Shown here: positions 1-64,000 of the stretch, piece after piece | Position numbering within the stretch: the stretch's first letter is position 1 | How the letters are laid out: each line of letters starts with the position of its first letter | NCBI RefSeq assembly: GCF_010550675.1 | Contig: NZ_JAAGOA010000002.1 | Span: 310,001 to 374,000, forward strand | From: Phytoactinopolyspora halotolerans | GTDB lineage: Bacteria > Actinomycetota > Actinomycetes > Jiangellales > Jiangellaceae | DNA length: 64,000 nt | Direction: 5' to 3' | Notes under the pieces: model-generated | Databases searched by the model: none | The model's input: the letters and a program-made list of their open reading frames with translations, nothing else | Told to the model about the DNA's origin: nothing | Translations under genes and position numbers: made by a program

Positions 1-51
1 AACAGAGGGGTGAAGAGTTTCACAAGAGGGGCATTAAATCGGCACAAAATG

Positions 52-105
52 GACATTGGTACGTACGTCATCGGACCATGCCCACGCGAGGTCCGTACCA
101 ATGTC
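52..105. repeat. 12-bp inverted repeat with nested stem
   Basis: The arms GACATTGGTACG (52-63) and CGTACCAATGTC (94-105) are exact reverse complements. A second stem, CGGACC (72-77) with GGTCCG (90-95), competes with or extends the first. No gene is recognisable in 1-328. The function is unknown; a structured RNA, an operator or the edge of another insertion are all possible. Confidence 0.6.
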
Positions 106-117
106 GCGCTTCTCTGG

Positions 118-183
118 CTTCTTGAGTGCACGTAACGCACGGAGCCGCTCCACGCCGCCCAAGCGTTACGTAAACTCAAGAAG
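118..183. repeat. 21-bp imperfect inverted repeat upstream of tRNA-Arg
   Basis: The arm at 118-138 begins CTTCTTGAGT and ends ACGTAACGC. It is the reverse complement of 163-183 except at two central positions. The arms are separated by 24 nt. Together with the dyad at 52-105 this makes two large hairpins in tandem just upstream of the tRNA. No open reading frame of recognisable family overlaps them. Confidence 0.6.
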
Positions 184-328
184 TCAGCTCGTGTCCGCGC
201 CGCCTGAGCGGAGAGGATCACGGTGCTGGAAGGCGGTGACCGGCGGCGCACGTGTCGGCGGACGTGCCGATTTCATCTTCCGGGGTGTGGGCCGGTACAC
301 TCGTTCCTCGGTCCGGCAAACAGGCCGT

Positions 329-401
329 GCGCCCCTAGCTCAACGGATAGAGCATCTGACTACGGATCAGAAGGTTGGGGGTTCGAATCCCTCGGGGCGC
401 G
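329..401 (+). tRNA. tRNA-Arg (anticodon ACG), intact
   Basis: A full cloverleaf can be drawn by eye. The acceptor stem is GCGCCCC (329-335) with GGGGCGC (394-400). The D stem is GCTC/GAGC (338-341, 350-353). The anticodon stem is TCTGA/TCAGA with ACG at 362-364. The T arm has loop TTCGAAT (382-388). The discriminator is G401 and CCA follows in the DNA (402-404). The 3' part from 370 lies inside the integration repeat, so the gene is kept whole although an element is inserted here. Confidence 0.95.
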
Positions 402-403
402 CC
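370..403 (+). other. Attachment site copy, integrase-proximal (tRNA 3' end)
   Basis: These 34 bp cover the tRNA variable loop, T arm and acceptor 3' strand. They are repeated exactly at 16373-16406. The integrase gene lies 71 bp away. Exact direct repeats of a tRNA 3' end, one beside an integrase, are the classic footprint of tyrosine-recombinase integration. Confidence 0.9.
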
Positions 404-407
404 AAAA

Positions 408-445
408 CGAAGTGGCTGGTCAGATTCATCTGGCCAGCCACTTCG
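408..445 (+). terminator. Hairpin after tRNA-Arg (element copy)
   Basis: A stem of about 15 bp forms between 408-422 and 431-445 (left arm CGAAGTGGCTGG, right arm CCAGCCACTTCG). It sits just after the tRNA and just before the integrase stop codon on the other strand, so it can serve as a shared terminator. A related hairpin lies just past the second attachment copy (16414-16444). Confidence 0.75.
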
Positions 446-474
446 TCGTTGTGCGACCACTTTACGACCATGAT

Positions 475-1620
475 TCACTTTGTCGGGCCGAGCACGGCGG
501 CGGCGCTGGTGGAGGCGACGCCGCGTCCCATGTAGACGTTTTGGGTCATGCTGGGCTCTTCGTGGCCGAGGTGGTCGGCGATCTCGCGAGCGGTGAGTCC
601 GGCCTGGTCGAGGCGGGTGGCGACGGTCTTGCGGAACGTGTGGGATGTGACCCAGTCGTAGCCTCCGATCCGGTCGAGGGCTTTGCGCAGGGCGCGATCG
701 GCGTTGGTGGGCAGCCGCACTCCGCCGGTACGGGTCGGGAAGAGTAGGTCGTGCTCGTTGGCGTGCCGGGTGATGCCCGTGCGTCGGCGGCATAGTTCGA
801 CGATGTGGTCTGGCAGGGCGATGACGCGCCAACCGGCGGCGGTCTTGGGTCGTTCTTCGAGGACTGCGCCGTGGCCCTTCTTGTAGGTGGCTTTGGCGTT
901 GACTTCGAGGACGCCGGCGTCGAGGTCGACGACGGTGGCGCGCACGCCGAGGGCCTCGCCGATGCGTAGTCCGGTGCCGAGCATGAACTCGGTCAGGTCG
1001 ACGATGTCGTCAGCTGCGGCGAGCTTGTCGGCGCGGAACTTGGCGAGGACCTCGCTCTCTTCGGCGAGGGTGAGGGCTCTGGGGCGCTTCCTCGTCCCGC
1101 GTGGGATCTTCGCCGTGTTGGTGACCGGATTGGCGGGCAGCGCGCCGTGGCGTACGGCCATGCCGAGCAGCAGCGACGTGACAGTCTTGGCGGTTTTCGC
1201 TGCGGCGGGTCCCTGGTTCGTGCGGACGGCTTTGAGGTACCGGTCGACGGTGGGGACGTCGCATTCGCTGATCTGGAGTGCGCCGAGCGCGGGGAGGACG
1301 TGTGTAGTGAGGGTGCGGCGGTAGAGGTCTTTGGTGCCGTCGGACAGGTCGGCGTCGTCGATCTCGGCCAGCCACATGATGGCGAGGTCGCGGACCCGGG
1401 TGGTGGCGGCAATCTGGTCGTGATCGGTGGGGCTGCGCCGGTCGCGCAGGGCTTCCTTCAGGCGTCGCTCCGCAGCCGCTTTCGACGGACCGTACCGGGT
1501 GACCGGCCGTGTCATGCCGTCGTAGTCGCGGAACAGAGCGCGTGCTCGGATGGTGCCGTTGTTCATCCGGGTGAATCCGATGGTCCCCGCCGTGCCGACG
1601 GGGAGGGGCGGTCGGCCCAT
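475..1620 (-). CDS. Tyrosine recombinase / site-specific integrase
   Basis: The product is about 381 aa and catalyses integration at, and probably excision from, the adjacent tRNA-Arg. The N-terminal half resembles the SAM-like core-binding domain of phage integrases. The C-terminal catalytic domain shows the expected set: Arg in TGLRIGEAL, the HxxR box HTFRK, and His plus the nucleophilic Tyr in LGHEEPSMTQNVY. I chose the ATG at 1620 because AGGAG sits 6 nt upstream; a longer reading frame to 1677 lacks this. The 3' end faces the tRNA and the gene is transcribed towards the attachment site. It lies downstream of an HTH gene and GntR on the same strand. Confidence 0.95.
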   Translation of the reverse strand: MGRPPLPVGTAGTIGFTRMNNGTIRARALFRDYDGMTRPVTRYGPSKAAAERRLKEALRDRRSPTDHDQIAATTRVRDLAIMWLAEIDDADLSDGTKDLYRRTLTTHVLPALGALQISECDVPTVDRYLKAVRTNQGPAAAKTAKTVTSLLLGMAVRHGALPANPVTNTAKIPRGTRKRPRALTLAEESEVLAKFRADKLAAADDIVDLTEFMLGTGLRIGEALGVRATVVDLDAGVLEVNAKATYKKGHGAVLEERPKTAAGWRVIALPDHIVELCRRRTGITRHANEHDLLFPTRTGGVRLPTNADRALRKALDRIGGYDWVTSHTFRKTVATRLDQAGLTAREIADHLGHEEPSMTQNVYMGRGVASTSAAAVLGPTK

Positions 1621-1724
1621 CAGGAACTCCTGATCGGTGTGGTTCTCATGTTGTGAGGGAGCCCTCCGGGCGCGCACACGCCCCCGGAGGGCTCGTAGTT
1701 CGGAACGCCCTCGCGGCGCACAGT

Positions 1725-2108
1725 TCAGCGGTTCATCAGCTGATGGGCGCGTTGGTAGGAGACGCCGAGGATGGTGCCGATGTCGCGGCAGGTCAGGCCG
1801 AGGTCGTTAAGGAGGCGTACGGCTGAGCGGGTCTCATGGTGGGCGGAGCGACGGGCCCAGGCGGCGGTTTCGCGTAGCACGCGGGCGCGGTCGAGGTGTT
1901 CGTGCACGGCGTCTGGGATGACCGGCTGTACGTCCACGGTGACGTCGTCTTCGGGCACGTCGAGCATGGCGGCCAGGGCGCGGCGCTGAAGCCGTGCGGT
2001 GTGGCTGAGCGTGCGCGCGTGGGTGCACACGCCCGGGTGCTGGTCACAGTGGGTGAGCCAGCCTGTATCGTCCTTGACCGCTGTGCAGGTGTATCGGGCA
2101 GCGTTCAT
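1725..2108 (-). CDS. Small HTH protein of the element
   Basis: The product is about 127 aa with no family I can name firmly. The N-terminal part has Cys/His positions (CTAVKDDTGWLTHCDQHPGVC). The C-terminal part reads as a helix-turn-helix, LTCRDIGTILGVSYQRAHQL, like sigma region 4. It starts 6 bp after the GntR stop, so the two are probably co-transcribed and translationally linked; GTG at 2111 is an alternative start. The position between a GntR regulator and the integrase suggests a role in controlling integration or transfer, which is inference only. Confidence 0.7.
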   Translation of the reverse strand: MNAARYTCTAVKDDTGWLTHCDQHPGVCTHARTLSHTARLQRRALAAMLDVPEDDVTVDVQPVIPDAVHEHLDRARVLRETAAWARRSAHHETRSAVRLLNDLGLTCRDIGTILGVSYQRAHQLMNR

Positions 2109-2114
2109 CACTGA

Positions 2115-2447
2115 TCACCCGACGTGATGGGCGACGTAGGTGCCCTTGGCGGGGACCTTGACGACAAGCCCGCGTTCACACAACTCGTCCATGGATCTGC
2201 GCAGTGTCCCGACCGAGACGTCAAGCGCGAAAGCGAAGTCTCTCTCGCCCGGTAGCCTCGCGCCGGGCTTCAGCTCGCCCGTAGCGATGAGCCCGGCGAG
2301 GTGGTTAGCGAGCCTGAGATAGATGTAGCCCGGCTCTCCCGCGCGTGGATCGAACTCCGTGCTGGCAGGGTCCATCACGTGGCGGTCATCGCCGTGTTCT
2401 CGGCGCGGGGCGATGCCGGGCTGGTCGTGGTTGGGTAGCGTACCCAT
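2115..2447 (-). CDS. GntR-family transcriptional regulator
   Basis: The 110-aa protein is essentially a single winged-HTH domain. The signature LATG..KPGARLPGERDFAFALDVSVGTLRR is that of GntR proteins, but the usual C-terminal effector domain is absent. Short GntR proteins of this kind (KorSA-like) control transfer and excision in actinobacterial integrative elements. A strong ribosome site (AGGAGGAG) precedes the ATG. It heads the leftward unit of GntR, HTH protein and possibly integrase. The intergenic region to the divergent HTH gene holds repeats that may be its operators. Confidence 0.85.
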   Translation of the reverse strand: MGTLPNHDQPGIAPRREHGDDRHVMDPASTEFDPRAGEPGYIYLRLANHLAGLIATGELKPGARLPGERDFAFALDVSVGTLRRSMDELCERGLVVKVPAKGTYVAHHVG

Positions 2448-2582
2448 GGGTCTCCTCCTGGCGTGTTCAGGTGGGGATCAAGGGACCGTCGTGGAGTGGC
2501 TGCTCCCGGCGGTCCCGTCTTCGTTGGTCGGTCGTGCGCTGCCGTGGTGGCGGGAACCTCCTCGGTGTTGATACGGAGATAT

Positions 2583-2631
2583 CAACTGTAGTTGGTGCCC
2601 ACTACATACGACAAGGCCGCCCACTACGTAC
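2583..2631. promoter_or_regulatory. Candidate operator repeats between divergent regulators
   Basis: CAACTGTAGTTG (2583-2594) is a 12-bp inverted repeat. It is followed by two direct copies of GCCCACTACRTAC at 2597-2609 and 2619-2631, exactly 22 bp apart (two helical turns). The block lies between the GntR gene and the HTH gene starting at 2658. Spacing by whole helical turns fits cooperative repressor binding. Which protein binds is not shown. Confidence 0.5.
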
Positions 2632-2657
2632 ATCCGGGATGTCGTTACGCTCGCATC

Positions 2658-2924
2658 GTGGAGAATCCGTTCAGAGAACGCATCGCCGCGATCGCAGATC
2701 CGGTCGAACGTGCGGTGGAGATCGGCAAAGTGCTGAACGGGCTGCCTGAGATGGCAAGCGACCTGCGAGAACTCCGGCAGGCGGCCGTGCTTGAGCTTCG
2801 TGCTGCCGGATGGTCGTACGGACAGATCGGCCAAGCGCTCGGGCTTCACCGCAACCGCGTGCAGCAGATCGCCGAGGGCCGAAGCGGCAAGACCCGGCGT
2901 CCGGCGACGGAGAATGACGCGTAG
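2658..2924 (+). CDS. Small HTH DNA-binding protein
   Basis: The product is about 88 aa starting at a GTG. The C-terminal half has a clear helix-turn-helix, GWSYGQIGQALGLHRNRVQQI, preceded by a helical segment. It resembles small regulators commonly found next to GntR genes in actinobacterial mobile elements. The start is uncertain: the reading frame is open further upstream and no Shine-Dalgarno is evident, so the message may be leaderless. It is divergent from GntR and converges on vapC. Confidence 0.65.
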   Translation: MENPFRERIAAIADPVERAVEIGKVLNGLPEMASDLRELRQAAVLELRAAGWSYGQIGQALGLHRNRVQQIAEGRSGKTRRPATENDA

Positions 2925-2958
2925 CCCGTTCCCCTGGTGGTTTCAGCCCGATTGCTCA

Positions 2959-3375
2959 TCAGGGCAGCAAAGTGAACGCGTCCACGTGGTTCGGGCGAAC
3001 AATGGAGAAATGACGGCGGTCCATGGTCGCGATATCGGCGATCTTCAACCGTTCGGCCATGGCGACAACGCAGGCGTCGGCGCCACCAAGCGGGAGGTTG
3101 GTATAGGTGGCGACCAGTTCACTCATGCGGCGTAGGTCGCCTGGTTCGACCTGGGAGATCTGGCCGTATGAGCCTTCGGCGAGGTCGCTGAGGAAGGCGG
3201 CTTCAACGTCTGGTCCGCAACGTCGCCAGATCACGTAACACGCCTCTGACACGAGCGGAGCAGGAATGAGCAGGTCGGTCTCGTCGGCGGCGAGGAACCA
3301 GTCTTGGCAGGCGTGGTGGTGCGCATCTTCGGCGTTCACGAGTGCGACCAGGACACCCGTATCGATCAGGATCAC
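2959..3375 (-). CDS. VapC-like PIN-domain toxin ribonuclease
   Basis: At 138 aa it matches the usual PIN toxin length. Acidic residues expected of the Mg-dependent nuclease site are visible: Asp in MILIDTGVLVAL, a central Glu in SEACYVIW, Asp in LGGADACVVAMAERL and Asp in IATMDRRHF. VapC toxins cleave tRNA or rRNA when freed from antitoxin. The start overlaps the stop of the upstream antitoxin by 4 nt (ATGA), the normal VapBC arrangement. In this element it probably serves as a stabilisation (addiction) module. Confidence 0.9.
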   Translation of the reverse strand: MILIDTGVLVALVNAEDAHHHACQDWFLAADETDLLIPAPLVSEACYVIWRRCGPDVEAAFLSDLAEGSYGQISQVEPGDLRRMSELVATYTNLPLGGADACVVAMAERLKIADIATMDRRHFSIVRPNHVDAFTLLP

Positions 3376-3572
3376 TCGCCGAAGCCCTCGGCGAGGATCT
3401 GGTCGACTCGCGAGGAGGAGTCTCGGCCGCCGCGACCCATGCCGAGCGATTTGGGGAGACGTCGTTGACGCTTCGGCGCGGTGAGGCTGGACAGCGCCTC
3501 GGCCGCCCGGTCGAGTTCGTCCGGGCGGATGCGTTCGACCATGTTGTGCAAGTCTTCACGCGTCACTGTCAT
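3372..3572 (-). CDS. VapB-like antitoxin
   Basis: The product is about 66 aa from MTVTREDL. It has an N-terminal helical region with DELDRAAEALSSL and a basic, glycine-rich tail, LPKSLGMGRGGRDSS, followed by VDQILAEGFGE. The tail would contact the PIN toxin. It overlaps vapC by 4 nt. The start is uncertain: in-frame ATGs lie at 3572 and 3584 and no clear ribosome site is seen. The tail is closely matched by the C-terminus of the AraC-like protein encoded at 16933-17952. Confidence 0.75.
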   Translation of the reverse strand: MTVTREDLHNMVERIRPDELDRAAEALSSLTAPKRQRRLPKSLGMGRGGRDSSSRVDQILAEGFGE

Positions 3573-3646
3573 GTGACCAAGCATACTTTTCAGATCCGAC
3601 CTGTGCTCGGGGGTGAAGCATGCTCGACGCGTTTCTTCCCGACCGG

Positions 3647-6600
3647 TCACAAGGAAGGTGCGGATCGCTGAGATTGTGGCCGATGATTGGACTTCGACGC
3701 AGGCAGATCTAGCTGGGCACCGAGTCGAGCGGCCCGGACGATGTGTTCGACGCGTCGGCGGTCCGCACGTAGCGCCCAGCTCCCACAGTCCGGATCTACC
3801 TCGCCCATGGCACCGCGACCGGTGATGCCATGGCGTTCACGGTACGCCGCGACTGTGATGACGTTGCGAAGCCACTGTTTGCGCTGTTGTGATGTTTGGG
3901 GCGCATGCCCAAGCTCGCGGAGCCAAAGTGCTTGGTCGGTAATGGCCTGCTGGGCGAGGGCGGCAGCACGCTGTTCGATGAGCGTTGCTCGTTCGTCGAG
4001 CGCTCGGCGAATCTCGGGATCGTCAACGTGGACGGCGGCGGGTATGAGCCCGGCGATCATCCGCCGTGACGTCCGGCTGCGGCCGGTGGCAGTGGCTTGA
4101 TCGGTGAGCTGTTCCAGCCGGTGACCGAGCAACCCTAGCGGATCGTCGCTGTTCTGAAGCTCGGCGCGGGAGGCGAGCCGTGGCAGCAGGGCTGCCGGGT
4201 CGAGGCCATGGGCATCGGCTCGTCGCATCGCCGCGACGACAGTCGCGTACGACGGCGAGGTCGCCATGTCAGTGTCCGCCGGGCACGTCGTGTTAAGGAT
4301 GCCGGCCCAGTGGTGAGTGTCGGCCTCGCGGGCCAGGGTGTCGTATTCGGCTGCGAGTCGGGCAATGCTGGTGGCCTGATCTTGCCCAGCCGTGATGGTC
4401 TCGTGGGCCGAGGACTCAGCACCCGAGCGGCGTATGACCGCAGCGAGCACATCGCGCACGGACGGAACGTGCCCGTCGGCGACCTCATCCTCATCGCCGG
4501 TGATGACGTAGGCGGTGTTGGCGTGCCGGCCGCGGCTCATGCCCACGTAGAGAGTCTCGCGGGTCGTGGTCTCGGCGACGAGGGTGTGGGCGGTGTCGAC
4601 GGTGGCGCCTTGCGCGCGATGGGCGGTGCATGCGTACGCGAGTTCGACATGCTCGGCTACGTACGCGGCGGGGAGAGTGACTGGCTGCCCACCGGTGGCG
4701 CGGGTGACCGTGAGCGATCCGTCGGCGTGGCGCGTTCGGACCGTCCACTGGTCGCCGTTCTTCACCCAGGAGCGCGGGCCGGTCGCCAGCTTGCGGTTGT
4801 TGAGGCGGGTCACGATGCGGTCCCCGCGCCCGGCCGTCGTGCCGTCGTGCAAGGGGACACCATCGAGGGCGACTTGCCCGGCGGCGACACGATCGGCGCG
4901 GGCGCGTTCGTTCAGATCGCGCACGGTGGCCGCGTCCGGCGCGATGAGCAGCGACGCGAGCCCTGCGGCGGTGTCGGACTGCCACGCCAGGAAGGCGTCA
5001 TCCAGGGCTTGGTGATGGTCGCCGGAACGGATGCGGGCGTGCCCAAGGTAGGTGTCGATGACGTCGATCTCGCCACGGCGCAACCGACGACTGGCTTCGC
5101 GCTCCCAGGCGTGAGTGAACCGTCGAACCCCGGTCAGCTCAGCTACCTGACCGCCGTAGTGCCGGACCAACAGGCCGAAGGCCCCACCGGCGTCGACGGC
5201 GGACAGCTGCGCAGGATCACCGACCAGCAGCAGCTTCGCACCCGCCTGTTCGGACTGGGCACGCAGCTCATCCAGTGCGAGCGTGGAGGCCAGAGACGCC
5301 TCATCGACGATGACCAGTTGGCCTGGGCGAAATTGCCACCGGCTGGACTCAGCCTGTAGGTCGGCAAGTGCGGCATCCCACCGCCGAGTCGACTCGCCGG
5401 CCGCGAGAGCCGCGTCGCGATGCCGACGGAGCTGACCGGCGCGGGTCATGCGTGCCTGTGCGCCTGGGCCGGTGGATTCGTGCAGCCACTTGGCCGTGTT
5501 CTCGGTGGTAATGCCGAGACTGTCCCCGAGTACCTCGGCCGCCGCAGCCGATGGCGCCAGCCCCACCGCACTTCCCGCCCCATACTGCGCCTCCCAAGCT
5601 CGGCGGAGGACGGCCAGGGTGGTGGTCTTTCCGCTCCCGGCCGGGCCGACCAGCACATCCACCATCCGTCCACTTGTCGCGATCTGCCGGACTGCGGCCA
5701 CCTGGTCCAGGGTGAGGGTTTGGCCGTTCGTCTGCGACGTGGCGCCCGTGCGTACCAGCGCTTCGTCGACGGTGGGTGCAGTGCGCGTCTCGAACGTGGC
5801 GAGGAGCCGGTCCTCGGCAGCCAGGATGGCCGCACTGGTGTAGACGTCGGCGTGAGAACGACGAAACGCCGACGTCCCATCCGCACGACGGAACACGCCC
5901 GGCGTGCTCGCAAGCTCTGGCGGGGTGAGGCAGATGCTCTGCTCGGCCACCCGCCGAGTAACCGCCGTGATCAGCTCATCACGCTGGTCGCCGCTGGCGA
6001 GCCGGTATGGCATGGACGCACGGGCAGCAGCAGCTCGGACATTCCAGCTCCGCCAGGTCGAGCGCTCACTGCTCAACTCATGCAGCGTTGCGGCAGCGAC
6101 CTGCTCGACCACGCTCGCCCACTCACCCTCACTTACCAGACGAGACGGCGTCCGGCTCGCGTCCACGATGAGCGTGCGCGCCCAACGGTCCGGATCGGTG
6201 CCGAGCTGCCGCGCAGCGCGTGCGCGCCACTCGGCGCGCAAACTCACGAGCGGACGGAACTGCTTCGCGGGCCGGGTGGCGTAGGTGGCCTGCTGCCGCA
6301 ACCGCAGCACCGTGGCGTCATCCGGGTCACGGCCATGCGACGCCCGATACGCCGCGACCAGGTCATCCTTGACCGACTCGATCCCGTGCGCGCGCCGAGA
6401 GAACGAAGCGATCAGCTCATCCGGCACCCCAGCGATCTCCCACGACTGGTTCTTCGCCTTCACCGGGTTGCCGCGCTGCTCCCAGCCGACTCCGAGTCGG
6501 TTGGTGACGTTGTCGGCCAGCAGCGTGTCATACAGCTCACTCATCGCCACCGCCGCCGGGAACAACGACCCACGCGAATCCAGCGTCCGCCACGCCCCGT

Positions 6601-7318
6601 CCGGACCCTGAACGCGGTTGGCAATCACCACATGGGTATGCAGCTGCGGATCACCTGCCCGGGAGTCGTAGTGATCGAACGCGGCCGCGATCACGCCACG
6701 CGTCTCAACTTGCGCGACCCCGTTCGTACCGATGCGAGTGCGGGCGACATCCCGCTCGATCACCCTCACCACCTCGGCCAAAGCGTCATGGTGGGCCTGC
6801 TCGACGACCGTGCGCACGTCGTCGGGTGCGAGCGCCCACAGCGCGCTCACCGACTTCGGCGGGGAGAAAACGCAGTCAAACCCGGACACCGGCCGCCGGG
6901 TCGGGCGGTCTCGCTCCTGCGCCTCGATTGTCGCGACACGGGCTGCGCGCTCATCGCCGGTCAGCATGGCGGGCAGAGCGCGGATCCGCGCGTCCGCGCG
7001 CTCACGCCACGACTTCGGTTGCGCGAACCGCCGACCTAATGCGACACCGGTCACCGGATCTGTGCCGTGCTTAAACAGCCGCTCCATCTGTGTCTCGCTC
7101 ACCACCGACCCGGCCGTGAGGCCCTGACTGTCGGCAAGACCAGTGAGGCCCGTGCCGAGCCACCTGCCCGGTGGATTCCCCGACTCCGCGTAATACCGCG
7201 ACATCGACGACGCCGAGGCGGCCATGCCCTCACCATCCACTACGTGGCGCAGTAGGTAGGCGTAGCCGTCACCGGCGTGCAGTTCCTTCACCGACATCAT
7301 GCCCGACGCCCACGTCAC
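3647..7318 (-). CDS. MobF/TraA-type conjugative relaxase-helicase
   Basis: This large 1223-aa protein would nick oriT and unwind DNA for transfer. The N-terminal TrwC-type relaxase domain has HAGDGYAYLLRHV, the segment FDCVFSPPKSVSALW, and the metal-binding histidines in DPQLHTHVVIANR. The central helicase part has Walker A VGPAGSGKTTTL and Walker B LVIVDEASLAS, followed by RecD-like motifs ending in AYACTAHRAQGATVD. The start is a GTG whose GTGA overlaps the stop of the upstream gene. This is the only conjugation gene I recognise in the element. Confidence 0.95.
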   Translation of the reverse strand: MTWASGMMSVKELHAGDGYAYLLRHVVDGEGMAASASSMSRYYAESGNPPGRWLGTGLTGLADSQGLTAGSVVSETQMERLFKHGTDPVTGVALGRRFAQPKSWRERADARIRALPAMLTGDERAARVATIEAQERDRPTRRPVSGFDCVFSPPKSVSALWALAPDDVRTVVEQAHHDALAEVVRVIERDVARTRIGTNGVAQVETRGVIAAAFDHYDSRAGDPQLHTHVVIANRVQGPDGAWRTLDSRGSLFPAAVAMSELYDTLLADNVTNRLGVGWEQRGNPVKAKNQSWEIAGVPDELIASFSRRAHGIESVKDDLVAAYRASHGRDPDDATVLRLRQQATYATRPAKQFRPLVSLRAEWRARAARQLGTDPDRWARTLIVDASRTPSRLVSEGEWASVVEQVAAATLHELSSERSTWRSWNVRAAAARASMPYRLASGDQRDELITAVTRRVAEQSICLTPPELASTPGVFRRADGTSAFRRSHADVYTSAAILAAEDRLLATFETRTAPTVDEALVRTGATSQTNGQTLTLDQVAAVRQIATSGRMVDVLVGPAGSGKTTTLAVLRRAWEAQYGAGSAVGLAPSAAAAEVLGDSLGITTENTAKWLHESTGPGAQARMTRAGQLRRHRDAALAAGESTRRWDAALADLQAESSRWQFRPGQLVIVDEASLASTLALDELRAQSEQAGAKLLLVGDPAQLSAVDAGGAFGLLVRHYGGQVAELTGVRRFTHAWEREASRRLRRGEIDVIDTYLGHARIRSGDHHQALDDAFLAWQSDTAAGLASLLIAPDAATVRDLNERARADRVAAGQVALDGVPLHDGTTAGRGDRIVTRLNNRKLATGPRSWVKNGDQWTVRTRHADGSLTVTRATGGQPVTLPAAYVAEHVELAYACTAHRAQGATVDTAHTLVAETTTRETLYVGMSRGRHANTAYVITGDEDEVADGHVPSVRDVLAAVIRRSGAESSAHETITAGQDQATSIARLAAEYDTLAREADTHHWAGILNTTCPADTDMATSPSYATVVAAMRRADAHGLDPAALLPRLASRAELQNSDDPLGLLGHRLEQLTDQATATGRSRTSRRMIAGLIPAAVHVDDPEIRRALDERATLIEQRAAALAQQAITDQALWLRELGHAPQTSQQRKQWLRNVITVAAYRERHGITGRGAMGEVDPDCGSWALRADRRRVEHIVRAARLGAQLDLPASKSNHRPQSQRSAPSL

Positions 7319-7773
7319 ATGTCTGGCGAGGCATCTCGACGTCGCAGCGGCTGATGAGGCTTCGCCGCGTGGACCCCCTCAAGCGACGGTCGCACCGTCG
7401 GTTGCTTGCGGTCGGGCGTTGTACCCACCGCACGCGTGAACTGGTCCGAGACGTACAACCGGCCAACCTTCGACCATGCATCGCCGACATGTCGATTCGC
7501 TTCCGCAGCGTGCATCTCGGCGTCGGCGAGGGACGTGCAGGCTTCCCGTGCCAAGACCTCAGGCGCAGCTGCTTCGCCCATCTCGTCAACGCGAAGGTTC
7601 GGCGACTCAGCCATGCTCTCGATGCGCGACCGAACCCGACCTGCTACGGCCTGCAGAAGCCGGAACAGTTCGTCTAGCTCGCCGAGAGTATCGTAGAGAT
7701 CGGACGGAGCTAGCTCGGCTCGATCATGAAGGGTTCCACGGATCGCGTCCACGGCATCACGCAAGTGCGTCAT
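7315..7773 (-). CDS. Small protein upstream of relaxase, possible mobilisation accessory
   Basis: The 152-aa protein is not recognised. It is mostly helical in appearance, with an acidic segment LYDTLGELDELFRLLQAVAG and a basic tail (PLRRRDASPDM). No membrane segment or Cys cluster is seen. It overlaps the relaxase start by 4 nt (GTGA), so translation is coupled. Small helical proteins encoded just before a relaxase are often oriT-binding accessories. That role is inferred only from position. Confidence 0.6.
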   Translation of the reverse strand: MTHLRDAVDAIRGTLHDRAELAPSDLYDTLGELDELFRLLQAVAGRVRSRIESMAESPNLRVDEMGEAAAPEVLAREACTSLADAEMHAAEANRHVGDAWSKVGRLYVSDQFTRAVGTTPDRKQPTVRPSLEGVHAAKPHQPLRRRDASPDM

Positions 7774-8432
7774 CGCAACTCCTCACCAGCAGTAGGTACG
7801 GCCCTGAAATCAGCGCCTTCTACTACTTAGGGAGCCCCCGCGGAGCGCACGCTGGGCGAGCTGTGCCGGGAGATGCCAGACGTGTACGGTGTCCGGTGTT
7901 GACGGTCGAGCGGCAGACGGTCAGGTCCAAGTCTGTTGGTGACGCGGCGCTAGTTCGGACTGAGATGTCCGATGTCTTCGTCGGAAGCGAAGGTCGTGGC
8001 TGTTGTCAGCGAGCAGAGAGCTCGGTCAGAGTGGTGGGCCTTCGGTGAAGCGTGGCTTTGTCACTCGGGCCGTGTCTATCTGGACCGCGTTCACACCAGA
8101 GCCACATAGGTCTCCCCCACGGTGTTCGGCGCATTCCGACGGACGCCTACGAGAACGTCAGCTCATATGACGTCGCCGGAAGCTTAGAGATTGCGTCATT
8201 CCGCCCACTATGGCGCATCAGACTGCGCTCAAGTCCGGCCGTGACAGTGATCCCGCAATTCTGAAGGTCGGGTTCGAGTGCCCTCAGCTCTGCCAAACGG
8301 GCGCCTTGACCGCAGCCGTCTCACGCCGACGTTGATCAAGGTTGCCGGATCTTTAGAAGTGTCGGATCTCCGACGTATCGTACATTTGACCGGCCCGCAA
8401 GATGGTGCTGACTCGGGAGCAAGGGAGCGCAG
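7774..8432. other. Gene-free region, probable oriT/promoter area of the element
   Basis: About 660 bp lie between divergent gene starts with no convincing coding sequence. It lies 5' of the mobilisation operon, where oriT of MobF elements usually lies. The stretch TTAGGGAGCCCCCGCGGAGC (7828-7847) combines a short AT-rich flank with a G/C-rich core and is the best nick-region candidate by eye. I have no alignment to prove it. Promoters for both flanking units must also lie here. Confidence 0.4.
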
Positions 8433-9815
8433 GTGGACCAGGAAGCACAACTGATTTCCGTGGCCTTGGTGCGGTACGCCGACTCTTGCCCGCCGACCTT
8501 GCACCCGGACTGCCCGTACGTCGAAGAGTCGGAAGGGAACCGAACCTGCCGTTCACAGTGCCGAGACGAGGTTGTGCGCCTGTCGAAGCCCGGACACACG
8601 GGCGGGACCATCCTCGCCGGTCCGCTATTCGACGCCCGACAGTACCTGTTGAGTGAATCGACGGCGGTGCCGGACGCGAACTGGCACACGTCGTCGCTAC
8701 TGCTACGACTTCGATCGGCTCTTCTGAGTCCGCCCCGAAGTCACCGTGGTGAGTATTTCCTCGTTCGTGAGATCGATGCCACCAACGCGCTCGCATATCT
8801 CGGTCAGCGGGGATTCGACTCGGAGTGGATCGTGCGGTTCGGGTTGGCGCAGGAGCTACCAACCATGCTGGCCCTGTGGGTAATCGGCTGGTACTCCGAG
8901 CTTGGCCAGACAGAGCAGCGCCCGCAGTGGGTTGCCCCGTGGCTCGATGCCTTCGAGAATCGCGTAGGTGAGTGCGACAGCACTGACATCGGCCAGTTGC
9001 TGGCGGCTGCTCACAGGAGTGGTTTCATCGAATGGGTCAGGCGCTGGCTACAGCAGGCGCCTCTGCACGACGTCGTGGCGTGGACGCCCATGGATGACTC
9101 TACCGACGGCACCGACCCTGATGATGGTCAGGCGCGCTGGATGATCGATCGCTTCACCGAAACGTACCTTCGGGACTGGGTCGAGACCTCGCTTCACCAC
9201 GAGTACCACTACTTACGTGGCAGGCAGGATCCGCCTACCACCATCGCAGAGATGATGCGCCGACAACTTACAAAGAGCGATGTCGATCGCGAGCTTGCCC
9301 GGAGGTCTGTCGAAGGCTCGCGCTCTCGGCTCGCTGAGGTCAGGAGCCAGGCCATTGGCTTGCTTAGTGAGGGTCGTCGCCGTGAAGCTGCCGCCCTCTT
9401 CGACGCCGCTCGCATACTTGAACCGCAGGACGCGGAGGCGCACAACAACTACGGATTCTGTTTGACGCCTGACGACCCCGAGACCGCCCTCCGTGCACTT
9501 GTCCGTGCAGAGGAACTCGGCGTTGCGGCCAAGGCTCTGAACCTCCTCAATCAGTCAATCGCATTGCGCTTACTTGGCAGACCGGCGGACGCATTGGCGG
9601 CGGCCGAGCGCGCACTCGATCAGACAGGCGGGCGCAGTGAGCCAGCCTGGCTCTGGGACAATCTGATCGCGTCCGACGAACCGACGATCGAGAACGTTGA
9701 CCTTGTGACTTACATCCGTCGCCTGGGCCGAGACCTCGCTGAAGAGCTCGGCGAGGAGGAGCAAATGGATCTGTGGCGGCAACGACTGTCGGTACTTGAT
9801 GGCCCTACTGATTGA
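8433..9815 (+). CDS. TPR-like protein with N-terminal Cys cluster, function unknown
   Basis: The 460-aa protein starts at a GTG with GGGAG upstream. Residues 19-43 hold four cysteines and a histidine (C19, H24, C27, C39, C43), which could bind zinc. The centre is rich in Trp and acidic residues. Residues of about 305-420 look like TPR helices, for example AAALFDAARILEPQDAEAHNNYGF. I recognise no enzyme motif. It ends by overlapping the convergent GNAT toxin by 11 bp. Its place between mobility genes and a CBASS makes a defence or regulatory role possible, but nothing in the protein proves it. Confidence 0.7.
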   Translation: MDQEAQLISVALVRYADSCPPTLHPDCPYVEESEGNRTCRSQCRDEVVRLSKPGHTGGTILAGPLFDARQYLLSESTAVPDANWHTSSLLLRLRSALLSPPRSHRGEYFLVREIDATNALAYLGQRGFDSEWIVRFGLAQELPTMLALWVIGWYSELGQTEQRPQWVAPWLDAFENRVGECDSTDIGQLLAAAHRSGFIEWVRRWLQQAPLHDVVAWTPMDDSTDGTDPDDGQARWMIDRFTETYLRDWVETSLHHEYHYLRGRQDPPTTIAEMMRRQLTKSDVDRELARRSVEGSRSRLAEVRSQAIGLLSEGRRREAAALFDAARILEPQDAEAHNNYGFCLTPDDPETALRALVRAEELGVAAKALNLLNQSIALRLLGRPADALAAAERALDQTGGRSEPAWLWDNLIASDEPTIENVDLVTYIRRLGRDLAEELGEEEQMDLWRQRLSVLDGPTD

Positions 9816-10317
9816 CTGACTTGTGCAAGTCCTTCAGCAGAAGGAACAACTGCAAGGGATCGATTGGCGATGGCTCGAACTCAGCCTGGGCCAGGTAGAA
9901 GTCCCGTGCCTCGTCGTCCTTGGCGTGGATGAGTAGCGCTTTGACGCCGATCTCGTCCGCTGCGTTCGAGACGCGCACAAGTGCGTCACGCAGGAGTCCA
10001 CGGCCAAGCTTCCGGCCTTGATGATCTTCGTGCACGGCCAGGCGGGCGAGAACGATGACCGGGATTGGGTGCCGCGGCACGCCCTTCGTCATCCTGGCGG
10101 GCGCGTCCTGATGGTCCACGCCACCCGTAGCCAGCGAGTAGAAGCCAACGACCTCGTCTGAGTCGTCGACCGTTGTCACGAACGTGGTGGTCATGCCGGC
10201 ATGCTGGTTGATCAACGAGTAGCGCTTGAGCCAGTCGTCCAGGGGTTGACGCCCGCACCGGAACCCAGACACTTCATGGTCGGGGCTCAGCCGGGCAGGT
10301 TCCCGATACGACGTCAC
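9805..10317 (-). CDS. GNAT acetyltransferase toxin (TacT-like)
   Basis: The 170-aa protein has the GNAT fold signature with the acetyl-CoA loop DHQGRKLGRGL and a downstream Tyr in ARDFYLAQAEF, typical of the general acid. The N-terminal CGRQPLDDWLKRY is the hallmark of TacT/AtaT-type toxins, which acetylate the amino group of charged tRNAs and stop translation. It starts at GTG inside the GTGA overlap with the upstream RHH antitoxin. A downstream inhibitory partner other than that antitoxin is not seen. Confidence 0.9.
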   Translation of the reverse strand: MTSYREPARLSPDHEVSGFRCGRQPLDDWLKRYSLINQHAGMTTTFVTTVDDSDEVVGFYSLATGGVDHQDAPARMTKGVPRHPIPVIVLARLAVHEDHQGRKLGRGLLRDALVRVSNAADEIGVKALLIHAKDDEARDFYLAQAEFEPSPIDPLQLFLLLKDLHKSVNQ

Positions 10318-10616
10318 GTCTGCGGCTCGAATGGCGAGTCTTCGTTGAGCAGCTCCTGGAGCCTTGGCTTGAACACAGCCGGTCGCTCAAGGGCAGCTTC
10401 GAACGCTTGCCAAGCGTCATCGCTGACAGCGAAGTATCGGCGATCTGCGAGCACATGCTCGGCGGTCGCAGTCGCGCTGTCTAGAACGAACTCGCTCATG
10501 CTCTTGTCTACTGCCTGCGCTGCCTGACGGATCAGCTTGTCCTGCTTAGCCGAGGTTCGGATGTTGAGCCGTGAGTCGCGTACGGGACGGGCAGCTGCGG
10601 CTTCCTCATTAGGCAT
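10314..10616 (-). CDS. RHH antitoxin, DUF1778 (TacA-like)
   Basis: The 100-aa protein has an N-terminal ribbon-helix-helix (RLNIRTSAKQDKLIRQAA) typical of DUF1778. The C-terminal segment, WQAFEAALERPAVFKPRLQ, is the part that normally wraps the GNAT toxin. The ribosome site AAGGAG precedes the ATG. As in other TacAT systems it should bind dyads in its own promoter. The dyad arms at 10648-10657 and 10691-10700 lie in the right place and reach into the divergent CBASS promoter. Confidence 0.9.
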   Translation of the reverse strand: MPNEEAAAARPVRDSRLNIRTSAKQDKLIRQAAQAVDKSMSEFVLDSATATAEHVLADRRYFAVSDDAWQAFEAALERPAVFKPRLQELLNEDSPFEPQT

Positions 10617-10645
10617 GAAGGACTCCTTCCACAGAATGTGAACCC

Positions 10646-10700
10646 AATGTACTCACAGACCCTTGCGTTAAGCAACCCGTGTCTGTACATTGTGAGTACA
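10646..10700. promoter_or_regulatory. Interlocked divergent promoters and dyad of TacAT and CBASS
   Basis: On the + strand TTGCGT (10663-10668) is followed after 17 bp by TACATT (10686-10691), pointing at the CBASS operon. On the - strand TTGCTT (10675-10670) is followed after 18 bp by TACATT (10651-10646), pointing at the antitoxin. TGTACTCACA (10648-10657) and TGTGAGTACA (10691-10700) are exact inverted copies, and each covers one -10 element. An RHH antitoxin bound to both arms would shut both promoters. The boxes are read by eye; repression of CBASS is inference. Confidence 0.6.
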
Positions 10701-10750
10701 CGCGACGTAGTTCTGTCGACCACGTCCAGCTCCCCAAGCCTAGGAGAACC

Positions 10751-10840
10751 ATGCGAGACCCGAAGAAATCCGGCCACCCCGGAACCAAGGCCCAGCACAC
10801 CTCTACCTCCCGGCCCGAGGCGCACCATGAACGTCTCTGA
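10751..10840 (+). CDS. 29-residue small ORF leading the CBASS operon
   Basis: The strong ribosome site TAGGAG lies 5 nt before this ATG. It encodes a basic, His-rich peptide that begins MRDPKKSGHPGTKAQ and ends EAHHERL. Its stop lies 11 nt downstream of the ATG of the ATPase gene, so the two overlap and translation could be coupled. It may be a leader ORF, a real peptide, or a peptide partner for the HORMA protein. No family is recognised. Confidence 0.45.
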   Translation: MRDPKKSGHPGTKAQHTSTSRPEAHHERL

Positions 10841-11723
10841 GTGCATCGTGCGCAACGACCTCGTCCCCGACGACCGCTACAGCGGCTTCTGGGACTCGAT
10901 CGTCGTTGACCCGACCATCAAGCAGCAGCTGGTCCGCTCGGTGGCCCTCGGGCTCAACCTGCGCACCAAGCTCCCGTTCCACGCCACCGCGCTGCACGGG
11001 CTTGCGCTCCTGACCGGCCCGCCCGGGACCGGCAAGACCACACTGGCGCGCGGCTCGGCGCACAAGGTCGCCAGTCTGATGCCCGACTCCAAGGCCCGGT
11101 TCATCGAGGTCAACCCCCACGGCCTGATGAGCGCGGAGCACGGACAGAGCCAGCAGCGGGTCTCCAAGCTCCTCGCCGAGCACATCCCCGACCTCGCCCT
11201 CGACGGACTCCCGACGATCGTGCTCCTCGACGAGGTCGAGTCCATGGCCGTTGCTCGTGGCGCCGCGTCCCTGCAGGCGAACCCGGCCGACGTGCATCGG
11301 GCGACCGACGCCGTGCTCACCGCCCTCGACGACGTGGCGATCAAGTCGCCCCACATCTTCACCGTGGCGACCAGCAACTTCATCGAGGCGCTCGACGGTG
11401 CCTTCGTGTCCCGCGCCGACCTTGTCGTCGAGGTGCCCCTGCCCGGCAAGGAGGCCGTGAACACGATCCTCGCCTCCACCCTGACGGACTTCGCCGAGGC
11501 CTTCCCGGCCCTGGAGAAGGTCGCACAGGACCCCCGTCTTGCCGAGGTCGCCGACCTTCTCGTCGGCCAGGACGGACGCGGGCTGCGCAAGCTCGTCTCC
11601 GCCGCGATGCTCACGCGGAACGAGACGACCATCGACCCGAACGAGCTGACCATTGGGGACCTCCTGGTCGCCGCAGGGGCACTGGCATCGCGGTCGACCA
11701 CGCCGGGTAAGGAGCGCAGCTGA
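10827..11723 (+). CDS. TRIP13/Pch2-like AAA+ ATPase of CBASS
   Basis: The 298-aa protein is a single AAA+ module. Walker A is GPPGTGKT (64-71), Walker B is IVLLDEVES (131-139), sensor 1 is ATSN (181-184), and SRAD (195-198) matches the Pch2 arginine-finger region. In type III CBASS, Trip13 disassembles the HORMA-CD-NTase complex and so keeps the alarm off. I chose the ATG at 10827 (GAGG upstream); an upstream in-frame extension looks non-coding. It is the first large gene of a tight operon; the next gene starts 1 nt after its stop. Confidence 0.92.
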   Translation: MNVSECIVRNDLVPDDRYSGFWDSIVVDPTIKQQLVRSVALGLNLRTKLPFHATALHGLALLTGPPGTGKTTLARGSAHKVASLMPDSKARFIEVNPHGLMSAEHGQSQQRVSKLLAEHIPDLALDGLPTIVLLDEVESMAVARGAASLQANPADVHRATDAVLTALDDVAIKSPHIFTVATSNFIEALDGAFVSRADLVVEVPLPGKEAVNTILASTLTDFAEAFPALEKVAQDPRLAEVADLLVGQDGRGLRKLVSAAMLTRNETTIDPNELTIGDLLVAAGALASRSTTPGKERS

Positions 11724-11724
11724 C

Positions 11725-12207
11725 ATGGAGCGCACCCGCAAGTTCGCCGCATCGCCGGTCAGGCCGGCGAACGCGACCTGGACGCAGATCAAGGACCTGC
11801 TCGCCGAGTCGCTCGAGCGCAGTGCGGCGGTGCCGGACAGCACCGTCGCCACCGCGCTTGGCCCTCTCGACGGTCTCGTGCCCTCTCTCATCGCCAGCGG
11901 CTACCTGGCAACCGAGCCGCTGGTCGTCGTCGCCGGGGACCTGCGGCTCAACCTGTATGCCGTCCGCGGTGACGCCGCGTTCGACGTCGAGGAGAACCTC
12001 GGCCCGGTCCCCGGAGCGGCCAGCAGCTCCGCGAACTGGCGGATGTATGTGCCGTCACCGGTCCACCTGCGCGACACAGTCGCTGAGGCGTGCACCGGAC
12101 AGGACCACCTGATCTCCGGCAAGCCGCCCGCCGCCACAGAGGCCGCCGATTCCGGGAGCGCCAGCCGGATCTACGCCATCGACCCCGCCGCGCTGCGGCA
12201 GATCTGA
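11725..12207 (+). CDS. Unrecognised CBASS-operon protein
   Basis: The 160-aa protein starts 1 nt after the ATPase stop and ends 7 nt before the HORMA gene. It has a helical N-terminal part (TWTQIKDLLAESLERSAAV), a central strand-rich part (EPLVVVAGDLRLNLYAVRG) and a tail ending ASRIYAIDPAALRQI. No catalytic or membrane motif is visible and I cannot assign a family. Its fixed place between the TRIP13 and HORMA genes suggests a direct role in CBASS control, for example as a second HORMA-like or peptide-presenting partner. That is a guess from context. Confidence 0.75.
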   Translation: MERTRKFAASPVRPANATWTQIKDLLAESLERSAAVPDSTVATALGPLDGLVPSLIASGYLATEPLVVVAGDLRLNLYAVRGDAAFDVEENLGPVPGAASSSANWRMYVPSPVHLRDTVAEACTGQDHLISGKPPAATEAADSGSASRIYAIDPAALRQI

Positions 12208-12214
12208 GCCGACC

Positions 12215-12724
12215 ATGACGAGCACCTCCGTCGGCGTCCACGCCACGACCAGGACGCACACGGCCAACCACCTCTCCGACGTCATCATGTCCTCCATCGG
12301 TGACATCCTCACCACCCTGGGGATCAGCACCAGCCGCTTCTACAAGGACTGGAGCCAGGACTTCACCGCCATCAGCAACTGGATCGAGGAAGGCACCCTG
12401 AAGACGGTCGCGCTGGAATGCCACCGCCCCGACGGGACCGTCAAGCCGGTCTTCGACTTCGACGTCACCTACGCGCCCGGCGGGGTCGGCGACCGCAAGT
12501 TCACCGCGGACAACGCCTCGCTCCTGAAGTACATGGCCAAGCTCGAGCGGGTCCCCGCTGGCACGACCTACAGGCTGGTGTGCTCTTTCAACTCGACCTG
12601 GCACTCCGATCAGGTCGGCTGGAGTCCGGGCAGCAAGGCTTCGACGAGCGGTCTGCGTATCCGCACCGTCGGCACGCTCGCCGGCGGGCCTGACGCCACC
12701 GCTACCACCCGCATCCACTCCTGA
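12215..12724 (+). CDS. Bacterial HORMA-domain protein of CBASS
   Basis: The 169-aa protein fits the bacterial HORMA (bacHORMA_2-like) pattern: an N-terminal THTANHLSDVIMSSIGDILT helix, then GTLKTVALECH and a strand pair around VFDFDVTY, ending in a flexible tail. In type III CBASS, HORMA proteins close around a peptide motif and bind and activate the CD-NTase. Neighbouring TRIP13-like ATPase and CD-NTase genes support this strongly. Family assignment is by pattern recognition, not search. Confidence 0.85.
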   Translation: MTSTSVGVHATTRTHTANHLSDVIMSSIGDILTTLGISTSRFYKDWSQDFTAISNWIEEGTLKTVALECHRPDGTVKPVFDFDVTYAPGGVGDRKFTADNASLLKYMAKLERVPAGTTYRLVCSFNSTWHSDQVGWSPGSKASTSGLRIRTVGTLAGGPDATATTRIHS

Positions 12725-12737
12725 GACGAGAAGCACT

Positions 12738-13586
12738 ATGACCATTGTCGACGACGCGTTCTCCGGGCTGAAGTCCAATCTCGAGATCACCTCGGCAGAG
12801 CAGGCACTCGCCCAGAGCCGACACATCCTCATCCGCGACCACGTGAAGACCCGGTGGACCCTGACCGCCGACTTCATCACCGGAAGCTACGACCGCCACA
12901 CCAAGACCAAGAAGCTCAAGGACGTCGACCTGTTCGTCGTCATCGACCCCGACGGCGACCAGGGACACTTGGCCAAGGGCACCGGGACGGGCGCGGTCGA
13001 CGCGCTTGCGGAGATCCTCGCCACCCGGTGGAGCGTCACCACAGACGACACCGTGGTCACCGTCTCCTACGCCGATGAAGACGTCGCCTCCTACGAGATC
13101 GCGCCGGCGTTCGCCACCGAGAACGGCTACAAGATCCCCAACGGCACCGGGTGGATGGAGACCAACCCCAACAAGCATGCCGAGATGGTCACCGCCAAGA
13201 ACAAGGCCTGCGGCGGCAAGTTCGTCCCGCTGGTCAAGATGATCAAGGGCATGAACCGCGAGGCCGGTGAACCCATCAGCCCGTCGTTCCTCATCGAGGT
13301 CATGGCCCTTGAGCTCGTCGAAGCCCCGCTGGGCAGGTACCAGGACGAGGTCCGCTTTTTCCTGGCTGCGGCCGCCGACGCCGCGCTCCAAGACTGGCCC
13401 GACCCGGCCCGGCTGGGGCCCGACGTCAACGGCGACGTCTCGTCTTGGGAGCGGACCGCGTACCAGAACGCCTTCCGGTCCTGGCTCGCCGTCGCGGAGG
13501 AGGCCATCTTGCTGGAGAACGAGGGCCGGGAGCGCGCCGCGGTCAGCACGTGGAAGACCCTGTTCGGCTCCCGGATGCCCGGCTGA
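12738..13586 (+). CDS. CD-NTase (cGAS/DncV-like nucleotidyltransferase)
   Basis: The 282-aa enzyme would make a cyclic oligonucleotide messenger upon phage infection. The catalytic GS (49-50) and DVD (62-64) are in GSYDRHTKTKKLKDVDLFVV. The third acidic position, normally Asp in a DIVPA-like strand, reads as E120 in SYEIAPAF. The later GGKFVPLVKMIKGMN helix is typical of SMODS proteins. The gene lies 13 nt after the HORMA stop and overlaps the effector start (TGATG). The product, whether di- or trinucleotide, cannot be read from sequence. Confidence 0.93.
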   Translation: MTIVDDAFSGLKSNLEITSAEQALAQSRHILIRDHVKTRWTLTADFITGSYDRHTKTKKLKDVDLFVVIDPDGDQGHLAKGTGTGAVDALAEILATRWSVTTDDTVVTVSYADEDVASYEIAPAFATENGYKIPNGTGWMETNPNKHAEMVTAKNKACGGKFVPLVKMIKGMNREAGEPISPSFLIEVMALELVEAPLGRYQDEVRFFLAAAADAALQDWPDPARLGPDVNGDVSSWERTAYQNAFRSWLAVAEEAILLENEGRERAAVSTWKTLFGSRMPG

Positions 13587-14491
13587 TGGCCAGTGTCACC
13601 GAGCACGAGCCTGGGCCGATCAACTTGCGTCAGGAAGACCCGCACGCCCAGCGGCTCCTCGCTGGCCAGTCCCGCCTGTACAGCGACGCCAAGCACATCC
13701 GGAGGTTCCGGTTGCCGGTCACCTTCGGCCTCGCGGCTCTCAGCGTCCTGGCCGGCTTGGCGTTCCCGGACGCTCGCCCCGCCCTGGGCCTGGCTGGCGC
13801 CCTGGTCAGCCTGGGATGGTCCGCCCTGGCGTTCGGCCCGGAGCGGCGCAAGCGGATGACGGCGGCCGCAACCCAGGAGGAGTTCGACTGCTACGTCTTC
13901 GACCTGCCGTGGAAGTCGAGCGCCGTCGACCATCCGTCGGCCACGACAATCGCCGAGGCCGCCGGCCGCTACAAGGGGAACCGGCTCGCCGGCTGGTACC
14001 CCAGGACCGGACCACTTCCGCGGCCGTTGGACGTCCTGGTGTGCCAGCGTAGCAACCTGGGCTGGGGCACCGCCGCACACCGCCAGTACGCAACGTTCCT
14101 CACCGGAGTCCTGGTCGCGCTCTTCCTCATGGTCGGCATCGTGATCTGGCTAGTTGACGACGGCATCTTCATCGTCCTCCCACTCGCTGCGCCTGCGAAG
14201 GATCTCTTCGAGCTGGGCCGCGAACACCGGACCAGCGCGGAGTCGAAAGACAACGCCGAGGCGAAGGCTCGCAAGGTCTGGGACCAGGCGCTCGCGGACC
14301 CGTCGGCTGTGACGCTCTCAGACTGCCGCGATATCCAGGACCTGATCCTGACCACGCGCCGCAACAACGCCAGCGTCCCAGACTGGTTCGACAACCGCCG
14401 CCGTAACACTTACGAGACGAGCATGCGGCAGAGCACCGAGCACTACATCGAACAAGCCATCGCTGCCGGCCGGGCCTGGACGACTGAGTAG
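13586..14491 (+). CDS. S-4TM pore-forming CBASS effector
   Basis: The 301-aa membrane protein has four predicted membrane segments in two pairs: about 42-60 and 64-83, then 170-190 and 192-206. The N-terminal INLRQEDPHAQRLLAGQ followed by LYSDAKHIRRF is typical of the S-4TM family, the predicted pore effectors linked to SMODS nucleotidyltransferases. Binding of the cyclic nucleotide should open or assemble it and collapse the membrane (abortive infection). The ATG overlaps the CD-NTase stop as TGATG, so effector output is translationally tied to the enzyme. Confidence 0.9.
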   Translation: MASVTEHEPGPINLRQEDPHAQRLLAGQSRLYSDAKHIRRFRLPVTFGLAALSVLAGLAFPDARPALGLAGALVSLGWSALAFGPERRKRMTAAATQEEFDCYVFDLPWKSSAVDHPSATTIAEAAGRYKGNRLAGWYPRTGPLPRPLDVLVCQRSNLGWGTAAHRQYATFLTGVLVALFLMVGIVIWLVDDGIFIVLPLAAPAKDLFELGREHRTSAESKDNAEAKARKVWDQALADPSAVTLSDCRDIQDLILTTRRNNASVPDWFDNRRRNTYETSMRQSTEHYIEQAIAAGRAWTTE

Positions 14492-14582
14492 GACTCGACA
14501 GTTCGAGGGCACTGAGAGCTCGAAGCGTCCGATTCTGCTGAACTGAGTGCGTCATACCGGCTCCCGCGAATGCCCATATGGC

Positions 14583-15659
14583 TCAGGTTCTGCCCGTGTT
14601 GCGGTATCGCTGGATGTCGGTGTTGAGACGGTTCAGCATTGTTTCTGCCGTGGCGGTCGGATCGGTCGTGGTTCGTTCTGTGCCGGGGTGTTCGCTGGAT
14701 GCGTGGTCGGGTACGTGACGGTGGAGCCATCGTCGCTCGATGCCGGCGTCGGGGTGCAACGTGGCATAGGAGAAGGTCGACTGGCTTCCGCCCGCGGCAG
14801 GTCGTTGTTGCCGGATCGCCAGGACTTGGTCGAGGTCGAGACGCGGCCGGGGGTCATGGTCGGGGTGCCAGAAGATGTGGCGGTGGGCGGTCTCCATCAC
14901 GGTTTCGTTGAGGGGGATGGTGATGGGTGCACCGTTCGGGTCGATCTTGTGGTCGATGGTCAGGTCGCGGGCTTGGGGGCGCTGGATCGGTATGAGGAGG
15001 TATCGGTGGGGATCGAGTGGCAGGTAGATGTCCCAGTACGACGCGGCGCGTAGTTGATCTGAATCGTCCTGTGCATTCATGATTTGGACCGGTGCGTCAC
15101 TGGTGAGGAGGCATGGCGTGGAGTAGCCGACGCCCCATGCGCGCCTGTAGATGGTCGCCGCTAGCGGTGCGACGTTCTCGGCTATGTACCGGATGTGGTG
15201 GTTGGCGCTGGCGATTGATCGTGGCGGATCGAGGGGGCTGCCGTCGAGGTTCCATAGGCGCTCGCGTTGCCGGGGTGTCCGCAGTATCTGGGCTGCGATC
15301 CACCAGGACATCGCTAGGCGATGGGCTGGTCTCGGTGGCCAGGGCCGAGGCAACGCGTCGGCAGCCGGTGAGCCTTCGTCTTTGTCGAGGAGCGCTCGAA
15401 AGGCGGTCGTCGCTTCGCTCTCGATGATGCTGAGGAACTTCTCCGTGTGATGGTGCTCGACACCTTCAGGCGTCGTGCCCCAGTAGAAGCCCTTCTCAGA
15501 TCCGATGTTGCGAGTGCTTGCGGGGAACTCACTCCGAGGGTTGTCGGCGGGTGCTGCGATGAGTTGGTGGCCGCCTCGACCAGAACGCGGGACGGCCCAC
15601 CGCCGCAGGTACATCTGCGGCACGAAGTGGTCGTTGGTTGCCCGCGCTTTGTCGCCCAT
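14583..15659 (-). CDS. DUF4238 family protein
   Basis: The 358-aa protein opens with NDHFVPQMYLRRWA, the defining start of DUF4238. No membrane segment is seen. A conserved-looking HHTEKFLSIIESEATTAFR follows, and YLPLDPHRYLLIPI lies towards the C-terminus. The molecular function of the family is not known to me. I chose the ATG at 15659, preceded by AGAGGAAA; an open frame continues upstream to 15716. It is convergent with the CBASS effector gene and probably independently expressed. DUF4238 genes are frequent in mobile and defence regions. Confidence 0.85.
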   Translation of the reverse strand: MGDKARATNDHFVPQMYLRRWAVPRSGRGGHQLIAAPADNPRSEFPASTRNIGSEKGFYWGTTPEGVEHHHTEKFLSIIESEATTAFRALLDKDEGSPAADALPRPWPPRPAHRLAMSWWIAAQILRTPRQRERLWNLDGSPLDPPRSIASANHHIRYIAENVAPLAATIYRRAWGVGYSTPCLLTSDAPVQIMNAQDDSDQLRAASYWDIYLPLDPHRYLLIPIQRPQARDLTIDHKIDPNGAPITIPLNETVMETAHRHIFWHPDHDPRPRLDLDQVLAIRQQRPAAGGSQSTFSYATLHPDAGIERRWLHRHVPDHASSEHPGTERTTTDPTATAETMLNRLNTDIQRYRNTGRT

Positions 15660-16011
15660 GATGTTTCCTCTCGGATACCGACCCGAGTCAATGAGTATGG
15701 TGGACGGCGGTGACATGCGTCTGAGGTCAAAGGCGAGTTATTCACATGCCAAGACGGCCGGATTGAGAACGGCGGCGTCATGATTCGCCATTTACGACCC
15801 CGTCTCTACGCATCGAACGCCCTGCCCCTGGACGCGCCGCCCATCCTGCCCCGCATGCTTTGATGGACGGTAACCGGGCAGGCCAAAGGCGCCTGCTAGG
15901 GAAATGCGGCGAGAGGACGAGCTGCCTTGTGAGGCGGATTTGATGACAGGTCCGTTGTGCGGCCTGATGGGGCTCCCTATTGGGTGAGGACACCAAGGAG
16001 GGAGATCGCTC
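15660..16011. other. Intergenic region between DUF4238 and excisionase genes
   Basis: About 350 bp separate divergent genes and I see no coding sequence. The end next to the excisionase carries a strong ribosome site (AAGGAGGG, 15994-16001). Promoters for both genes should lie here. No long repeat was noticed. Confidence 0.5.
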
Positions 16012-16197
16012 GTGAACGAGTACATGACTACGGCTGAGGTGGCGGAGCTATTGCGGGTCCCCGCAGAGACGGTGCGCTACTGGCGCTATATCGGCAAGGG
16101 GCCCAAGAGCTTCCGGCTTGGCGGCCGCCGCGTGTTGTACGCCAGAGAGGACGTTGAAGCGTTCGTCGCGGCGGCACGGGCCGAGGGCGCAGCCTAG
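16012..16197 (+). CDS. Excisionase-like HTH protein (Xis/MerR type)
   Basis: This 61-aa protein is a single winged HTH: MTTAEVAELLRVPAETVRYW, then GKGPKSFRLGGRRVLYAREDVEAFV, the pattern of HTH_17/excisionase proteins. Such proteins bend DNA and bias the integrase towards excision. It starts at GTG after AAGGAGGG. It sits 175 bp from the second attachment copy, at the opposite end of the element from the integrase. Confidence 0.88.
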   Translation: MNEYMTTAEVAELLRVPAETVRYWRYIGKGPKSFRLGGRRVLYAREDVEAFVAAARAEGAA

Positions 16198-16372
16198 GTA
16201 GGCCCGTGCTGACTCGGCGCGGGCGCGACAGGTGTTCGAAGATCAAGTTCGACCGCTTTACGACCACAAAACTACTCGACATGTCCAACGGGCGCCAGCG
16301 GCGATCAACTGCATCGTGCCAGGTCACCCAGCCAAGCCAACGGCTACCAACGCGCACTTCGTGCACCTGATC

Positions 16373-16406
16373 GAAGGTTGGGGGTTCGAATCCCTCGGGG
16401 CGCGCC
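16373..16406 (+). other. Attachment site copy, distal end of element
   Basis: This is an exact 34-bp copy of 370-403 without the 5' half of the tRNA, so no functional tRNA is encoded here. It is followed by a hairpin related to the one after the intact tRNA. It marks the chromosome-element junction. Confidence 0.9.
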
Positions 16407-16413
16407 CATCGAC

Positions 16414-16444
16414 GGTGGCTGGTCAGAGCGATCTGACCAGCCGC
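16414..16444 (+). terminator. Hairpin after distal attachment site (chromosomal copy)
   Basis: A 13-bp stem (415-427 with 432-444 of this kilobase) forms around a GCGA loop. It is related in sequence to the hairpin at 408-445. It was presumably the terminator of tRNA-Arg before insertion. Confidence 0.65.
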
Positions 16445-16530
16445 TTTGTCGTTGTGCGGCCCCACTTTGCGACCGTGTTCACGTCTCCGTGATGCACGAC
16501 ATTGTGATGTGATGGCGAACGGACAGACAG

Positions 16531-16803
16531 GTGGTCACGGTGGCTCCGCACAACCAGACATTGACGACACAGGAGGCGGCGGATCTGCTGGGGGTGAGTC
16601 GCCCGACGGTGGTGCGGTTGCTGGAGAACGGTGAGATCCCGTACTCGCAGCCGGGGCGGCACAGGCGTGTGCTGCTCCGCGACCTCCTGGACTTTCAAGA
16701 ACGACGGCGTCATGAGCGCCGAGCGGCGCTGGATGAGTTGACGGAGATCTCCGAAGACGCCGGAGCGTACGAGGCCACTGCGACGCCGCGGCGTACACGG
16801 TGA
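16531..16803 (+). CDS. HTH (excisionase-fold) antitoxin-like protein
   Basis: The 90-aa protein has the HTH_17 pattern LTTQEAADLLGVSRPTVVRLL followed by the wing GRHRRVLLRDLLDF. An acidic helical tail follows (ERRRHERRAALDELTEISEDAG). In actinobacteria proteins of this build pair with PIN toxins, and a truncated PIN reading frame starts 1 nt after its stop. It is therefore more likely an orphaned antitoxin than a true excisionase, although it lies only 125 bp outside the attachment repeat. The GTG start could also be at 16540. Confidence 0.8.
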   Translation: MVTVAPHNQTLTTQEAADLLGVSRPTVVRLLENGEIPYSQPGRHRRVLLRDLLDFQERRRHERRAALDELTEISEDAGAYEATATPRRTR

Positions 16804-16804
16804 T

Positions 16805-16927
16805 GTGCCATGGCCGTTCGAGTTTTTGCTGGACACCTGTGTGCTGTATCCGGCGTACCTGCGGGGCACGCTCCTGGGCCTGGCGGAAGTCGATTTCGCC
16901 GACGCAATCCGGCCATACCTCGCGTGA
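16805..16927 (+). pseudogene. Truncated PIN-domain toxin
   Basis: A 40-codon frame starts at GTG, 1 nt after the HTH antitoxin stop. It reads PFEFLLDTCVLYPAYLRGTL, the N-terminal strand of PIN toxins with the first catalytic Asp. It then stops after LAEVDFADAIRPYLA. Full PIN toxins are about 130-190 aa, so the nuclease core is missing. The loss point abuts the tail of the AraC gene on the other strand. Confidence 0.7.
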
Positions 16928-16932
16928 AATGG

Positions 16933-17952
16933 TCACTCACGTTCAGCCAGGATGTCGCCGATGTACGAGGCGGCGTCGCGCCCGCCTCGGCCCATGCCGA
17001 GTGACCTCGGCAGCGGTCGTTGCCGCTTCGGCGCAGGTAGAGTTAGCGAGCCACCGAGTTTGGGGTGTCGTTCGGGCGATTCAGTGCGCGGCCTGAAACG
17101 GCCCCGGAAGGCAGCCGGCGTCGTCCCGGTGCGGTGCTGGAAGTACTTGGAGAAGTTGGACGGATCGTCGAAGCCGAGTTGGTCGGCGATCCGTGCGACC
17201 GAGTCGGGTCCGTGGGCGAGGAGGCGTTTGGCTTCGAGCACGACGCGCTCGTCGATGAGCTGCTTGGCGCTGAGGCCGGTGTTCTCACGGGCGAGTCGGT
17301 TGAGGGTGCGGGTCGAGTAGCCCAGGCGGGCCGCGTAGTCGGCGACCTTGTGCCTGGTGCGGAAATTCGCCTCCAGCTCGTCGCGGAACCAGACGAACAC
17401 TTGGTGCATGGGCGGGCGGTGGCTGCCGGCCTCCGGTTCGGCCATGACGAGCAGGAGCAGCGCCGCGGCGAGAGCACGGGCCAAGGCTGCGTCACGGACG
17501 TCCGCGGTCGACGGTGCCGGTGTCGCGGCGGTGGCCTGCGCGGCGTCGAGGGCGGCTGCCACGGGCGTGCCTGCGACCGTGGCGGCGGCCCAGTGGTTGG
17601 GGGTGACCGCACCCGCCGACCGGATCAGCTCCCACGTACCGGTGTCGATCGCGGACGGGGTGAACAGGAAGACCGGGCCCTCGATGTCGTCGATGGCACC
17701 CCACTGCTGCACCTGGCCGGCGCGCACCCAGATGAGGTCGCCGGGTTCGAGCGGGTACCCGGTGAAGTCGACGGTGTGTACGGTGCCGCCCGACTCGACA
17801 CGGATCAGCAGGTCGAAGTCGAGGCGCTGGGGTGCGATGAACTCGCGCGGGCCGCCGCGTACCCGCATGCGAGCCAGTGAGGTGAGCTCGATCTCTCCGG
17901 TCACACCGGGCGGTGGCACATACCGGACGGGCCGGATGGCGTCGGGGGACAT
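16933..17952 (-). CDS. AraC-family regulator with VapB-like C-terminal tail
   Basis: The N-terminal part is a cupin (RLDFDLLIRVESGGTVHTVD) and the C-terminal part has the two AraC HTHs: KVADYAARLGYSTRTLNRLA and VARIADQLGFDDPSNFSKYF, ending TTPAAFRGRFR where AraC proteins normally stop. A further stretch of about 50 residues follows. It contains APKRQRPLPRSLGMGRGGRD and GDILAERE, closely matching the VapB tail encoded at 3372-3572. I infer that a lost antitoxin gene became fused to the regulator. The start is uncertain (17952, 17961 or 17970). It is divergent from, and probably controls, the DsbA/MBL/SnoaL genes. Confidence 0.82.
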   Translation of the reverse strand: MSPDAIRPVRYVPPPGVTGEIELTSLARMRVRGGPREFIAPQRLDFDLLIRVESGGTVHTVDFTGYPLEPGDLIWVRAGQVQQWGAIDDIEGPVFLFTPSAIDTGTWELIRSAGAVTPNHWAAATVAGTPVAAALDAAQATAATPAPSTADVRDAALARALAAALLLLVMAEPEAGSHRPPMHQVFVWFRDELEANFRTRHKVADYAARLGYSTRTLNRLARENTGLSAKQLIDERVVLEAKRLLAHGPDSVARIADQLGFDDPSNFSKYFQHRTGTTPAAFRGRFRPRTESPERHPKLGGSLTLPAPKRQRPLPRSLGMGRGGRDAASYIGDILAERE

Positions 17953-18024
17953 CGTTCCCATTTTTACCATGTTACGTCGCGCCGCTACCGTGAAAACCGC
18001 AGGCCAGGTCCCTAGGCTTCGAGC

Positions 18025-18658
18025 ATGACGGTGAAATTGACCTATGTGTTCGACGCCTACTGCGGCTGGTGCTACGGCTTCGGCCCGGCGGTCCGCGGCT
18101 TCGCCGCCGCCAACGCCGGGCGAGTCGAGCTCGACGTCGTCAGCGGGGGCCTGTTCACCGGAGCCCAGGTTGTGCCGATCGGCACCATGACGTACGTGGC
18201 AGGAGCCAACGCGCGCATCGCCGCGTTGACCGGTGTCCAGTTCGGGCCCGGCTACCACAAAGCTCGTGGCCGACGGCCGCTTCGAGATGGATTCCACGGC
18301 CGCCGCCGCCGGGTTCGCCGCGCTGCGGGCGGCGGCTCCCGGCCGAGCCCTGGAATCGGCGGAGGCGATGCAGCGGGCGTTCTACTTCGACGGGCTGAGC
18401 CTGTCGGAGGTGTCGACCTACCGTCACATCGCCCAGCAGCAGGGCCTGGACGCCGACGCGGTCGTGACCGGGTTCGCCTCGCCCACAGGCCGGACCGCGG
18501 CGGCACAGGACTTCACGCGCGCGGCCCGGCTCGGGGTCACTTCCTACCCGACCCTGTTGCTGCACACCGACACCGGCGTGATCAGGCTCGGCGGTCCCGC
18601 GTCCACGGCCACTCAGCTCACCAACGCGATCGACCGGCACCTCGCCCATTCCGAATAA
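18025..18658 (+). pseudogene. Frameshifted DsbA-family thioredoxin-like protein
   Basis: The first frame gives MTVKLTYVFDAYCGWCYGFG, with the CxxC active site CGWC of DsbA-like disulfide proteins. At about 18255-18270 the homology moves to another frame: VQFGPGY is followed by KLVADGRFEMDS one base later. The second frame then runs to LTNAIDRHLAHSE. One extra base in CACA between the Tyr and Lys codons explains the shift. Together the two parts make a normal length of about 210 aa. It is either a true pseudogene or a sequencing error. Confidence 0.8.
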
Positions 18659-18685
18659 ACAACAACAGTCCGAAGGGACACAGCA

Positions 18686-19492
18686 ATGAGCAACCTCACC
18701 TACAAGATCATCGACGCGGCCGACAGCTCGCTCAACAAGACGAGCACGCTGGTCACGGGTGACACGGAGTCCATCGTGGTGGACGCGACCTTCACCCGGG
18801 CCGACGGGCACCGGATCGTCGCCGAGGTCCTCGACTCCGGCAAGCGGTTGACCACCGTGCTGATCACCGCCGGTGACCCGGACTTCTACTTCGGCGCCGA
18901 GGTCGTCGCCGACGCCTTCCCCGAGGCGGTGTTCGTGGCACCGGCCAACGTCATCGACCACATCCGCGAGACCTATGAGAAAAAGCTGGGCGCCTGGGCA
19001 CACCTCGGAGCCAACCTCCCCACCCGGCTGGTCGACATCGCGCCGCTGACCACGCCGTCGGTCACCGTGGACGGCGTCGAACTCGAGGTGCGCCACGGCA
19101 GCGAGGCTCTCGGCGACCGTGCCTGGTACGTCTTCGAACCGGCGGGACGCGCTCTGCTCGGCGGTGTGCTGCTGTTCGAAGGGCTGCACGTGTGGACCGC
19201 CGACACCCCCACAGTCGGAGAGCGCACGGAATGGCTCCGTTTCCTCGACAGCGTTGAAGCGCTCAACCCCGCCTTCGTCGTCGCCGGCCACCGCGTCGCC
19301 GGCGCGCCCACCGACACGACCGCGATCCGGCACACCCGCGAGTACCTGCGGTACTTCGAGAAGACCGTTGCCGACGCCGCCGACGCCGCAGCGGCCGAGG
19401 AAAGCCTGTTGGCCGCCTACCCGGACGCCGGGCTCCGGATCGCCGCCTCGCTGGGCACCAAGGTCGCGAAGGGAGAGATGACGTGGGGCTGA
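18686..19492 (+). CDS. MBL-fold protein with lost metal ligands
   Basis: The 268-aa protein has the overall metallo-beta-lactamase layout. The signature expected as THGHPDH reads TAGDPDF (in VLITAGDPDFYFG), so three histidines are missing. The later segment LLGGVLLFEGLHVW lacks the bridging Asp, while a distal VAGHRV His remains. It is therefore probably not a classical Zn hydrolase. It follows the DsbA-like gene by 27 nt and overlaps the next gene by 10 nt, so the three form an operon next to a divergent AraC regulator. Confidence 0.85.
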   Translation: MSNLTYKIIDAADSSLNKTSTLVTGDTESIVVDATFTRADGHRIVAEVLDSGKRLTTVLITAGDPDFYFGAEVVADAFPEAVFVAPANVIDHIRETYEKKLGAWAHLGANLPTRLVDIAPLTTPSVTVDGVELEVRHGSEALGDRAWYVFEPAGRALLGGVLLFEGLHVWTADTPTVGERTEWLRFLDSVEALNPAFVVAGHRVAGAPTDTTAIRHTREYLRYFEKTVADAADAAAAEESLLAAYPDAGLRIAASLGTKVAKGEMTWG

Positions 19493-19896
19493 GCCCGGCC
19501 GACGACACGGCACCGGCCGCCGTGGTCCGGCGACAGTACCTCGCCTCCGCCGCGGGCGACCTTACCGCCCTGCGGGCGACCCTCGCCCCCGACGTGGAGT
19601 GGACTGAGATGGCCGGGTTCCCGCTCGCCGGCACCTACCGCACACCCGAGGGCGTGACGAGCGAGGTGATGGAGAAACTGGCGCAGGACTGGGACGACTG
19701 GGTCGTCCACGACGACACCTACGTCGCGGACGGCGAGGACGTCGTCGTCCTGGCCCGCTATACCGCGACCCACAAGGCGACCCGCAAACCCCTGAACGTT
19801 CGGGTGGCACACCACTTCACGGTGCGTGGCGGGTTGATCGTCCGGTTCGAACAGTTCGTCGACACCGCGCTGGTCCGCGACGCGATCACCCCATGA
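19483..19896 (+). CDS. SnoaL/NTF2-like protein
   Basis: The 137-aa protein fits the SnoaL-like cone fold: an N-terminal helix VVRRQYLASAAGDLTALRAT, then LAPDVEWTEMAGFPLAGTY, and the terminal strand GGLIVRFEQFVDTALV. Members are isomerases, hydrolases or ligand-binding proteins, so no substrate can be stated. It begins at GTG, overlapping the MBL gene end, and closes the DsbA-MBL-SnoaL unit. Confidence 0.8.
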   Translation: MGLSPADDTAPAAVVRRQYLASAAGDLTALRATLAPDVEWTEMAGFPLAGTYRTPEGVTSEVMEKLAQDWDDWVVHDDTYVADGEDVVVLARYTATHKATRKPLNVRVAHHFTVRGGLIVRFEQFVDTALVRDAITP

Positions 19897-20019
19897 TTCG
19901 GCACGGCGCCCGCGGACCCGAGTTTGATCATCGCAGCTGACGTAGGTGCGGGACGTGGGATCTCGCCACGGTATCGGTCTCCTTCACCGCCCCGTCAGGG
20001 CAGCGAGGTGGATGCGGCA

Positions 20020-20047
20020 TGTCACACGTAGGCGGGTCTGTCTCGTC
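20020..20047 (+). promoter_or_regulatory. ECF41-type promoter
   Basis: TGTCACA (20020-20026) is followed after 17 bp by CGTC (20044-20047), matching the promoter motif known for ECF41 sigma factors. It lies 40 bp before the epimerase start, upstream of the operon that encodes an ECF41 sigma, and so predicts autoregulation. Confidence 0.7.
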
Positions 20048-20086
20048 TCAGGTCTGAGAGGACAAAGCCGAGGTCGGAAGGGTGTG

Positions 20087-21022
20087 ATGGGCATGCGGGT
20101 GTTCGTGGCAGGTGGCACCGGCGTCCTGGGACGGCGCCTCGTGCCGCAGTTGGTTGCCCGGGGACACCACGTCACCGCGACGACGACCAGCGCCGCCAAG
20201 CTGGACGTCCTGGCCCAGATGGGCGCGGAAGCGGTCGTTGTCGATGGGCTCGACCCCATGTCGGTCGGTGAGGCCGTGGCGCAGGCTCAGCCGGACACGA
20301 TCGTGCATCAGATGACCGCCCTGTCCCTGACGCACGCAGGCAAGCCGGATCTGCGGCACCCGGACCGATACTTCGCCGCCACCGTCCGGTTGCGGACCGA
20401 AGGGACGGACAACCTGCTGGCCGCGGCCGAGGCGACCGGCGTATCGCACATCGTCGCGCAGGGCTTCGGGAGCTTCAACGGAATCCGCGAGGGCGGATGG
20501 GTGAAGACCGAGGACGACCCGTTGGATCCGGGTCCGGCGAAGGCTCCGAAGCTGGCGGAGGCGTTGCGGTATCTCGAGGACGCGGTCGTCAAAGCCGGCG
20601 GCGTGGTGTTGCGGTACGGCGCGCTGTATGGACCCGGTGCCACCGACGATCAGGTCGACCTGGTGCGGAAACGGAGGTTTCCGCTCGTCGGGCGTGGCAC
20701 CGGTCATTTCTCCTGGGTGCACCTCGATGACGCGGCAAGCGCTACGGTGCTGGCTGTGGAGCACAAATCGACCGGCGTCTTCAACATCGTCGACGACGAG
20801 CCGGCCCCGGCCAGCGAGTGGCTGCCGTATCTGGCTGAGTGCGCGGGCGCGAAGCCACCGATGCGCGTGCCGAAGTGGCTGGCCAGGCTGCTCGCCGGGG
20901 AGATGGCGGTGATCATGATGACCGAAGGCCGAGGCTTCTCCAACGCCAAGGCCAAACGGGAGCTCGGTTGGGAGCCGCGCTATCCGTCGTGGCGCCGGGG
21001 TTTCAAGGAAGTGCTGGCATGA
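20087..21022 (+). CDS. NAD(P)-dependent epimerase/dehydratase (ECF41 partner)
   Basis: The 311-aa extended SDR-like protein has the nucleotide loop GGTGVLG and the segment TIVHQMTALS. It has no clear YxxxK catalytic pair by eye. The ECF41 sigma gene follows with an ATGA overlap. ECF41 loci typically encode a carboxymuconolactone decarboxylase, oxidoreductase or epimerase, and this is the epimerase version. Its product presumably relates to the signal or target of the sigma factor. The ATG at 20087 was chosen for the upstream GGAAGG; an upstream open frame overlaps the promoter. Confidence 0.88.
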   Translation: MGMRVFVAGGTGVLGRRLVPQLVARGHHVTATTTSAAKLDVLAQMGAEAVVVDGLDPMSVGEAVAQAQPDTIVHQMTALSLTHAGKPDLRHPDRYFAATVRLRTEGTDNLLAAAEATGVSHIVAQGFGSFNGIREGGWVKTEDDPLDPGPAKAPKLAEALRYLEDAVVKAGGVVLRYGALYGPGATDDQVDLVRKRRFPLVGRGTGHFSWVHLDDAASATVLAVEHKSTGVFNIVDDEPAPASEWLPYLAECAGAKPPMRVPKWLARLLAGEMAVIMMTEGRGFSNAKAKRELGWEPRYPSWRRGFKEVLA

Positions 21023-21942
21023 CTCGGGTCGATGAGTTCGAGGAGCTTCGGCCGCTGCTGTTCTCGATCGCCTACCGGCTCCTGGGTAGCGTGAGCGAGG
21101 CCGAAGACGCGGTCCAGGAGACCTGGCTGCGCTATGAGGCGTCCGCGACCCAGCCGACGTCCGTGAAGGCGTTTCTCTCGGCGACGGTGACCCGGATCTC
21201 GATCGACGTGCTGCGCTCGGCCCGCGTCCGGCGGGAGACGTACGTCGGCCAATGGCTCCCGGAGCCGTTGCTCGACGACCCGTACGAAGATCCGCAGCGT
21301 TCGGCGGAGTTGGCCGACTCGGTATCGATGGCGGCCTTGCTGCTGCTTGAGCGGCTCAGCCCGCTTGAGCGGGCGGTGTTCGTGCTGCGAGAGGTGTTCG
21401 GGTTCGGCTTCGCGGATGTCGCCTCAGCGGTGGGGCGCTCGGAGGCGGCGTGCCGTCAACTCGCGGTGCGAGCGCGCCGGCACATGGATGACGGCCGGCC
21501 TCGATTCGAGGCGGACCGTCGTGAGCGCGATCAGCTCGCGCAGCGGTTCCTGGTCGCCTTCACTGAAGGTGACGTCGACGGCCTGCGAGATCTCCTTGCC
21601 GCCGACGCCCAGATGGTTGGCGACGGCGGCGGCAAGGCTCCACAGTTCGCCAGGCCTATCGTCGGTGCGGACAAGGTGGCGCGGGCGCTTGCCGCGACAG
21701 TGCCGCTGCTCCTCCGGGTCGAGGTCACGGTGGAGCCACGCGAGGTGAACGGCCAGCCCGGCGCGATCTTCCGCGACCGGGACCGCAAGATCATCAACAC
21801 CATGGCGTTCGACATACTCGACGGCCGGATACAGACGATCCGTTCCGTGATCAACCCCGACAAGCTCGGGCATGTGGGGCCGGTGGGTGACGCCTGGGCG
21901 GTCGCCCGTGCGGCTCAAAGCGTTCGTCGCCCGCCGGCCTGA
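21019..21942 (+). CDS. ECF41-family RNA polymerase sigma factor (SigJ-like)
   Basis: The 307-aa protein has sigma region 2 (LLFSIAYRLLGSVSEAEDAV) and region 4 (FADVASAVGRSEAACRQLAV), with a C-terminal SnoaL-like extension. The three ECF41 hallmarks are present: WLPEPL in the linker, DGGGK in the extension and NPDKL near the end. In this family the C-terminal extension acts as a built-in regulator in place of an anti-sigma factor. The ATGA overlap couples it to the epimerase gene. An ECF41 promoter lies upstream of the pair. Confidence 0.95.
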   Translation: MTRVDEFEELRPLLFSIAYRLLGSVSEAEDAVQETWLRYEASATQPTSVKAFLSATVTRISIDVLRSARVRRETYVGQWLPEPLLDDPYEDPQRSAELADSVSMAALLLLERLSPLERAVFVLREVFGFGFADVASAVGRSEAACRQLAVRARRHMDDGRPRFEADRRERDQLAQRFLVAFTEGDVDGLRDLLAADAQMVGDGGGKAPQFARPIVGADKVARALAATVPLLLRVEVTVEPREVNGQPGAIFRDRDRKIINTMAFDILDGRIQTIRSVINPDKLGHVGPVGDAWAVARAAQSVRRPPA

Positions 21943-21965
21943 CCCGGAAGTCCGCCACGAGGGTC

Positions 21966-22010
21966 GTCAACCACTGTTGACGAAGCTCTATGGGGTCAAC
22001 TACTGTTGAC
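21966..22010. promoter_or_regulatory. Two 16-bp palindromic operators at a probable leaderless start
   Basis: GTCAACCACTGTTGAC (21966-21981) and GTCAACTACTGTTGAC (21995-22010) differ at one base. Each is a GTCAAC...GTTGAC palindrome. They are 29 bp apart. The second ends 2 bp before the ATG of the HTH gene, leaving no room for a ribosome site, so the message is probably leaderless and autoregulated. Confidence 0.75.
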
Positions 22011-22012
22011 GC

Positions 22013-22249
22013 ATGGATGTGGAGCAACTGCGAGACCTGGTGGTGACCACGGCCGATGAGGATCCGTTGGTGGGCCTGGCGGCCGTGGCGCGGATCGGCG
22101 CGGAGATGGAACGGGCCGAGGCCGTACTCGTCCGCCGCGCACGCAACAAGGGCGCGACCTGGTCGGAGATTGCCGACGTCCTTGGTGTCTCCAAGCAGGC
22201 GGTGCACAAGAAGCACGGCGGTCGCCGCATCTTGGGCGGCCAGCCATGA
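22013..22249 (+). CDS. Small HTH regulator
   Basis: This 78-aa protein has an N-terminal helical part (DPLVGLAAVARIGAEMERAE) and a C-terminal HTH, GATWSEIADVLGVSKQAVHKK. The same build is common in small actinobacterial regulators next to enzymes. Two near-identical palindromes abut its start and are the likely targets. Its stop overlaps the next gene as ATGA, so it is co-translated with a serine hydrolase. Confidence 0.8.
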   Translation: MDVEQLRDLVVTTADEDPLVGLAAVARIGAEMERAEAVLVRRARNKGATWSEIADVLGVSKQAVHKKHGGRRILGGQP

Positions 22250-23250
22250 CCGATGCGCTGTACGGCGATGGCCCGCTCGCCAGCCGGCTGAGAGAGCTGC
22301 CGGCCTCTCGTCACCCCGTCGTCGCGGCCTGTGTGGTGTCGCCGGAGGGCGTGTCCGTCGCGAGCCGTGGCGCGGGACTTGACGCCGACTTCGAGATCGG
22401 CTCGATCTCCAAGGGGATCACCGGGCTGCTCTACGCCGACGCGATCGTCCGAGGTGAGGTCAACTCCGATTCGACCCTCGGCGAGCTGTTACCGCTAGGT
22501 GACGTGCCTGCCGCGCGGCTGCCGTTGGATGCCCTCAGCACGCACACGTCAGGCCTTCCCCGCCTGCCGAGATCGGCACAGCCATGGCGGCGCACGGTCG
22601 CTCTGTGGCGGCACGGAACGAATCCGTATGGCGAGAACCTCGCGCAGCTGCTGGACCAGGCGCGCGACGTCCGGGTCGGAACCCCGCGGCCGCGCTACTC
22701 CAACTTGGGCTTCGAGTTGCTGGGTCATGCCGTCGCGCGCGCCGCTGGCACCGGCTACGCCGAGCTCGTACAGCGCCGCATCGTAGGTCCACTCGGACTT
22801 GAACGTTGCTACGTGCCGGCCGGCCCGGATGAGCTCCGGCCAGGGGCACTTGCGGGGCGAAGCCGGCGTGGGCGGGTGCGGGAGCCCTGGACGGGCGAAG
22901 CGATCGGGCCGGCGGGCGGCGTCCGGGCGTCTATCGCCGACATGGCTCGCCTTCTCGCGTCGCTGCTCGACGGCTCGGCTGCGGGCGTCGCCGCGCTCGA
23001 TCCCGTCGCCCCTTTCGGCCGCGGTGCGCGGATCGGTGCCGCGTGGATCACGATGGTCGTGAAGGGGCGGCCCATCACCTGGCACAACGGAGGCACGGGT
23101 GGCTTCCGATCGTGGCTCGGGGTCGATCGGGCGGCTGGGGCTGGCGTCGTCGTCCTGTCCGCCACGTCCGTGTCGGTCGATCGGTACGGTCTCGCCTTGC
23201 TGCTGGAGCGAGCCACGTCGGCACACCAGGGAGCGGGAGAGTCCCGGTAG
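22246..23250 (+). CDS. Serine hydrolase, beta-lactamase/penicillin-binding-like
   Basis: The 334-aa protein belongs to the class C beta-lactamase/DD-peptidase superfamily. The nucleophile motif is SISK (in FEIGSISKGITGLLYAD), the second motif is YSN and the third is HNGGTGGF. No signal peptide or membrane segment is visible, so it is probably cytosolic and more likely an esterase or peptidase than an antibiotic-resistance enzyme. It is coupled to the HTH gene upstream. Confidence 0.88.
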   Translation: MTDALYGDGPLASRLRELPASRHPVVAACVVSPEGVSVASRGAGLDADFEIGSISKGITGLLYADAIVRGEVNSDSTLGELLPLGDVPAARLPLDALSTHTSGLPRLPRSAQPWRRTVALWRHGTNPYGENLAQLLDQARDVRVGTPRPRYSNLGFELLGHAVARAAGTGYAELVQRRIVGPLGLERCYVPAGPDELRPGALAGRSRRGRVREPWTGEAIGPAGGVRASIADMARLLASLLDGSAAGVAALDPVAPFGRGARIGAAWITMVVKGRPITWHNGGTGGFRSWLGVDRAAGAGVVVLSATSVSVDRYGLALLLERATSAHQGAGESR

Positions 23251-23267
23251 AGGTATCCCGCGGCCGG

Positions 23268-23762
23268 TCAGTCGTCGATGGCGGGTGGCTCGTGTTCGGT
23301 GTCGGTCGGCCGTGGAGCGGATCTACGCGTCCTGCCGAAGTCCTCGCCGTCCGGGCCCCAGCCCGCATACCAGTCCGAGTGGTCCCTCCAGCCGCTGGCC
23401 AGCACGTGAAGGAACGGCTCGTCTCGGAGGAACGGATTCGGCGACTCGCGGCGGGCTATGCAGTCGCGGGCGATTTCTCGCCGATCGTAGATCCGCACCA
23501 GTACTTTCGACGGGTCGCGTTCGGTGGCATGCCATCCCTCGTCATCGCAGCTGCACACCAGGGGTGCCAGCGCGAACTGCTCGGCCTCGTCGAAGATCAT
23601 GGTGGAGTCGGGAGCCAGCGCGATAAGTTCGCCGCCCTCGCCCGCATCCAGAGATGCGCCGGCGGCGATCGCCTGCAGCGTTGCTGCTTCGGCCTCGTCG
23701 AGCCTCCGCATCACGAACTCTGCGGGGTCGGGAGACCATCTCAAACGCGAACCCATGACCAC
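23268..23762 (-). CDS. DUF6221-like protein
   Basis: The 164-aa protein has MRRLDEAEAATLQAI near the start and HATERDPSKVLVRIYDRREI in the middle. This matches the layout of DUF6221 proteins, which are common in actinobacteria and their phages and have unknown function. A Cys pair (VCSCDDEGWH) lies just before. The GTG at 23762 fits best because GGGAG lies 6 nt upstream; ATG at 23756 is possible. It converges on the serine hydrolase gene and is divergent from the small RHH gene. Confidence 0.7.
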   Translation of the reverse strand: MVMGSRLRWSPDPAEFVMRRLDEAEAATLQAIAAGASLDAGEGGELIALAPDSTMIFDEAEQFALAPLVCSCDDEGWHATERDPSKVLVRIYDRREIARDCIARRESPNPFLRDEPFLHVLASGWRDHSDWYAGWGPDGEDFGRTRRSAPRPTDTEHEPPAIDD

Positions 23763-23815
23763 AAAGTACTCCCACGGTCCTTATAGGTTCTATACGTAGC
23801 TCATGATCAACAACT

Positions 23816-24040
23816 ATGGGAGTGCAGAAGGCCGTATATGTCCGCGAAGAGGATGTCCAGCTGTGGCGGCGCGCGGAGGCGTACGCGAAGGCGCGGCGGC
23901 TGAGCATGTCTGCACTGGTGATGACGGCGCTCGAGCAGTTCCTCGCCGACGCCGGCGATACCCCCGTGCCGCGGCCTCGCGGCGGCGCCGATGGCGCTCC
24001 GGAGGCCGGGCAGTCCGAGGCTCAACGTGACGCCCCGTGA
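23816..24040 (+). CDS. Small RHH-like DNA-binding protein
   Basis: The 74-aa protein has KAVYVREEDVQLWRRAEAYA followed by RLSMSALVMTALEQFLAD, the strand-helix-helix pattern of CopG/Arc-type proteins. A disordered Pro/Gly/Ala-rich tail follows. No toxin partner is adjacent. No ribosome site is visible; TATACG about 20 bp upstream may be a -10 element for a leaderless message. Confidence 0.6.
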   Translation: MGVQKAVYVREEDVQLWRRAEAYAKARRLSMSALVMTALEQFLADAGDTPVPRPRGGADGAPEAGQSEAQRDAP

Positions 24041-24041
24041 G

Positions 24042-24821
24042 TCAGGAGTCGGGCCAGGGATATCCGGACGTGATCGCGGTCAGCCGGACCACGGTGTCGA
24101 ACAGGGCGTCGCGTCCCTCAGGTCCGATGAAGCTGAAATGGCCGTACGTCTCCAGCGTGACAAAGCCGTGCAGCATGGACCAGGCGGTCAAGCAGGCCTG
24201 GAAGAACTCCGGTGGCAACGGCCCCGCGCCCGCCGGGGTCATGACCTCGTCCTCGTCCTTTGCCGGCTTGTGTAGTGAGGGATGTGCCTGGGCGATGATC
24301 GGTGAACCCAGCATGCCGCGCTGGTCGGCGTCGAGGAACATCGCCTTCAGCTGCATCATCGCACGTTGGGCCGCCTCCGTCGTCGGTCCCTCCTCGGGGG
24401 CGATGTAGCCGGGCACCGGCAGGCCGAAGATCAGCGCGAAGCGCTGCGGGTCGCGGTTGGCCCACGCACGGTACGCCGCGGCGACGGCGTAGAAGCGGCC
24501 AGGCAGGTCTTCAGGGTCGACCGCTTCCCGGGCGTCGGCGACCTTGTCGCCGAGATCGTCGTACGCGTCGACGATCATCGCGGTCAGCAGCTCGTCCCGG
24601 TCGTTGAAGTATCGATACAGCGCTGGAGCGGTCATGCCCATCTCGCGAGCGATGTCGGAGAACCTCAGGTCGGTCCGGCCTTGCTCGTGCATCAGCCGTA
24701 GGGCCGTCTCCTTGATCTCCTCGATGGTCGCGGCACGGGCGCGCTCCCGCCGGGACGGTCGCGCCTCGGATGCGACGTCCGGCGGCTCGGACGCGCCGGG
24801 TCCGGTCTGCGATGTGTCCAC
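24042..24821 (-). CDS. TetR-family repressor of the MMPL transporter
   Basis: The 259-aa protein has a typical N-terminal HTH (FSDIAREMGMTAPALYRYFNDRDELL). The C-terminal ligand domain belongs to the WHG-type family by its AWANRDPQRFALIFGLPVPG segment. It is transcribed divergently from an MMPL exporter, and a perfect dyad lies between them. The likely role is ligand-relieved repression of the exporter and of itself. Confidence 0.92.
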   Translation of the reverse strand: MDTSQTGPGASEPPDVASEARPSRRERARAATIEEIKETALRLMHEQGRTDLRFSDIAREMGMTAPALYRYFNDRDELLTAMIVDAYDDLGDKVADAREAVDPEDLPGRFYAVAAAYRAWANRDPQRFALIFGLPVPGYIAPEEGPTTEAAQRAMMQLKAMFLDADQRGMLGSPIIAQAHPSLHKPAKDEDEVMTPAGAGPLPPEFFQACLTAWSMLHGFVTLETYGHFSFIGPEGRDALFDTVVRLTAITSGYPWPDS

Positions 24822-24878
24822 GTGACGTGTCTCCTCAGATGAACGTTCGGTTAAGCATCGTTACAGAAGTGAAGGCCC

Positions 24879-24921
24879 TTGACAAGTTCGAGTGTACTGG
24901 CGAATAGTTATGAGCCATAAC
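24879..24921 (+). promoter_or_regulatory. Promoter and TetR operator of the MMPL gene
   Basis: TTGACA (24879-24884) is followed after 18 bp by AATAGT (24903-24908). The perfect dyad GTTATG-AGC-CATAAC (24907-24921) overlaps the end of the -10 element. Bound TetR would block RNA polymerase. Confidence 0.65.
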
Positions 24922-24979
24922 AGATGTGACTGCGCATTAGCTACGTCACGCTCCATCTCGGCACTAACAGGGGATCACC

Positions 24980-27229
24980 ATGAGTACCTCCACCTCCACG
25001 CCTGACCGGAGGGAGCCCGCACCGCCACGGCCTGGACCGCTCGGCAGACTCGCCGGCGTGGCGTTCCGTCGTCGGGGCCGTGTGGTCGTCGGCTGGATCG
25101 TCGCGATCGCCGCCGCCGTCGGACTCTCCGCCGCGTTCGCCGGTGATTTCGCGGCCGACTACTCCGCGCCAGGTTCCGACTCCAAGCAGGCACAGGACCT
25201 GCTCAGCGACCGGTTCCCCGCCTTCGCCGGGGACACCGTGGACGTCGTGGTCCGCGCCGACGATGTCACCTCTGCGGACGTGCGGGCCGACGTCGACGAA
25301 CTGCTCGGCGAACTTGCCGCGGCCGATCACGTGGCCTCGGTGGGCGACCCGTACCAAGAGCCGGGCGGCGTCTCCGAGGACGGGCGGACCCTCATCACGC
25401 AGCTCAGATTGACCTATGAGAACGGGGCGAACGTCCCGCACGAAGCCAGTGAACAGTTGCTGGCGGCGGCCGACGAGGCGGAGCGCCCCGGCCTTGACGT
25501 GGCGCTCGGCGGGCAGTCGATCCAGCTCGCAGAGCAGGGCGAAATCGGTTCCGAGGGCATCGCGCTGGTCGCCGCGGCCTTCATTCTGCTGTTCACCTTC
25601 GGCTCCGTGGTGGCCGCCGGGCTGCCGCTGTTGGTGGCGATCTCGGGCCTCGGCGTCAGCGCCATGGCGACGGGTCTGGTCGCCGCCGTGATCGACGTAC
25701 CGGACTGGTCGACCGCGCTGGCCACCATGCTGGGCATCGCGCTGGGGATCGACTACGTGCTGCTCATGGTCACCCGCTATCGCGAATGGAGGCTCGTGGG
25801 CCTGGACTCGGAGCGGGCCACCGTCGCGACCCTGGATACCGCTGGGCGTGCGGTGCTGGTGGCCGGTACCACCGTCGTCGTCAGCATGCTCGGCCTGTTC
25901 GCGATGGGGCTGTCGTTCATGCGCGGCGCCGCCGCGGTGACGATCGTCGCCGTCGTGATCGTGATGGTCGCGGCGGTGACCCTCTTCCCCGCGCTGCTCG
26001 GATACCTCGGCACCCACATCGAGAAGCTGCGGCTGCCGCTGGGGCGGCGCAGGCAGGCGCAGGTCGCCGAGGGCGGCCATGTGGCGGCCTCACGGGGGTG
26101 GACGTGGTGGGGCCGCGTCGTCGACCGGCACAGCGCGATCGCCACGGTCGTCGGGGTCGCGGTCCTGCTTGCGCTGGCGGCCCCGTTCCTCGGTGCCCGG
26201 TTCGGGTTCCCCGACGCCGGCAACGAGGCGGAGGAGAAGTCCGTCCGGCATGCCTACGACATGACCGCCGAGGCGTTCGGCAGCGGGGCCAACGGGCCGC
26301 TGCTGCTTGCCGCCGATATCTCCGGCTCCGACGCCGCCGCCCTCGAGTCCGTCGCCCAGCAGATCGCCTCGACCGAGGGCGTGGCCTCAGTGAGCCCGCC
26401 GGTGTTGAACGAGGCCGGGGATACTGCCGTGTTCACCGTGATTCCGACGACGGGTCCGCAGGACGACGCCACGGCGGACCTGGTGCACACGCTCCGCGAC
26501 GACGTGGTTCCGGTGGCGACCGACGGAACCGGGCTGGAGATCTACGTCGGCGGCATCACGGCGACGAACATCGACTCGACGGACAACGTGGTCGACCGGC
26601 TGCCGCTGCTGATCGGCGGCGTGGTGCTGCTGTCGATGGTGTTGCTGCTGGTGGCGTTCCGTAGCATCGCGATCCCGATCACCGCGGCGGTGATGAACCT
26701 GCTCTCCGTCGCGGCGGCCTATGGCGTGGTCGCGCTGGCTCTCGACGGGGGCTGGTTCGGTCAGTTGATCGGCATCGACACGGCGACACCGATGCCGGCG
26801 TTCATCCCGGTACTGATCTTCGCCGTACTGTTCGGGCTCTCGATGGACTACGAAGTGTTCCTCATGAGCCGGATGCGCGAGTCCTGGGTGCGGAGCGGAA
26901 GCAACGCGCGGGCCATCGTGGAAGGGCTGACGGGGACCGGACGGGTGATCACCGCGGCCGCCGCGATCATGATCGCCGTGTTCGCCGCCTTCATCCCCAG
27001 CGAGGAGGTGTTCCTCAAGGTGATCGGTGTAGGCATGGCCGCCGCGATCCTGGTGGACGCCACCGTCGTGCGGATGCTCTTGGTGCCCGCGGTGATGCAC
27101 CTGTTCGGCCGGCGCAACTGGTGGCTGCCGGCGTCGTGGGAGCGGCGGCTGCCGCAGTTGCACGTCGAAGGCCGTCCCGAGGTGCACATGCCCGCGCCCG
27201 CGGAGAAGGACCTGCAGCCGGTCAGCTGA
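24980..27229 (+). CDS. MMPL-family RND exporter
   Basis: The 749-aa inner-membrane protein has two repeats of one helix, an extracellular domain and a five- to six-helix bundle. Each repeat carries the RND proton-relay Asp-Tyr pair: LGIALGIDYVLLMVTRY in the first and FGLSMDYEVFLMSRMRE in the second. MMPL proteins export lipids or hydrophobic drugs using the proton gradient. The divergent TetR and the operator over its promoter predict induction by a substrate. Confidence 0.93.
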   Translation: MSTSTSTPDRREPAPPRPGPLGRLAGVAFRRRGRVVVGWIVAIAAAVGLSAAFAGDFAADYSAPGSDSKQAQDLLSDRFPAFAGDTVDVVVRADDVTSADVRADVDELLGELAAADHVASVGDPYQEPGGVSEDGRTLITQLRLTYENGANVPHEASEQLLAAADEAERPGLDVALGGQSIQLAEQGEIGSEGIALVAAAFILLFTFGSVVAAGLPLLVAISGLGVSAMATGLVAAVIDVPDWSTALATMLGIALGIDYVLLMVTRYREWRLVGLDSERATVATLDTAGRAVLVAGTTVVVSMLGLFAMGLSFMRGAAAVTIVAVVIVMVAAVTLFPALLGYLGTHIEKLRLPLGRRRQAQVAEGGHVAASRGWTWWGRVVDRHSAIATVVGVAVLLALAAPFLGARFGFPDAGNEAEEKSVRHAYDMTAEAFGSGANGPLLLAADISGSDAAALESVAQQIASTEGVASVSPPVLNEAGDTAVFTVIPTTGPQDDATADLVHTLRDDVVPVATDGTGLEIYVGGITATNIDSTDNVVDRLPLLIGGVVLLSMVLLLVAFRSIAIPITAAVMNLLSVAAAYGVVALALDGGWFGQLIGIDTATPMPAFIPVLIFAVLFGLSMDYEVFLMSRMRESWVRSGSNARAIVEGLTGTGRVITAAAAIMIAVFAAFIPSEEVFLKVIGVGMAAAILVDATVVRMLLVPAVMHLFGRRNWWLPASWERRLPQLHVEGRPEVHMPAPAEKDLQPVS

Positions 27230-27243
27230 CCGCCCCTCCCTCC

Positions 27244-27298
27244 CCATGATCATGAACACTTTCCGTTCACATAGCACGGTTCGTGTTCATGATCATGG
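27244..27298. terminator. 16-bp perfect hairpin after MMPL gene
   Basis: CCATGATCATGAACAC (27244-27259) and its exact reverse complement (27283-27298) are separated by 23 nt. It lies between two convergent genes and probably ends both transcripts. A hairpin with related GATCAT ends follows transketolase (57780-57829). Confidence 0.75.
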
Positions 27299-27311
27299 TC
27301 GAGGGGCGGGG

Positions 27312-27785
27312 TCAGTCCTTGCGTTCGAAGGTCTCGACCGGTCGGCCTGGGCGCCAGAGCTGGATCAACATCCCGGTCCGGCTCTCGTTCAGGCCGGCCA
27401 GCACGACGTCGTCGATCTCCATCAGGAACAGATGGAACGCCCCCGGTGCATTGACGGGATGCTCGAGATACTCGTCGAACCGCTCCGGCGGAACCTCCAC
27501 CGCACGGCCGGAGATCCTCGCGTCGCCGCCCTCCATGGACCCGTCGCCCGGGTTGGAATGCAGCGCATAACGCGGATCCCGCTGCAGGTCTTTCGCCTTC
27601 ATCGCGTTGAGCATCGAGCCGATGGTCAGGTGATCGCCGTGGAAATCGACCTCGGTGCCGCTGACCCGAGGTGCCCCGCCGCGGCGGAGCGTCGCCAGGA
27701 CATGGTGCTTGGTGAACTCGAGACGCGCGCGGACGGCGGCCGCCAGCTCGGGCGCCTCGACGGAGAACTGTTTCCAGGTTGCCAT
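27312..27785 (-). CDS. Pyridoxamine 5'-phosphate oxidase-fold (flavin-binding) protein
   Basis: The 157-aa protein has the split-barrel pattern: HHVLATLRRGGAPRVSGTEV, then the GSMLNAMKAKDLQRDPRYAL strand-helix, and ISGRAVEVPPERFDEY. These are features of the PNPOx/F420-type reductase fold. Whether FMN or F420 is bound cannot be told. MATWKQF was chosen as the start. It is divergent from a WYL regulator, a pairing common in actinobacteria. Confidence 0.85.
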   Translation of the reverse strand: MATWKQFSVEAPELAAAVRARLEFTKHHVLATLRRGGAPRVSGTEVDFHGDHLTIGSMLNAMKAKDLQRDPRYALHSNPGDGSMEGGDARISGRAVEVPPERFDEYLEHPVNAPGAFHLFLMEIDDVVLAGLNESRTGMLIQLWRPGRPVETFERKD

Positions 27786-27809
27786 GCCTCCACTGTGCGC
27801 GCGCATTCT

Positions 27810-27824
27810 TGACATCTTGTGTCA
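27810..27824. promoter_or_regulatory. Inverted repeat TGACA-N5-TGTCA, likely WYL-regulator operator
   Basis: TGACA (27810-27814) and TGTCA (27820-27824) form a dyad in the 63-bp gap between the divergent PNPOx-like and WYL genes. TTGACA at 27809 may also serve as a -35 box. The position suits a regulator of both genes. Confidence 0.6.
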
Positions 27825-27848
27825 GTGTCTTGGCGTAGATTCTCGGAT

Positions 27849-28844
27849 ATGCGAGCGAGCCGGTTGATGTCGATCCTCTTTCTGCTGCAGCAGCGCCGCG
27901 GCACGACGGCTGCCGCGCTGGCCGAGGAGCTCGAGGTCTCGGTTCGTACGATCTACCGGGACATCGCCGCCCTGCAGGCTGCCGGGGTGCCGTTGTGGGC
28001 GGAGCCGGGGCCGGGCGGCGGGATACGGTTGGTGGATGGGTGGCGCACCCGGCTCGACGGCCTGACCGGCGACGAAGCGGCCGCGCTTTTCTTGGCCGGG
28101 GCGCCCACCGCCGTCTCCGACCTGGGCCTGGGTGCGGTGCTCACGGCGGCCGAATCGAAGGTGATCGCCACGCTCCCGCCAGAGCTGCGCGGCCGCGCCG
28201 GCCGCTTGCGCGAGCGGTTCCATCTGGACGCGCCCGGGTGGTTCGGACAGGAGGAGACGCCGGAGCATCTGGCGACGGTGGCCGATGCGGTCTGGTCCGG
28301 GCGGCGGCTGGACATCACCTACCGGCGAGGCGAGCGGGAGGTGGAGCGCCGCCTGAGCCCGCTCGGCCTGGTGCTCAAGGCCGGCACGTGGTATCTCGTG
28401 GCAGGGCTCGAGGATCAGACCCGGACGTATCGCCTCGGCAGGATCGCATCGGCAACCACGCGTGACGAACCCGTGGTGCGGCCACCGGGGTTCGACCTCG
28501 CTTCCTGGTGGGCCGCCTCGGCAGCAGAATTCGATCGGTCGTTGCTCAGGTTCACCTGCCGGGTGCGGTTGTCTCCGCACGCGTTCCGATTCCTCCGCCA
28601 CTACGTCAGTGTCGCGTCGTATCAGGCCGCGGCGGCGTCCGCCGGTCCGCCCGACGACGACGGCTGGCGTGAGGTGACTCTGCCGACCGAGGGCGAGAAC
28701 GTCGCCGCCACTCAGCTCATCTGTCTGGCACCCGGCGTCGAGGTGCTGGAGCCGTCGTCGTTGCGGGAGTCGCTGCGCGACGTCGGAAGACGGCTCGCCG
28801 AACGGAACGGTGCGCGGCCAGCCGGCATGGATGCGCCGCAATGA
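27849..28844 (+). CDS. WYL-domain (YafY-type) transcriptional regulator
   Basis: The 331-aa protein has an N-terminal DeoR-like HTH (TTAAALAEELEVSVRTIYRDI) and a WYL domain. The WYL core reads LVLKAGTWYLVAGLEDQTRTYRLGRI, with the usual Trp-Tyr-Leu. A WCX-like tail ends near LRESLRDVGRRLAE. WYL domains sense nucleic acids or small ligands. The ATG at 27849 was chosen. The dyad just upstream suggests control of the divergent flavin-binding gene. Confidence 0.9.
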   Translation: MRASRLMSILFLLQQRRGTTAAALAEELEVSVRTIYRDIAALQAAGVPLWAEPGPGGGIRLVDGWRTRLDGLTGDEAAALFLAGAPTAVSDLGLGAVLTAAESKVIATLPPELRGRAGRLRERFHLDAPGWFGQEETPEHLATVADAVWSGRRLDITYRRGEREVERRLSPLGLVLKAGTWYLVAGLEDQTRTYRLGRIASATTRDEPVVRPPGFDLASWWAASAAEFDRSLLRFTCRVRLSPHAFRFLRHYVSVASYQAAAASAGPPDDDGWREVTLPTEGENVAATQLICLAPGVEVLEPSSLRESLRDVGRRLAERNGARPAGMDAPQ

Positions 28845-28961
28845 AGGCTGTGCGGTGACGAAGGCTGTGCCGCGCGACCGTTGCCGGTAGCCAAGCGTCG
28901 CAAGTGCGCTCACACTGAGGTCAGGGCCAGGGGACGTGCAGCATGCAACGGGGGAGGCGAC

Positions 28962-29390
28962 ATGTCGGGTTGGCCGAACGGCGCCCCGATCGAGGGCGAC
29001 GCGGCGCGCCGGACGCGGACCGTCCGCGCCGAGGACATCGAGTTGTTCACCCGCATCACGGGGGACCGCAATCCACTCCATTACGACGACGCGGCGGCGC
29101 GCGGATCGCGGTTCGGCGAGATCATCGTGCAGGGTGGTGTGACGTCCGGCATTCTCAACGCCGTTGTGGCCGAGGATCTGCCCGGTCCCGGTACCGTCTT
29201 TCTCGAAGTCCACTGGAAGTTCCTGGCACCGGTACGACCCGGTGACGAGGTCACCGGAGAGGTCGAGGTGCTTCAGGTGCGCGCGGACAAGCCGATCGCC
29301 ACGTTGCACACGACGGTGACGCGCGGCGACGGGACAGTCGTCCTCGACGGAACCGCGGTGACCTACACCTCTGAGCTGGGCGATCGGTAG
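28962..29390 (+). CDS. MaoC-like hot-dog enoyl-CoA hydratase
   Basis: The 142-aa protein carries the hydratase-2 motif FTRITGDRNPLHYDDAAAR, with catalytic Asp and His, and IIVQGGVTSGILNAV typical of (R)-specific enoyl-CoA hydratases. It likely hydrates a trans-2-enoyl-CoA. GGGGAGG precedes the ATG. It stands alone between the WYL regulator and the convergent efflux gene. Confidence 0.88.
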   Translation: MSGWPNGAPIEGDAARRTRTVRAEDIELFTRITGDRNPLHYDDAAARGSRFGEIIVQGGVTSGILNAVVAEDLPGPGTVFLEVHWKFLAPVRPGDEVTGEVEVLQVRADKPIATLHTTVTRGDGTVVLDGTAVTYTSELGDR

Positions 29391-29416
29391 GGCTTGTCGG
29401 TCAGCACACGCATTTC

Positions 29417-30604
29417 TTAGGTGAGCTCTGCACGGTTGCCGGTGACAAGCCGACGGAAGCGCAGAATCAGGCCGAGCGTGAGCGTGATGAGGGCGGCTCC
29501 GGCACAGAAGGGACCGCGCTCGGCAAGACCTGTGTTGAGCGTGGCTGCGGCCATGACGGGACCGACGGTCGCGCCGACGTTGAGGGCTGCGGTCGCATAG
29601 GAGCCGGCCATGGTAGGCGCCTCCGCGGCCTCGTGCAGCACCCGCGCGATCAGCGTGCTCCCGACGGCGAAGGAGAGCGCACCCTGAGTGAACGCGAGCG
29701 TGAGCACGGCCACTGGGTAGTCGGCCATGAGAGCCAACGCGATCCACCCGACCAAGAGCAGCGGACCCCCGGCCGCGACGACGACGCCGGGACGATGGTC
29801 GGACAGCCGCCCGGCGACGTTGACGCCGACGAACGACCCTAGTCCGAACAGCACCAGCACCACCGAGATCCACAGGTCGTCGAGGTGGGCGACGTCGGTG
29901 ACGACTGGGGCGAGGAAGGTGAAAGCGCCGAAGGTGGCGGCATTGACGAGTGCGCCCAGCAACATGACCAGGAGCAGCCTGGGCCGCCGCAGCTGGGCCA
30001 GCTCTCGACCGAGATCAGGGCCGCTGCCCGTGTCGTCGCCAGGGCCGTCGAGCGGTTCGGTTCTGGTGGGAATGCCCCGCACGACGCCGAGCGCGGACGG
30101 CAGGCAGAGCAGGGCAACCGCCCAGAACGTGGCGCGCCAGTCGAACAATGCCCCGAGTAGCGCGCCGCCCGGTACCCCGGCGATGGTGGCGACCGTGACG
30201 CCTGCCAGCAGGACCGCCAGGGCACGGCCCTTCCGATCGGCGGGGACCAACTCGGCGGCCGTGGTCAGGGCGACGGCCAGGAAGCCCGCATTCGCGAGCG
30301 CCGCGATGATCCGAGTGATGAACAGAACAGCGAAATCCTCGGTCATGGCGCCGATGACGTGGACGATCAGGAAGAGGCCGATGAATGCGAGCAGGCTCGT
30401 CCGTCGTGGCCAGTTGCGTGCGAGACCCGCCATCAGTGGGGCACCCAGCACCATGCCGATAGCGAACGCGGAGGTGAGCAGACCCGCTGTCCCGAGGGAG
30501 ATGTCGAGGTCTGCGGCGATGTCCGGCAATAGGCCGGCGAGCATGAATTCCGAGGTGCCCATGGCGAAGACAGCCACGGCAAGGAAATAGAGAGGGAGAG
30601 GCAT
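29417..30604 (-). CDS. MFS efflux transporter, Cmx/CmrA chloramphenicol type
   Basis: The 395-aa protein has 12 predicted membrane segments. The N-terminus YFLAVAVFAMGTSEFMLAGL and the loop LTSAFAIGMVLGAPLMAG follow the DHA1 chloramphenicol exporters of actinobacteria (Cmx/CmrA). Drug specificity is inferred from the resemblance and not proven. A near-palindrome, GATGAGACGTCTCGTC (30633-30648), lies 29 bp before the start and may be an operator. Confidence 0.82.
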   Translation of the reverse strand: MPLPLYFLAVAVFAMGTSEFMLAGLLPDIAADLDISLGTAGLLTSAFAIGMVLGAPLMAGLARNWPRRTSLLAFIGLFLIVHVIGAMTEDFAVLFITRIIAALANAGFLAVALTTAAELVPADRKGRALAVLLAGVTVATIAGVPGGALLGALFDWRATFWAVALLCLPSALGVVRGIPTRTEPLDGPGDDTGSGPDLGRELAQLRRPRLLLVMLLGALVNAATFGAFTFLAPVVTDVAHLDDLWISVVLVLFGLGSFVGVNVAGRLSDHRPGVVVAAGGPLLLVGWIALALMADYPVAVLTLAFTQGALSFAVGSTLIARVLHEAAEAPTMAGSYATAALNVGATVGPVMAAATLNTGLAERGPFCAGAALITLTLGLILRFRRLVTGNRAELT

Positions 30605-30980
30605 CGAGTGACTCCGTGGTGATGAGAGATCGGATGAGACGTCTCGTCACCGCGGCCAGCCGCGCAAGAAGACTCGCCCCGGTCCGCAGTTGCCGTTCCG
30701 GGCGCTAATGCATCAGTGGTTCAAGGGGCTGACGGGGTGACCGAAAGCCCCCACCTCGAATGACTCTGGACTCGACACGGCATGGACGGTACCGGATCGG
30801 CGCGCGCACGGCACGTCGTTTTCCTCGGGTCCACGGACCAGCGGAGCCCGGCGCAGGAAAAACAACGCGGCTCCGATCACTCTCCAGGTGCCCCCTGTTT
30901 CCTGGTCAGGTTTCGCATGGAAGTGTGTGAGACGTTCCACGCGCAACGCCAAGGCAGGAGGCGATGATGGCGGCCGACGC
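30605..30980. other. Divergent intergenic region of cmx-like and APH-like genes
   Basis: About 375 bp hold no convincing gene. Near the efflux gene is the 16-bp near-palindrome at 30633-30648. Near the kinase gene is a ribosome site (AGGAGG) that serves a six-codon mini-ORF (30964-30984) whose ATGA overlaps the kinase start. No other clear signal was seen. Confidence 0.5.
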
Positions 30981-31766
30981 ATGAACGGCGAGGTCGAACA
31001 CGTCATGACCGGTGGCGTGGTCAACGAGGTCGTCCGAGTGGGGAATACCGTACGACGTTCCACGGGCCCGTGGACGCCGTCGGTGCATGCGCTGCTCAGG
31101 CACTTGGAGTCTGTCGGTTTCCCATACTCGCCCAGAGTTCTGGGATTCGACGACCAGGGACGTGAGGTCCTGACGTATATCGAGGGTGAACCGGCTCTGC
31201 GGCCCTGGCCGTCAGTCATGCGTTCTGACGGCGGTCTACGCGAGATGGGGCGGATACTTCGGGAGTTGACACAGGCCGTGGAAGACTTCGTACCTCCAGC
31301 TGACCCGGTGTGGCGGACCGAGCCGGTTTCGGGATCCACGTCGATGCGCCACGGCGACGTCGGGCCGTGGAACACGATCTGGAAAGGCGACCGACTGGTG
31401 GGCCTGGTTGACTGGGATTTCGCGGAGCCCGCGCCACCGTTGTGGGATCTTGCCCAGGCGGCTTGGTATGGGGTGCCGATCTTTGGCGGTGAGAACCGTC
31501 ACCGTGAGTGCGGTTTCGATACTGAGCCGGATCTTCGACATCGGCTGAAAGTGCTGTGCGGAGCGTATGGGGCTGATGCGGAAACGGTCTTGGACGCTCT
31601 TCGCGACCTGCAGGCCGTCGAGCAGGAACGGGTGGTCAGCTTGTCCGCGCAGGGGATTCACCCGTTCACCGTCTTCGCCGCCCGCGGCGATGTCGAGGAC
31701 CTCGATGCAGAGGCGGCCGAGCTGGCCGCCCTGCGCGGCCCAGATGGCCCGTTCGGCGGGCTCTAA
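30981..31766 (+). CDS. APH-type phosphotransferase
   Basis: The 261-aa protein is of the aminoglycoside phosphotransferase/choline kinase fold. The catalytic loop is MRHGDVGPWNTIWKGD and the metal motif is GLVDWDFAEP. The N-lobe is short compared with classical resistance enzymes. The true substrate is unknown; many such genes phosphorylate metabolites rather than drugs. Its start overlaps a six-codon ORF that has the only good ribosome site, so translation is probably coupled. The 3' end overlaps the convergent gene by 4 nt. Confidence 0.8.
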   Translation: MNGEVEHVMTGGVVNEVVRVGNTVRRSTGPWTPSVHALLRHLESVGFPYSPRVLGFDDQGREVLTYIEGEPALRPWPSVMRSDGGLREMGRILRELTQAVEDFVPPADPVWRTEPVSGSTSMRHGDVGPWNTIWKGDRLVGLVDWDFAEPAPPLWDLAQAAWYGVPIFGGENRHRECGFDTEPDLRHRLKVLCGAYGADAETVLDALRDLQAVEQERVVSLSAQGIHPFTVFAARGDVEDLDAEAAELAALRGPDGPFGGL

Positions 31767-33802
31767 CCGTGGTTGAGCAACTGCTCGCAGCCGAGAAGCA
31801 GCACTCCGACGCTCCATGCGTGGGACAGCGTCAGCAGCATGCCCTTCGGTTGGAAACATGAGGTCTGGTAGTACCGCTCGGTGACCATGCCTCGGTAGGA
31901 GTTGACCTCGCCGTCTTCACTCGCGATAAGCTGCCGGAAACAGGCGAGCGTCTCCTCGGCTCGCTCGCGGAAATGCGGATCGCCGGTGGCTTCGGAGAGC
32001 TCGAGCAGCTCCCGGGTGCAGACCAGACCGTAAGCATGCACATGCTGATTGGACGGCGACGCCTGGTCGGAACCGCGGGTGGCGAACCCGTACACGCCGA
32101 GCGGGCTGCGCGGCGTGAACTCGACGTTGTAGGTGTAGCGGAACGTCAGCATCCACTCGGCGGCCCGGCGTGCCAGCTCCAGCCAGCGGTCTTCCCCGGT
32201 CCGCCGGTGCAGCGCCACGTATGCCATCACCGCCGCGTACCCGTCCTCCGACGTCGGAGCGAGGTCGACGTCCTCGGGCGCACCGTGGATGAACTCACGC
32301 TCCACGAACTGCGCGTAGTATTCGCCGGCACGGACAGCCGCGGCCAGGTACCGGCCGTCGTCGTACCGTTCCGCCTCGGCGAGCGCGGCCACCCAGGTCA
32401 GACCGGAGGCTCCCTCCCAGGACAGCACCCGGCCGTCGTGGGCATGGTGCACCGAGCCGACGTTGCCGTCCCCTCGCTGGCGGTCGGCGATGGCGTCGAG
32501 ATTCGAGCGGGCTGCGACCTCCCACAGCGGATGCGCCGCTCGGACGTCGTCGCCGAGCTCCAGGGCCCGCAGCACGAAGAGCGTGGCCTCGCCGAGTGTC
32601 CGGGCGTGCAGGCCGTCGCGGATCGGCGTCCAGCTCTGCGACCAGCCCTTGGACCGGTACCACGTGCCCCAGAAGGTACCGGAGGGGGAAAGGTTCGAAC
32701 AGATGAAGTCGATGACGCGTTCCGCCGCCGCGATCTGTTCGGCCGGGCCGTACTCGGCGACCTGCTCCTCGATCCGTTCCGCACGTGAGCGACGGCCGTG
32801 CGCCAGCAGCGCGTAGGCCCACGGGACTCCGCTGACCCAGCCCACGTGCATCGCCTGCCGGTCCACTCGGCTGCCGTCGCCGCCGGTGACCTCACGGTCG
32901 AAGCCGACCGTTTCCAGCAGGACACCGGGATCGGGATCATAGTGCCAGCGCACCAACCCCTCCGCGGCGATGTCGGCCGCGTCGGGCACGGAGGTCCACG
33001 GCTCGATGGGGTGCTCGGCGCGGTTGCGATCGTGGACGTCGCGCAGGACGGGTGCATACGCGTGCCGGTCGGCGGCCAGACGGCCGACCGACGCGTTCAG
33101 CCGGACCGGTTCTCCAGGCGCCCAGGTGTACCGGCCGGCCTCGGGCGCTCGCGGCTCGGCGGACCCGTAGTAGGTCACCGGCTCCTCCCGGAAGGGGAAG
33201 TCCACGTGCACCCCGGCGACGTCCCCGGTGTGTGTGAGCCCGACGCCGGTGAGACCGCACGGTGAGGTCTCGTTGGTCATGACGACGACGCCGCCGCGCG
33301 AACCCCACGCGAAGACGGCGGGCGTCGCCGCCCGGTCGGACCGGAACGACCAGCGATCGCTGACCATCCCGTCCGGATCAGACGCACCAGCCTCGAACCG
33401 CGGGAACCGGCGGTCACACGCCTCGGGCCGGTTCTCCCCGTAGAACAGGCCGGGAATGAGCCACCACGGATCCGCCGCGTCGCGGACCTCGGCTCGCAAC
33501 CGCAGGTGTCCGGAGAACGGCGTGCCGCTGCGGTTCACCACGTCCAGGATGACGTCCGATGGTGTGCCCGCGGCGATCGTCTTGATCGAGACATCGACCC
33601 GGAACGGACCGACGAGCACCGGCGTTTGTGCAGGATCGGTGGCCGGCGTGTGCCCCTCCAGCCGGCCGATCTCCGCCAAGCCGCCGATGCGTGCCGTGGG
33701 ACGCTCGGAGGTGTGCGCGGACGGTAGGAGGACGGAGTCGACCACGCCCCCGGAGCCGTCCAGCGCCTCGAGTCGTAGCACTGGAATCGGCGGCTCGGTC
33801 AC
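31763..33802 (-). CDS. Six-hairpin glycosidase-like protein of the mannosidase operon
   Basis: The 679-aa protein has no signal peptide. The first third is beta-rich (VGPFRVDVSIKTIAAG). The C-terminal two thirds resemble (alpha/alpha)6 barrels, with repeated helix pairs and aromatic residues, for example HVGWVSGVPWAYALLAH, WTPIRDGLHARTLGEATLF and SWEGASGLTWVAALAEAERY. It is not assignable to a CAZy family by eye. It starts at GTG in a GTGA overlap with the alpha-mannosidase and is the last gene of the ROK-SIS-GH38 operon. It probably acts on a released oligosaccharide. Confidence 0.7.
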   Translation of the reverse strand: MTEPPIPVLRLEALDGSGGVVDSVLLPSAHTSERPTARIGGLAEIGRLEGHTPATDPAQTPVLVGPFRVDVSIKTIAAGTPSDVILDVVNRSGTPFSGHLRLRAEVRDAADPWWLIPGLFYGENRPEACDRRFPRFEAGASDPDGMVSDRWSFRSDRAATPAVFAWGSRGGVVVMTNETSPCGLTGVGLTHTGDVAGVHVDFPFREEPVTYYGSAEPRAPEAGRYTWAPGEPVRLNASVGRLAADRHAYAPVLRDVHDRNRAEHPIEPWTSVPDAADIAAEGLVRWHYDPDPGVLLETVGFDREVTGGDGSRVDRQAMHVGWVSGVPWAYALLAHGRRSRAERIEEQVAEYGPAEQIAAAERVIDFICSNLSPSGTFWGTWYRSKGWSQSWTPIRDGLHARTLGEATLFVLRALELGDDVRAAHPLWEVAARSNLDAIADRQRGDGNVGSVHHAHDGRVLSWEGASGLTWVAALAEAERYDDGRYLAAAVRAGEYYAQFVEREFIHGAPEDVDLAPTSEDGYAAVMAYVALHRRTGEDRWLELARRAAEWMLTFRYTYNVEFTPRSPLGVYGFATRGSDQASPSNQHVHAYGLVCTRELLELSEATGDPHFRERAEETLACFRQLIASEDGEVNSYRGMVTERYYQTSCFQPKGMLLTLSHAWSVGVLLLGCEQLLNHG

Positions 33803-36363
33803 GTGACGTCCTCACCATTCTCGGCCAGGTCCCATTCCAGCAGGTCAACCTCGATCGCCGGGGCCGACGGGTCGCGCGGGACACGGAAGGTGCGGATCTG
33901 GCTCGGACCGAACTCGGCGTCGATCACCCGGCCCAGAACGGGCAGCCGCAGCCGCGCCGACGTCGCGATACCTGTGGTCTCCACGGCCCGGACGATCACG
34001 TCGGGAGCGTCCGGCTCGCCGTCCTGCCAGCCCTTGACGGCGGTCACCATGACCTGCCCGCCCTCGTCCGACGCGAAGCTCTGTGCAGCGGGAAGCTCGC
34101 CGGCGTGGGAGCTTTCCAGCATGGCCCGTGGCGGTGCACCGAGCAGAGCCGCGCGCCGGGCCAGCCCTGCGTCGCGCCACTCGCCGGCGTGCGGCACCAG
34201 CAGATAACTGAACTTCTGCACGCCCTGATCATGGAACGAGTAGAAGCCGTCCGGGTCCAGCAGCTTGGGATCGTGCCAGGAGTAGACCGGACTGCGCACC
34301 GCCGTGATGCCGATGCTCGGCGTCGCCGCGCCGTCGTCGGACGCCGGGGAGACGTCGTAGCCGTGCTTGGCGTTGTTGACGACCGCGAGTCCGGCCTGGA
34401 CCGTCGTCCCGTCGGCCGCTGTCACGGCACCGGTGAGGTCCACCCAGGACTGCCCGGGCTCCTCGGCGCCGTCGACCGGGCGCTGCAGGCTGCCGAACGG
34501 AATCTCGTAGGTGGCCGTCGGGTCCACGAGCGCCGTCGGGAATCGCATCTTCAACAGGTGCGCCTGCTCGCGCCAGTCGAGCGTGACCCGGACCTCCAGC
34601 TCATCCGACCCCTGGCGCAGGATGAACTCCTCCACCAGGCTGGATCGGCCGAGTTCACGCTCGACCCGCAGCCGCGCCCGTTCCGGTCCGTTCTCCCGCA
34701 GCACCATCCGGGTGGTGGCCATGCTCTTGCCGGGCCATGCGTAGGTGATGACGTGGTGTCCCCAGGTATCGGTGGGGTCTTCGCACACCTGCGTGTGCTC
34801 GCCCCGCGCACCCGCCACCAGATCGGCTCCGGTCCGCTTGTCCAGCAGGCTCGACAGCCACCCCGTGGCCGGATCCAGCTCCACCCGCAGGATCTCGTTC
34901 TCCAGCACCGTGTCCGTGGCGAACAGGGTGCCGGGTTCCCGGCTGCTCCACGGCGTTCCGGCCGGGGCGGAACCCGGACGCAGCCGGTAGAGGCGGTAAC
35001 CCAGGGGCGGCAGCTCGGCCTGGAAGACAGCCGCGCCGCGTCCCTTGTCGTTCGTGGTGGCCACGGACTGGGTCCGCTGCGACGGGGTCTGACGGCCGTC
35101 CGCGTCGACGACGTGCACGCCGGTGGGCTGGACACCGTACTGCAGCTCCACATCGGTGGTGACCGGCCACGGGTGCGGGTTGAAGACGAGCACCGGCTGG
35201 GTGCCTTCCTCGAACGGCACGTCGACCTGCCGTGCGATCGTGTTGTGCACCCAGGTGGTGATCCGCTTGGAGATGGCCACGGCCTCGCCGAGCTGGTCGC
35301 GGGCGTCGTCGTAGGCGGACTCGATGGCGGAACCGGGCAGCACGTCGTGGAACTGGTTGAACAGCACCTGCTTCCAGGCGTGGTCGAGCTCGTCGCGCGG
35401 GTAGAGCAGGCCGTCGGTGACCGAGCCGATGGCGGCCCAACGTTCTGCGCTCAGCAGGGCGGCCTGCGCGCGACGGATCCACTGCTTGATGCCGGAGTGT
35501 GCGGAGTAGCAGCCGGCCGCGTGATGCTGCAGGTCATCTCGCCAGACCGGGAGCTCGGCCATCTCCGCCGCACCTCGTTTCGCGATCAGCTCGTCGAAGT
35601 ACCGGCGCGGTGAGGACAGCACCATCCGGCCGTAGGAGCCCATGCGGTCGTAGCGGTAGATCGACTCGATGTTCGCCTTGGTCGGGCCGCCGCCGTGGTT
35701 GCCGACGCCGTAGAAGATCATGACGTCGCCGAGCGAGCGGTCGAGCTGGCCAAGCGCTTTCTCGGTCTGGTGCGCCACGTCGCCGGGCGGGCTGCAGTAC
35801 TCGAACGGGATGCGGTAAGCGAGCACCCGGCTACCGTCCGGCGCCTCCCACCAGAACGCGGTGCCGTCCAGGTCGCTCTCGTGGGGGCCGGGGCGGAGGA
35901 AACAGTACGAGTCCATCCGCTGGCCGCGCAGGATCTGCGGCAGCATCGCGTTGTGCCCGAACGGGTCGACGTTCATCCCGACGCTCGCCGTGACGCCGAA
36001 CCGTTCATGCAGGTAGCGCTGGCCGTATAGGCCCTGGCGGACGAACGACTCGCCGCCGGGCATGTTGCAGTCCGGCTCGACCCACCAGCCGCCGGCCATC
36101 ACCCAGCGCCCTTCGGCCACTCGCTCCTTGATCCGGGCGAACAGCTCCGGATCCGCTTCCTCCACCCAGGCGACGAGGACGATCTGGTCGCAGGTGAAGA
36201 CGAAATCCGGGTACTCGTCCATGCGCTGGATCGCCGACCAGAAGGTGGCACGGGCCTCCTGATAGCCCTCTTGCCACGGCCACAGCCACACCGGGTCGAG
36301 GTGCGCGTTGCCGATCATGTGCAGGGCGCGGTCCGGGGTCGCTACTGGACGATCCATAGTCAT
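33799..36363 (-). CDS. GH38 alpha-mannosidase
   Basis: The 854-aa cytosolic enzyme removes alpha-mannose. Zinc ligands lie in GNAHLDPVWLWPW (H21, D23) and the nucleophile is D132 in MNVDPFGHN. The C-terminal beta domains run to the end, including the segment ILRVELDPATGWLSSLLDKR typical of GH38. The start overlaps the SIS gene stop by ATGA and the end overlaps the next gene by GTGA. Absence of a signal peptide implies it works on imported oligosaccharides. Confidence 0.95.
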   Translation of the reverse strand: MTMDRPVATPDRALHMIGNAHLDPVWLWPWQEGYQEARATFWSAIQRMDEYPDFVFTCDQIVLVAWVEEADPELFARIKERVAEGRWVMAGGWWVEPDCNMPGGESFVRQGLYGQRYLHERFGVTASVGMNVDPFGHNAMLPQILRGQRMDSYCFLRPGPHESDLDGTAFWWEAPDGSRVLAYRIPFEYCSPPGDVAHQTEKALGQLDRSLGDVMIFYGVGNHGGGPTKANIESIYRYDRMGSYGRMVLSSPRRYFDELIAKRGAAEMAELPVWRDDLQHHAAGCYSAHSGIKQWIRRAQAALLSAERWAAIGSVTDGLLYPRDELDHAWKQVLFNQFHDVLPGSAIESAYDDARDQLGEAVAISKRITTWVHNTIARQVDVPFEEGTQPVLVFNPHPWPVTTDVELQYGVQPTGVHVVDADGRQTPSQRTQSVATTNDKGRGAAVFQAELPPLGYRLYRLRPGSAPAGTPWSSREPGTLFATDTVLENEILRVELDPATGWLSSLLDKRTGADLVAGARGEHTQVCEDPTDTWGHHVITYAWPGKSMATTRMVLRENGPERARLRVERELGRSSLVEEFILRQGSDELEVRVTLDWREQAHLLKMRFPTALVDPTATYEIPFGSLQRPVDGAEEPGQSWVDLTGAVTAADGTTVQAGLAVVNNAKHGYDVSPASDDGAATPSIGITAVRSPVYSWHDPKLLDPDGFYSFHDQGVQKFSYLLVPHAGEWRDAGLARRAALLGAPPRAMLESSHAGELPAAQSFASDEGGQVMVTAVKGWQDGEPDAPDVIVRAVETTGIATSARLRLPVLGRVIDAEFGPSQIRTFRVPRDPSAPAIEVDLLEWDLAENGEDVT

Positions 36364-36983
36364 GAGGGGTGCTCCACTTCGACCGCCCAGATGTCGGCGA
36401 TCTCACTGATCAGGTGCATGGCCAGGGTATGCATCTCCTGGATGCGCGCGGTGACCGTCGAGGGTACCAGGAGTGCGTGGTCTGCGTGGACATATGCGTT
36501 GCCGCCATCGCCGCCGGCGAACAGCACCGTCGTCGCTCCGCGCTTGCGTGCCGTTTCCAGCCCGGCGACGATGTTCGGCGAGCGTCCGCTGGTGGTGAAG
36601 GCCGCGACGACGTCGCCGGGACGGGCGAGCGCCTCGACCTGGCGGGCGAAGACGTCATCGTAGGTGTAGTCGTTGGCGACGCAGGTCATCACGGTCGGGT
36701 CGGTGGTGAGGGTGACGGCCGGCAGCGGGGCGCGATCCCGCTTGTAGTGGCCGATGAGCTCACCGGTGAAATGCTGCGCGTCGGCGGCACTGCCACCGTT
36801 GCCGAACGTGTACAGCACGCCGCCGGCGGCGAAGCTCTGGCATATCAACGTGCCGATGGCCTGGACGGCGGGGAGCAGGGGTTCCATCGCCCGCGCGGTG
36901 CCCACATGGTCGTCGAGCTGGCGCGCGAGCTCGGCGTCCTGCCGCGGTGCCGCGATCTGGGGGTTGGCCTGGGCGTCACGCAT
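36360..36983 (-). CDS. SIS-domain phosphosugar isomerase (GmhA-like)
   Basis: The 207-aa protein is one SIS domain. The sugar-phosphate site is LYTFGNGGSAADAQHFTGEL, with a second Ser-rich loop AAFTTSGRSPNIV. The closest general type is GmhA/DiaA. With the ROK kinase immediately upstream (8-nt overlap) it probably converts a phosphorylated hexose or hexosamine during glycan breakdown. The exact substrate is not visible. Confidence 0.88.
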   Translation of the reverse strand: MRDAQANPQIAAPRQDAELARQLDDHVGTARAMEPLLPAVQAIGTLICQSFAAGGVLYTFGNGGSAADAQHFTGELIGHYKRDRAPLPAVTLTTDPTVMTCVANDYTYDDVFARQVEALARPGDVVAAFTTSGRSPNIVAGLETARKRGATTVLFAGGDGGNAYVHADHALLVPSTVTARIQEMHTLAMHLISEIADIWAVEVEHPS

Positions 36984-37944
36984 GGCTCACCTCGGCGAGT
37001 GCATCGAGGGCGACGACGCCCGCGCCGACGACGCACACCACGTCGCCGAGCTTGGCCAGTACGACTTGAACGGCCTTGGCGGCCGGGGCCATGGCATCGC
37101 GGGCGACCGCCTCGGTGACCGGGTCCAGCAACATCGCCCCGGAGCGCGTCACGCCACCACCGAGCACGACCAGTTCCGGTTCGAACATGTTCACCAGGTC
37201 GGTGAGGGCCTGGCCGAGGATGTCGGTGGTCTCCGCCCAGATCCGTTCCGCCAGCGGATCACCGTCGCGGGCAGCCGCGGACACGCTGGCAGCCGTGAGC
37301 GGCGACGCCCCGGCCAGGGCCGGGCTCTCCGTGGATTCGAGCGCCTCGGCCGCGCGTTCGGCGATGGCGGTGCCGGAGACGTAGGCCTCCAGACACCCGC
37401 GTCGCCCACAGGTGCACAAGCGGCCACCGGGCCGGACCATGATGTGACCGAGTTCGCCACCGTTTCCGGCGGCGCCCCGGTGCAGCCGGCCGTGCACCAC
37501 CGAGCCGCCGCCGACGCCGGTGGAGACGGTGAGGTAGAGCATGGTCGATGTGCCGACGCCCGCGCCGAAGCGGTGTTCGCCGAGTGCGGCGGCGGTCGCG
37601 TCGTTCTCCAGGAAGGCCGGGACGCCGAACTCCTCCAGCACCATCGAGCCGAGCGGGATGTCGATCCAGCCGGGCAGGTGCGGCGGGCACAGCAACACGC
37701 CGTCGGCGCCGTCCAGAGGTCCACCGCAGGAGATCCCCACTGCCGCGATCGGGGTGTCCAGGGCGGCATCCGCCACGGCGCGATGCCCCATATCGAACAG
37801 GCGGGCGATCACCGCCTCGGGACCCTCGTCGCGATGTGTCGGTTCCACGATCAGGCCGTGCACCCGGCCGTCGGAGGTGACCACGCCTACGGCGAGCTTG
37901 GTGCCGCCGATGTCCAAGGACAGGACGGCGGGGGGTGTGCTCAT
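36976..37944 (-). CDS. ROK-family sugar kinase
   Basis: The 322-aa protein has the phosphate loop LSLDIGGTKLAVG and the ROK zinc motif CTCGRRGCLEAY. It has no N-terminal HTH, so it is a kinase rather than a repressor. The catalytic Asp sits in FLENDATAAALGE. Likely substrates are mannose, N-acetylmannosamine or GlcNAc released by the neighbouring hydrolases. The start follows GGAGG. Two LacI-type dyads upstream (37989-38063) predict substrate-dependent control of the ROK-SIS-GH38-six-hairpin operon. Confidence 0.93.
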   Translation of the reverse strand: MSTPPAVLSLDIGGTKLAVGVVTSDGRVHGLIVEPTHRDEGPEAVIARLFDMGHRAVADAALDTPIAAVGISCGGPLDGADGVLLCPPHLPGWIDIPLGSMVLEEFGVPAFLENDATAAALGEHRFGAGVGTSTMLYLTVSTGVGGGSVVHGRLHRGAAGNGGELGHIMVRPGGRLCTCGRRGCLEAYVSGTAIAERAAEALESTESPALAGASPLTAASVSAAARDGDPLAERIWAETTDILGQALTDLVNMFEPELVVLGGGVTRSGAMLLDPVTEAVARDAMAPAAKAVQVVLAKLGDVVCVVGAGVVALDALAEVSHA

Positions 37945-37988
37945 GCATCCTCCGGTTCTGCGGCGGGACGGAAGGCCCGCTGGGCCGG

Positions 37989-38063
37989 GTGTGACATCGT
38001 TCCCACACGCCATCGTAGAGGGCGCTTCCGCGCCGGTCAAACGTCAGGGGATCGTTCCCAGAG
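37989..38063. promoter_or_regulatory. Two LacI-type operators upstream of ROK operon
   Basis: GTGTGACATCGTTCCCACAC (37989-38008) is centred on CG with matching outer arms. A second dyad with GGGGATCGTTCCC lies at 38044-38063. The centres are 55 bp apart. The shared half TTCCCA also occurs in the operator before GH84, so one LacI protein probably binds all of these. Confidence 0.7.
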
Positions 38064-38136
38064 CGGCGCATCGGAAGCGGCACGAGGCCGCCGCGTCGGG
38101 CCGATCCCGCAGAAGCGGATGGGCAGGGCTGCGGGC

Positions 38137-38172
38137 GCGGTGACGCGAGCGGTGACGCGAGCGGTTACGCGA
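38137..38172. repeat. Three tandem 12-bp repeats at lacI stop
   Basis: GCGGTGACGCGA occurs twice (38137-38160) and is followed by a one-mismatch copy, GCGGTTACGCGA (38161-38172). The last copy covers the stop codon of the LacI gene. It is probably a slippage product; no function is evident. Confidence 0.7.
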
Positions 38173-39259
38173 TCTGTCCAGGGGGTGCGGTGGAGCCGCG
38201 TTCGATGATGTCCACGGGGATGACGTCCACGGCGGGTGGTGCGTCCGGTACGGCGACGCGCTGCAGCAGCCGTTCGACGGCGGCCCGCCCGAGCGTCGTG
38301 GCGTCCTGCGCGACCGCGGTGACACCCGGGGTGACCATGCTCATCCAGGGGGCGTCGTCGAAGCTGACCACACTGAGCTCGTCCGGAATGCGCAGCTTGA
38401 GCTGTGCGGCCGCGCGCCACACCCCCTCGGCGAGCACGTTGTTGGCCGCGAACACGGCCGTGGGCCGGGCGTCGCCCTGTAACAGGCGCAGCGCCGCGTC
38501 CTGCGCCGCCACCACGTCCCAGCCGCTGGACACCACGAACGAGGGGTCTTCTTCGATCTCCGCGGCGTCCAGCGCCGCGCGGTAGCCGCGGTAGCGATCG
38601 CGCCCTGTGGTCCAGTCGGTCTCGTCGATGAACAGTGCGATCCGGCGGTGGCCGAGACCGGTCAGCCGTTCGGTCGCCCGGCGGGCGGCGGCATGGTTGT
38701 CCACGACGACGGCGTCGCACTCGCCCGCGGTGAACTGCCGGTCCACCTCGACCACAGGCACGCCGTGCCGCCGCAGGTAATCGATGATGGTGGCTGAGAC
38801 CGGTGTCACCACGACGCCGGCGACCCGCAGCGCCACGAACGCCTCCGCCGCTCCCGCCTCGTCCTCGGCCACGCCGCCGTCGTCGGCGAGCATCATGCTG
38901 TAGCCGTGCGACCGGGCCGCCTGCCCGGCACCGGCGGCGAGCTCGGCGTAGAACGAGTTGCGCAAGTCCGAGACGAGGACACCGATGGAGAGGCTGACCT
39001 GCTGCTTGAGGTGGCGGGCCGTAGCGTCGGGGACATAGCGGAGCTTCCCGGCCGCGCTGAGCACTCGACGGCGGACGTCCTCGGCCACATATCCGCGCCC
39101 GGTCAGCGCGCGGGAGGCGGTGGATCGGGACACACCGGCCATTTCGGCGACATCCTTGATGGTCGCGCGTCTGGGGACGGAGCTCGCCGCCGGGGCGGGT
39201 CGCAGCGGATCGGCCGGAGCCGGTGGGTCTGCCGGCTCCACGCTCGCGTCCTGCCCCAT
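38165..39259 (-). CDS. LacI-family repressor of the glycan locus
   Basis: The 364-aa protein has a standard HTH and hinge (ATIKDVAEMAGVSRSTASRALTG) and a periplasmic-binding-protein-like sensor ending in the usual FDDAPWMSM loop. It follows the double-MBL gene by 9 bp, with GAGGAG before its ATG, so it is transcribed from the operator-bearing promoter at 41157-41176 and should be autoregulated. Related dyads before the ROK operon and before the ABC transporter operon suggest it controls the whole 31.8-54.6 kb locus. Confidence 0.93.
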   Translation of the reverse strand: MGQDASVEPADPPAPADPLRPAPAASSVPRRATIKDVAEMAGVSRSTASRALTGRGYVAEDVRRRVLSAAGKLRYVPDATARHLKQQVSLSIGVLVSDLRNSFYAELAAGAGQAARSHGYSMMLADDGGVAEDEAGAAEAFVALRVAGVVVTPVSATIIDYLRRHGVPVVEVDRQFTAGECDAVVVDNHAAARRATERLTGLGHRRIALFIDETDWTTGRDRYRGYRAALDAAEIEEDPSFVVSSGWDVVAAQDAALRLLQGDARPTAVFAANNVLAEGVWRAAAQLKLRIPDELSVVSFDDAPWMSMVTPGVTAVAQDATTLGRAAVERLLQRVAVPDAPPAVDVIPVDIIERGSTAPPGQIA

Positions 39260-39268
39260 CTCATCTCC

Positions 39269-41152
39269 TCACCCCAGGTCGGCGTCATCGGCGACGACGT
39301 CGACCAGTGCCTCCGCATGCTGGCCCAAGCGTAGGGTGCCGACGGTGACGTCCACGGCCACCCGCGCGCGTCGCCGCTCCTCGCCGTCGGTGGCGATCAC
39401 GAGTTCCGCCGTCGCCGTCTCCCCTTCTTCGAGCTTAAGGACTAGCGCCTCCGGTGCACAGGACCACCCCTCCGGGAGGACCGGATGGACGATGGCCTCC
39501 GCCGCCGCACGGACCGGATTGCGCACCGTCACGTCCAGGCGCACCTTTCCTCCGGTGGTCACCCGGTTGCGGTAAGGGGCGATGTGTGCCACCACGCCGT
39601 CCGGCTGGATGTCGAGCTCGTCCAGCGGGAGCAGCTCCTGGTGGATCTGGACCACTTCTTCGGCCTGTTCGGCGAGCATGTCCAGATATGCATCGTCCAC
39701 CCAGCGATGCTTCCAGTGCCCGCTGACCATCAGGCCGGGAGCGACCCTGCGGTACAGCGCCGCGCTCTTCCGGAAGTCGTCCATCCGGAACAGGTTCCGG
39801 TACTGGTAGTTGAGGATTTCGCGCCGTTCACCCGGGACACCCTGGATGTCCTGCTGGTCGCCGGTGACCATGACGCGGACCCCGTCCACCTCGAAGGCGA
39901 ACCCGGCCGCGTACAGCGTGTGGCCTGGCAGCTCATGCACGGTGATCTGGTACTCGTGCCAGGTGAACGTCTCTTCCAGCGGCAGCTCCCGGTCGACCGG
40001 GATCGGGTCGTACCACAGGCAGGGCAGGTCGTAGTGGTCCGGATCGTTCAGGATCGGCGCGACGTTGGCGGGCGCCCAGACCTCGGCCTCCTCCACCTCG
40101 CGTAGCAGCGGAGCTCCGGCGACGTGGTCGTCGTGGTAGTGCGTGAGCAGCACGACCTCCACATCGGTGACGCCGTAGTCTCGGCGCAACGCCGGCAGCG
40201 ACGCCAGCCACGGTCGCCGGGACGCGCGGTCGGTCCCGGCCGGCAGGCCGGTGGTCATGTCGTAGCCGTAATCGATGATCATCGCCGCGCCCGTCTCGGA
40301 CAGCAGCACGTACGAACACGAATTCGCGGTCCGGTTCAGCAGCAGGTGTGGGGTCAGCTCGACGAACGGCCGTTCCAACCGGTCGCGTAGATCCCACGGG
40401 TACGGCCGGCGGGAGTCGACGTACCGGCTCATCCGTTCCGCCAGCAACTCCAGGGCCGCGCGCGGATCGTTCATCGGTTCGCCGTGCGACGGCAGCAGGA
40501 GGTCCAGCCGCTCATCCATGAGTTGGTAGCAGCTCAGGACCGCCATCGCCGGCCCTTCGTTCTCGGTGTAGGACCACTGCGTCGCGGCGAGCGACCAGAC
40601 CTTTCCGGGGGCATAGATGAGGTCGCCGGTGAACGCGATGCGCAAACCGTCGCGTTCGAGGATGTAGGTCACCGAGCCGGTGGTGTGGCCGGGCGTGGGG
40701 AGCACCGTGACGGTGACTCCGCCGTAGCCGGCGGCGCGATACTCCGGCACGGTTCCGGTGACGTGCACCGGCTCCAACAGGGAGAACTTGTCTTGGCGGA
40801 GGTTGTAGTCGTTGGCGATGGGCCGGGTGACCCACATATGGTCGACGTGCGCGAACAAACCGAACTCGACCGGTGGGACGTGGATCTCGACGCCTGCCTG
40901 GATCGCGCGGGGCAGTCCTTGCCCCTGATCGCGATGGTGGTGGGTCATCAGAACGTGCGTCAGGCGGTCGATGCCCATCGCCTGGAGATGATCGAGCGCG
41001 GTGCCGGAGCCGAAATCGATGGCGATCCCGGTCGACTCGCCGTCGGCGTCGGCCTCGTTCCGGATGACGTAGACGTCGCAGGTGTCCCGGACGCGGAACA
41101 CACCCGGAGCTACCTCGGATACTGGCGCTTCTTCGGCGGCATGTGTACTCAC
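39269..41152 (-). CDS. Tandem metallo-beta-lactamase-fold protein
   Basis: The 627-aa protein has two MBL domains. The first shows THHHRDQG, with Gln in place of the last His, followed by TPGHTTGS, FTGDLIY and LPSHGEP. The second shows THYHDDHVAG, LPGHTLYA, VTGDQQD and VSGHWKHR. A C-terminal beta-sandwich of about 100 residues follows (KVRLDVTVRNPVRAAA). The GTG start at 41152 lies within 24 bp of the divergent GH84 start. It forms an operon with LacI. The substrate is unknown; location implies a hydrolytic step on an amidated, esterified or lactone sugar derivative. Confidence 0.85.
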   Translation of the reverse strand: MSTHAAEEAPVSEVAPGVFRVRDTCDVYVIRNEADADGESTGIAIDFGSGTALDHLQAMGIDRLTHVLMTHHHRDQGQGLPRAIQAGVEIHVPPVEFGLFAHVDHMWVTRPIANDYNLRQDKFSLLEPVHVTGTVPEYRAAGYGGVTVTVLPTPGHTTGSVTYILERDGLRIAFTGDLIYAPGKVWSLAATQWSYTENEGPAMAVLSCYQLMDERLDLLLPSHGEPMNDPRAALELLAERMSRYVDSRRPYPWDLRDRLERPFVELTPHLLLNRTANSCSYVLLSETGAAMIIDYGYDMTTGLPAGTDRASRRPWLASLPALRRDYGVTDVEVVLLTHYHDDHVAGAPLLREVEEAEVWAPANVAPILNDPDHYDLPCLWYDPIPVDRELPLEETFTWHEYQITVHELPGHTLYAAGFAFEVDGVRVMVTGDQQDIQGVPGERREILNYQYRNLFRMDDFRKSAALYRRVAPGLMVSGHWKHRWVDDAYLDMLAEQAEEVVQIHQELLPLDELDIQPDGVVAHIAPYRNRVTTGGKVRLDVTVRNPVRAAAEAIVHPVLPEGWSCAPEALVLKLEEGETATAELVIATDGEERRRARVAVDVTVGTLRLGQHAEALVDVVADDADLG

Positions 41153-41156
41153 GCCA

Positions 41157-41176
41157 CGATGGTATCGTTCCCACAA
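41157..41176. promoter_or_regulatory. LacI-type operator between divergent MBL-lacI and GH84 starts
   Basis: The 20-bp dyad is centred on CG at 41166-41167 with the right half TTCCCACA. It fills the 23-bp gap between the GTG of the MBL gene and the ATG of GH84. A repressor here would cover both start regions. The tiny gap means that transcripts must begin within the opposite gene or be leaderless. Confidence 0.65.
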
Positions 41177-42888
41177 TGACCGCTGGAAGACCTGGATCTG
41201 CCTCGATGTCATCCCCCGACGAGCGGTTGGTGCCGCAACCTCGTGAGCTGGCCCTCGGCGGCGAGTCGGTGCGATTCGGCGAAGTGCTCGTCGAGGCGGC
41301 GCCGGATTGCGACGCGGCACGCGCGATTGTCGACGCCTGGGCAGCCGCATTCGGGCAGCCGACCGCGGCGAGCGGGGCGCCCGCGCTGCGAGTGCGCATC
41401 GACACGCAGCCGACCGCGCAGCTTCCCCCGGAGGGTTACGCGCTGGTGGTGGACCGGCCGGCAGGCGAGCCGCAGGCGGTCATCACGGCCGCCGATCCGG
41501 GCGGGGCGTACTACGGCGCCCGTACGCTGATCGAGCTGGCCGCCGGTACGGACAGCGGAACGTGTGAACTGCGGACAGGCTCCGTCCGGGACTGGCCGGA
41601 GTTGGGGTGGCGAGGCACGATCGAGGGGTTCTACGGGACGCCGTGGTCGCACGCCGACAGGCTGGAGCACCTGCGCTTCGCTGGCAGGCACAAGCTGAAC
41701 GCCTACGTCTACGCGCCGAAGGACGACCCCTACCACCGCGCCCAGTGGAGGGATCCGTACCCGGACGCCGAGCTCACCAGGCTGGCCGAGCTGGTCGAGG
41801 AGGCGCGGCGGCACCACGTCCGCTTCGTCTTCACGGTCTCTCCCGGGTTGTCGATGGTCTACAGCGATCCGGGCGAGCTCGATCGGCTGCTGGCGAAGCT
41901 CCAGCAGGTGTGGGACGTCGGCGTCCGAGACGTCGGGCTGCTCTTCGACGACATCGAGCCGGATCTGGTCCATGAGGAAGACGTCGCCGCATACGGTACG
42001 GAGCCGGGTTCCAGCGCGCTCGCCCACGCCGACGTGTGCCGGCGAGTGATCGAGGAGTTCTTGCGCCCGCGAGATGCGGACCGCCCGTTACTGATGGTCC
42101 CGACCGACTACGCGGGTACCGGCTCGTCGCCGTACCGGGAGAAGCTCGCGGGCGAACTCGACGGTGACGTACTGGTGTGGTGGACCGGCCGCGACATCGT
42201 CGTCGGGGACGTCACCCGCGAGCACATCGACGCGGCGGCGCAGAACTTCCGCCACCGCCTCCTGCTCTGGGACAACTTCCCGGTCAACGACTTCGACTTC
42301 TCCCGGGTCTTCCTCGGCCCGCTCACCGGCCGGACGTTGGATCTGAGCGACGCCCCGCTGGCCGGCGTCACGGCCAATCCGATGCCGCAGGCGGCGGCGT
42401 CGGAGGTCGCGCTGGCGACGGTGGCCGACTGGGCCTGGAATCCGGATGCGTACGACGCGGCCGCGTCGCATCGGCGAGTTCGGGCGTCGTTAGGGGCAGA
42501 TGACGCCGTCGACATGCTCATCGAGTCGTGCAGCTCGTGGCCGCCGTCGGCACCGCAGCATCCCGAGCTCTCCGCCCTGTTGGACGACGTCCTCGCCGGC
42601 GACGCCGCGGCCGCGAAACGCGCGAACGTCACATTCCACACCATGGCCCGATCCGCCGAACCTTCGACGGCGCGCGGGGAACGGCTCGCACGGGAGCTCA
42701 AGCCGTGGCTGGACACGCAGGCTGCCATGGGCCGCGCCGGTCTCGCCGCGCTGGACCACCTGGCATCGCCGACGGCGACGACACGATCGGCCGCCGAGAA
42801 GTTGCTGGCCGAGGCGCAGACCTACGAGCAGAACGTGTTGAAGTCTGTGGTGCCGCCCTTCGTCGAACGCGTCCTCGCTCAGCACTAA
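41176..42888 (+). CDS. GH84 beta-N-acetylglucosaminidase
   Basis: The 570-aa protein has an N-terminal GH20b-like domain, a GH84 barrel and a helical C-terminal part. The signature is RGTIEGFYGTPWSHADRL and the catalytic pair is LLFDDIEPD, where two adjacent Asp residues polarise the substrate acetamido group. No signal peptide is seen, so it acts inside the cell, consistent with import of GlcNAc-containing oligosaccharides. The start is ATG 41176, directly at the LacI operator. Confidence 0.93.
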   Translation: MTAGRPGSASMSSPDERLVPQPRELALGGESVRFGEVLVEAAPDCDAARAIVDAWAAAFGQPTAASGAPALRVRIDTQPTAQLPPEGYALVVDRPAGEPQAVITAADPGGAYYGARTLIELAAGTDSGTCELRTGSVRDWPELGWRGTIEGFYGTPWSHADRLEHLRFAGRHKLNAYVYAPKDDPYHRAQWRDPYPDAELTRLAELVEEARRHHVRFVFTVSPGLSMVYSDPGELDRLLAKLQQVWDVGVRDVGLLFDDIEPDLVHEEDVAAYGTEPGSSALAHADVCRRVIEEFLRPRDADRPLLMVPTDYAGTGSSPYREKLAGELDGDVLVWWTGRDIVVGDVTREHIDAAAQNFRHRLLLWDNFPVNDFDFSRVFLGPLTGRTLDLSDAPLAGVTANPMPQAAASEVALATVADWAWNPDAYDAAASHRRVRASLGADDAVDMLIESCSSWPPSAPQHPELSALLDDVLAGDAAAAKRANVTFHTMARSAEPSTARGERLARELKPWLDTQAAMGRAGLAALDHLASPTATTRSAAEKLLAEAQTYEQNVLKSVVPPFVERVLAQH

Positions 42889-43678
42889 GGTGCGCGTCCG
42901 GTCCGCGTGGCGCCTCGAGACGTAAGACGCGGGCGCCGCCTGGACGGGAGCAGTTGAGTTTGGTGGCTCTCGGCCACGCGCCGCTCGCACCTGCGGTGAG
43001 TCACCTTACTGTTGCAACGACGACAGCGAGGTTCCTCATGGTTAAGGCCGGAACGGAACGGCGTGCGCGGGTTCGGCAGATTACCTGCCGGCGCCTCATA
43101 TCGGCGGGTGAGAATGACCCCCAGACGGTACGCGGGGTCTGGAGCTGTTCGCCGGGCCGCCCACGCAGCGGGGCCACTGTCAGTTCAGTTTCACACGGCT
43201 GCTGACACGGCCGGGTGTGTGCCGGTTCAGTTTCACACGGCTGCTGACACGGCCGGGTCGTGCGAGGGATCGTGTGGTCCTCGACCGGCTAAGCGACGGT
43301 CGTGTGCGCAGTCGTGTAAGTGCCGGCCGCTAAAACGCCAATATCGAAGGTCGCGCGCGCCGCCGTGTGCCTCCGCGCCGCGCTGAGCGGCTCAATCTCC
43401 CACGACCATGCTCACGACAGCCGAATCGCGAATCCTCCGGCAGATGGCACACGACACCGAACACGACTTGCTGGATGCGCGTTAAGTACGGTTCGCGGCT
43501 GCGCCGCCTACCAGGGTTACGCTGAGCGGCCTACCCAGGTACCCGGACTAGGTTGCCTACAGGTCTGCCCGCACATCCCCACACTTGATGCTCTGGACCG
43601 CGCTGCGTATATGTGTGCATTGCAAAGGTCAGTCGAGGGGGCGGGGGTGGTGCGCGGAGCTGACGATGTCGTTCCAGG
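42889..43678. other. Long gene-poor region with 34-bp direct repeats
   Basis: About 790 bp lie between convergent genes. The only clear structure is a 34-bp direct repeat, GTTCAGTTTCACACGGCTGC and onwards, at 43183-43216 and 43225-43258 with a 42-bp period. A 25-codon open frame (43408-43485) starts MLTTAESRILRQM but has no recognisable family. The rest reads like decayed sequence. Confidence 0.5.
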
Positions 43679-45262
43679 TCACAGGGCCAGAATCTGGCCT
43701 TGGTCGCGCAGCCGGTCCTGCAGCAGGGTGACGTCGATCGATTGGACCGCGCGGTCGGTCCGAACCGCCTGCGCGGCGGCCAGCCCGGCGGCGTGGCCGA
43801 GCATCTGGTACTGCACCTCCATCCGCACCGAGGCAAACGCCACGTGCGACGCGGATACGCAGACCGGCACGAGCAGGTTGGTGCACTCCTCGTACCGCGG
43901 CACCAGACTCCGGTACGCGACCTGGTACGGATGCACCGGCACCGACAGGTAACCCTCGGTGAAGACCATGCCGAGCGGCCGCGGGTGCTCGTGTACCCAG
44001 CGCCAGACACGCTGCACTTCGCGCACGTCGATGTGGTACGAGCCCATGGCGATCGCGTCGTACTGTCGCGGCGGGGTGCCGAGCAGGTCCTCCTCGGTCA
44101 GCACGTACGCGCCGAGCATCCGCCGCGCCTCGCGCACGTACAGCTGGTGCGGCAGGTGGCCGGTGTCGGTGAACTCGTCGGCCGGCAGACCCCATCGGGA
44201 CATCTCCTTGCGCACGTTCGCCGGCACCGCCGGATCGTTCGCAAGGAAGTACAGGAAGTCCTGGGCGTGCTGCAGGTGGTGGAGCCGGATCCGCTCCCGC
44301 CCGGCGGCGTCCGCCTCGGGATATCGCCACGCCGAGCCGTCGAGCACACTCAGCGAGAACGGGCCGATCGAATTGCCGTCGCATTTGCCGTTCGGCAGGT
44401 TCTGCTCCAGGCCGAGCAGCTGCCCCGCGCGCACCTCGTACCCGTCCCGTTCCCAGCGGTCGAAGATCCGCCGGCCCAGCTCCCAGTAGCCCTCGTCGTA
44501 ATTCTCGCTCGGGGTGAACGGGACGCGGTCCGCGTCCGGTGTCAGGCAGACCCGGTACCCGTAGGACATGACGCCACGATCGCCGCGGCCGACGTCGACC
44601 AGCTCGGTCTCGTGGATCTGCGGCAGCACCGGGCCGGGCTCGTGCCCGGACGGATCGTCCACGAACGGCGAGATCCACGCCGGCACGGTATGCCGCCCCG
44701 GCACCAGCTCCTGCCGACCGGCATACCGCTCACCGTACAGCGACCGGTCCTCCCGGCCCACCGTGTACGAGACGTCCGCTCCGGCCATGACGTCGCCCTC
44801 GTAACTCGCGTCGACGAACGCCGCGCCGCGGACCCGGTCGCCGCCGGCGAGCACGACCTCGTCGATCCGCCGGTCAGCGGTGACGACCTCGTCGACGCGG
44901 GCGCCGAAACGGACGCTCACGCCGGCCTCCTCCAGCCAGCGGGTGAAGATCGTCTCGGCGACGTGCGGCTCCGGCCCGGCGTAGTGCCCCACGGCAACCC
45001 CGTAGTAGTCGGCGACCGCCCGCCGGAACCGGCCGGCCATCCCCTGCACCACCCGGGCGTCGCCGAGGTCGGTGTAGCCAAGGCCACCCGAGGTCATGCC
45101 GCCGACGTGCCGTCCCGGCTCGAGCAGCACCACCGAGGCGCCGGACTCGGCGGCCGCCACGGCCGCGCACACGCCGCCCGACGTCGCGCCGTAGACGACG
45201 ACGTCGTACACGGCGGCCGGTACGTCAGGGTTCACGGCGGCCTGGACGTCACGCTCGCTCAT
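43679..45262 (-). CDS. FAD-dependent oxidoreductase (FAD_oxidored family)
   Basis: The 527-aa protein has the dinucleotide-binding start YDVVVYGATSGGVCAAVAAA followed by LLEPGRHVGGMTSGGLGYTD, the hallmark of PF12831-type oxidoreductases common in polysaccharide-utilisation loci. Later AFVDASYEGDVMAGADV and a C-terminal VRMEVQYQMLGHAAGLAAA fit the family. The substrate is unknown, probably a sugar or sugar-acid. It is the last gene of the seven-gene transporter-hydrolase operon and overlaps the previous gene by 14 nt. Confidence 0.88.
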   Translation of the reverse strand: MSERDVQAAVNPDVPAAVYDVVVYGATSGGVCAAVAAAESGASVVLLEPGRHVGGMTSGGLGYTDLGDARVVQGMAGRFRRAVADYYGVAVGHYAGPEPHVAETIFTRWLEEAGVSVRFGARVDEVVTADRRIDEVVLAGGDRVRGAAFVDASYEGDVMAGADVSYTVGREDRSLYGERYAGRQELVPGRHTVPAWISPFVDDPSGHEPGPVLPQIHETELVDVGRGDRGVMSYGYRVCLTPDADRVPFTPSENYDEGYWELGRRIFDRWERDGYEVRAGQLLGLEQNLPNGKCDGNSIGPFSLSVLDGSAWRYPEADAAGRERIRLHHLQHAQDFLYFLANDPAVPANVRKEMSRWGLPADEFTDTGHLPHQLYVREARRMLGAYVLTEEDLLGTPPRQYDAIAMGSYHIDVREVQRVWRWVHEHPRPLGMVFTEGYLSVPVHPYQVAYRSLVPRYEECTNLLVPVCVSASHVAFASVRMEVQYQMLGHAAGLAAAQAVRTDRAVQSIDVTLLQDRLRDQGQILAL

Positions 45263-47045
45263 CTCGGTACTCCTTCCAGGTCCGGGCCACCAGGGCCAGG
45301 TCGTCGGCGGTCAGTCTCTCCCCGGATGCGTCGATCGACTCCAGGTAGTACAGCGCCGGCACCCCGAGCCGTGCCTGCTCCTCGACGTACCCACGCCACG
45401 AGTCGCGGTCCGGCATCGGCCACTGGTCGGTGTCGACCAGGTGACCGGGCAGGCTGTGGGCGGCGACGGCGTGCCGGAACTGTAGCTGCTCGACGACGTG
45501 TACCCGGTCGCCGGCATTGTCGCGCTCCAGCACGTCGTTGAGCCGGACCATGTCGCACACGTCACCGAACGAGGGATGCGGAGTGTGGGTGATCAGCAGG
45601 GCATCCGGCTTGACCCGCTTCGCGGCCTGGTTGAGCGTCGCCAGCAGTGTATGCAAGGCGGCGATGCCCCACGGCCCATCGGCCCCGCGCAGTGACGCAC
45701 CGGACGGCGAACGCTGAGTGAAATCGACCTTGAAGCCGTCGGCGTCCAATCCCTCCGGCCCGATCAGGTGGGTGACGATCCGGCGCAGTCGCTCCAGATA
45801 GGCGGGGTTCGCCACGTCCACCGCCACCGGACGGCCGGCGGGGTCGACGATGCATTCCTCGGCCGGGACGCCCTCCGGATCCCACGCCTTCCACCACAGC
45901 AGCACCTTCCGGCCGGTGGCATGCTGCCTGGCGATCCATCCGCGCAGGTCCGGCCAGTGGTCGGTATCGACGGTGCCGGCGCCGTACGCGTCCTGCCAGC
46001 GGTCGTCGATCACGATGGTGCCGGGGTCCAGCGCGGCGGCATCGAGCGTGCCCAAGAAGTCGTCGTAGACCTCCTGCCGGGCCAGGTCCGCCGCCTTGAC
46101 CACCGTCGCCCCGCCGACCAAGCCGAGGCCGTCCGCGACCGGTTCGTCCGGGCGCTGCGCGGCGGCGCGGGCGCATTGCGCACCCCAGCCGCAGAAGATC
46201 GGCTCGGACCACCAAGCGGGCGAGGTCTGCGGCGCCGCCGGTGCCAGACCGCGGGCGACCAGGTCGTCACGGTAGTCCGTCAGCGCCTGCCAGGGCGTGG
46301 ATGCGGGGCGCAGGACGACGCTCGGAGTGCGCAGCCCGTCGTCGCCGACGACCGTGTGGCCCTCATAATCCAGCCGCAGGAAGAACCCGCCGTCCAACGG
46401 GGTGTACCGGACCGCGGTCATGGTGAGCTCGTCGACCGGGGCGCGCAGCGACATGCCCCACCACCGGCCCTCCGGAACGTCGGTGGCGCCGCTCGCCGGC
46501 CGTTCACCGAGCGCCCAGCACAGCGGGGGCGGCGAGAAGATGCCGTGCAACCGTCCCGGCGACGCATCCCCGACCACGCCCAGCGACGACGCGACGGCAG
46601 CGGGCCGGACCACGTGCACCGGCTCGGTCGGGGTGGGGCTGAACAGCGACGCGAACTTGATCGACGACCGGAACGTCCCGCCGGCGCCGTTCGGGAGGAT
46701 GGCCCGGCCCCCCAGCAGCGCGACCTCCTCCAGGCGGGCGCTCGACCGGCCGATAGGCCCGTGGACGTCGGCCCAGATCTCCACGTCGGTGGCCGTGCAC
46801 CGTACGTGCACCGCCTTGCCTCGCCAGATCGGGCTGGACATCTCGATCCTCAACTCGGCGGTGTCACCGTCCTCGGCGACGACGCGCGCCGGCTGGATGT
46901 CGTAGCACTCGTCGCGACCGTCCATCAGATCCAGGCTGGCCAGCAGAGAGAGCTCGGTCCAGACCCGGCCGCCACCGTCGCGCAACACGGCGCGAGGCTC
47001 GACCGGGTCGATCTCGATCTCGTAGTCCTTTCCGGTGAAGATCAT
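45249..47045 (-). CDS. GH36/GH31-like TIM-barrel glycoside hydrolase
   Basis: The 598-aa protein has a beta-rich N-terminal domain and a barrel with TIVIDDRWQDAYG, then KVLLWWKAWDPEGVP, and DADGFKVDFTQRSPSG, where the Asp after Lys-Val is the expected clan GH-D nucleophile. It resembles alpha-galactosidase-like enzymes, but I cannot fix the family or the sugar. The ATGA overlap with GH1 and the 14-nt overlap with the FAD gene show tight coupling. No signal peptide is seen. Confidence 0.78.
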   Translation of the reverse strand: MIFTGKDYEIEIDPVEPRAVLRDGGGRVWTELSLLASLDLMDGRDECYDIQPARVVAEDGDTAELRIEMSSPIWRGKAVHVRCTATDVEIWADVHGPIGRSSARLEEVALLGGRAILPNGAGGTFRSSIKFASLFSPTPTEPVHVVRPAAVASSLGVVGDASPGRLHGIFSPPPLCWALGERPASGATDVPEGRWWGMSLRAPVDELTMTAVRYTPLDGGFFLRLDYEGHTVVGDDGLRTPSVVLRPASTPWQALTDYRDDLVARGLAPAAPQTSPAWWSEPIFCGWGAQCARAAAQRPDEPVADGLGLVGGATVVKAADLARQEVYDDFLGTLDAAALDPGTIVIDDRWQDAYGAGTVDTDHWPDLRGWIARQHATGRKVLLWWKAWDPEGVPAEECIVDPAGRPVAVDVANPAYLERLRRIVTHLIGPEGLDADGFKVDFTQRSPSGASLRGADGPWGIAALHTLLATLNQAAKRVKPDALLITHTPHPSFGDVCDMVRLNDVLERDNAGDRVHVVEQLQFRHAVAAHSLPGHLVDTDQWPMPDRDSWRGYVEEQARLGVPALYYLESIDASGERLTADDLALVARTWKEYRDERA

Positions 47046-48463
47046 CGGTGTGTGTTCCCTTCCGGGAGGTGCCCGGTCCGGATGAGCTCGGCGTAGGCGA
47101 GGGCGGAGTCCTTGATGGTGCGTTCACCGGTGCGGTAGTCGACGTGGACCAGGCCGAAGCGGGGCCGGTAGCCGAGCGCCCACTCGAAGTTGTCCAGCAG
47201 AGACCAGTGCAGGTATCCGCGCACGTCCGCGCCGGCGGCCATGGCCTGGGCCATCGCGTTGACGTGTGAGCGAAGAAACGAGGTGCGGCGGACGTCGTGC
47301 ACACCGCCGTCGTGAGCCGGCGTGTCACCGAAGACGCCGCCGTTCTCGGTGATCAGCAGCGGGACGCCGTCGTACTCGCGGTGCAGGCGGATCAGCAGCT
47401 CGCGGAATGACGTCGGCGCGATCTCGGTGGCCTCGTCGGTGCGCGGCACCTGCTCTCGCGGCGACACCACCCGCCACGGGAACGGTTGGTCCGCCCCGTC
47501 TGGCTCACCCGCCGCCATCACCCGGCGGGTGTAGTAGTTGACGCCGAGGAAATCGCTGCGCCCGGCGATCGCCTCCTCGTCGCCGTCGCGGATCTCGGTC
47601 AGCTCCCGGCCGAGCGCACGTTCGTAGTGCTCGCGCATGTCCGCCGGGTAGCCGCGCCCGAACAGCGGGTCCAGGAACCAGCGGTTGCAGTAGCCGTCGG
47701 ATGCCCACGCCGCGGCGACATCGCGCTCGTCTTCCGATGCCGGTTCGCAGGGCAACAGGTTAGGCGCCGCACCGACCCGTACGCCGGGATAACGACGGAG
47801 CACGTCCGCGCCCGCACCGTGCGCCAGCATGACGTGGTGGCCGGCCGCCACCGAGGCGGCGAGATCCTTGATGCCGGGCGCGTGCAGCCCCAGCCGGTAG
47901 CCGAGCAATGCGATGATCCACGGCTCGTTCTGGGTGATCCACCAGGAGACCCGGTCGGCCAGCCGCTCGGCCACCGCCGCGGTGAACTCGGCGAACGCGT
48001 CGACGCTGGATCTCCCGGCCCAGCCGCCGTCGGCCATCAGCGCCTGCGGCATGTCCCAGTGGTTCAACGTCAGCACCGGGGTGACGTCGCGCTCCAGCAG
48101 CGCGTCCACGAACCGCTCGTAATGGTCGAGCCCGCGGCTCTCCACCCGGCCCCGGCCGTCGGGCATGATCCGGGACCAGGCGACCGAGAACCGGTACGCG
48201 CGCAGCCCCAGCTCGCCGATCAGGTCGACGTCGTCCTTCCACCGCCGGTACGAGTCGCAGGCGATGGACGCGTCGCCGCCGCCCTCGATAGCACCGGGGC
48301 GCCGGGCGAAGACGTCCCATACCGACTCACCGCGGCCGTCCGCGTCGAGACTGCCCTCGATCTGGTACGCCGACGTGCCCGCGCCCCACAGGAAGCCCGG
48401 CGGAAACGAGCCCGTCTGATCGACGGCGGCCGCATGGTCGTGGCTGGGATCGGAGCCGATCAT
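47042..48463 (-). CDS. GH1 beta-glycosidase
   Basis: The 473-aa protein is of standard GH1 length. It opens with FPPGFLWGAGTSAYQIEGS. The acid/base Glu is in WWITQNEPW and the nucleophile is in LLITENGG; DNFEWALGY completes the signature. GH1 covers beta-glucosidases, beta-galactosidases and beta-mannosidases, so specificity is open. The ATG at 48463 lies in an ATGA overlap with the GH2 gene; a longer upstream frame is not needed. Confidence 0.93.
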   Translation of the reverse strand: MIGSDPSHDHAAAVDQTGSFPPGFLWGAGTSAYQIEGSLDADGRGESVWDVFARRPGAIEGGGDASIACDSYRRWKDDVDLIGELGLRAYRFSVAWSRIMPDGRGRVESRGLDHYERFVDALLERDVTPVLTLNHWDMPQALMADGGWAGRSSVDAFAEFTAAVAERLADRVSWWITQNEPWIIALLGYRLGLHAPGIKDLAASVAAGHHVMLAHGAGADVLRRYPGVRVGAAPNLLPCEPASEDERDVAAAWASDGYCNRWFLDPLFGRGYPADMREHYERALGRELTEIRDGDEEAIAGRSDFLGVNYYTRRVMAAGEPDGADQPFPWRVVSPREQVPRTDEATEIAPTSFRELLIRLHREYDGVPLLITENGGVFGDTPAHDGGVHDVRRTSFLRSHVNAMAQAMAAGADVRGYLHWSLLDNFEWALGYRPRFGLVHVDYRTGERTIKDSALAYAELIRTGHLPEGNTHR

Positions 48464-51180
48464 GAAGTGATGTCCTCCACGGTTTGGGGGTCGGTGTTCC
48501 ACGATTCGAGTAACAGGTGCCGGGGGCCGGTGGCCGCTCGCCATTCGACGGTGAATTCGCGGCGCTCGCCAGGCAGGATCGGGCCGGGATCGGCGTCGAC
48601 CACGGCCCAGCCGGTCGCCTCTGCGGACCTGTCGTCGCTGAGCTGTGGTCCGACGACTACGGGACCGCCGACGTGCTCGACGCCGATCAACCACCTCTCG
48701 GACCCCGCCGACGACGCGGACCCTGGCGCGGCGACGGGCACGGCCGTCACCTGAAGCTTGGCGTGCTCCAGGTCAAGCAGCGGGGCCAGGTCTGCCCCCG
48801 CGGACACCACGATCCGTTCCCGGTCGACGGTGCCGCCGTCCCGGTCGCGCCAGTCCAGCGACCAGACCAGGAGCCCGGCGCGGCTCGGTAGGACGCCGTC
48901 GAGGTCGACCTCCAGCCGCCCGGCTGGACAGGGTACCCGGACCGCATGGGGAACCGGCCACTCGTCGGCCGCCAGCACCGTCCCGTGGATGTCAAGCAGC
49001 CGGGCGGTGACCGAACCTCCGGGCTCGCGCCCCGACTCGGACCACACCCATGCCTCGACGGCGGCAGGGTGGCCGTCGAGCGCGATCCGGTCGATCCGGG
49101 CGGTGACGCGTTCCGGGCGGTATGCGCGGCGGACGGCATGATAGGCGGGCTTCGGTTCGCCCGCATGGTCGACGACGGCGGTGCACCACGCGTTCGGAAA
49201 GGACTCGGCCAGCTGCCACGGCAGCACCATGCTCGCGCGTGGCCAGCGGCGGCGGTCCGCCTCCACCGCATAGGCCAGCCCGGTGGCCTGCATGAACTGG
49301 CTGGCGCGGCGGAACTCGTCGGGATCGGTCAGCCGGCCGCCGAAGCACTCCTGCACCAGCTCAGCGTTGTTCCACCACTCGCCCAGGTGCCGATAGACCG
49401 GGTTCTCCCGGCTCACCGGCCATCGGTCCCCGGGCGGTATCAGCGCGCTCCACAGCCGGCGATTCGCCATGCCCTCCACGCCGAACTCGGTGTGCGCCAG
49501 CGCCCGGCCCCGGTTGTACAGCGTGTAGTGCGCCTCGAGACCTTGGTGTTCCCACGGCCCGTGTACGTCGTGCAGGTCATCAGGCCGGGACGCGAGCACG
49601 TCGAGCCGGTTGTGGAACACCGGACCGGTCGGAGAGGTGGCCATCCAGGGTCGGCCGGGGTCCAGCCGCGCGATCTCGTCGCGCAGCGCGGCCAGAGCGG
49701 GGGAGCGTTCGTCGAGCGGCCCGGCGTCGTCCTCCAGCTCGTTGCCGCCGCCCCACATCAGCAGGGACGGGTGGTGCGTGCGGGACGGAACGACCGCCCG
49801 CGCCTCGGCCCGCAGGTGCTCGATGAACTCCGGATGATCCGACGGAGCGCTCTGTATGCCGGAGCTGGACTGGGAGAACTCCTGCCAGACCAGCAGCCCG
49901 GCGCGATCGCAGGCGTCGTAGAAGGTCGGTGTCTCGACCAGGCCGCCTCCCCATACGCGGAACAGGCGGGCGCCGGAGCGGGCGGCCAGGTCGACCAGGT
50001 GCCGGACCTTGTCCGGGCTGGTCTCCCCGTACAACGCTTCGGCGGGCGCCCAATTCCACCCGATGAGTTCGGTGCTGCGGCCGTTGACCTCGGCCGTGTA
50101 CGCAAGAGCGCCCGGAGGGGACCCCTCGTTCGAGACCAGCCGGACGTGCCGGAAACCGACGGTCCGGGTGCCGGCCAAGACGCGTTCGCCGTCGATGACG
50201 AGGTGGATCTCGACCGTGTGCAGCGCCTGCTCACCGAGTCCGTTCGGCCACCACAGCGCTGGCTCGGACACCTCCACCGTGGCGCCGATCCAGAACCTGA
50301 TGCGGGCCGCGTCTGTATCCGTATCCGCATCAGCATCCGTATCGGCATCCGCGCGCGGGGCACGCGGTAGCGGCGTGGCGGCGCCGGCGGCGAGGACGCG
50401 CTCGCCATGCTTGACCAGGATCTCCACCGAGGCTTGCGGATCGGCGCCGGCCGGAACGCCCGGCGACACGTCGAGCTCCGCCTGAACATGGACCCGGCCG
50501 CTGACCAGGTCGGCGTCGAGTTCAGTGCGGACCTGGACGCCGCTGAGGTGGGCGGGCCCCACCTCGAGTCGCACGCTGCGCCAGATGCCCTGGTGGATCA
50601 GGCGGGGACAGAAGTCCCAGCCGTAGCCCATCCGAGGCGCGTGCCGGCCGACCCGGTCGGTCCTGCCGACCTGCGGTTCACCGGGCGGCGCCGGATCGAT
50701 GACGACGGCCAGCCGGTGCGTACCGCCGTAGGCGACCTGTTCGGTGACGTCGAACCGCGCCTGGTGGTAGAGGCCGTCCACCCGGCCGACCTCGACCGCG
50801 TCGACGTACACGCGGCCGCCGGGGTCGATGCCGTCGAAGCACAGCACGGCGCGTTCGAACTGCCGCAGCGGCGGCAGCTCGAACTCGCGGCGATACACCC
50901 ACGTCCGTGACGCCGCCCACTCGGCCTGCCGGGAGTTCCGGCCGAGGTAAGGATCGGCCAGCTCGCCGGCGCGCACCAGGTCGCCGACGACGGAGCCCGG
51001 CACCAGGGCCGGCAACCAGCCCGGCGCGCGTCCGGACTTGCCCAGCGCCGCACCGGCGTTGTTCCGGGCGGTCACCGGCTTGTCTAGGTACCAGCGCCAG
51101 GTGTCGCCCAACGCCTCCCGGACCGACCACTCCGATCCGTCAAGATCCACGGCAGCGACAAGTACGCGTGGTGTCGTCAT
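48460..51180 (-). CDS. GH2 beta-mannosidase-like enzyme
   Basis: The 906-aa protein has the GH2 layout: sugar-binding domain, Ig-like domain, TIM barrel and C-terminal beta domains. The segment GYGWDFCPRLIHQGIWR is typical of beta-mannosidases. The acid/base Glu is in LLMWGGGNELED and the nucleophile is in LAHTEFGVEG. It would cleave the beta-mannose linked to GlcNAc in N-glycan cores or in mannan. An Asp-rich insert near residues 280-295 (DADTDADADTDTDAA) is encoded by a short tandem repeat. No signal peptide is seen. Confidence 0.88.
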   Translation of the reverse strand: MTTPRVLVAAVDLDGSEWSVREALGDTWRWYLDKPVTARNNAGAALGKSGRAPGWLPALVPGSVVGDLVRAGELADPYLGRNSRQAEWAASRTWVYRREFELPPLRQFERAVLCFDGIDPGGRVYVDAVEVGRVDGLYHQARFDVTEQVAYGGTHRLAVVIDPAPPGEPQVGRTDRVGRHAPRMGYGWDFCPRLIHQGIWRSVRLEVGPAHLSGVQVRTELDADLVSGRVHVQAELDVSPGVPAGADPQASVEILVKHGERVLAAGAATPLPRAPRADADTDADADTDTDAARIRFWIGATVEVSEPALWWPNGLGEQALHTVEIHLVIDGERVLAGTRTVGFRHVRLVSNEGSPPGALAYTAEVNGRSTELIGWNWAPAEALYGETSPDKVRHLVDLAARSGARLFRVWGGGLVETPTFYDACDRAGLLVWQEFSQSSSGIQSAPSDHPEFIEHLRAEARAVVPSRTHHPSLLMWGGGNELEDDAGPLDERSPALAALRDEIARLDPGRPWMATSPTGPVFHNRLDVLASRPDDLHDVHGPWEHQGLEAHYTLYNRGRALAHTEFGVEGMANRRLWSALIPPGDRWPVSRENPVYRHLGEWWNNAELVQECFGGRLTDPDEFRRASQFMQATGLAYAVEADRRRWPRASMVLPWQLAESFPNAWCTAVVDHAGEPKPAYHAVRRAYRPERVTARIDRIALDGHPAAVEAWVWSESGREPGGSVTARLLDIHGTVLAADEWPVPHAVRVPCPAGRLEVDLDGVLPSRAGLLVWSLDWRDRDGGTVDRERIVVSAGADLAPLLDLEHAKLQVTAVPVAAPGSASSAGSERWLIGVEHVGGPVVVGPQLSDDRSAEATGWAVVDADPGPILPGERREFTVEWRAATGPRHLLLESWNTDPQTVEDITS

Positions 51181-51219
51181 GGTGGCGATGAGGAACCTTG
51201 ATGTCGTAGGAGCGGTGGT

Positions 51220-52149
51220 TCAGCCCTTGGTGCCGGTCGTGGCGATGCCCTGGACGAAGTGGCGCTGACCGAGGAAGAACAGAATGATCATCGGCACCGT
51301 GGTGATGACGCTGGCGGTGACGACGATCTCCCAGTGCCAGTTCCCGCCGAAGCCGTATTGGTCCAGCAACGCCTTCAACCCTCGCGGCACCGTGAAGTTG
51401 CTGCTGTCGCGCAGGTAGATCAGCGGCTGCAACAGGTCGGTCCAGGCCACCTGGAACTCGAAGATCATGGTGATGATCAGCGCCGGCTTGGTCAGCGGCA
51501 CGGCGATCCGGGAGAAGATCGTCCAGTTGTTGGCGCCGTCGATTCGGGCGGCTTCGAACAGGTCGCGCGGTAATCCAAGGAAGAACTGGCGCAGGAGGAA
51601 GATGTAGAACGCGCTTCCGAACAGGTTCTTCGCCCACAGCGGAGTCAGCGTGTCCACCATGCCCAGGTTGTTCCAGATGAGGAAGACCGGGATCATCGTC
51701 ACCGCGCCGGGCAGCATCATCGTGGCCAGGACCACCCCGAAGAGCAGGTTGCGCCCCCGGAACCGGAAGTAGGCGAAGCCCCACGCCACCAGAGCGCTGG
51801 ACAGCGTCACCGTCACGGCGGCCAGGACCGTGACGAAGACGGTGTTCCACATCCACAACGCCATCGGCGCCTCACGCCAGACGTTGATGTAATTCTCGAA
51901 GACGAACGTGTCCGGGATGAGCTTGTTGTCGAACACCTCGCCGCGCGGTTTGAACGACGCGCTGAGCAGCCAGATGAACGGATAGATGAACAGCAGAGTG
52001 AAGGCGCTGAGCGCAGCGAGGATCAAGACCTTGCGGACGGTGACCTTCGGTTTGCGTGGCCGGATCGGCGGCCGCGGCGGGGTCTGTACGGGGGTCGGCG
52101 GAACCTTGGGTTCCTCCACCCGTTCGGCTCCGACTGGACCGGCGGTCAT
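51220..52149 (-). CDS. ABC sugar transporter permease (MalG-like)
   Basis: The 309-aa membrane protein has six helices and a Pro-rich N-terminal tail (PPTPVQTPPRPPIRPRKPK). The EAA loop reads EAARIDGANNWTIFSRIAVP, which docks the ATPase. No ATPase gene is encoded in this locus, so a shared MsiK-type ATPase is expected, as in other actinobacterial sugar importers. The ATGA overlap couples it to the partner permease. Confidence 0.93.
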   Translation of the reverse strand: MTAGPVGAERVEEPKVPPTPVQTPPRPPIRPRKPKVTVRKVLILAALSAFTLLFIYPFIWLLSASFKPRGEVFDNKLIPDTFVFENYINVWREAPMALWMWNTVFVTVLAAVTVTLSSALVAWGFAYFRFRGRNLLFGVVLATMMLPGAVTMIPVFLIWNNLGMVDTLTPLWAKNLFGSAFYIFLLRQFFLGLPRDLFEAARIDGANNWTIFSRIAVPLTKPALIITMIFEFQVAWTDLLQPLIYLRDSSNFTVPRGLKALLDQYGFGGNWHWEIVVTASVITTVPMIILFFLGQRHFVQGIATTGTKG

Positions 52150-53108
52150 CGCTGCTCTCCCTCGTAGTAGACGAACCTGCGGCTGGCCAGCATCTGGATC
52201 GCCGTGAAGATCATGATGATCACGAACAGCAGCCACGCCATCGCCGAGGCGTAACCCATGTTCAAGAACTCGAAGCCCTGCTGGAACAGGTAGATCACGT
52301 AGAACAGGGCGGCATCGTTGCTGTACGTGCTGTTGCCGGCGCCGAAGTAGGCGGTGTAGGCCTCGGTGAACGTCTGGAACGCCGCGATCGTGTTGACGAT
52401 GAAGATGAAGAACAGCGCACCGCTGATCATCGGTATGGTGATCTTGAAGGTCTGCTGCCACCAGCCCGCTCCGTCCACCCGGGCGGAGTCATACAGCTCC
52501 TGGGGGACGTTCTGCAGGGCGGCGAGCAGGATGATCACCGACGAGCCGACCGACCACAGACTGATCAGAATCAAGCCGGGTTTGACCCATGTCGGATCGG
52601 TGGTCCACGCGGGACCGTCGACGCCGACCCAGCCCAGCACCGTGTTGATCAACCCGTCCTGACCGTTGAACAGCAGGAGCAGCAGGATGCCGACGGCCAC
52701 CGGCGGGGTCATCTTCGGCAGGAAGAACGCCGTCCGGAAGAAGCCCGCGGCCCGCCCCGCCTTGTCCAGCAGCAGCGCCAGCCCCAGCGAGACCATGACG
52801 TACAGCGGTACCTGCAGCACGGTGAAGTAGAACGTGTTCCACAGCGCGAGCCGGATCTTGGGATCCTCGACCATCTCCTGGTAGTTCTCGAGGCCGATGA
52901 ACGACGGGTCGTTGAGCACGTCGTAGTCGGTCAGCGACAGGTAGGCGCTGTAGACGATCGGCCACGCGGTGAAGACGAGGAACCCGATGATCCACGGGCT
53001 GATGAACAGGAGCGCCGCTCTGGTGTTGCGGCGGCGGCTCAGGCGCTTCGCCCGAAGCGCCACGGAGTCACGTGGCGCTTCGGGCGTCGTCGTCGCGGAC
53101 TGGGCCAA
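52146..53108 (-). CDS. ABC sugar transporter permease (MalF-like)
   Basis: The 320-aa protein has six predicted helices. The EAA-type loop is YDSARVDGAGWWQQTFKITI. It begins at a TTG, 5 nt after the binding-protein stop, with GGA just before. It works with the adjoining permease and binding protein to import an oligosaccharide. Confidence 0.92.
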   Translation of the reverse strand: MAQSATTTPEAPRDSVALRAKRLSRRRNTRAALLFISPWIIGFLVFTAWPIVYSAYLSLTDYDVLNDPSFIGLENYQEMVEDPKIRLALWNTFYFTVLQVPLYVMVSLGLALLLDKAGRAAGFFRTAFFLPKMTPPVAVGILLLLLFNGQDGLINTVLGWVGVDGPAWTTDPTWVKPGLILISLWSVGSSVIILLAALQNVPQELYDSARVDGAGWWQQTFKITIPMISGALFFIFIVNTIAAFQTFTEAYTAYFGAGNSTYSNDAALFYVIYLFQQGFEFLNMGYASAMAWLLFVIIMIFTAIQMLASRRFVYYEGEQR

Positions 53109-53113
53109 TGGTC

Positions 53114-54532
53114 CTATTCCTCGTCCCAGGTGGCCCAGGCGTCATCGAGCGCGCTCTGAGCTTCCTGCTGTGCCTGTTCGAGCGCGGCCTGCGGTTCCTG
53201 CTGGCCGTTGAGCACCCGGTTCACGGCGTCCTGCCAGGCGGTCTTGAACTGGGCGTCCGCCGGGTTGGCCGGGAGGCTGAAGGTGTGGTCGTTGGCTTCG
53301 TAGGTGGCCTCGATGGCGGCGTCCCACACCTCGCTGCCGCTGGGTTCGACGAAGGCGTTGTAGATCTCCTCGTCGGCGACGGCGTTCCCGGTCAGCAGGC
53401 CGGTGAACGGCTTGTCGCTCTCGGCGCGGGCGTCCGCCCGGGTCTGCGCAGCCGCCATCCAGGTGTCGACTGTGGTCATCGTCTTGGCGAACCGGCAGGC
53501 GGCTTCCGGGTTGGAGCTGCCGGCCGGGATCGCCCAGGCGGAGCCGGACGCGAACGCCAGCGTCGCGCCGTCGAGCCCGTGGACGGTGTCGAAGGCCATG
53601 TCGACGTCGGGGGAGACGTCGTTCAAGACGTTGACGTACCACTGCTCCATCGGCATGGCGCCGAGCACGTCGGTGGCGAACTGGTTGCCCTCGCCGAAGA
53701 AGTCCGCCGAGTCCCGGTACGCCTTGACGTCGCCGAAGCCGCCCTGCAGATCGTAGATGCCGACCGCCCACTCCAGCGCCTCGAGAACCTTCGGGTCGTC
53801 GAGCTGGGCGGTGCGGCCGTCCTCGGACAGCAGATCGGCGCCGTTCGCCTTGGCCCAGAGCGGAAGGAACTCGGGCATCTTGCTGTCGAACCCGATCACG
53901 GACAGTTTGCCGCCGTCCTTCTCCATCATCGCCTCGGTGGCCGCCTCCATCGCGTCCCAGTCGGAGCCGTTCACGTCCTCGATGGCCAGGCCCGCGTCGT
54001 CGAGCAGACCGGCATTGGCCATGGTGATCTGCACCTGGTTGAACTCGGGAATGCCGTAGACGCTGTCTTCGAAGGTGACCTGCTCGACCGCCGGCTCCCG
54101 GTACATCGACATGTCGATCTCTTCGCCGGCGATGCACTCGTTCAGGGGTAGGAGTGCGCCGCGGGAGGCGAAGGTGCCGATCTGGTCGCGGTTGGCGTAG
54201 ATGATGTCCGGGGGTTGCCCGGTAGCGGCCGAGGAGAGGAACTGCTGGATATCCAGCTCACCCTCGGCGAGGCTCACATCGACCTCGCCCAATGCGGCGA
54301 CGGCCTCGTCGTAGCGGACCTCGGCGATCTCGTCACCGAGGCTGAATCCCATGATGCTCAGGTCGCCGCTGAGCTCGGCGTCGGCGGCGAAAGCGGAACC
54401 TGCATCCTCGGACTCGTCGCCGGAGTTGCCACTGTCTGCTGTGTCGTCGTCTGCGGTCCCGCTGGCGCAGGCCGCGAGTGAGAGTCCGGTAGCGGCGATC
54501 AGAGCCAGCCAGCGAACGTGAGCTGATTTCAT
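53114..54532 (-). CDS. ABC sugar-binding lipoprotein
   Basis: The 472-aa protein starts with a basic stretch, a hydrophobic core and the lipobox LSLAACASG, so it is anchored to the membrane outside the cell. An acidic low-complexity linker follows (ADDDTADSGNSGDESEDAG). The rest is a type 1 extracellular solute-binding protein with DVLGAMPMEQWYVNVL. It is the first gene of the seven-gene operon, and two LacI-type dyads lie 52-87 bp upstream of its start. The ligand is probably a mannose- and GlcNAc-containing oligosaccharide, by context only. Confidence 0.92.
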   Translation of the reverse strand: MKSAHVRWLALIAATGLSLAACASGTADDDTADSGNSGDESEDAGSAFAADAELSGDLSIMGFSLGDEIAEVRYDEAVAALGEVDVSLAEGELDIQQFLSSAATGQPPDIIYANRDQIGTFASRGALLPLNECIAGEEIDMSMYREPAVEQVTFEDSVYGIPEFNQVQITMANAGLLDDAGLAIEDVNGSDWDAMEAATEAMMEKDGGKLSVIGFDSKMPEFLPLWAKANGADLLSEDGRTAQLDDPKVLEALEWAVGIYDLQGGFGDVKAYRDSADFFGEGNQFATDVLGAMPMEQWYVNVLNDVSPDVDMAFDTVHGLDGATLAFASGSAWAIPAGSSNPEAACRFAKTMTTVDTWMAAAQTRADARAESDKPFTGLLTGNAVADEEIYNAFVEPSGSEVWDAAIEATYEANDHTFSLPANPADAQFKTAWQDAVNRVLNGQQEPQAALEQAQQEAQSALDDAWATWDEE

Positions 54533-54583
54533 GGACCTGCCCTCCATGTCGAAATGCGGGGCCGTGCGAGCGGCACCCTCAGA

Positions 54584-54619
54584 ATGTGGCAACGATCTCA
54601 TGTGAGAACGTTGCCACAC
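54584..54619. promoter_or_regulatory. Two overlapping LacI-type operators before the transporter operon
   Basis: The dyads ATGTGGCAACGATCTCATGT (54584-54603) and ATGTGAGAACGTTGCCACAC (54600-54619) both centre on CG and have arms TGTGGCAA or its complement. Their centres are 16 bp apart. They resemble the ROK and GH84 operators but carry GGCA where those have GGGA. Confidence 0.7.
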
Positions 54620-54714
54620 CGGTTAACGCCCGTCAACGGGTAGGCGTAACGAAATGGACACAAGCCCAGGCAACGCGTGCCGCTCTGAGGCGGCGGCACG
54701 CGTCTATGCGGAGG

Positions 54715-55008
54715 TCAGCTCGGCTGCGGCATCAGTTCGAACCGGACCTCGCCGTGCCCGGCGGGTTCCGCGTCCAGAACCATGTCCTCCAGCGCGGGCG
54801 CTGCCTGCGGACTGAGATAGACGCGCGCGCCCTCGATCTCGACCACCTCGTCGTGCGGCTCCGGGCCGGAGCTGATCGACGCCATGAGATCGGTGGTGCC
54901 GTTCGTGTCCGCTGCAGAGGAGATCCGTAAGCCGGCGTGCTCCGCACCGGCGGTCTCCTGGGACAGCTGGCGGATGGCTGACACCGCATTGCTGGTCAGA
55001 ACGAGCAT
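54715..55008 (-). CDS. HesB/IscA-like protein without cysteines
   Basis: The 97-aa protein has the fold pattern of A-type Fe-S carriers: MLVLTSNAVSAIRQLS, AGLRISS, and EGARVYLSPQAAPALEDMVLD. The three cysteines that bind Fe-S in IscA are absent. Cys-free HesB-like proteins occur widely in actinobacteria and their role is unclear. GGAG precedes the ATG. It is alone on this strand and follows the DUF202 pair. Confidence 0.8.
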   Translation of the reverse strand: MLVLTSNAVSAIRQLSQETAGAEHAGLRISSAADTNGTTDLMASISSGPEPHDEVVEIEGARVYLSPQAAPALEDMVLDAEPAGHGEVRFELMPQPS

Positions 55009-55118
55009 GGCAAGCTCCAAGTTCGTATCTTCTCGACGCGTTCCCGGTGATGCGGGCTCGCTCCGGCACCTTCGCCAGTACCCACTCATGCCGCCTTTAC
55101 CGGCGACGTTGCGTGTCG

Positions 55119-55472
55119 CTAGAGCCCGGTTCCGGCGGCTTCGGTCACGGTGAAGGCGATCTCCAGCAATGCCAGCAGCAGTGTGACCGCCGCGGCCAGC
55201 GCGGGCAGCCGACCGTCCGGCAGGTGTCCGGCACGCCGCAGGGAGCGGTGCGCCAGCTGATAGCGGCGACGGGCCAGGACCAGGATCGCCGCCGCGAACG
55301 GCGCAGTCAGCAGCCCGAACGCGAGCGCGGCCAGGCCCAGTGGTCCGGCGGTCAGCCGGCTGGCGAGGACCACCGCGAGCAGGAGCGCCAGTCCGGTACG
55401 GGTCCAGGCCAGGGCGGTGCGCTCGTTCTGCGCCCCGGGATCGAAGGTCCGCTCAGGTTCGCCGTCGCTCAT
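55119..55472 (-). CDS. DUF202 membrane protein (short)
   Basis: The 117-aa protein has three hydrophobic segments and the DUF202 start FDPGAQNERTALAWTRTGLAL. It overlaps the partner gene by ATGA. DUF202 proteins are small integral membrane proteins of unknown role; paired copies are common in actinobacteria. Confidence 0.85.
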   Translation of the reverse strand: MSDGEPERTFDPGAQNERTALAWTRTGLALLLAVVLASRLTAGPLGLAALAFGLLTAPFAAAILVLARRRYQLAHRSLRRAGHLPDGRLPALAAAVTLLLALLEIAFTVTEAAGTGL

Positions 55473-55858
55473 AACGAGGTGAGGAAGACGACGCCGATGG
55501 TCACGGCCAGCACCGCGAGACCGAAGGCCAGCACCGGCGCGAGCGCGGGCGCGGGCAACGGCTTCGACTGGCGCAGCGCACGCTCGGCCCGTGCCCACCG
55601 GACGAACGCGACCGAACTGCTGGCGGCGCCGAGCAGCGCCAAAACCAGCACAAGCGGCACCCGGGCAGCGGTCTGGGCGGGGACCTCCAGGGCCTCCAGG
55701 GCGATGCCGGCGGCGACGAGTGCGAGTGCGGTGCGGATCCAGGCGAGGAAGGTCCGCTCGTTGGCGAAGGTGAATCTCGGGTCCGGCTCCTCGCCGACCT
55801 CGTAGACACGACGGGGCCACCTCCGCCGGGAATTCTCGTCGTCTGCGCCGCCAACCAT
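55469..55858 (-). CDS. DUF202 membrane protein (YidH-like)
   Basis: The 129-aa protein has PDPRFTFANERTFLAWIRTA, the defining DUF202/YidH motif, and three predicted membrane helices. It starts at GTG or ATG close to the divergent transketolase region and overlaps the second DUF202 gene. The function is unknown. Confidence 0.88.
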   Translation of the reverse strand: MVGGADDENSRRRWPRRVYEVGEEPDPRFTFANERTFLAWIRTALALVAAGIALEALEVPAQTAARVPLVLVLALLGAASSSVAFVRWARAERALRQSKPLPAPALAPVLAFGLAVLAVTIGVVFLTSL

Positions 55859-55928
55859 GGTCCTTATTCTCCGGGGGTTGAATCCGCGTGCGCGAACTGG
55901 GTACGGGAGGGGCGTGAGTGATGGACAG

Positions 55929-57782
55929 ATGACTGACCTGACGGAATTGGCCCAACAACTGCGCGTCGACGCCGTGCGGTGCTCCGAGGTGGCAAGCTCC
56001 GGTCATCCGACCTCGTCGCTGTCCGCGGCGGATCTCATGGCCGTCCTGCTCGCCCGGCACCTGCGCTACGACTTCGACGACCCGAGCAACCCGGAGAACG
56101 ATCACCTGATCTTCTCCAAGGGGCATGCGACCCCGCTGCTCTACTCGATGTACAAGGCGGCCGGCGCCATCAGCGACGACGAGCTGGTGACCTACCGTGC
56201 ACTCGGCAGCCGGCTGGAGGGGCATCCGACGCCCAGGCTGCCGTGGGTGGAGGTCGCCACCGGCGCGCTCGGCCAGGGCTTACCCATCGGCGTCGGCACG
56301 GCGCTCGCCGGCAAGCGGCTTGACCGATTGCCCTACCGCGTGTGGGTCCTCTGCGGAGACAGCGAGCTGGCCGAGGGGTCGATGGCCGAGGCCTTCGAGC
56401 ACGCCGGCTACGAAGGCCTGGATCGGCTGGTCGCGATCATCGACGTCAACCGGCTCGGGCAGCGTGGACCCACCAGGTTCGGCTGGGACACCGGTGCCTA
56501 CGCCCGGCGGATCGAGCCACGCGGGTGGAACACCATCGAGATCGACGGTCACAACCCGCAGGAGATCGAGCAGGCTTATGCGGCCGCCGAATCGTCCGCG
56601 AAGCCGACCGCCATCCTCGCCCGGACCACCAAGGGGGCCGGGGTGTCGGCCGTCGCCGATCAGGAGGGCAAGCACGGCAAGCCGGTGCCGGACGTGGACG
56701 AGGCGATCTCTGAGCTCGGCGGTCCGCGCGAGATCCGGGTCGGCGTGGTCAAGCCGTCGTACACCGCGCCGCCGCACAGCTTCGGCGAGCCGGCCAGGTA
56801 CGAGCCGCCGACGTATAACGTCGGAGACGACGTGGCCACGCGGAACGCGTTCGGCGAGGCGTTCGCGGCACTCGGCCATGCCCGCCCGGACGTGGTGGGA
56901 CTGGACGCCGAGGTCTCCGATTCCACCCGGATGCAGTTCTTCGCCAAGGAGCACCCGGATCGGTTCTTCCAGTTCTACATCGCCGAGCAGCAGATGATCG
57001 CCGCGGCCGTCGGGCTGCAGGTGCGCGGGTGGAAACCGTACGCGGCGACCTTCGCGGCGTTCCTCTCCCGCGCGTACGACTTCATCCGGATGGCCGCGAT
57101 CAGCCGTGCGGACCTGCGTCTGGTCGGCTCGCACGCCGGGATCGCGATCGGGCAGGACGGCCCGTCCCAGATGGGCTTGGAGGACATCGCCGCGCTGCGC
57201 GCCGTCCATTCCAGCACGGTGCTGCACCCGTGCGACGGCAATCAGACGGCTGCCCTGGTCGGTGAGATGGCGGACCGAACGGGGATCTCCTACCTGCGGA
57301 CCGGACGCGGCGAGACCCCGGTCATCTACGGTCCCGACGAGGACTTCCCGATCGGGGGCAGCCGGGTGCTGCGCTCGTCATCCGATGACGCGGTGACCCT
57401 CATCGGTGCCGGTGTGACCGTTCACGAGGCGCTCGCCGCCGCCGACCAGCTGGAGTCCGAGGGTGTTCGTGCCAGGGTGATCGACGTGTACTCGATCAAA
57501 CCGGTCGACGCCTTCACCGTACGGGCGGCCGCGGAGGAGACCGGCTGCCTGGTGACCGTGGAGGACCACTGGGCGGAGGGCGGTCTGGGCGACGCCGTGT
57601 CCGACGTGTTCGCCTCCGGCATTCCGACCCCGGCGATGATCAAACTCGCCGTACGCGAGATGCCGGGTTCCGCGTCGCCGGCCGAGCAGTTGCGCATGGC
57701 CGGGATCGACCGGGCGGCCATCGCCTCCGCCGTCCGCACGTTCCTGACGAACCGGAGCGTGACAGCCCGACCCACCCGATGA
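55929..57782 (+). CDS. tkt: Transketolase
   Basis: The 617-aa enzyme transfers two-carbon ketol units using thiamine diphosphate. The TPP motif is CGDSELAEGSMAEAFEHAGY with a following IIDVNRLGQRG. The pyrimidine domain has FYIAEQQMIAAAVGLQ, and the C-terminal domain ends near DHWAEGGLGDAVSDVF. Length fits the shorter actinobacterial form. The start is either ATG 55929 or GTG 55914, the latter with GGGAGG upstream. A 17-bp hairpin overlaps the stop codon. Confidence 0.94.
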   Translation: MTDLTELAQQLRVDAVRCSEVASSGHPTSSLSAADLMAVLLARHLRYDFDDPSNPENDHLIFSKGHATPLLYSMYKAAGAISDDELVTYRALGSRLEGHPTPRLPWVEVATGALGQGLPIGVGTALAGKRLDRLPYRVWVLCGDSELAEGSMAEAFEHAGYEGLDRLVAIIDVNRLGQRGPTRFGWDTGAYARRIEPRGWNTIEIDGHNPQEIEQAYAAAESSAKPTAILARTTKGAGVSAVADQEGKHGKPVPDVDEAISELGGPREIRVGVVKPSYTAPPHSFGEPARYEPPTYNVGDDVATRNAFGEAFAALGHARPDVVGLDAEVSDSTRMQFFAKEHPDRFFQFYIAEQQMIAAAVGLQVRGWKPYAATFAAFLSRAYDFIRMAAISRADLRLVGSHAGIAIGQDGPSQMGLEDIAALRAVHSSTVLHPCDGNQTAALVGEMADRTGISYLRTGRGETPVIYGPDEDFPIGGSRVLRSSSDDAVTLIGAGVTVHEALAAADQLESEGVRARVIDVYSIKPVDAFTVRAAAEETGCLVTVEDHWAEGGLGDAVSDVFASGIPTPAMIKLAVREMPGSASPAEQLRMAGIDRAAIASAVRTFLTNRSVTARPTR

Positions 57783-57829
57783 TCATCGAGGATCCGCGGC
57801 GTCATGGCACCCCGGATCCTCGATGATCA
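57780..57829. terminator. 17-bp perfect hairpin at transketolase stop
   Basis: TGATCATCGAGGATCCG (57780-57796) pairs exactly with CGGATCCTCGATGATCA (57813-57829) over a 16-nt loop. It includes the stop codon and lies between convergent genes, so it likely ends transcription from both sides. Confidence 0.8.
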
Positions 57830-57840
57830 AGGGAGGCGAT

Positions 57841-59865
57841 CTAGACCTGGTCCCGGCGGATCGTCGAGTGCCAGTTCCGGGCGGCGACCCGATGTTCACC
57901 TTCGTACGCGTCGAGTTCCGCCGCGAGATGGAACTCCGTCGGCGTCGAGGTCAGCGTGGTCCGGGTCCGGGTATGCACGCTCCAGCCGTCGCGGGCGAAC
58001 GCCATCGTCCAGATCACCTCGCCACGCACGGTCGCGAAATCATTGTCGACCCAGCTGTAGTACTCCTCGGCGCGCCGGGAGACGTCCATGTCGATGTCGT
58101 CGAAATGTACCGTGCCCAGGTCCTTGACGACCTCGAGCATCGAACGGTAGTCGATGAGGTCACGCGTCACGTTCCAGCGATGCTCACCGGAGCGCAGCGT
58201 CGTCGTCGAGATCGGCTCGGTTCCCTCGGGCTCGTCGAACGGCTGCAACGCCACGTCGTCCGGGTGGTCTGTCGGCCGGATCGGGAGCTCGAGACTGCTG
58301 TGCTCCGGGTAGACGGTGATCTGTACGGGAACCGGTGGCGGCCACGCCAGCGGCCAGTACGAGGTGGACACGGCCACCCGGATACGGTGCCCCGGCGGAA
58401 ATGCGTGTGCCATCCCGTTCAGCGTGACCGGGACCTGGTAACGACGACCCGGCTCCAGCGGCTCCGGAGCCTCGTGCCCGGTTCGGTGTGTCAGGTTCAG
58501 CAGTCCGTAGCTCACCCGGGTGGCCCGGCCATCCGGCGCCACGTCCGACAGACGCACGGCCACCTGGGCTACCGGTTCGGTGACGCTGAACTCGAGGTTG
58601 ACGACGGCCGCGCCCAGGACCTCCCACCGTTCCTCCAGCTCGTTGCTGTCGAAGACGATCGCGCCGCCGTCCTCCTCGCGCTGGTCGTACGGGAGATCCG
58701 GCGGTGCGTTGTACGAGCACCACTTCCCCGCGAACTGCCCGACGGAGAGCGGAGACTCCACGGTCAGCGGCTGCGGGTCGACCGGCTCACCCGGCTCTGC
58801 CATCCGGTAACGGCTGAACCCCCGTTCCACCTGGTTGATCTTGGGTGAGGGCCACTCCATCTCGCCCACCCAGCGACCCGGGCGCTCCGCGTACGCCGTG
58901 GACGGTGGGACGCTCTCCTGCATCCAGATCCGCAGCATCGGATCGTCCATGACGTCGTTGTCGACGCCCTTGAGCCACCGATCCCACCAGCGGACCATCT
59001 CCTGCAGGAAGCCGATCGCGGGGCCAGGCTGGCCGAAATGCGGATACTTGTGCGACCACGGTCCGATCAGGCCCTTGCGCGGCACCTGCAACCGCTCCAG
59101 CATCCGGAAGACCGCGTTCGAATACCCGTCGGCCCACCCGCTGACCGCGAAGACAGGGCACTGGATCGCGGAGTAGTCCTCGCAGACTGAGCCGTGCTTC
59201 CAGAAGTCGTCGCGATGCTGGTGCCGTAGCCAGTCCTCCAGCCACAGGCCGCTGCCGTGCAGCCGGTCGTGCCACATCTCTCGCCAGTGATCGCCGACGA
59301 CGGCCGGATCCGGCGGGCACGAGGTGTAGGCGAACATGGTCGACGCCCAGGAGAGATTGTCACTGAGCAGGCAGCCACCCATGTAGTGGACGTCGTCGGC
59401 GTACCGGTCATCGCTGGAGCAGACCGCGACGATCGCATCCAGCCCGGGCGGGCGACGGGCGGCGACCTGCAAGGCGTTGAACCCGCCCCAGGAGATGCCC
59501 ATCATGCCGAGGTGGCCGTCGCACCACGGCTGTTCGCGCAGCCACTGCAGGATGCACTCCGCATCGGTCAGTTCGCGTTCCAGGTATTCGCCGGTGAGGA
59601 TGCCCTCGGAGTCACCACTGCCGCGGATGTCCACCCGGATGCACGCGTAGCCGTGCCCGGCAAGGTATCGGTGGTTCACCGAGTCTCGGTGCGCGGTCAG
59701 GTCGCGTTGCCGATACGGGATGAACTCCAGCAGAGCCGGCACCGGACGGTCATCGGACGAGACCGGCCGCCACACCCGGCCGGCCAGGTGGACGTCGTCC
59801 GGCATCGGTATCCAGATCCCGTCCTCCTCACGGACCTCCTCGGGCAGAGAGGTGGCTGTGCGCAT
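57841..59865 (-). CDS. CocE/NonD-type acyl esterase (X-Pro dipeptidyl-peptidase family)
   Basis: The 674-aa protein is an alpha/beta hydrolase with a C-terminal jelly-roll. The nucleophile elbow is MMGISWGGFNALQVA, the acid Asp is in VSGWADGYSN, and the His is in LIGPWSHKYPHFG. The early DIRGSGDSEG is typical of the family. The C-terminal part has GHRIRVAVSTSYWPLAWP. The substrate is unknown: an ester, amide or Xaa-Pro peptide. It starts 14 bp after the ATP-grasp gene stop and is probably co-transcribed. Confidence 0.9.
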   Translation of the reverse strand: MRTATSLPEEVREEDGIWIPMPDDVHLAGRVWRPVSSDDRPVPALLEFIPYRQRDLTAHRDSVNHRYLAGHGYACIRVDIRGSGDSEGILTGEYLERELTDAECILQWLREQPWCDGHLGMMGISWGGFNALQVAARRPPGLDAIVAVCSSDDRYADDVHYMGGCLLSDNLSWASTMFAYTSCPPDPAVVGDHWREMWHDRLHGSGLWLEDWLRHQHRDDFWKHGSVCEDYSAIQCPVFAVSGWADGYSNAVFRMLERLQVPRKGLIGPWSHKYPHFGQPGPAIGFLQEMVRWWDRWLKGVDNDVMDDPMLRIWMQESVPPSTAYAERPGRWVGEMEWPSPKINQVERGFSRYRMAEPGEPVDPQPLTVESPLSVGQFAGKWCSYNAPPDLPYDQREEDGGAIVFDSNELEERWEVLGAAVVNLEFSVTEPVAQVAVRLSDVAPDGRATRVSYGLLNLTHRTGHEAPEPLEPGRRYQVPVTLNGMAHAFPPGHRIRVAVSTSYWPLAWPPPVPVQITVYPEHSSLELPIRPTDHPDDVALQPFDEPEGTEPISTTTLRSGEHRWNVTRDLIDYRSMLEVVKDLGTVHFDDIDMDVSRRAEEYYSWVDNDFATVRGEVIWTMAFARDGWSVHTRTRTTLTSTPTEFHLAAELDAYEGEHRVAARNWHSTIRRDQV

Positions 59866-59879
59866 CCATTCCTCCGTTC

Positions 59880-61163
59880 CTACTCTCCTCGCGGGGGTGA
59901 CGTGTCGAATTTGAACGGCAGCGCCTCCACACAGCGCTCGTACTTGGCGATCAGCTCTTCCTGGCTCTGCGCGCCGATGAAGATCTGCGCCAGCTCGTAG
60001 CTGTAGCTGTCCTGGTGGGTGAGATCGGACAGCCACCGGCCCTCGTGCGCGATCACACGCACCGTGGCGTCCGGGTTCTCCCACTGCACGTGTGCGATCT
60101 CGTCGTGGGTGGGCACCCGGGTGGTCAGCCCGTCGGCGAAGCGGCGAAGAAACCACTTGGCGGCGACCGCATGCTCGCCCTGGCGGTGTGGCAGATCGGG
60201 ATCGCGGTTCAGCGCCAGCCGCACCATGGGGTAATGGTTCGACACGCCGTCCACCATCTGGAACAGCCGGGCATGCGACTGAGAGTGCCGCGGGTTGACC
60301 TCCAGAACGTTGATCGTGTCCTTGGCCGGATCCCAGAAGAACTCGATGTTGAGAGTCGAGTTGTCCAGCCCGGACTGGATGATGACGCGCCGGGTCACCT
60401 CTTCAAGCCGGCCGGCGACGTGCGGCGGGATGGCGGCGGGGTACTCGTAGCGCAGAAAGCTCGAGGTGTCCGGGTAATTGATCGACGCCACGATCCCGTA
60501 GATGTGCACCTTGTCGCCCTGCACGTACCCCTCGACCGTCAGTTGCTCTCCCGAGACATCCTCTTCCACGAGGCAGTACCGGCCGCTACCGGCGATCTCC
60601 GGCGGTGGGTGCAGGTGTTCGAGCACCTGCTCGAACGGTGCGCCCATCCAATCGATGCCTTCGGAGATGGTCTCCACGGCGGAGGCGAACTCGTGGTCGT
60701 TGCGCACCCGGAACGCCAAGGCAGAACTGGTCGACTTCACGGGCTTGATCCACATCGGGTAGCTCAGCTCTTCAGGCGGCCGGGTATCGGTCTTGGGGTC
60801 GATCAGGCCGAATGCGGGATGCTCGGCGATGACCTTCTGTTGCTCGAGCCTGCTCCAGTACTTGTGCTCGCATTTCACGACCGATTCCAGGCTGGGACCG
60901 GTGGTGCCGAAGCGCTCGCACAGAATCGGCACCAGGGAGCTGACCGGAAAGTCCCAATACCCGACGATCGCGTCGATCGTGTCATCGAAATGGTAGAGCT
61001 GACGTTCCGCGGCGGCGAGCAGTTCGGGTAGCCGGATCTCATCGGTGAGCAGCTCTTCTTTCGCGAGTAGGCGGTGGAAACGGTAATCCTCGGCGTGGGG
61101 CAGGGCGCGCAGGGTTTCCGCGTTCAGGTCGTCCAGTCCCAGGACGAAGATGTTCTTGGCCAT
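59880..61163 (-). CDS. ATP-grasp ligase
   Basis: The 427-aa protein has an N-terminal Rossmann-like part (FVLGLDDLNAETLRALP) and an ATP-grasp core: the Lys in YPMWIKPVKSTSSALAFRV, YCLVEEDVSGEQLTVEGYV, and the metal site NIEFFWDPAKDTINVLEVNP. Such enzymes join a carboxylate to an amine or thiol by way of acyl phosphate. AAGGAG lies before the ATG. The product is not predictable; coupling to a CocE-type hydrolase suggests peptide-like or modified amino-acid chemistry. Confidence 0.88.
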   Translation of the reverse strand: MAKNIFVLGLDDLNAETLRALPHAEDYRFHRLLAKEELLTDEIRLPELLAAAERQLYHFDDTIDAIVGYWDFPVSSLVPILCERFGTTGPSLESVVKCEHKYWSRLEQQKVIAEHPAFGLIDPKTDTRPPEELSYPMWIKPVKSTSSALAFRVRNDHEFASAVETISEGIDWMGAPFEQVLEHLHPPPEIAGSGRYCLVEEDVSGEQLTVEGYVQGDKVHIYGIVASINYPDTSSFLRYEYPAAIPPHVAGRLEEVTRRVIIQSGLDNSTLNIEFFWDPAKDTINVLEVNPRHSQSHARLFQMVDGVSNHYPMVRLALNRDPDLPHRQGEHAVAAKWFLRRFADGLTTRVPTHDEIAHVQWENPDATVRVIAHEGRWLSDLTHQDSYSYELAQIFIGAQSQEELIAKYERCVEALPFKFDTSPPRGE

Positions 61164-61331
61164 CGACGCTCCTTGTCTCGTCCCCTGTGGCACAGCGTTA
61201 CCCACGTGTGACCTGATGACTCGGTGATCTCTCGCCGACACCCCCGTCGGCGGCACCGTTTGCCTGCGCACACGCCGGGTATCGGCGACCACGACGAGCC
61301 ACGACGACGCACACAGCGAAGGGAAGCGTCC

Positions 61332-62516
61332 ATGAAGGCACTGACGTGGCACGGCAAGCGGGACGTGCGGGTCGAGAACGTGCCCGACCCACGGATCGAA
61401 GAGCCCACCGATGCGATCGTCGATGTGACGACGACGGCGATCTGCGGTTCGGATCTGCATCTGTACGAAGTCCTGGGGCCGTTCCTGGACGAAGGCGATA
61501 TTCTCGGCCACGAGGCGATGGGTGTGGTGCAGGAGGTCGGGTCTGACGTCAGCCACATCCGGCCCGGCGACCGCGTCGTCATGCCGTTCAACATCTCGTG
61601 CGGCACCTGCTACATGTGCGAGCGGCAGCTGTACGCCCAGTGCGAGACCACGCAGGTGCGCGAGCATGACAAGGGCGCGGCGATGTTCGGCTACACCAAG
61701 CTGTACGGCTCAGTGCCCGGCGCCCAGGCGGAGCTGTTGCGGGTGCCGATGGCTCAGTTCGGCCCGATCCCGGTACCCGAATGGGGCAGCGATCAGCATT
61801 GGCTGTACCTGTCCGACATTCTGCCCACGGCATGGCAGGCGGTGCAGTATGCAGGTGTCGGCGACGGCAGCACCGTGGCGGTGCTCGGGCTCGGCCCGGT
61901 GGGACAGTTCGCCACCAGGATCGCCAAGCACCGGGGCGCCCGGCGGGTGATCGGGGTCGACTCGGTGCCCGAGCGCCTGGATCGGGCGGCATCCTTCGGC
62001 GTCGACGTGGTGGACATGACCGAGGTGGACGACCTCGTCCAGCATCTGGTGACGATGGCCGACGGCCGCGGGCCGGACGCGACGATCGACGCCGTGGGCA
62101 TGGAGGCGCACGGCTCGCCCGGTGCCAAGCTGCTGCAGTCGGCGGTGAACGCGTTGCCCGATGCGGTGGCGGAGCCGATGGCCGAACGGTACGCGATCGA
62201 CCGTCTGGACGCGCTGCACACCGCTATCCGCGCGACGCGGCGGGGCGGCACGGTATCGATCAGCGGGGTGTACGGCGGCGCTGCCGACCCGATGCCGATG
62301 CTCGAGATGTTCGACCGGGGGCTGCAGATCCGCATGGGGCAGGCGCATGTGCGCCGTTGGACGGCAGAGCTGATGGCGCTACTCGGGGAGAACGACGTGT
62401 TCGGCGTCGACGACTTCGCCACCCACCAGCTCCCACTGGACGAGGCGCCGTCGGGCTACGAGATGTTCCAGCAGAAGTCGGACGGGTGCATCAAGATCAT
62501 CCTGAACGCCTCCTGA
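61332..62516 (+). CDS. Zinc-dependent alcohol dehydrogenase
   Basis: The 394-aa medium-chain dehydrogenase has catalytic zinc ligands in ICGSDLHLY and LGHEAMGVV, and the structural zinc cysteines in SCGTCYMCERQLYAQC. The NAD loop is VLGLGPVGQFA. Length and the insert before the NAD domain resemble glutathione-dependent formaldehyde dehydrogenase-like proteins used for general aldehyde metabolism. The ATG at 61332 was chosen. It is divergent from the ATP-grasp gene with no clear operator seen between. Confidence 0.92.
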   Translation: MKALTWHGKRDVRVENVPDPRIEEPTDAIVDVTTTAICGSDLHLYEVLGPFLDEGDILGHEAMGVVQEVGSDVSHIRPGDRVVMPFNISCGTCYMCERQLYAQCETTQVREHDKGAAMFGYTKLYGSVPGAQAELLRVPMAQFGPIPVPEWGSDQHWLYLSDILPTAWQAVQYAGVGDGSTVAVLGLGPVGQFATRIAKHRGARRVIGVDSVPERLDRAASFGVDVVDMTEVDDLVQHLVTMADGRGPDATIDAVGMEAHGSPGAKLLQSAVNALPDAVAEPMAERYAIDRLDALHTAIRATRRGGTVSISGVYGGAADPMPMLEMFDRGLQIRMGQAHVRRWTAELMALLGENDVFGVDDFATHQLPLDEAPSGYEMFQQKSDGCIKIILNAS

Positions 62517-62574
62517 CCTCGAACGTGGAACGGTGAGCGCGTTTGCCGTGGGCGGCACCGGGTAAGCGCGGGGC

Positions 62575-63903
62575 ATGACCGATGATCCCACTCTGCGCCC
62601 GCGCGTGCTCGTGGTCGGCGCCGGTTACGCCGGCCTGCACGCCGCGCGCCGGTTACAGTCGAAACTCCGCCCGAACGAGGCATCCATCACCGTCGTCGAT
62701 CCGCGGCCGTACATGACGTACCAGCCGTTCTTGCCGGAGACCGCATCCGGCGCCATCGAGCCGCGGCACGCCGTCGCCCCGCTTCGGGCGATGCTCAAGC
62801 GTTGTCAGGTATTGACGGGACGAGCGATCGGCATCGACCTGGAACGCCGATCGGTGCGGGTCGATGTGGTCGACGGCAACGAGGTGGATATCGGGTACGA
62901 CCTGCTCGTCCTGGCCCCCGGATCGGCTTCCAAGACACTGCCGGTGCCGGGGCTGAGCGAGCAGGCGGTCGGGTTCACCACCCTCGGTGAGGCGGTGTAC
63001 CTGCGTAACCACGTGCTCTCCCAGCTGGACCGGGCCGCCAGCACGATCGATCCGGTGCAGCGGAACAAGCTGCTGACCTTCATGTTCGTCGGCGGCGGCT
63101 ATGCCGGCATCGAGGCATTGGGTGAACTGGAGAACATGGCCCGGTTCGCCGCACAGCGCTACTATCCGACGCTCGACCCGGCCGAGATGCGGTGGATGCT
63201 GGTGGAAGCCGTAGACAGGATCATGCCGGAGGTCAGTCGATCGCTGGCGGACTACACCGTCGAGGTGTTGCGGCGTCGTGGCATCGAGGTGCGCATGGAG
63301 ACGACCGTCGACACCATGGAGGGCGGTCACGTCACCCTGTCCGACGGCGCCGAGTTCGATGCGGGCACGGTCGTCTGGACGACCGGCGTGGTGGCCGCAC
63401 CTGTCATCGCCGAGGCCGAGTTCGAGCACGACAAGCTGGGTCGTGTGCAGTGCACACCCTCCATGCAGGTCAAGGGTGTGCCGAATGTCTTCGCCGCGGG
63501 CGACTGCGCCGCCATACCGGACCTGACCTCGGAGGAGGAAGGGGCGACCTACCCGCCGACCGCACAACACGCGGTGCGTCAGGGGAAGCTGCTGGCCGAC
63601 AACATCCGCGCCATTCTCCGGGGACGGCCGGTGCGGGCCTTCGCGCACCGCAGCTCCGGCGCGGTGGCGACACTCGGATTACATCAGGGCGTCGCCGAAG
63701 TGTACGGCGCCAAGGTGCGCGGCCTGCCGGCCTGGATGCTGCACCGGCTGTATCACCTGTCGCAGATGCCGACAGCGAACCGCAAGTCTCGGGTGCTCGC
63801 CGACTGGGTGCTCGATTCGATGTTTCCCCGGCAGGTGGTGGCCATCGGGGAGTTGCACCGGCCGCGCCAGGAGTTCGCCGAACAAGCCCAGCGGCGTGAC
63901 TGA
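62575..63903 (+). CDS. NADH dehydrogenase type II-like FAD oxidoreductase
   Basis: The 442-aa protein has the FAD loop VLVVGAGYAGLHAARRL, the NAD loop FMFVGGGYAGIEALGELEN, and the C-terminal GDCAAIPDLTSEEEGATYPP typical of NDH-2 enzymes that pass electrons from NADH to quinone without pumping protons. The C-terminal amphipathic part (RQVVAIGELHRPRQEF) could bind the membrane. It is 58 bp after the alcohol dehydrogenase gene and may use its NADH. Confidence 0.9.
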   Translation: MTDDPTLRPRVLVVGAGYAGLHAARRLQSKLRPNEASITVVDPRPYMTYQPFLPETASGAIEPRHAVAPLRAMLKRCQVLTGRAIGIDLERRSVRVDVVDGNEVDIGYDLLVLAPGSASKTLPVPGLSEQAVGFTTLGEAVYLRNHVLSQLDRAASTIDPVQRNKLLTFMFVGGGYAGIEALGELENMARFAAQRYYPTLDPAEMRWMLVEAVDRIMPEVSRSLADYTVEVLRRRGIEVRMETTVDTMEGGHVTLSDGAEFDAGTVVWTTGVVAAPVIAEAEFEHDKLGRVQCTPSMQVKGVPNVFAAGDCAAIPDLTSEEEGATYPPTAQHAVRQGKLLADNIRAILRGRPVRAFAHRSSGAVATLGLHQGVAEVYGAKVRGLPAWMLHRLYHLSQMPTANRKSRVLADWVLDSMFPRQVVAIGELHRPRQEFAEQAQRRD

Positions 63904-64000
63904 ACCTGAGCACATCGCGCAGCGACGTTGCTGGGCCCAGCCGCGGCTACCACTGCGGCAGCGCCGCCGGCTACCAGCGCAGCAGCGCGGATATTCCGTC

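Follow-up and report, generated by a model that had tools for sequence, protein, structure and literature searches.

Does the operator of a toxin–antitoxin pair also govern the immune operon that is transcribed away from it? This question is raised by a locus of Phytoactinopolyspora halotolerans (assembly GCF_010550675.1, contig NZ_JAAGOA010000002.1, positions 310,001–374,000; this whole stretch of 64,000 nt is referred to as the window, and coordinates are given within it). Here, the antitoxin gene tacA and the CBASS gene cap6, on the plus strand, are divergent, with 210 bp between their starts. We favor, with moderate confidence, the reading that TacA, most likely as the TacA–TacT complex, would bind two predicted operators in this interval and repress the tacA and CBASS promoters alike.

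The gene tacA (10314–10616, minus strand) encodes a 100-aa ribbon-helix-helix protein that matches PF08681 (TacA1) with 79.7 bits against a cut-off of 21; in the PDB, it found weak matches to DUF1778 chains, including KacA in 5zgn. Directly downstream and overlapping it by 4 nt, tacT (9805–10317, minus strand) starts with GTG and encodes a 170-aa GNAT toxin (PF13508/PF00583), similar by phmmer to 7f36 (E 6e-35), 5fvj (E 2e-34) and KacT of 5zgn (E 1e-11). A PF08681 ribbon-helix-helix antitoxin followed by a GNAT toxin, with predicted family operators (sites L and R, below) upstream of tacA, is the make-up of type II GNAT-RHH (TacAT) modules. By domains and gene order, tacA-tacT is thus a TacAT toxin–antitoxin pair, its toxicity and neutralization being putative.

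On the other side, five plus-strand genes form a single cluster: cap6 (10827–11723; a TRIP13-like AAA+ ATPase, PDLC00915, E 7e-116), two HORMA genes (11725–12207, PDLC00885, E 3e-30; 12215–12724, PF18173, E 5e-20 and PDLC00883, E 3e-65), a CD-NTase cyclase gene (12738–13586; NF041117, 258 bits, cut-off 200; motif GSY...DVDLFVV) and an S-4TM membrane effector gene (13586–14491; PF18159, E 1e-57). Cyclase, HORMA, TRIP13 and effector together define type III CBASS, and both this operon and the TacAT pair are ordinary members of their respective families. A small basic open reading frame of 29 codons (MRDPKKSGHPGTKAQHTSTSRPEAHHERL; 10751–10840, plus strand), preceded by the strong Shine-Dalgarno sequence AGGAGA, overlaps the cap6 start out of frame and is possibly a leader peptide or a means of translational coupling to cap6; no counterpart was noticed by eye upstream of cap6 in three relatives.

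Further genes border the locus. A TPR-like protein gene (460 aa, 8433–9815, plus strand) is convergent with tacT, and relatives of it were convergent with tacT in 2 of the 11 tacAT loci searched (L068, 33%; L073, 28%); it is perhaps a third component of TacAT modules of this type, unless it simply travels along with them. Directly 3' of the CBASS effector gene and convergent with it lies a DUF4238 protein gene (14583–15716, minus strand). The 1223-aa protein encoded at 3647–7318 (minus strand) looks by eye like a MobF/TraA relaxase, which suggests that the locus lies within a conjugative element.

A preliminary description of this DNA had reported an exact dyad between tacA and the CBASS operon, as well as back-to-back promoters with neighboring −35 boxes, and we recovered both. 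The dyad is a 10-bp inverted pair, TGTACTCACA at 10648–10657 and TGTGAGTACA at 10691–10700. Perfect 10-bp arms were reached in 1 to 5 of 1000 dinucleotide shuffles, varying by stretch and loop limit. At a spacing of 20–40 nt, the pair occurs once in the 7.3-Mb genome, and a search for the exact pair in the viral_contigs set gave two stretches. The promoter prediction, scored with weights set by hand, reads TTGCGT-17-TACATT on the plus strand toward CBASS (−35 at 10663–10668, −10 at 10686–10691) and TTGCTT-18-TACATT on the minus strand toward tacA (−35 at 10670–10675, −10 at 10646–10651). Both score 13.0 and each is the best on its own strand within 10561–10826; over both strands of the window, four placements, these two included, score at least 13.0. 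With a single base separating the two −35 boxes, the promoters should compete for polymerase. Each box agrees with TTGACA at 3 of 6 bases, and because of this weakness a strict E. coli-type scan of 8500–16500 returned no promoter. The dyad arms had also been placed on the −10 boxes. They do overlap them, at 4 and 1 of the 6 bases, and thus fall short of full coverage, which a different pair provides, CAATGTAC at 10645–10652 and GTACATTG at 10685–10692.

Whether this interval resembles a TacA operator was assessed with a motif learned elsewhere. We gathered tacA upstream regions of other genomes by TacA similarity and thinned 52 of them for similarity to 43 non-redundant ones. Left out before the count were two from the same genome (L002, L044), four copies (L003, L004, L048 and L049, of L071, L072, L017 and L018) and four that a simple script had misplaced because contig ends cut them short (L045, L063, L064, L065); L043 was never considered for the set. 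Several tacA starts, such as those of L010 and L055, were chosen by a simple rule and are possibly wrong. GTAC-N7-GTAC was present exactly in 10 of the 43 upstreams and with up to one mismatch in 19 (shuffles: a mean of 2.1, a maximum of 5 over 20 sets). With the same tolerance, GTAC-N11-GTAC was found in 18 and GTACGTAC in 19; at these spacings, shuffle means ranged from 1.6 to 2.4 (20 shuffled sets each). These recurrent boxes at fixed spacing define a 19-bp palindrome, GTACGTAC-NNN-GTACGTAC.

A symmetric matrix was built from the 18 upstreams with a template score of at least 12, using no sequence from the window. Since the remaining 25 of 43 fell below this cut, not all of the TacA family shares the motif. 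By eye, these 25 include a second subfamily with an RxAVR strand (L005, L008, L011, L018, L020, L023, L027) and another palindrome, approximately GTGTGCC-N5-GGCACAC, which in several members ends in a −10-like CACAAT 6–7 nt before the start codon, suggesting leaderless, autoregulated tacA transcripts.

The matrix proved specific to tacA. Across 350,319 bases of other loci, 39 positions reached at least 13 bits, and for 38 of them the 5' end of a tacA match, located by tblastn, was at most 40 nt away; these are not 39 independent sites, because the bases include overlapping loci. Hits of this strength at tacA genes outside the training set were found in L043 (25.7 bits), L064 (21.1), L009 (20.1) and L075 (17.6). 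The lone hit away from tacA, L068:3362 with 14.7 bits, was 1.5 kb distant.

In the window, the two best of 63,982 positions both fall between tacA and cap6. Site R (10681–10699, plus strand; GTCT-GTAC-ATT-GTGA-GTAC toward CBASS) ranks first with 19.6 bits, and site L (10638–10656, minus strand; GTGA-GTAC-ATT-GGGT-TCAC toward tacA) ranks second with 13.9; the third position scores 9.9. These ranks, together with the concentration of matrix hits at tacA genes, let us predict with good confidence that L and R are TacA-family operators, and TacA binding at both is likely. Both are 19-bp palindromes, their centers are 43 bp apart, about four helical turns, and TACATT stands in the same register within each when read outward. 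The exact 10-bp arms are parts of L and R. A single 53-bp dyad as the binding unit was considered and rejected, since two separate palindromes of 19 bp agree better with the family motif. The earlier interpretation is thus partly supported: a TacA-type operator agrees with the family matrix, which predicts it in two copies, and the better-scoring copy, R, lies on the predicted CBASS −10 and not at the usual tacA position. Site L is 40 nt before the tacA start, within the family range, and R is 83 nt before it, beyond the 11 to 72 nt of the 18 relatives as measured from the start codons chosen for them.

Since TacA binding at L and R is a prediction from sequence, another regulator might bind there, with TacA as a bystander. 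We consider this highly improbable: all sequences used to learn the motif were tacA upstreams, no PF08681 match besides TacA was found in the genome at E 0.01, and the exact sequence of R occurs once in the genome, where a degenerate form of it recovers R itself, one site with two mismatches and nothing else.

A more serious alternative is that L and R together serve tacA only, R being auxiliary or ancestral and the CBASS promoter lying outside TacA control. Two neighboring palindromic operators are described at several type II toxin–antitoxin promoters (PMC10135005, in excerpt), and a minus-strand TCGACA-19-CACAAT that overlaps R (score 10.6) is a possible distal tacA promoter. The operator motif is itself −10-like: its consensus contains TAnnnT, so the TACATT of R may be operator and not promoter, and the weakness of the CBASS −35 also counts against a promoter there. 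Against this stands that L is already at the usual distance from tacA, and that the TACATT at 10686 is the only plus-strand TAnnnT between the two genes, which favors the CBASS −10 reading, short of proof. The relatives, too, speak against a tacA-only role: when the 18 were searched from 250 nt upstream to 80 nt downstream, none had a separate second upstream site of at least 10 bits. What they did have were overlapping registers 11 bp away (L054, 15.0 bits; L052, 15.9; L015, 10.8, the one of the three that lies upstream) and, in L051, one second site of at least 10 bits lying 26 bp downstream, the only one besides those registers. On balance, we regard a role confined to tacA as unlikely, and repression of CBASS via the predicted site R as the best reading.

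It could also be that a mobile TacAT cassette has come to lie beside CBASS by chance, with binding at R having no selected effect or a merely steric one. The distribution of the two systems is in line with this. At E 1e-3, tblastn found neither TacA nor TacT in 15 other cap6 locus files, which represent 11 distinct loci, six of them (L035–L040, with Cap6 41–45% identical) covered by flanks of only 1.5 kb. A conserved TacAT–CBASS partnership was rejected on this result; TacAT beside CBASS was seen once among the loci examined. In genome G728, the two systems lie on separate short contigs: C190 and C252 encode TacA relatives, and C332 carries a type III CBASS whose cap6 adjoins an HTH-M78 gene of its own. 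This separation, too, argues against a general partnership. No TacA (at E 1e-10) and no Cap6 (at E 1e-40) turned up in four other genomes of the genus, and within the order a TacA search found only the P. halotolerans genome itself (1 of 22). Scans with TacA alone against genome_contigs (216 stretches) and with A2 and cap6 against viral_contigs (111 and 4 stretches) gave no relatives.

What chance would leave to be explained is why a second, better-scoring predicted operator sits on the other predicted promoter, and in an identical register. In L068 and L074, tacA has divergent neighbors as well, yet each has one operator there and none like R. Of these, L068 encodes the closest TacA from the genome_contigs scan (64% identity over 84 residues), adjoined by a TacT 56% identical to that of the window. 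We therefore hold a chance arrangement to be decidedly less probable than even a tacA-only role.

No site comparable to R was present upstream of cap6 in the 11 distinct loci that lack tacA: the best scores were 10.9 bits in L078, over the start codon, 7.1 in L042 (a Rhodococcus opacus plasmid locus), 5.3 in L083, 4.8 in L079, 4.5 in L037 and 4.4 in L084, with the remaining five at 2.3 or below. In two of them, L083 (99–1310) and L079 (7421–8560), the slot that tacAT fills here is taken by a gene divergent from cap6, whose single protein product combines HTH and M78 peptidase domains. Near the related CBASS operon of R. opacus plasmid pLPS8 (L042:2382–3369), HTH_17 and PIN_3 proteins form a toxin–antitoxin-like pair about 0.6 kb upstream of CBASS and in the same direction, with one hypothetical gene between.

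The reading that TacA represses both promoters starts from the gene identities, the two family-motif operators, their common TACATT register and the unusual extra site. L, on the tacA −10, would provide the usual autoregulation, and R, on the divergent CBASS −10, would repress CBASS. Release would follow a drop in free TacA, whether by proteolysis or by a block in translation, or an excess of toxin over antitoxin; for the related AtaR–AtaT, a 2:1 complex is reported to bind DNA tightly and excess toxin to free the DNA (PMC10135005, in excerpt). The preliminary description had both operons de-repressed together. Because R fits the motif better than L, we would instead predict that tacAT is released first and CBASS last, at deeper TacA loss, provided that the matrix score tracks affinity, as bits are not affinities. 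The level of TacA would then gate CBASS expression in the manner of a threshold. If this is true, an antitoxin controller would make CBASS responsive to translation arrest or antitoxin proteolysis, and two abortive systems would be linked in one switch. A tie to phage infection is something we only infer. Going further, TacAT may have turned into a CBASS controller with free TacA as the sensor: the weaker tacAT operator would let the antitoxin be replenished first, the stronger would keep CBASS shut until much antitoxin is lost, and a phage that halts host translation or sets off TacA degradation would call up a second abortive system; we put this forward as a possible, if doubtful, extension.

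Divergent controllers of immune operons are already known. CapW is reported to lie upstream of CBASS operons on the opposite strand, in hosts that include type III CBASS (PMC9122588); it is a protein of the wHTH-WYL type and responds to ssDNA (PMC9122588, PMC13373217). CapH + CapP, a helix-turn-helix protein and a peptidase, and CapK + CapS are two-protein controllers adjoining immune operons, in which the repressor is freed by an ssDNA-activated protease or kinase; as excerpted, PMC13373217 has all three controllers answering DNA damage. With tacA divergent and R, a putative operator, lying on the predicted CBASS −10, tacAT occupies this controller slot and is like CapW or CapH + CapP by position, without their domains. 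At E 0.01, TacA and TacT matched TacA1, a sub-threshold NikA-like model and GNAT models only, and no WYL, HTH plus M78 peptidase or STAS/kinase domain was found in either. Unlike CapW and BrxR, TacA is a ribbon-helix-helix antitoxin without a WYL match and is paired with a toxin. In the divergent HTH-M78 proteins of L083 and L079, CapH and CapP functions are perhaps fused. Unlike in the two-protein controllers, the partner here is a toxin, and the proposed release is by antitoxin loss or toxin excess.

Among the literature matches listed (titles and beginnings of abstracts, with most subscription journals and all preprints outside the coverage), there was no case of an antitoxin-controlled CBASS, and "TacA" and "CBASS" as whole words did not co-occur in the literature searched, which had the same coverage. 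The locus shares with TacAT, AtaRT and KacAT the gene order, domains, overlapping frames and the usual spacing between tacA and its predicted upstream operator, and differs from them in the second, better-scoring predicted operator on a divergent defense operon. Like SavRS of Staphylococcus aureus, whose complex is reported to repress the hla and efb promoters besides its own (PMC5913840, in excerpt), TacAT would act beyond its own promoter, but the SavRS targets are virulence genes and the target here would be the adjacent defense operon. CreTA and CRISPR-Cas, as outlined in the available excerpts, likewise wire a toxin–antitoxin module to a defense system; there, the defense complex represses the toxin, whereas here the antitoxin would repress the defense operon. 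Divergent control itself being known, this comparison suggests that what is new at this locus is a toxin–antitoxin module in the place of the divergent controller of an immune operon.
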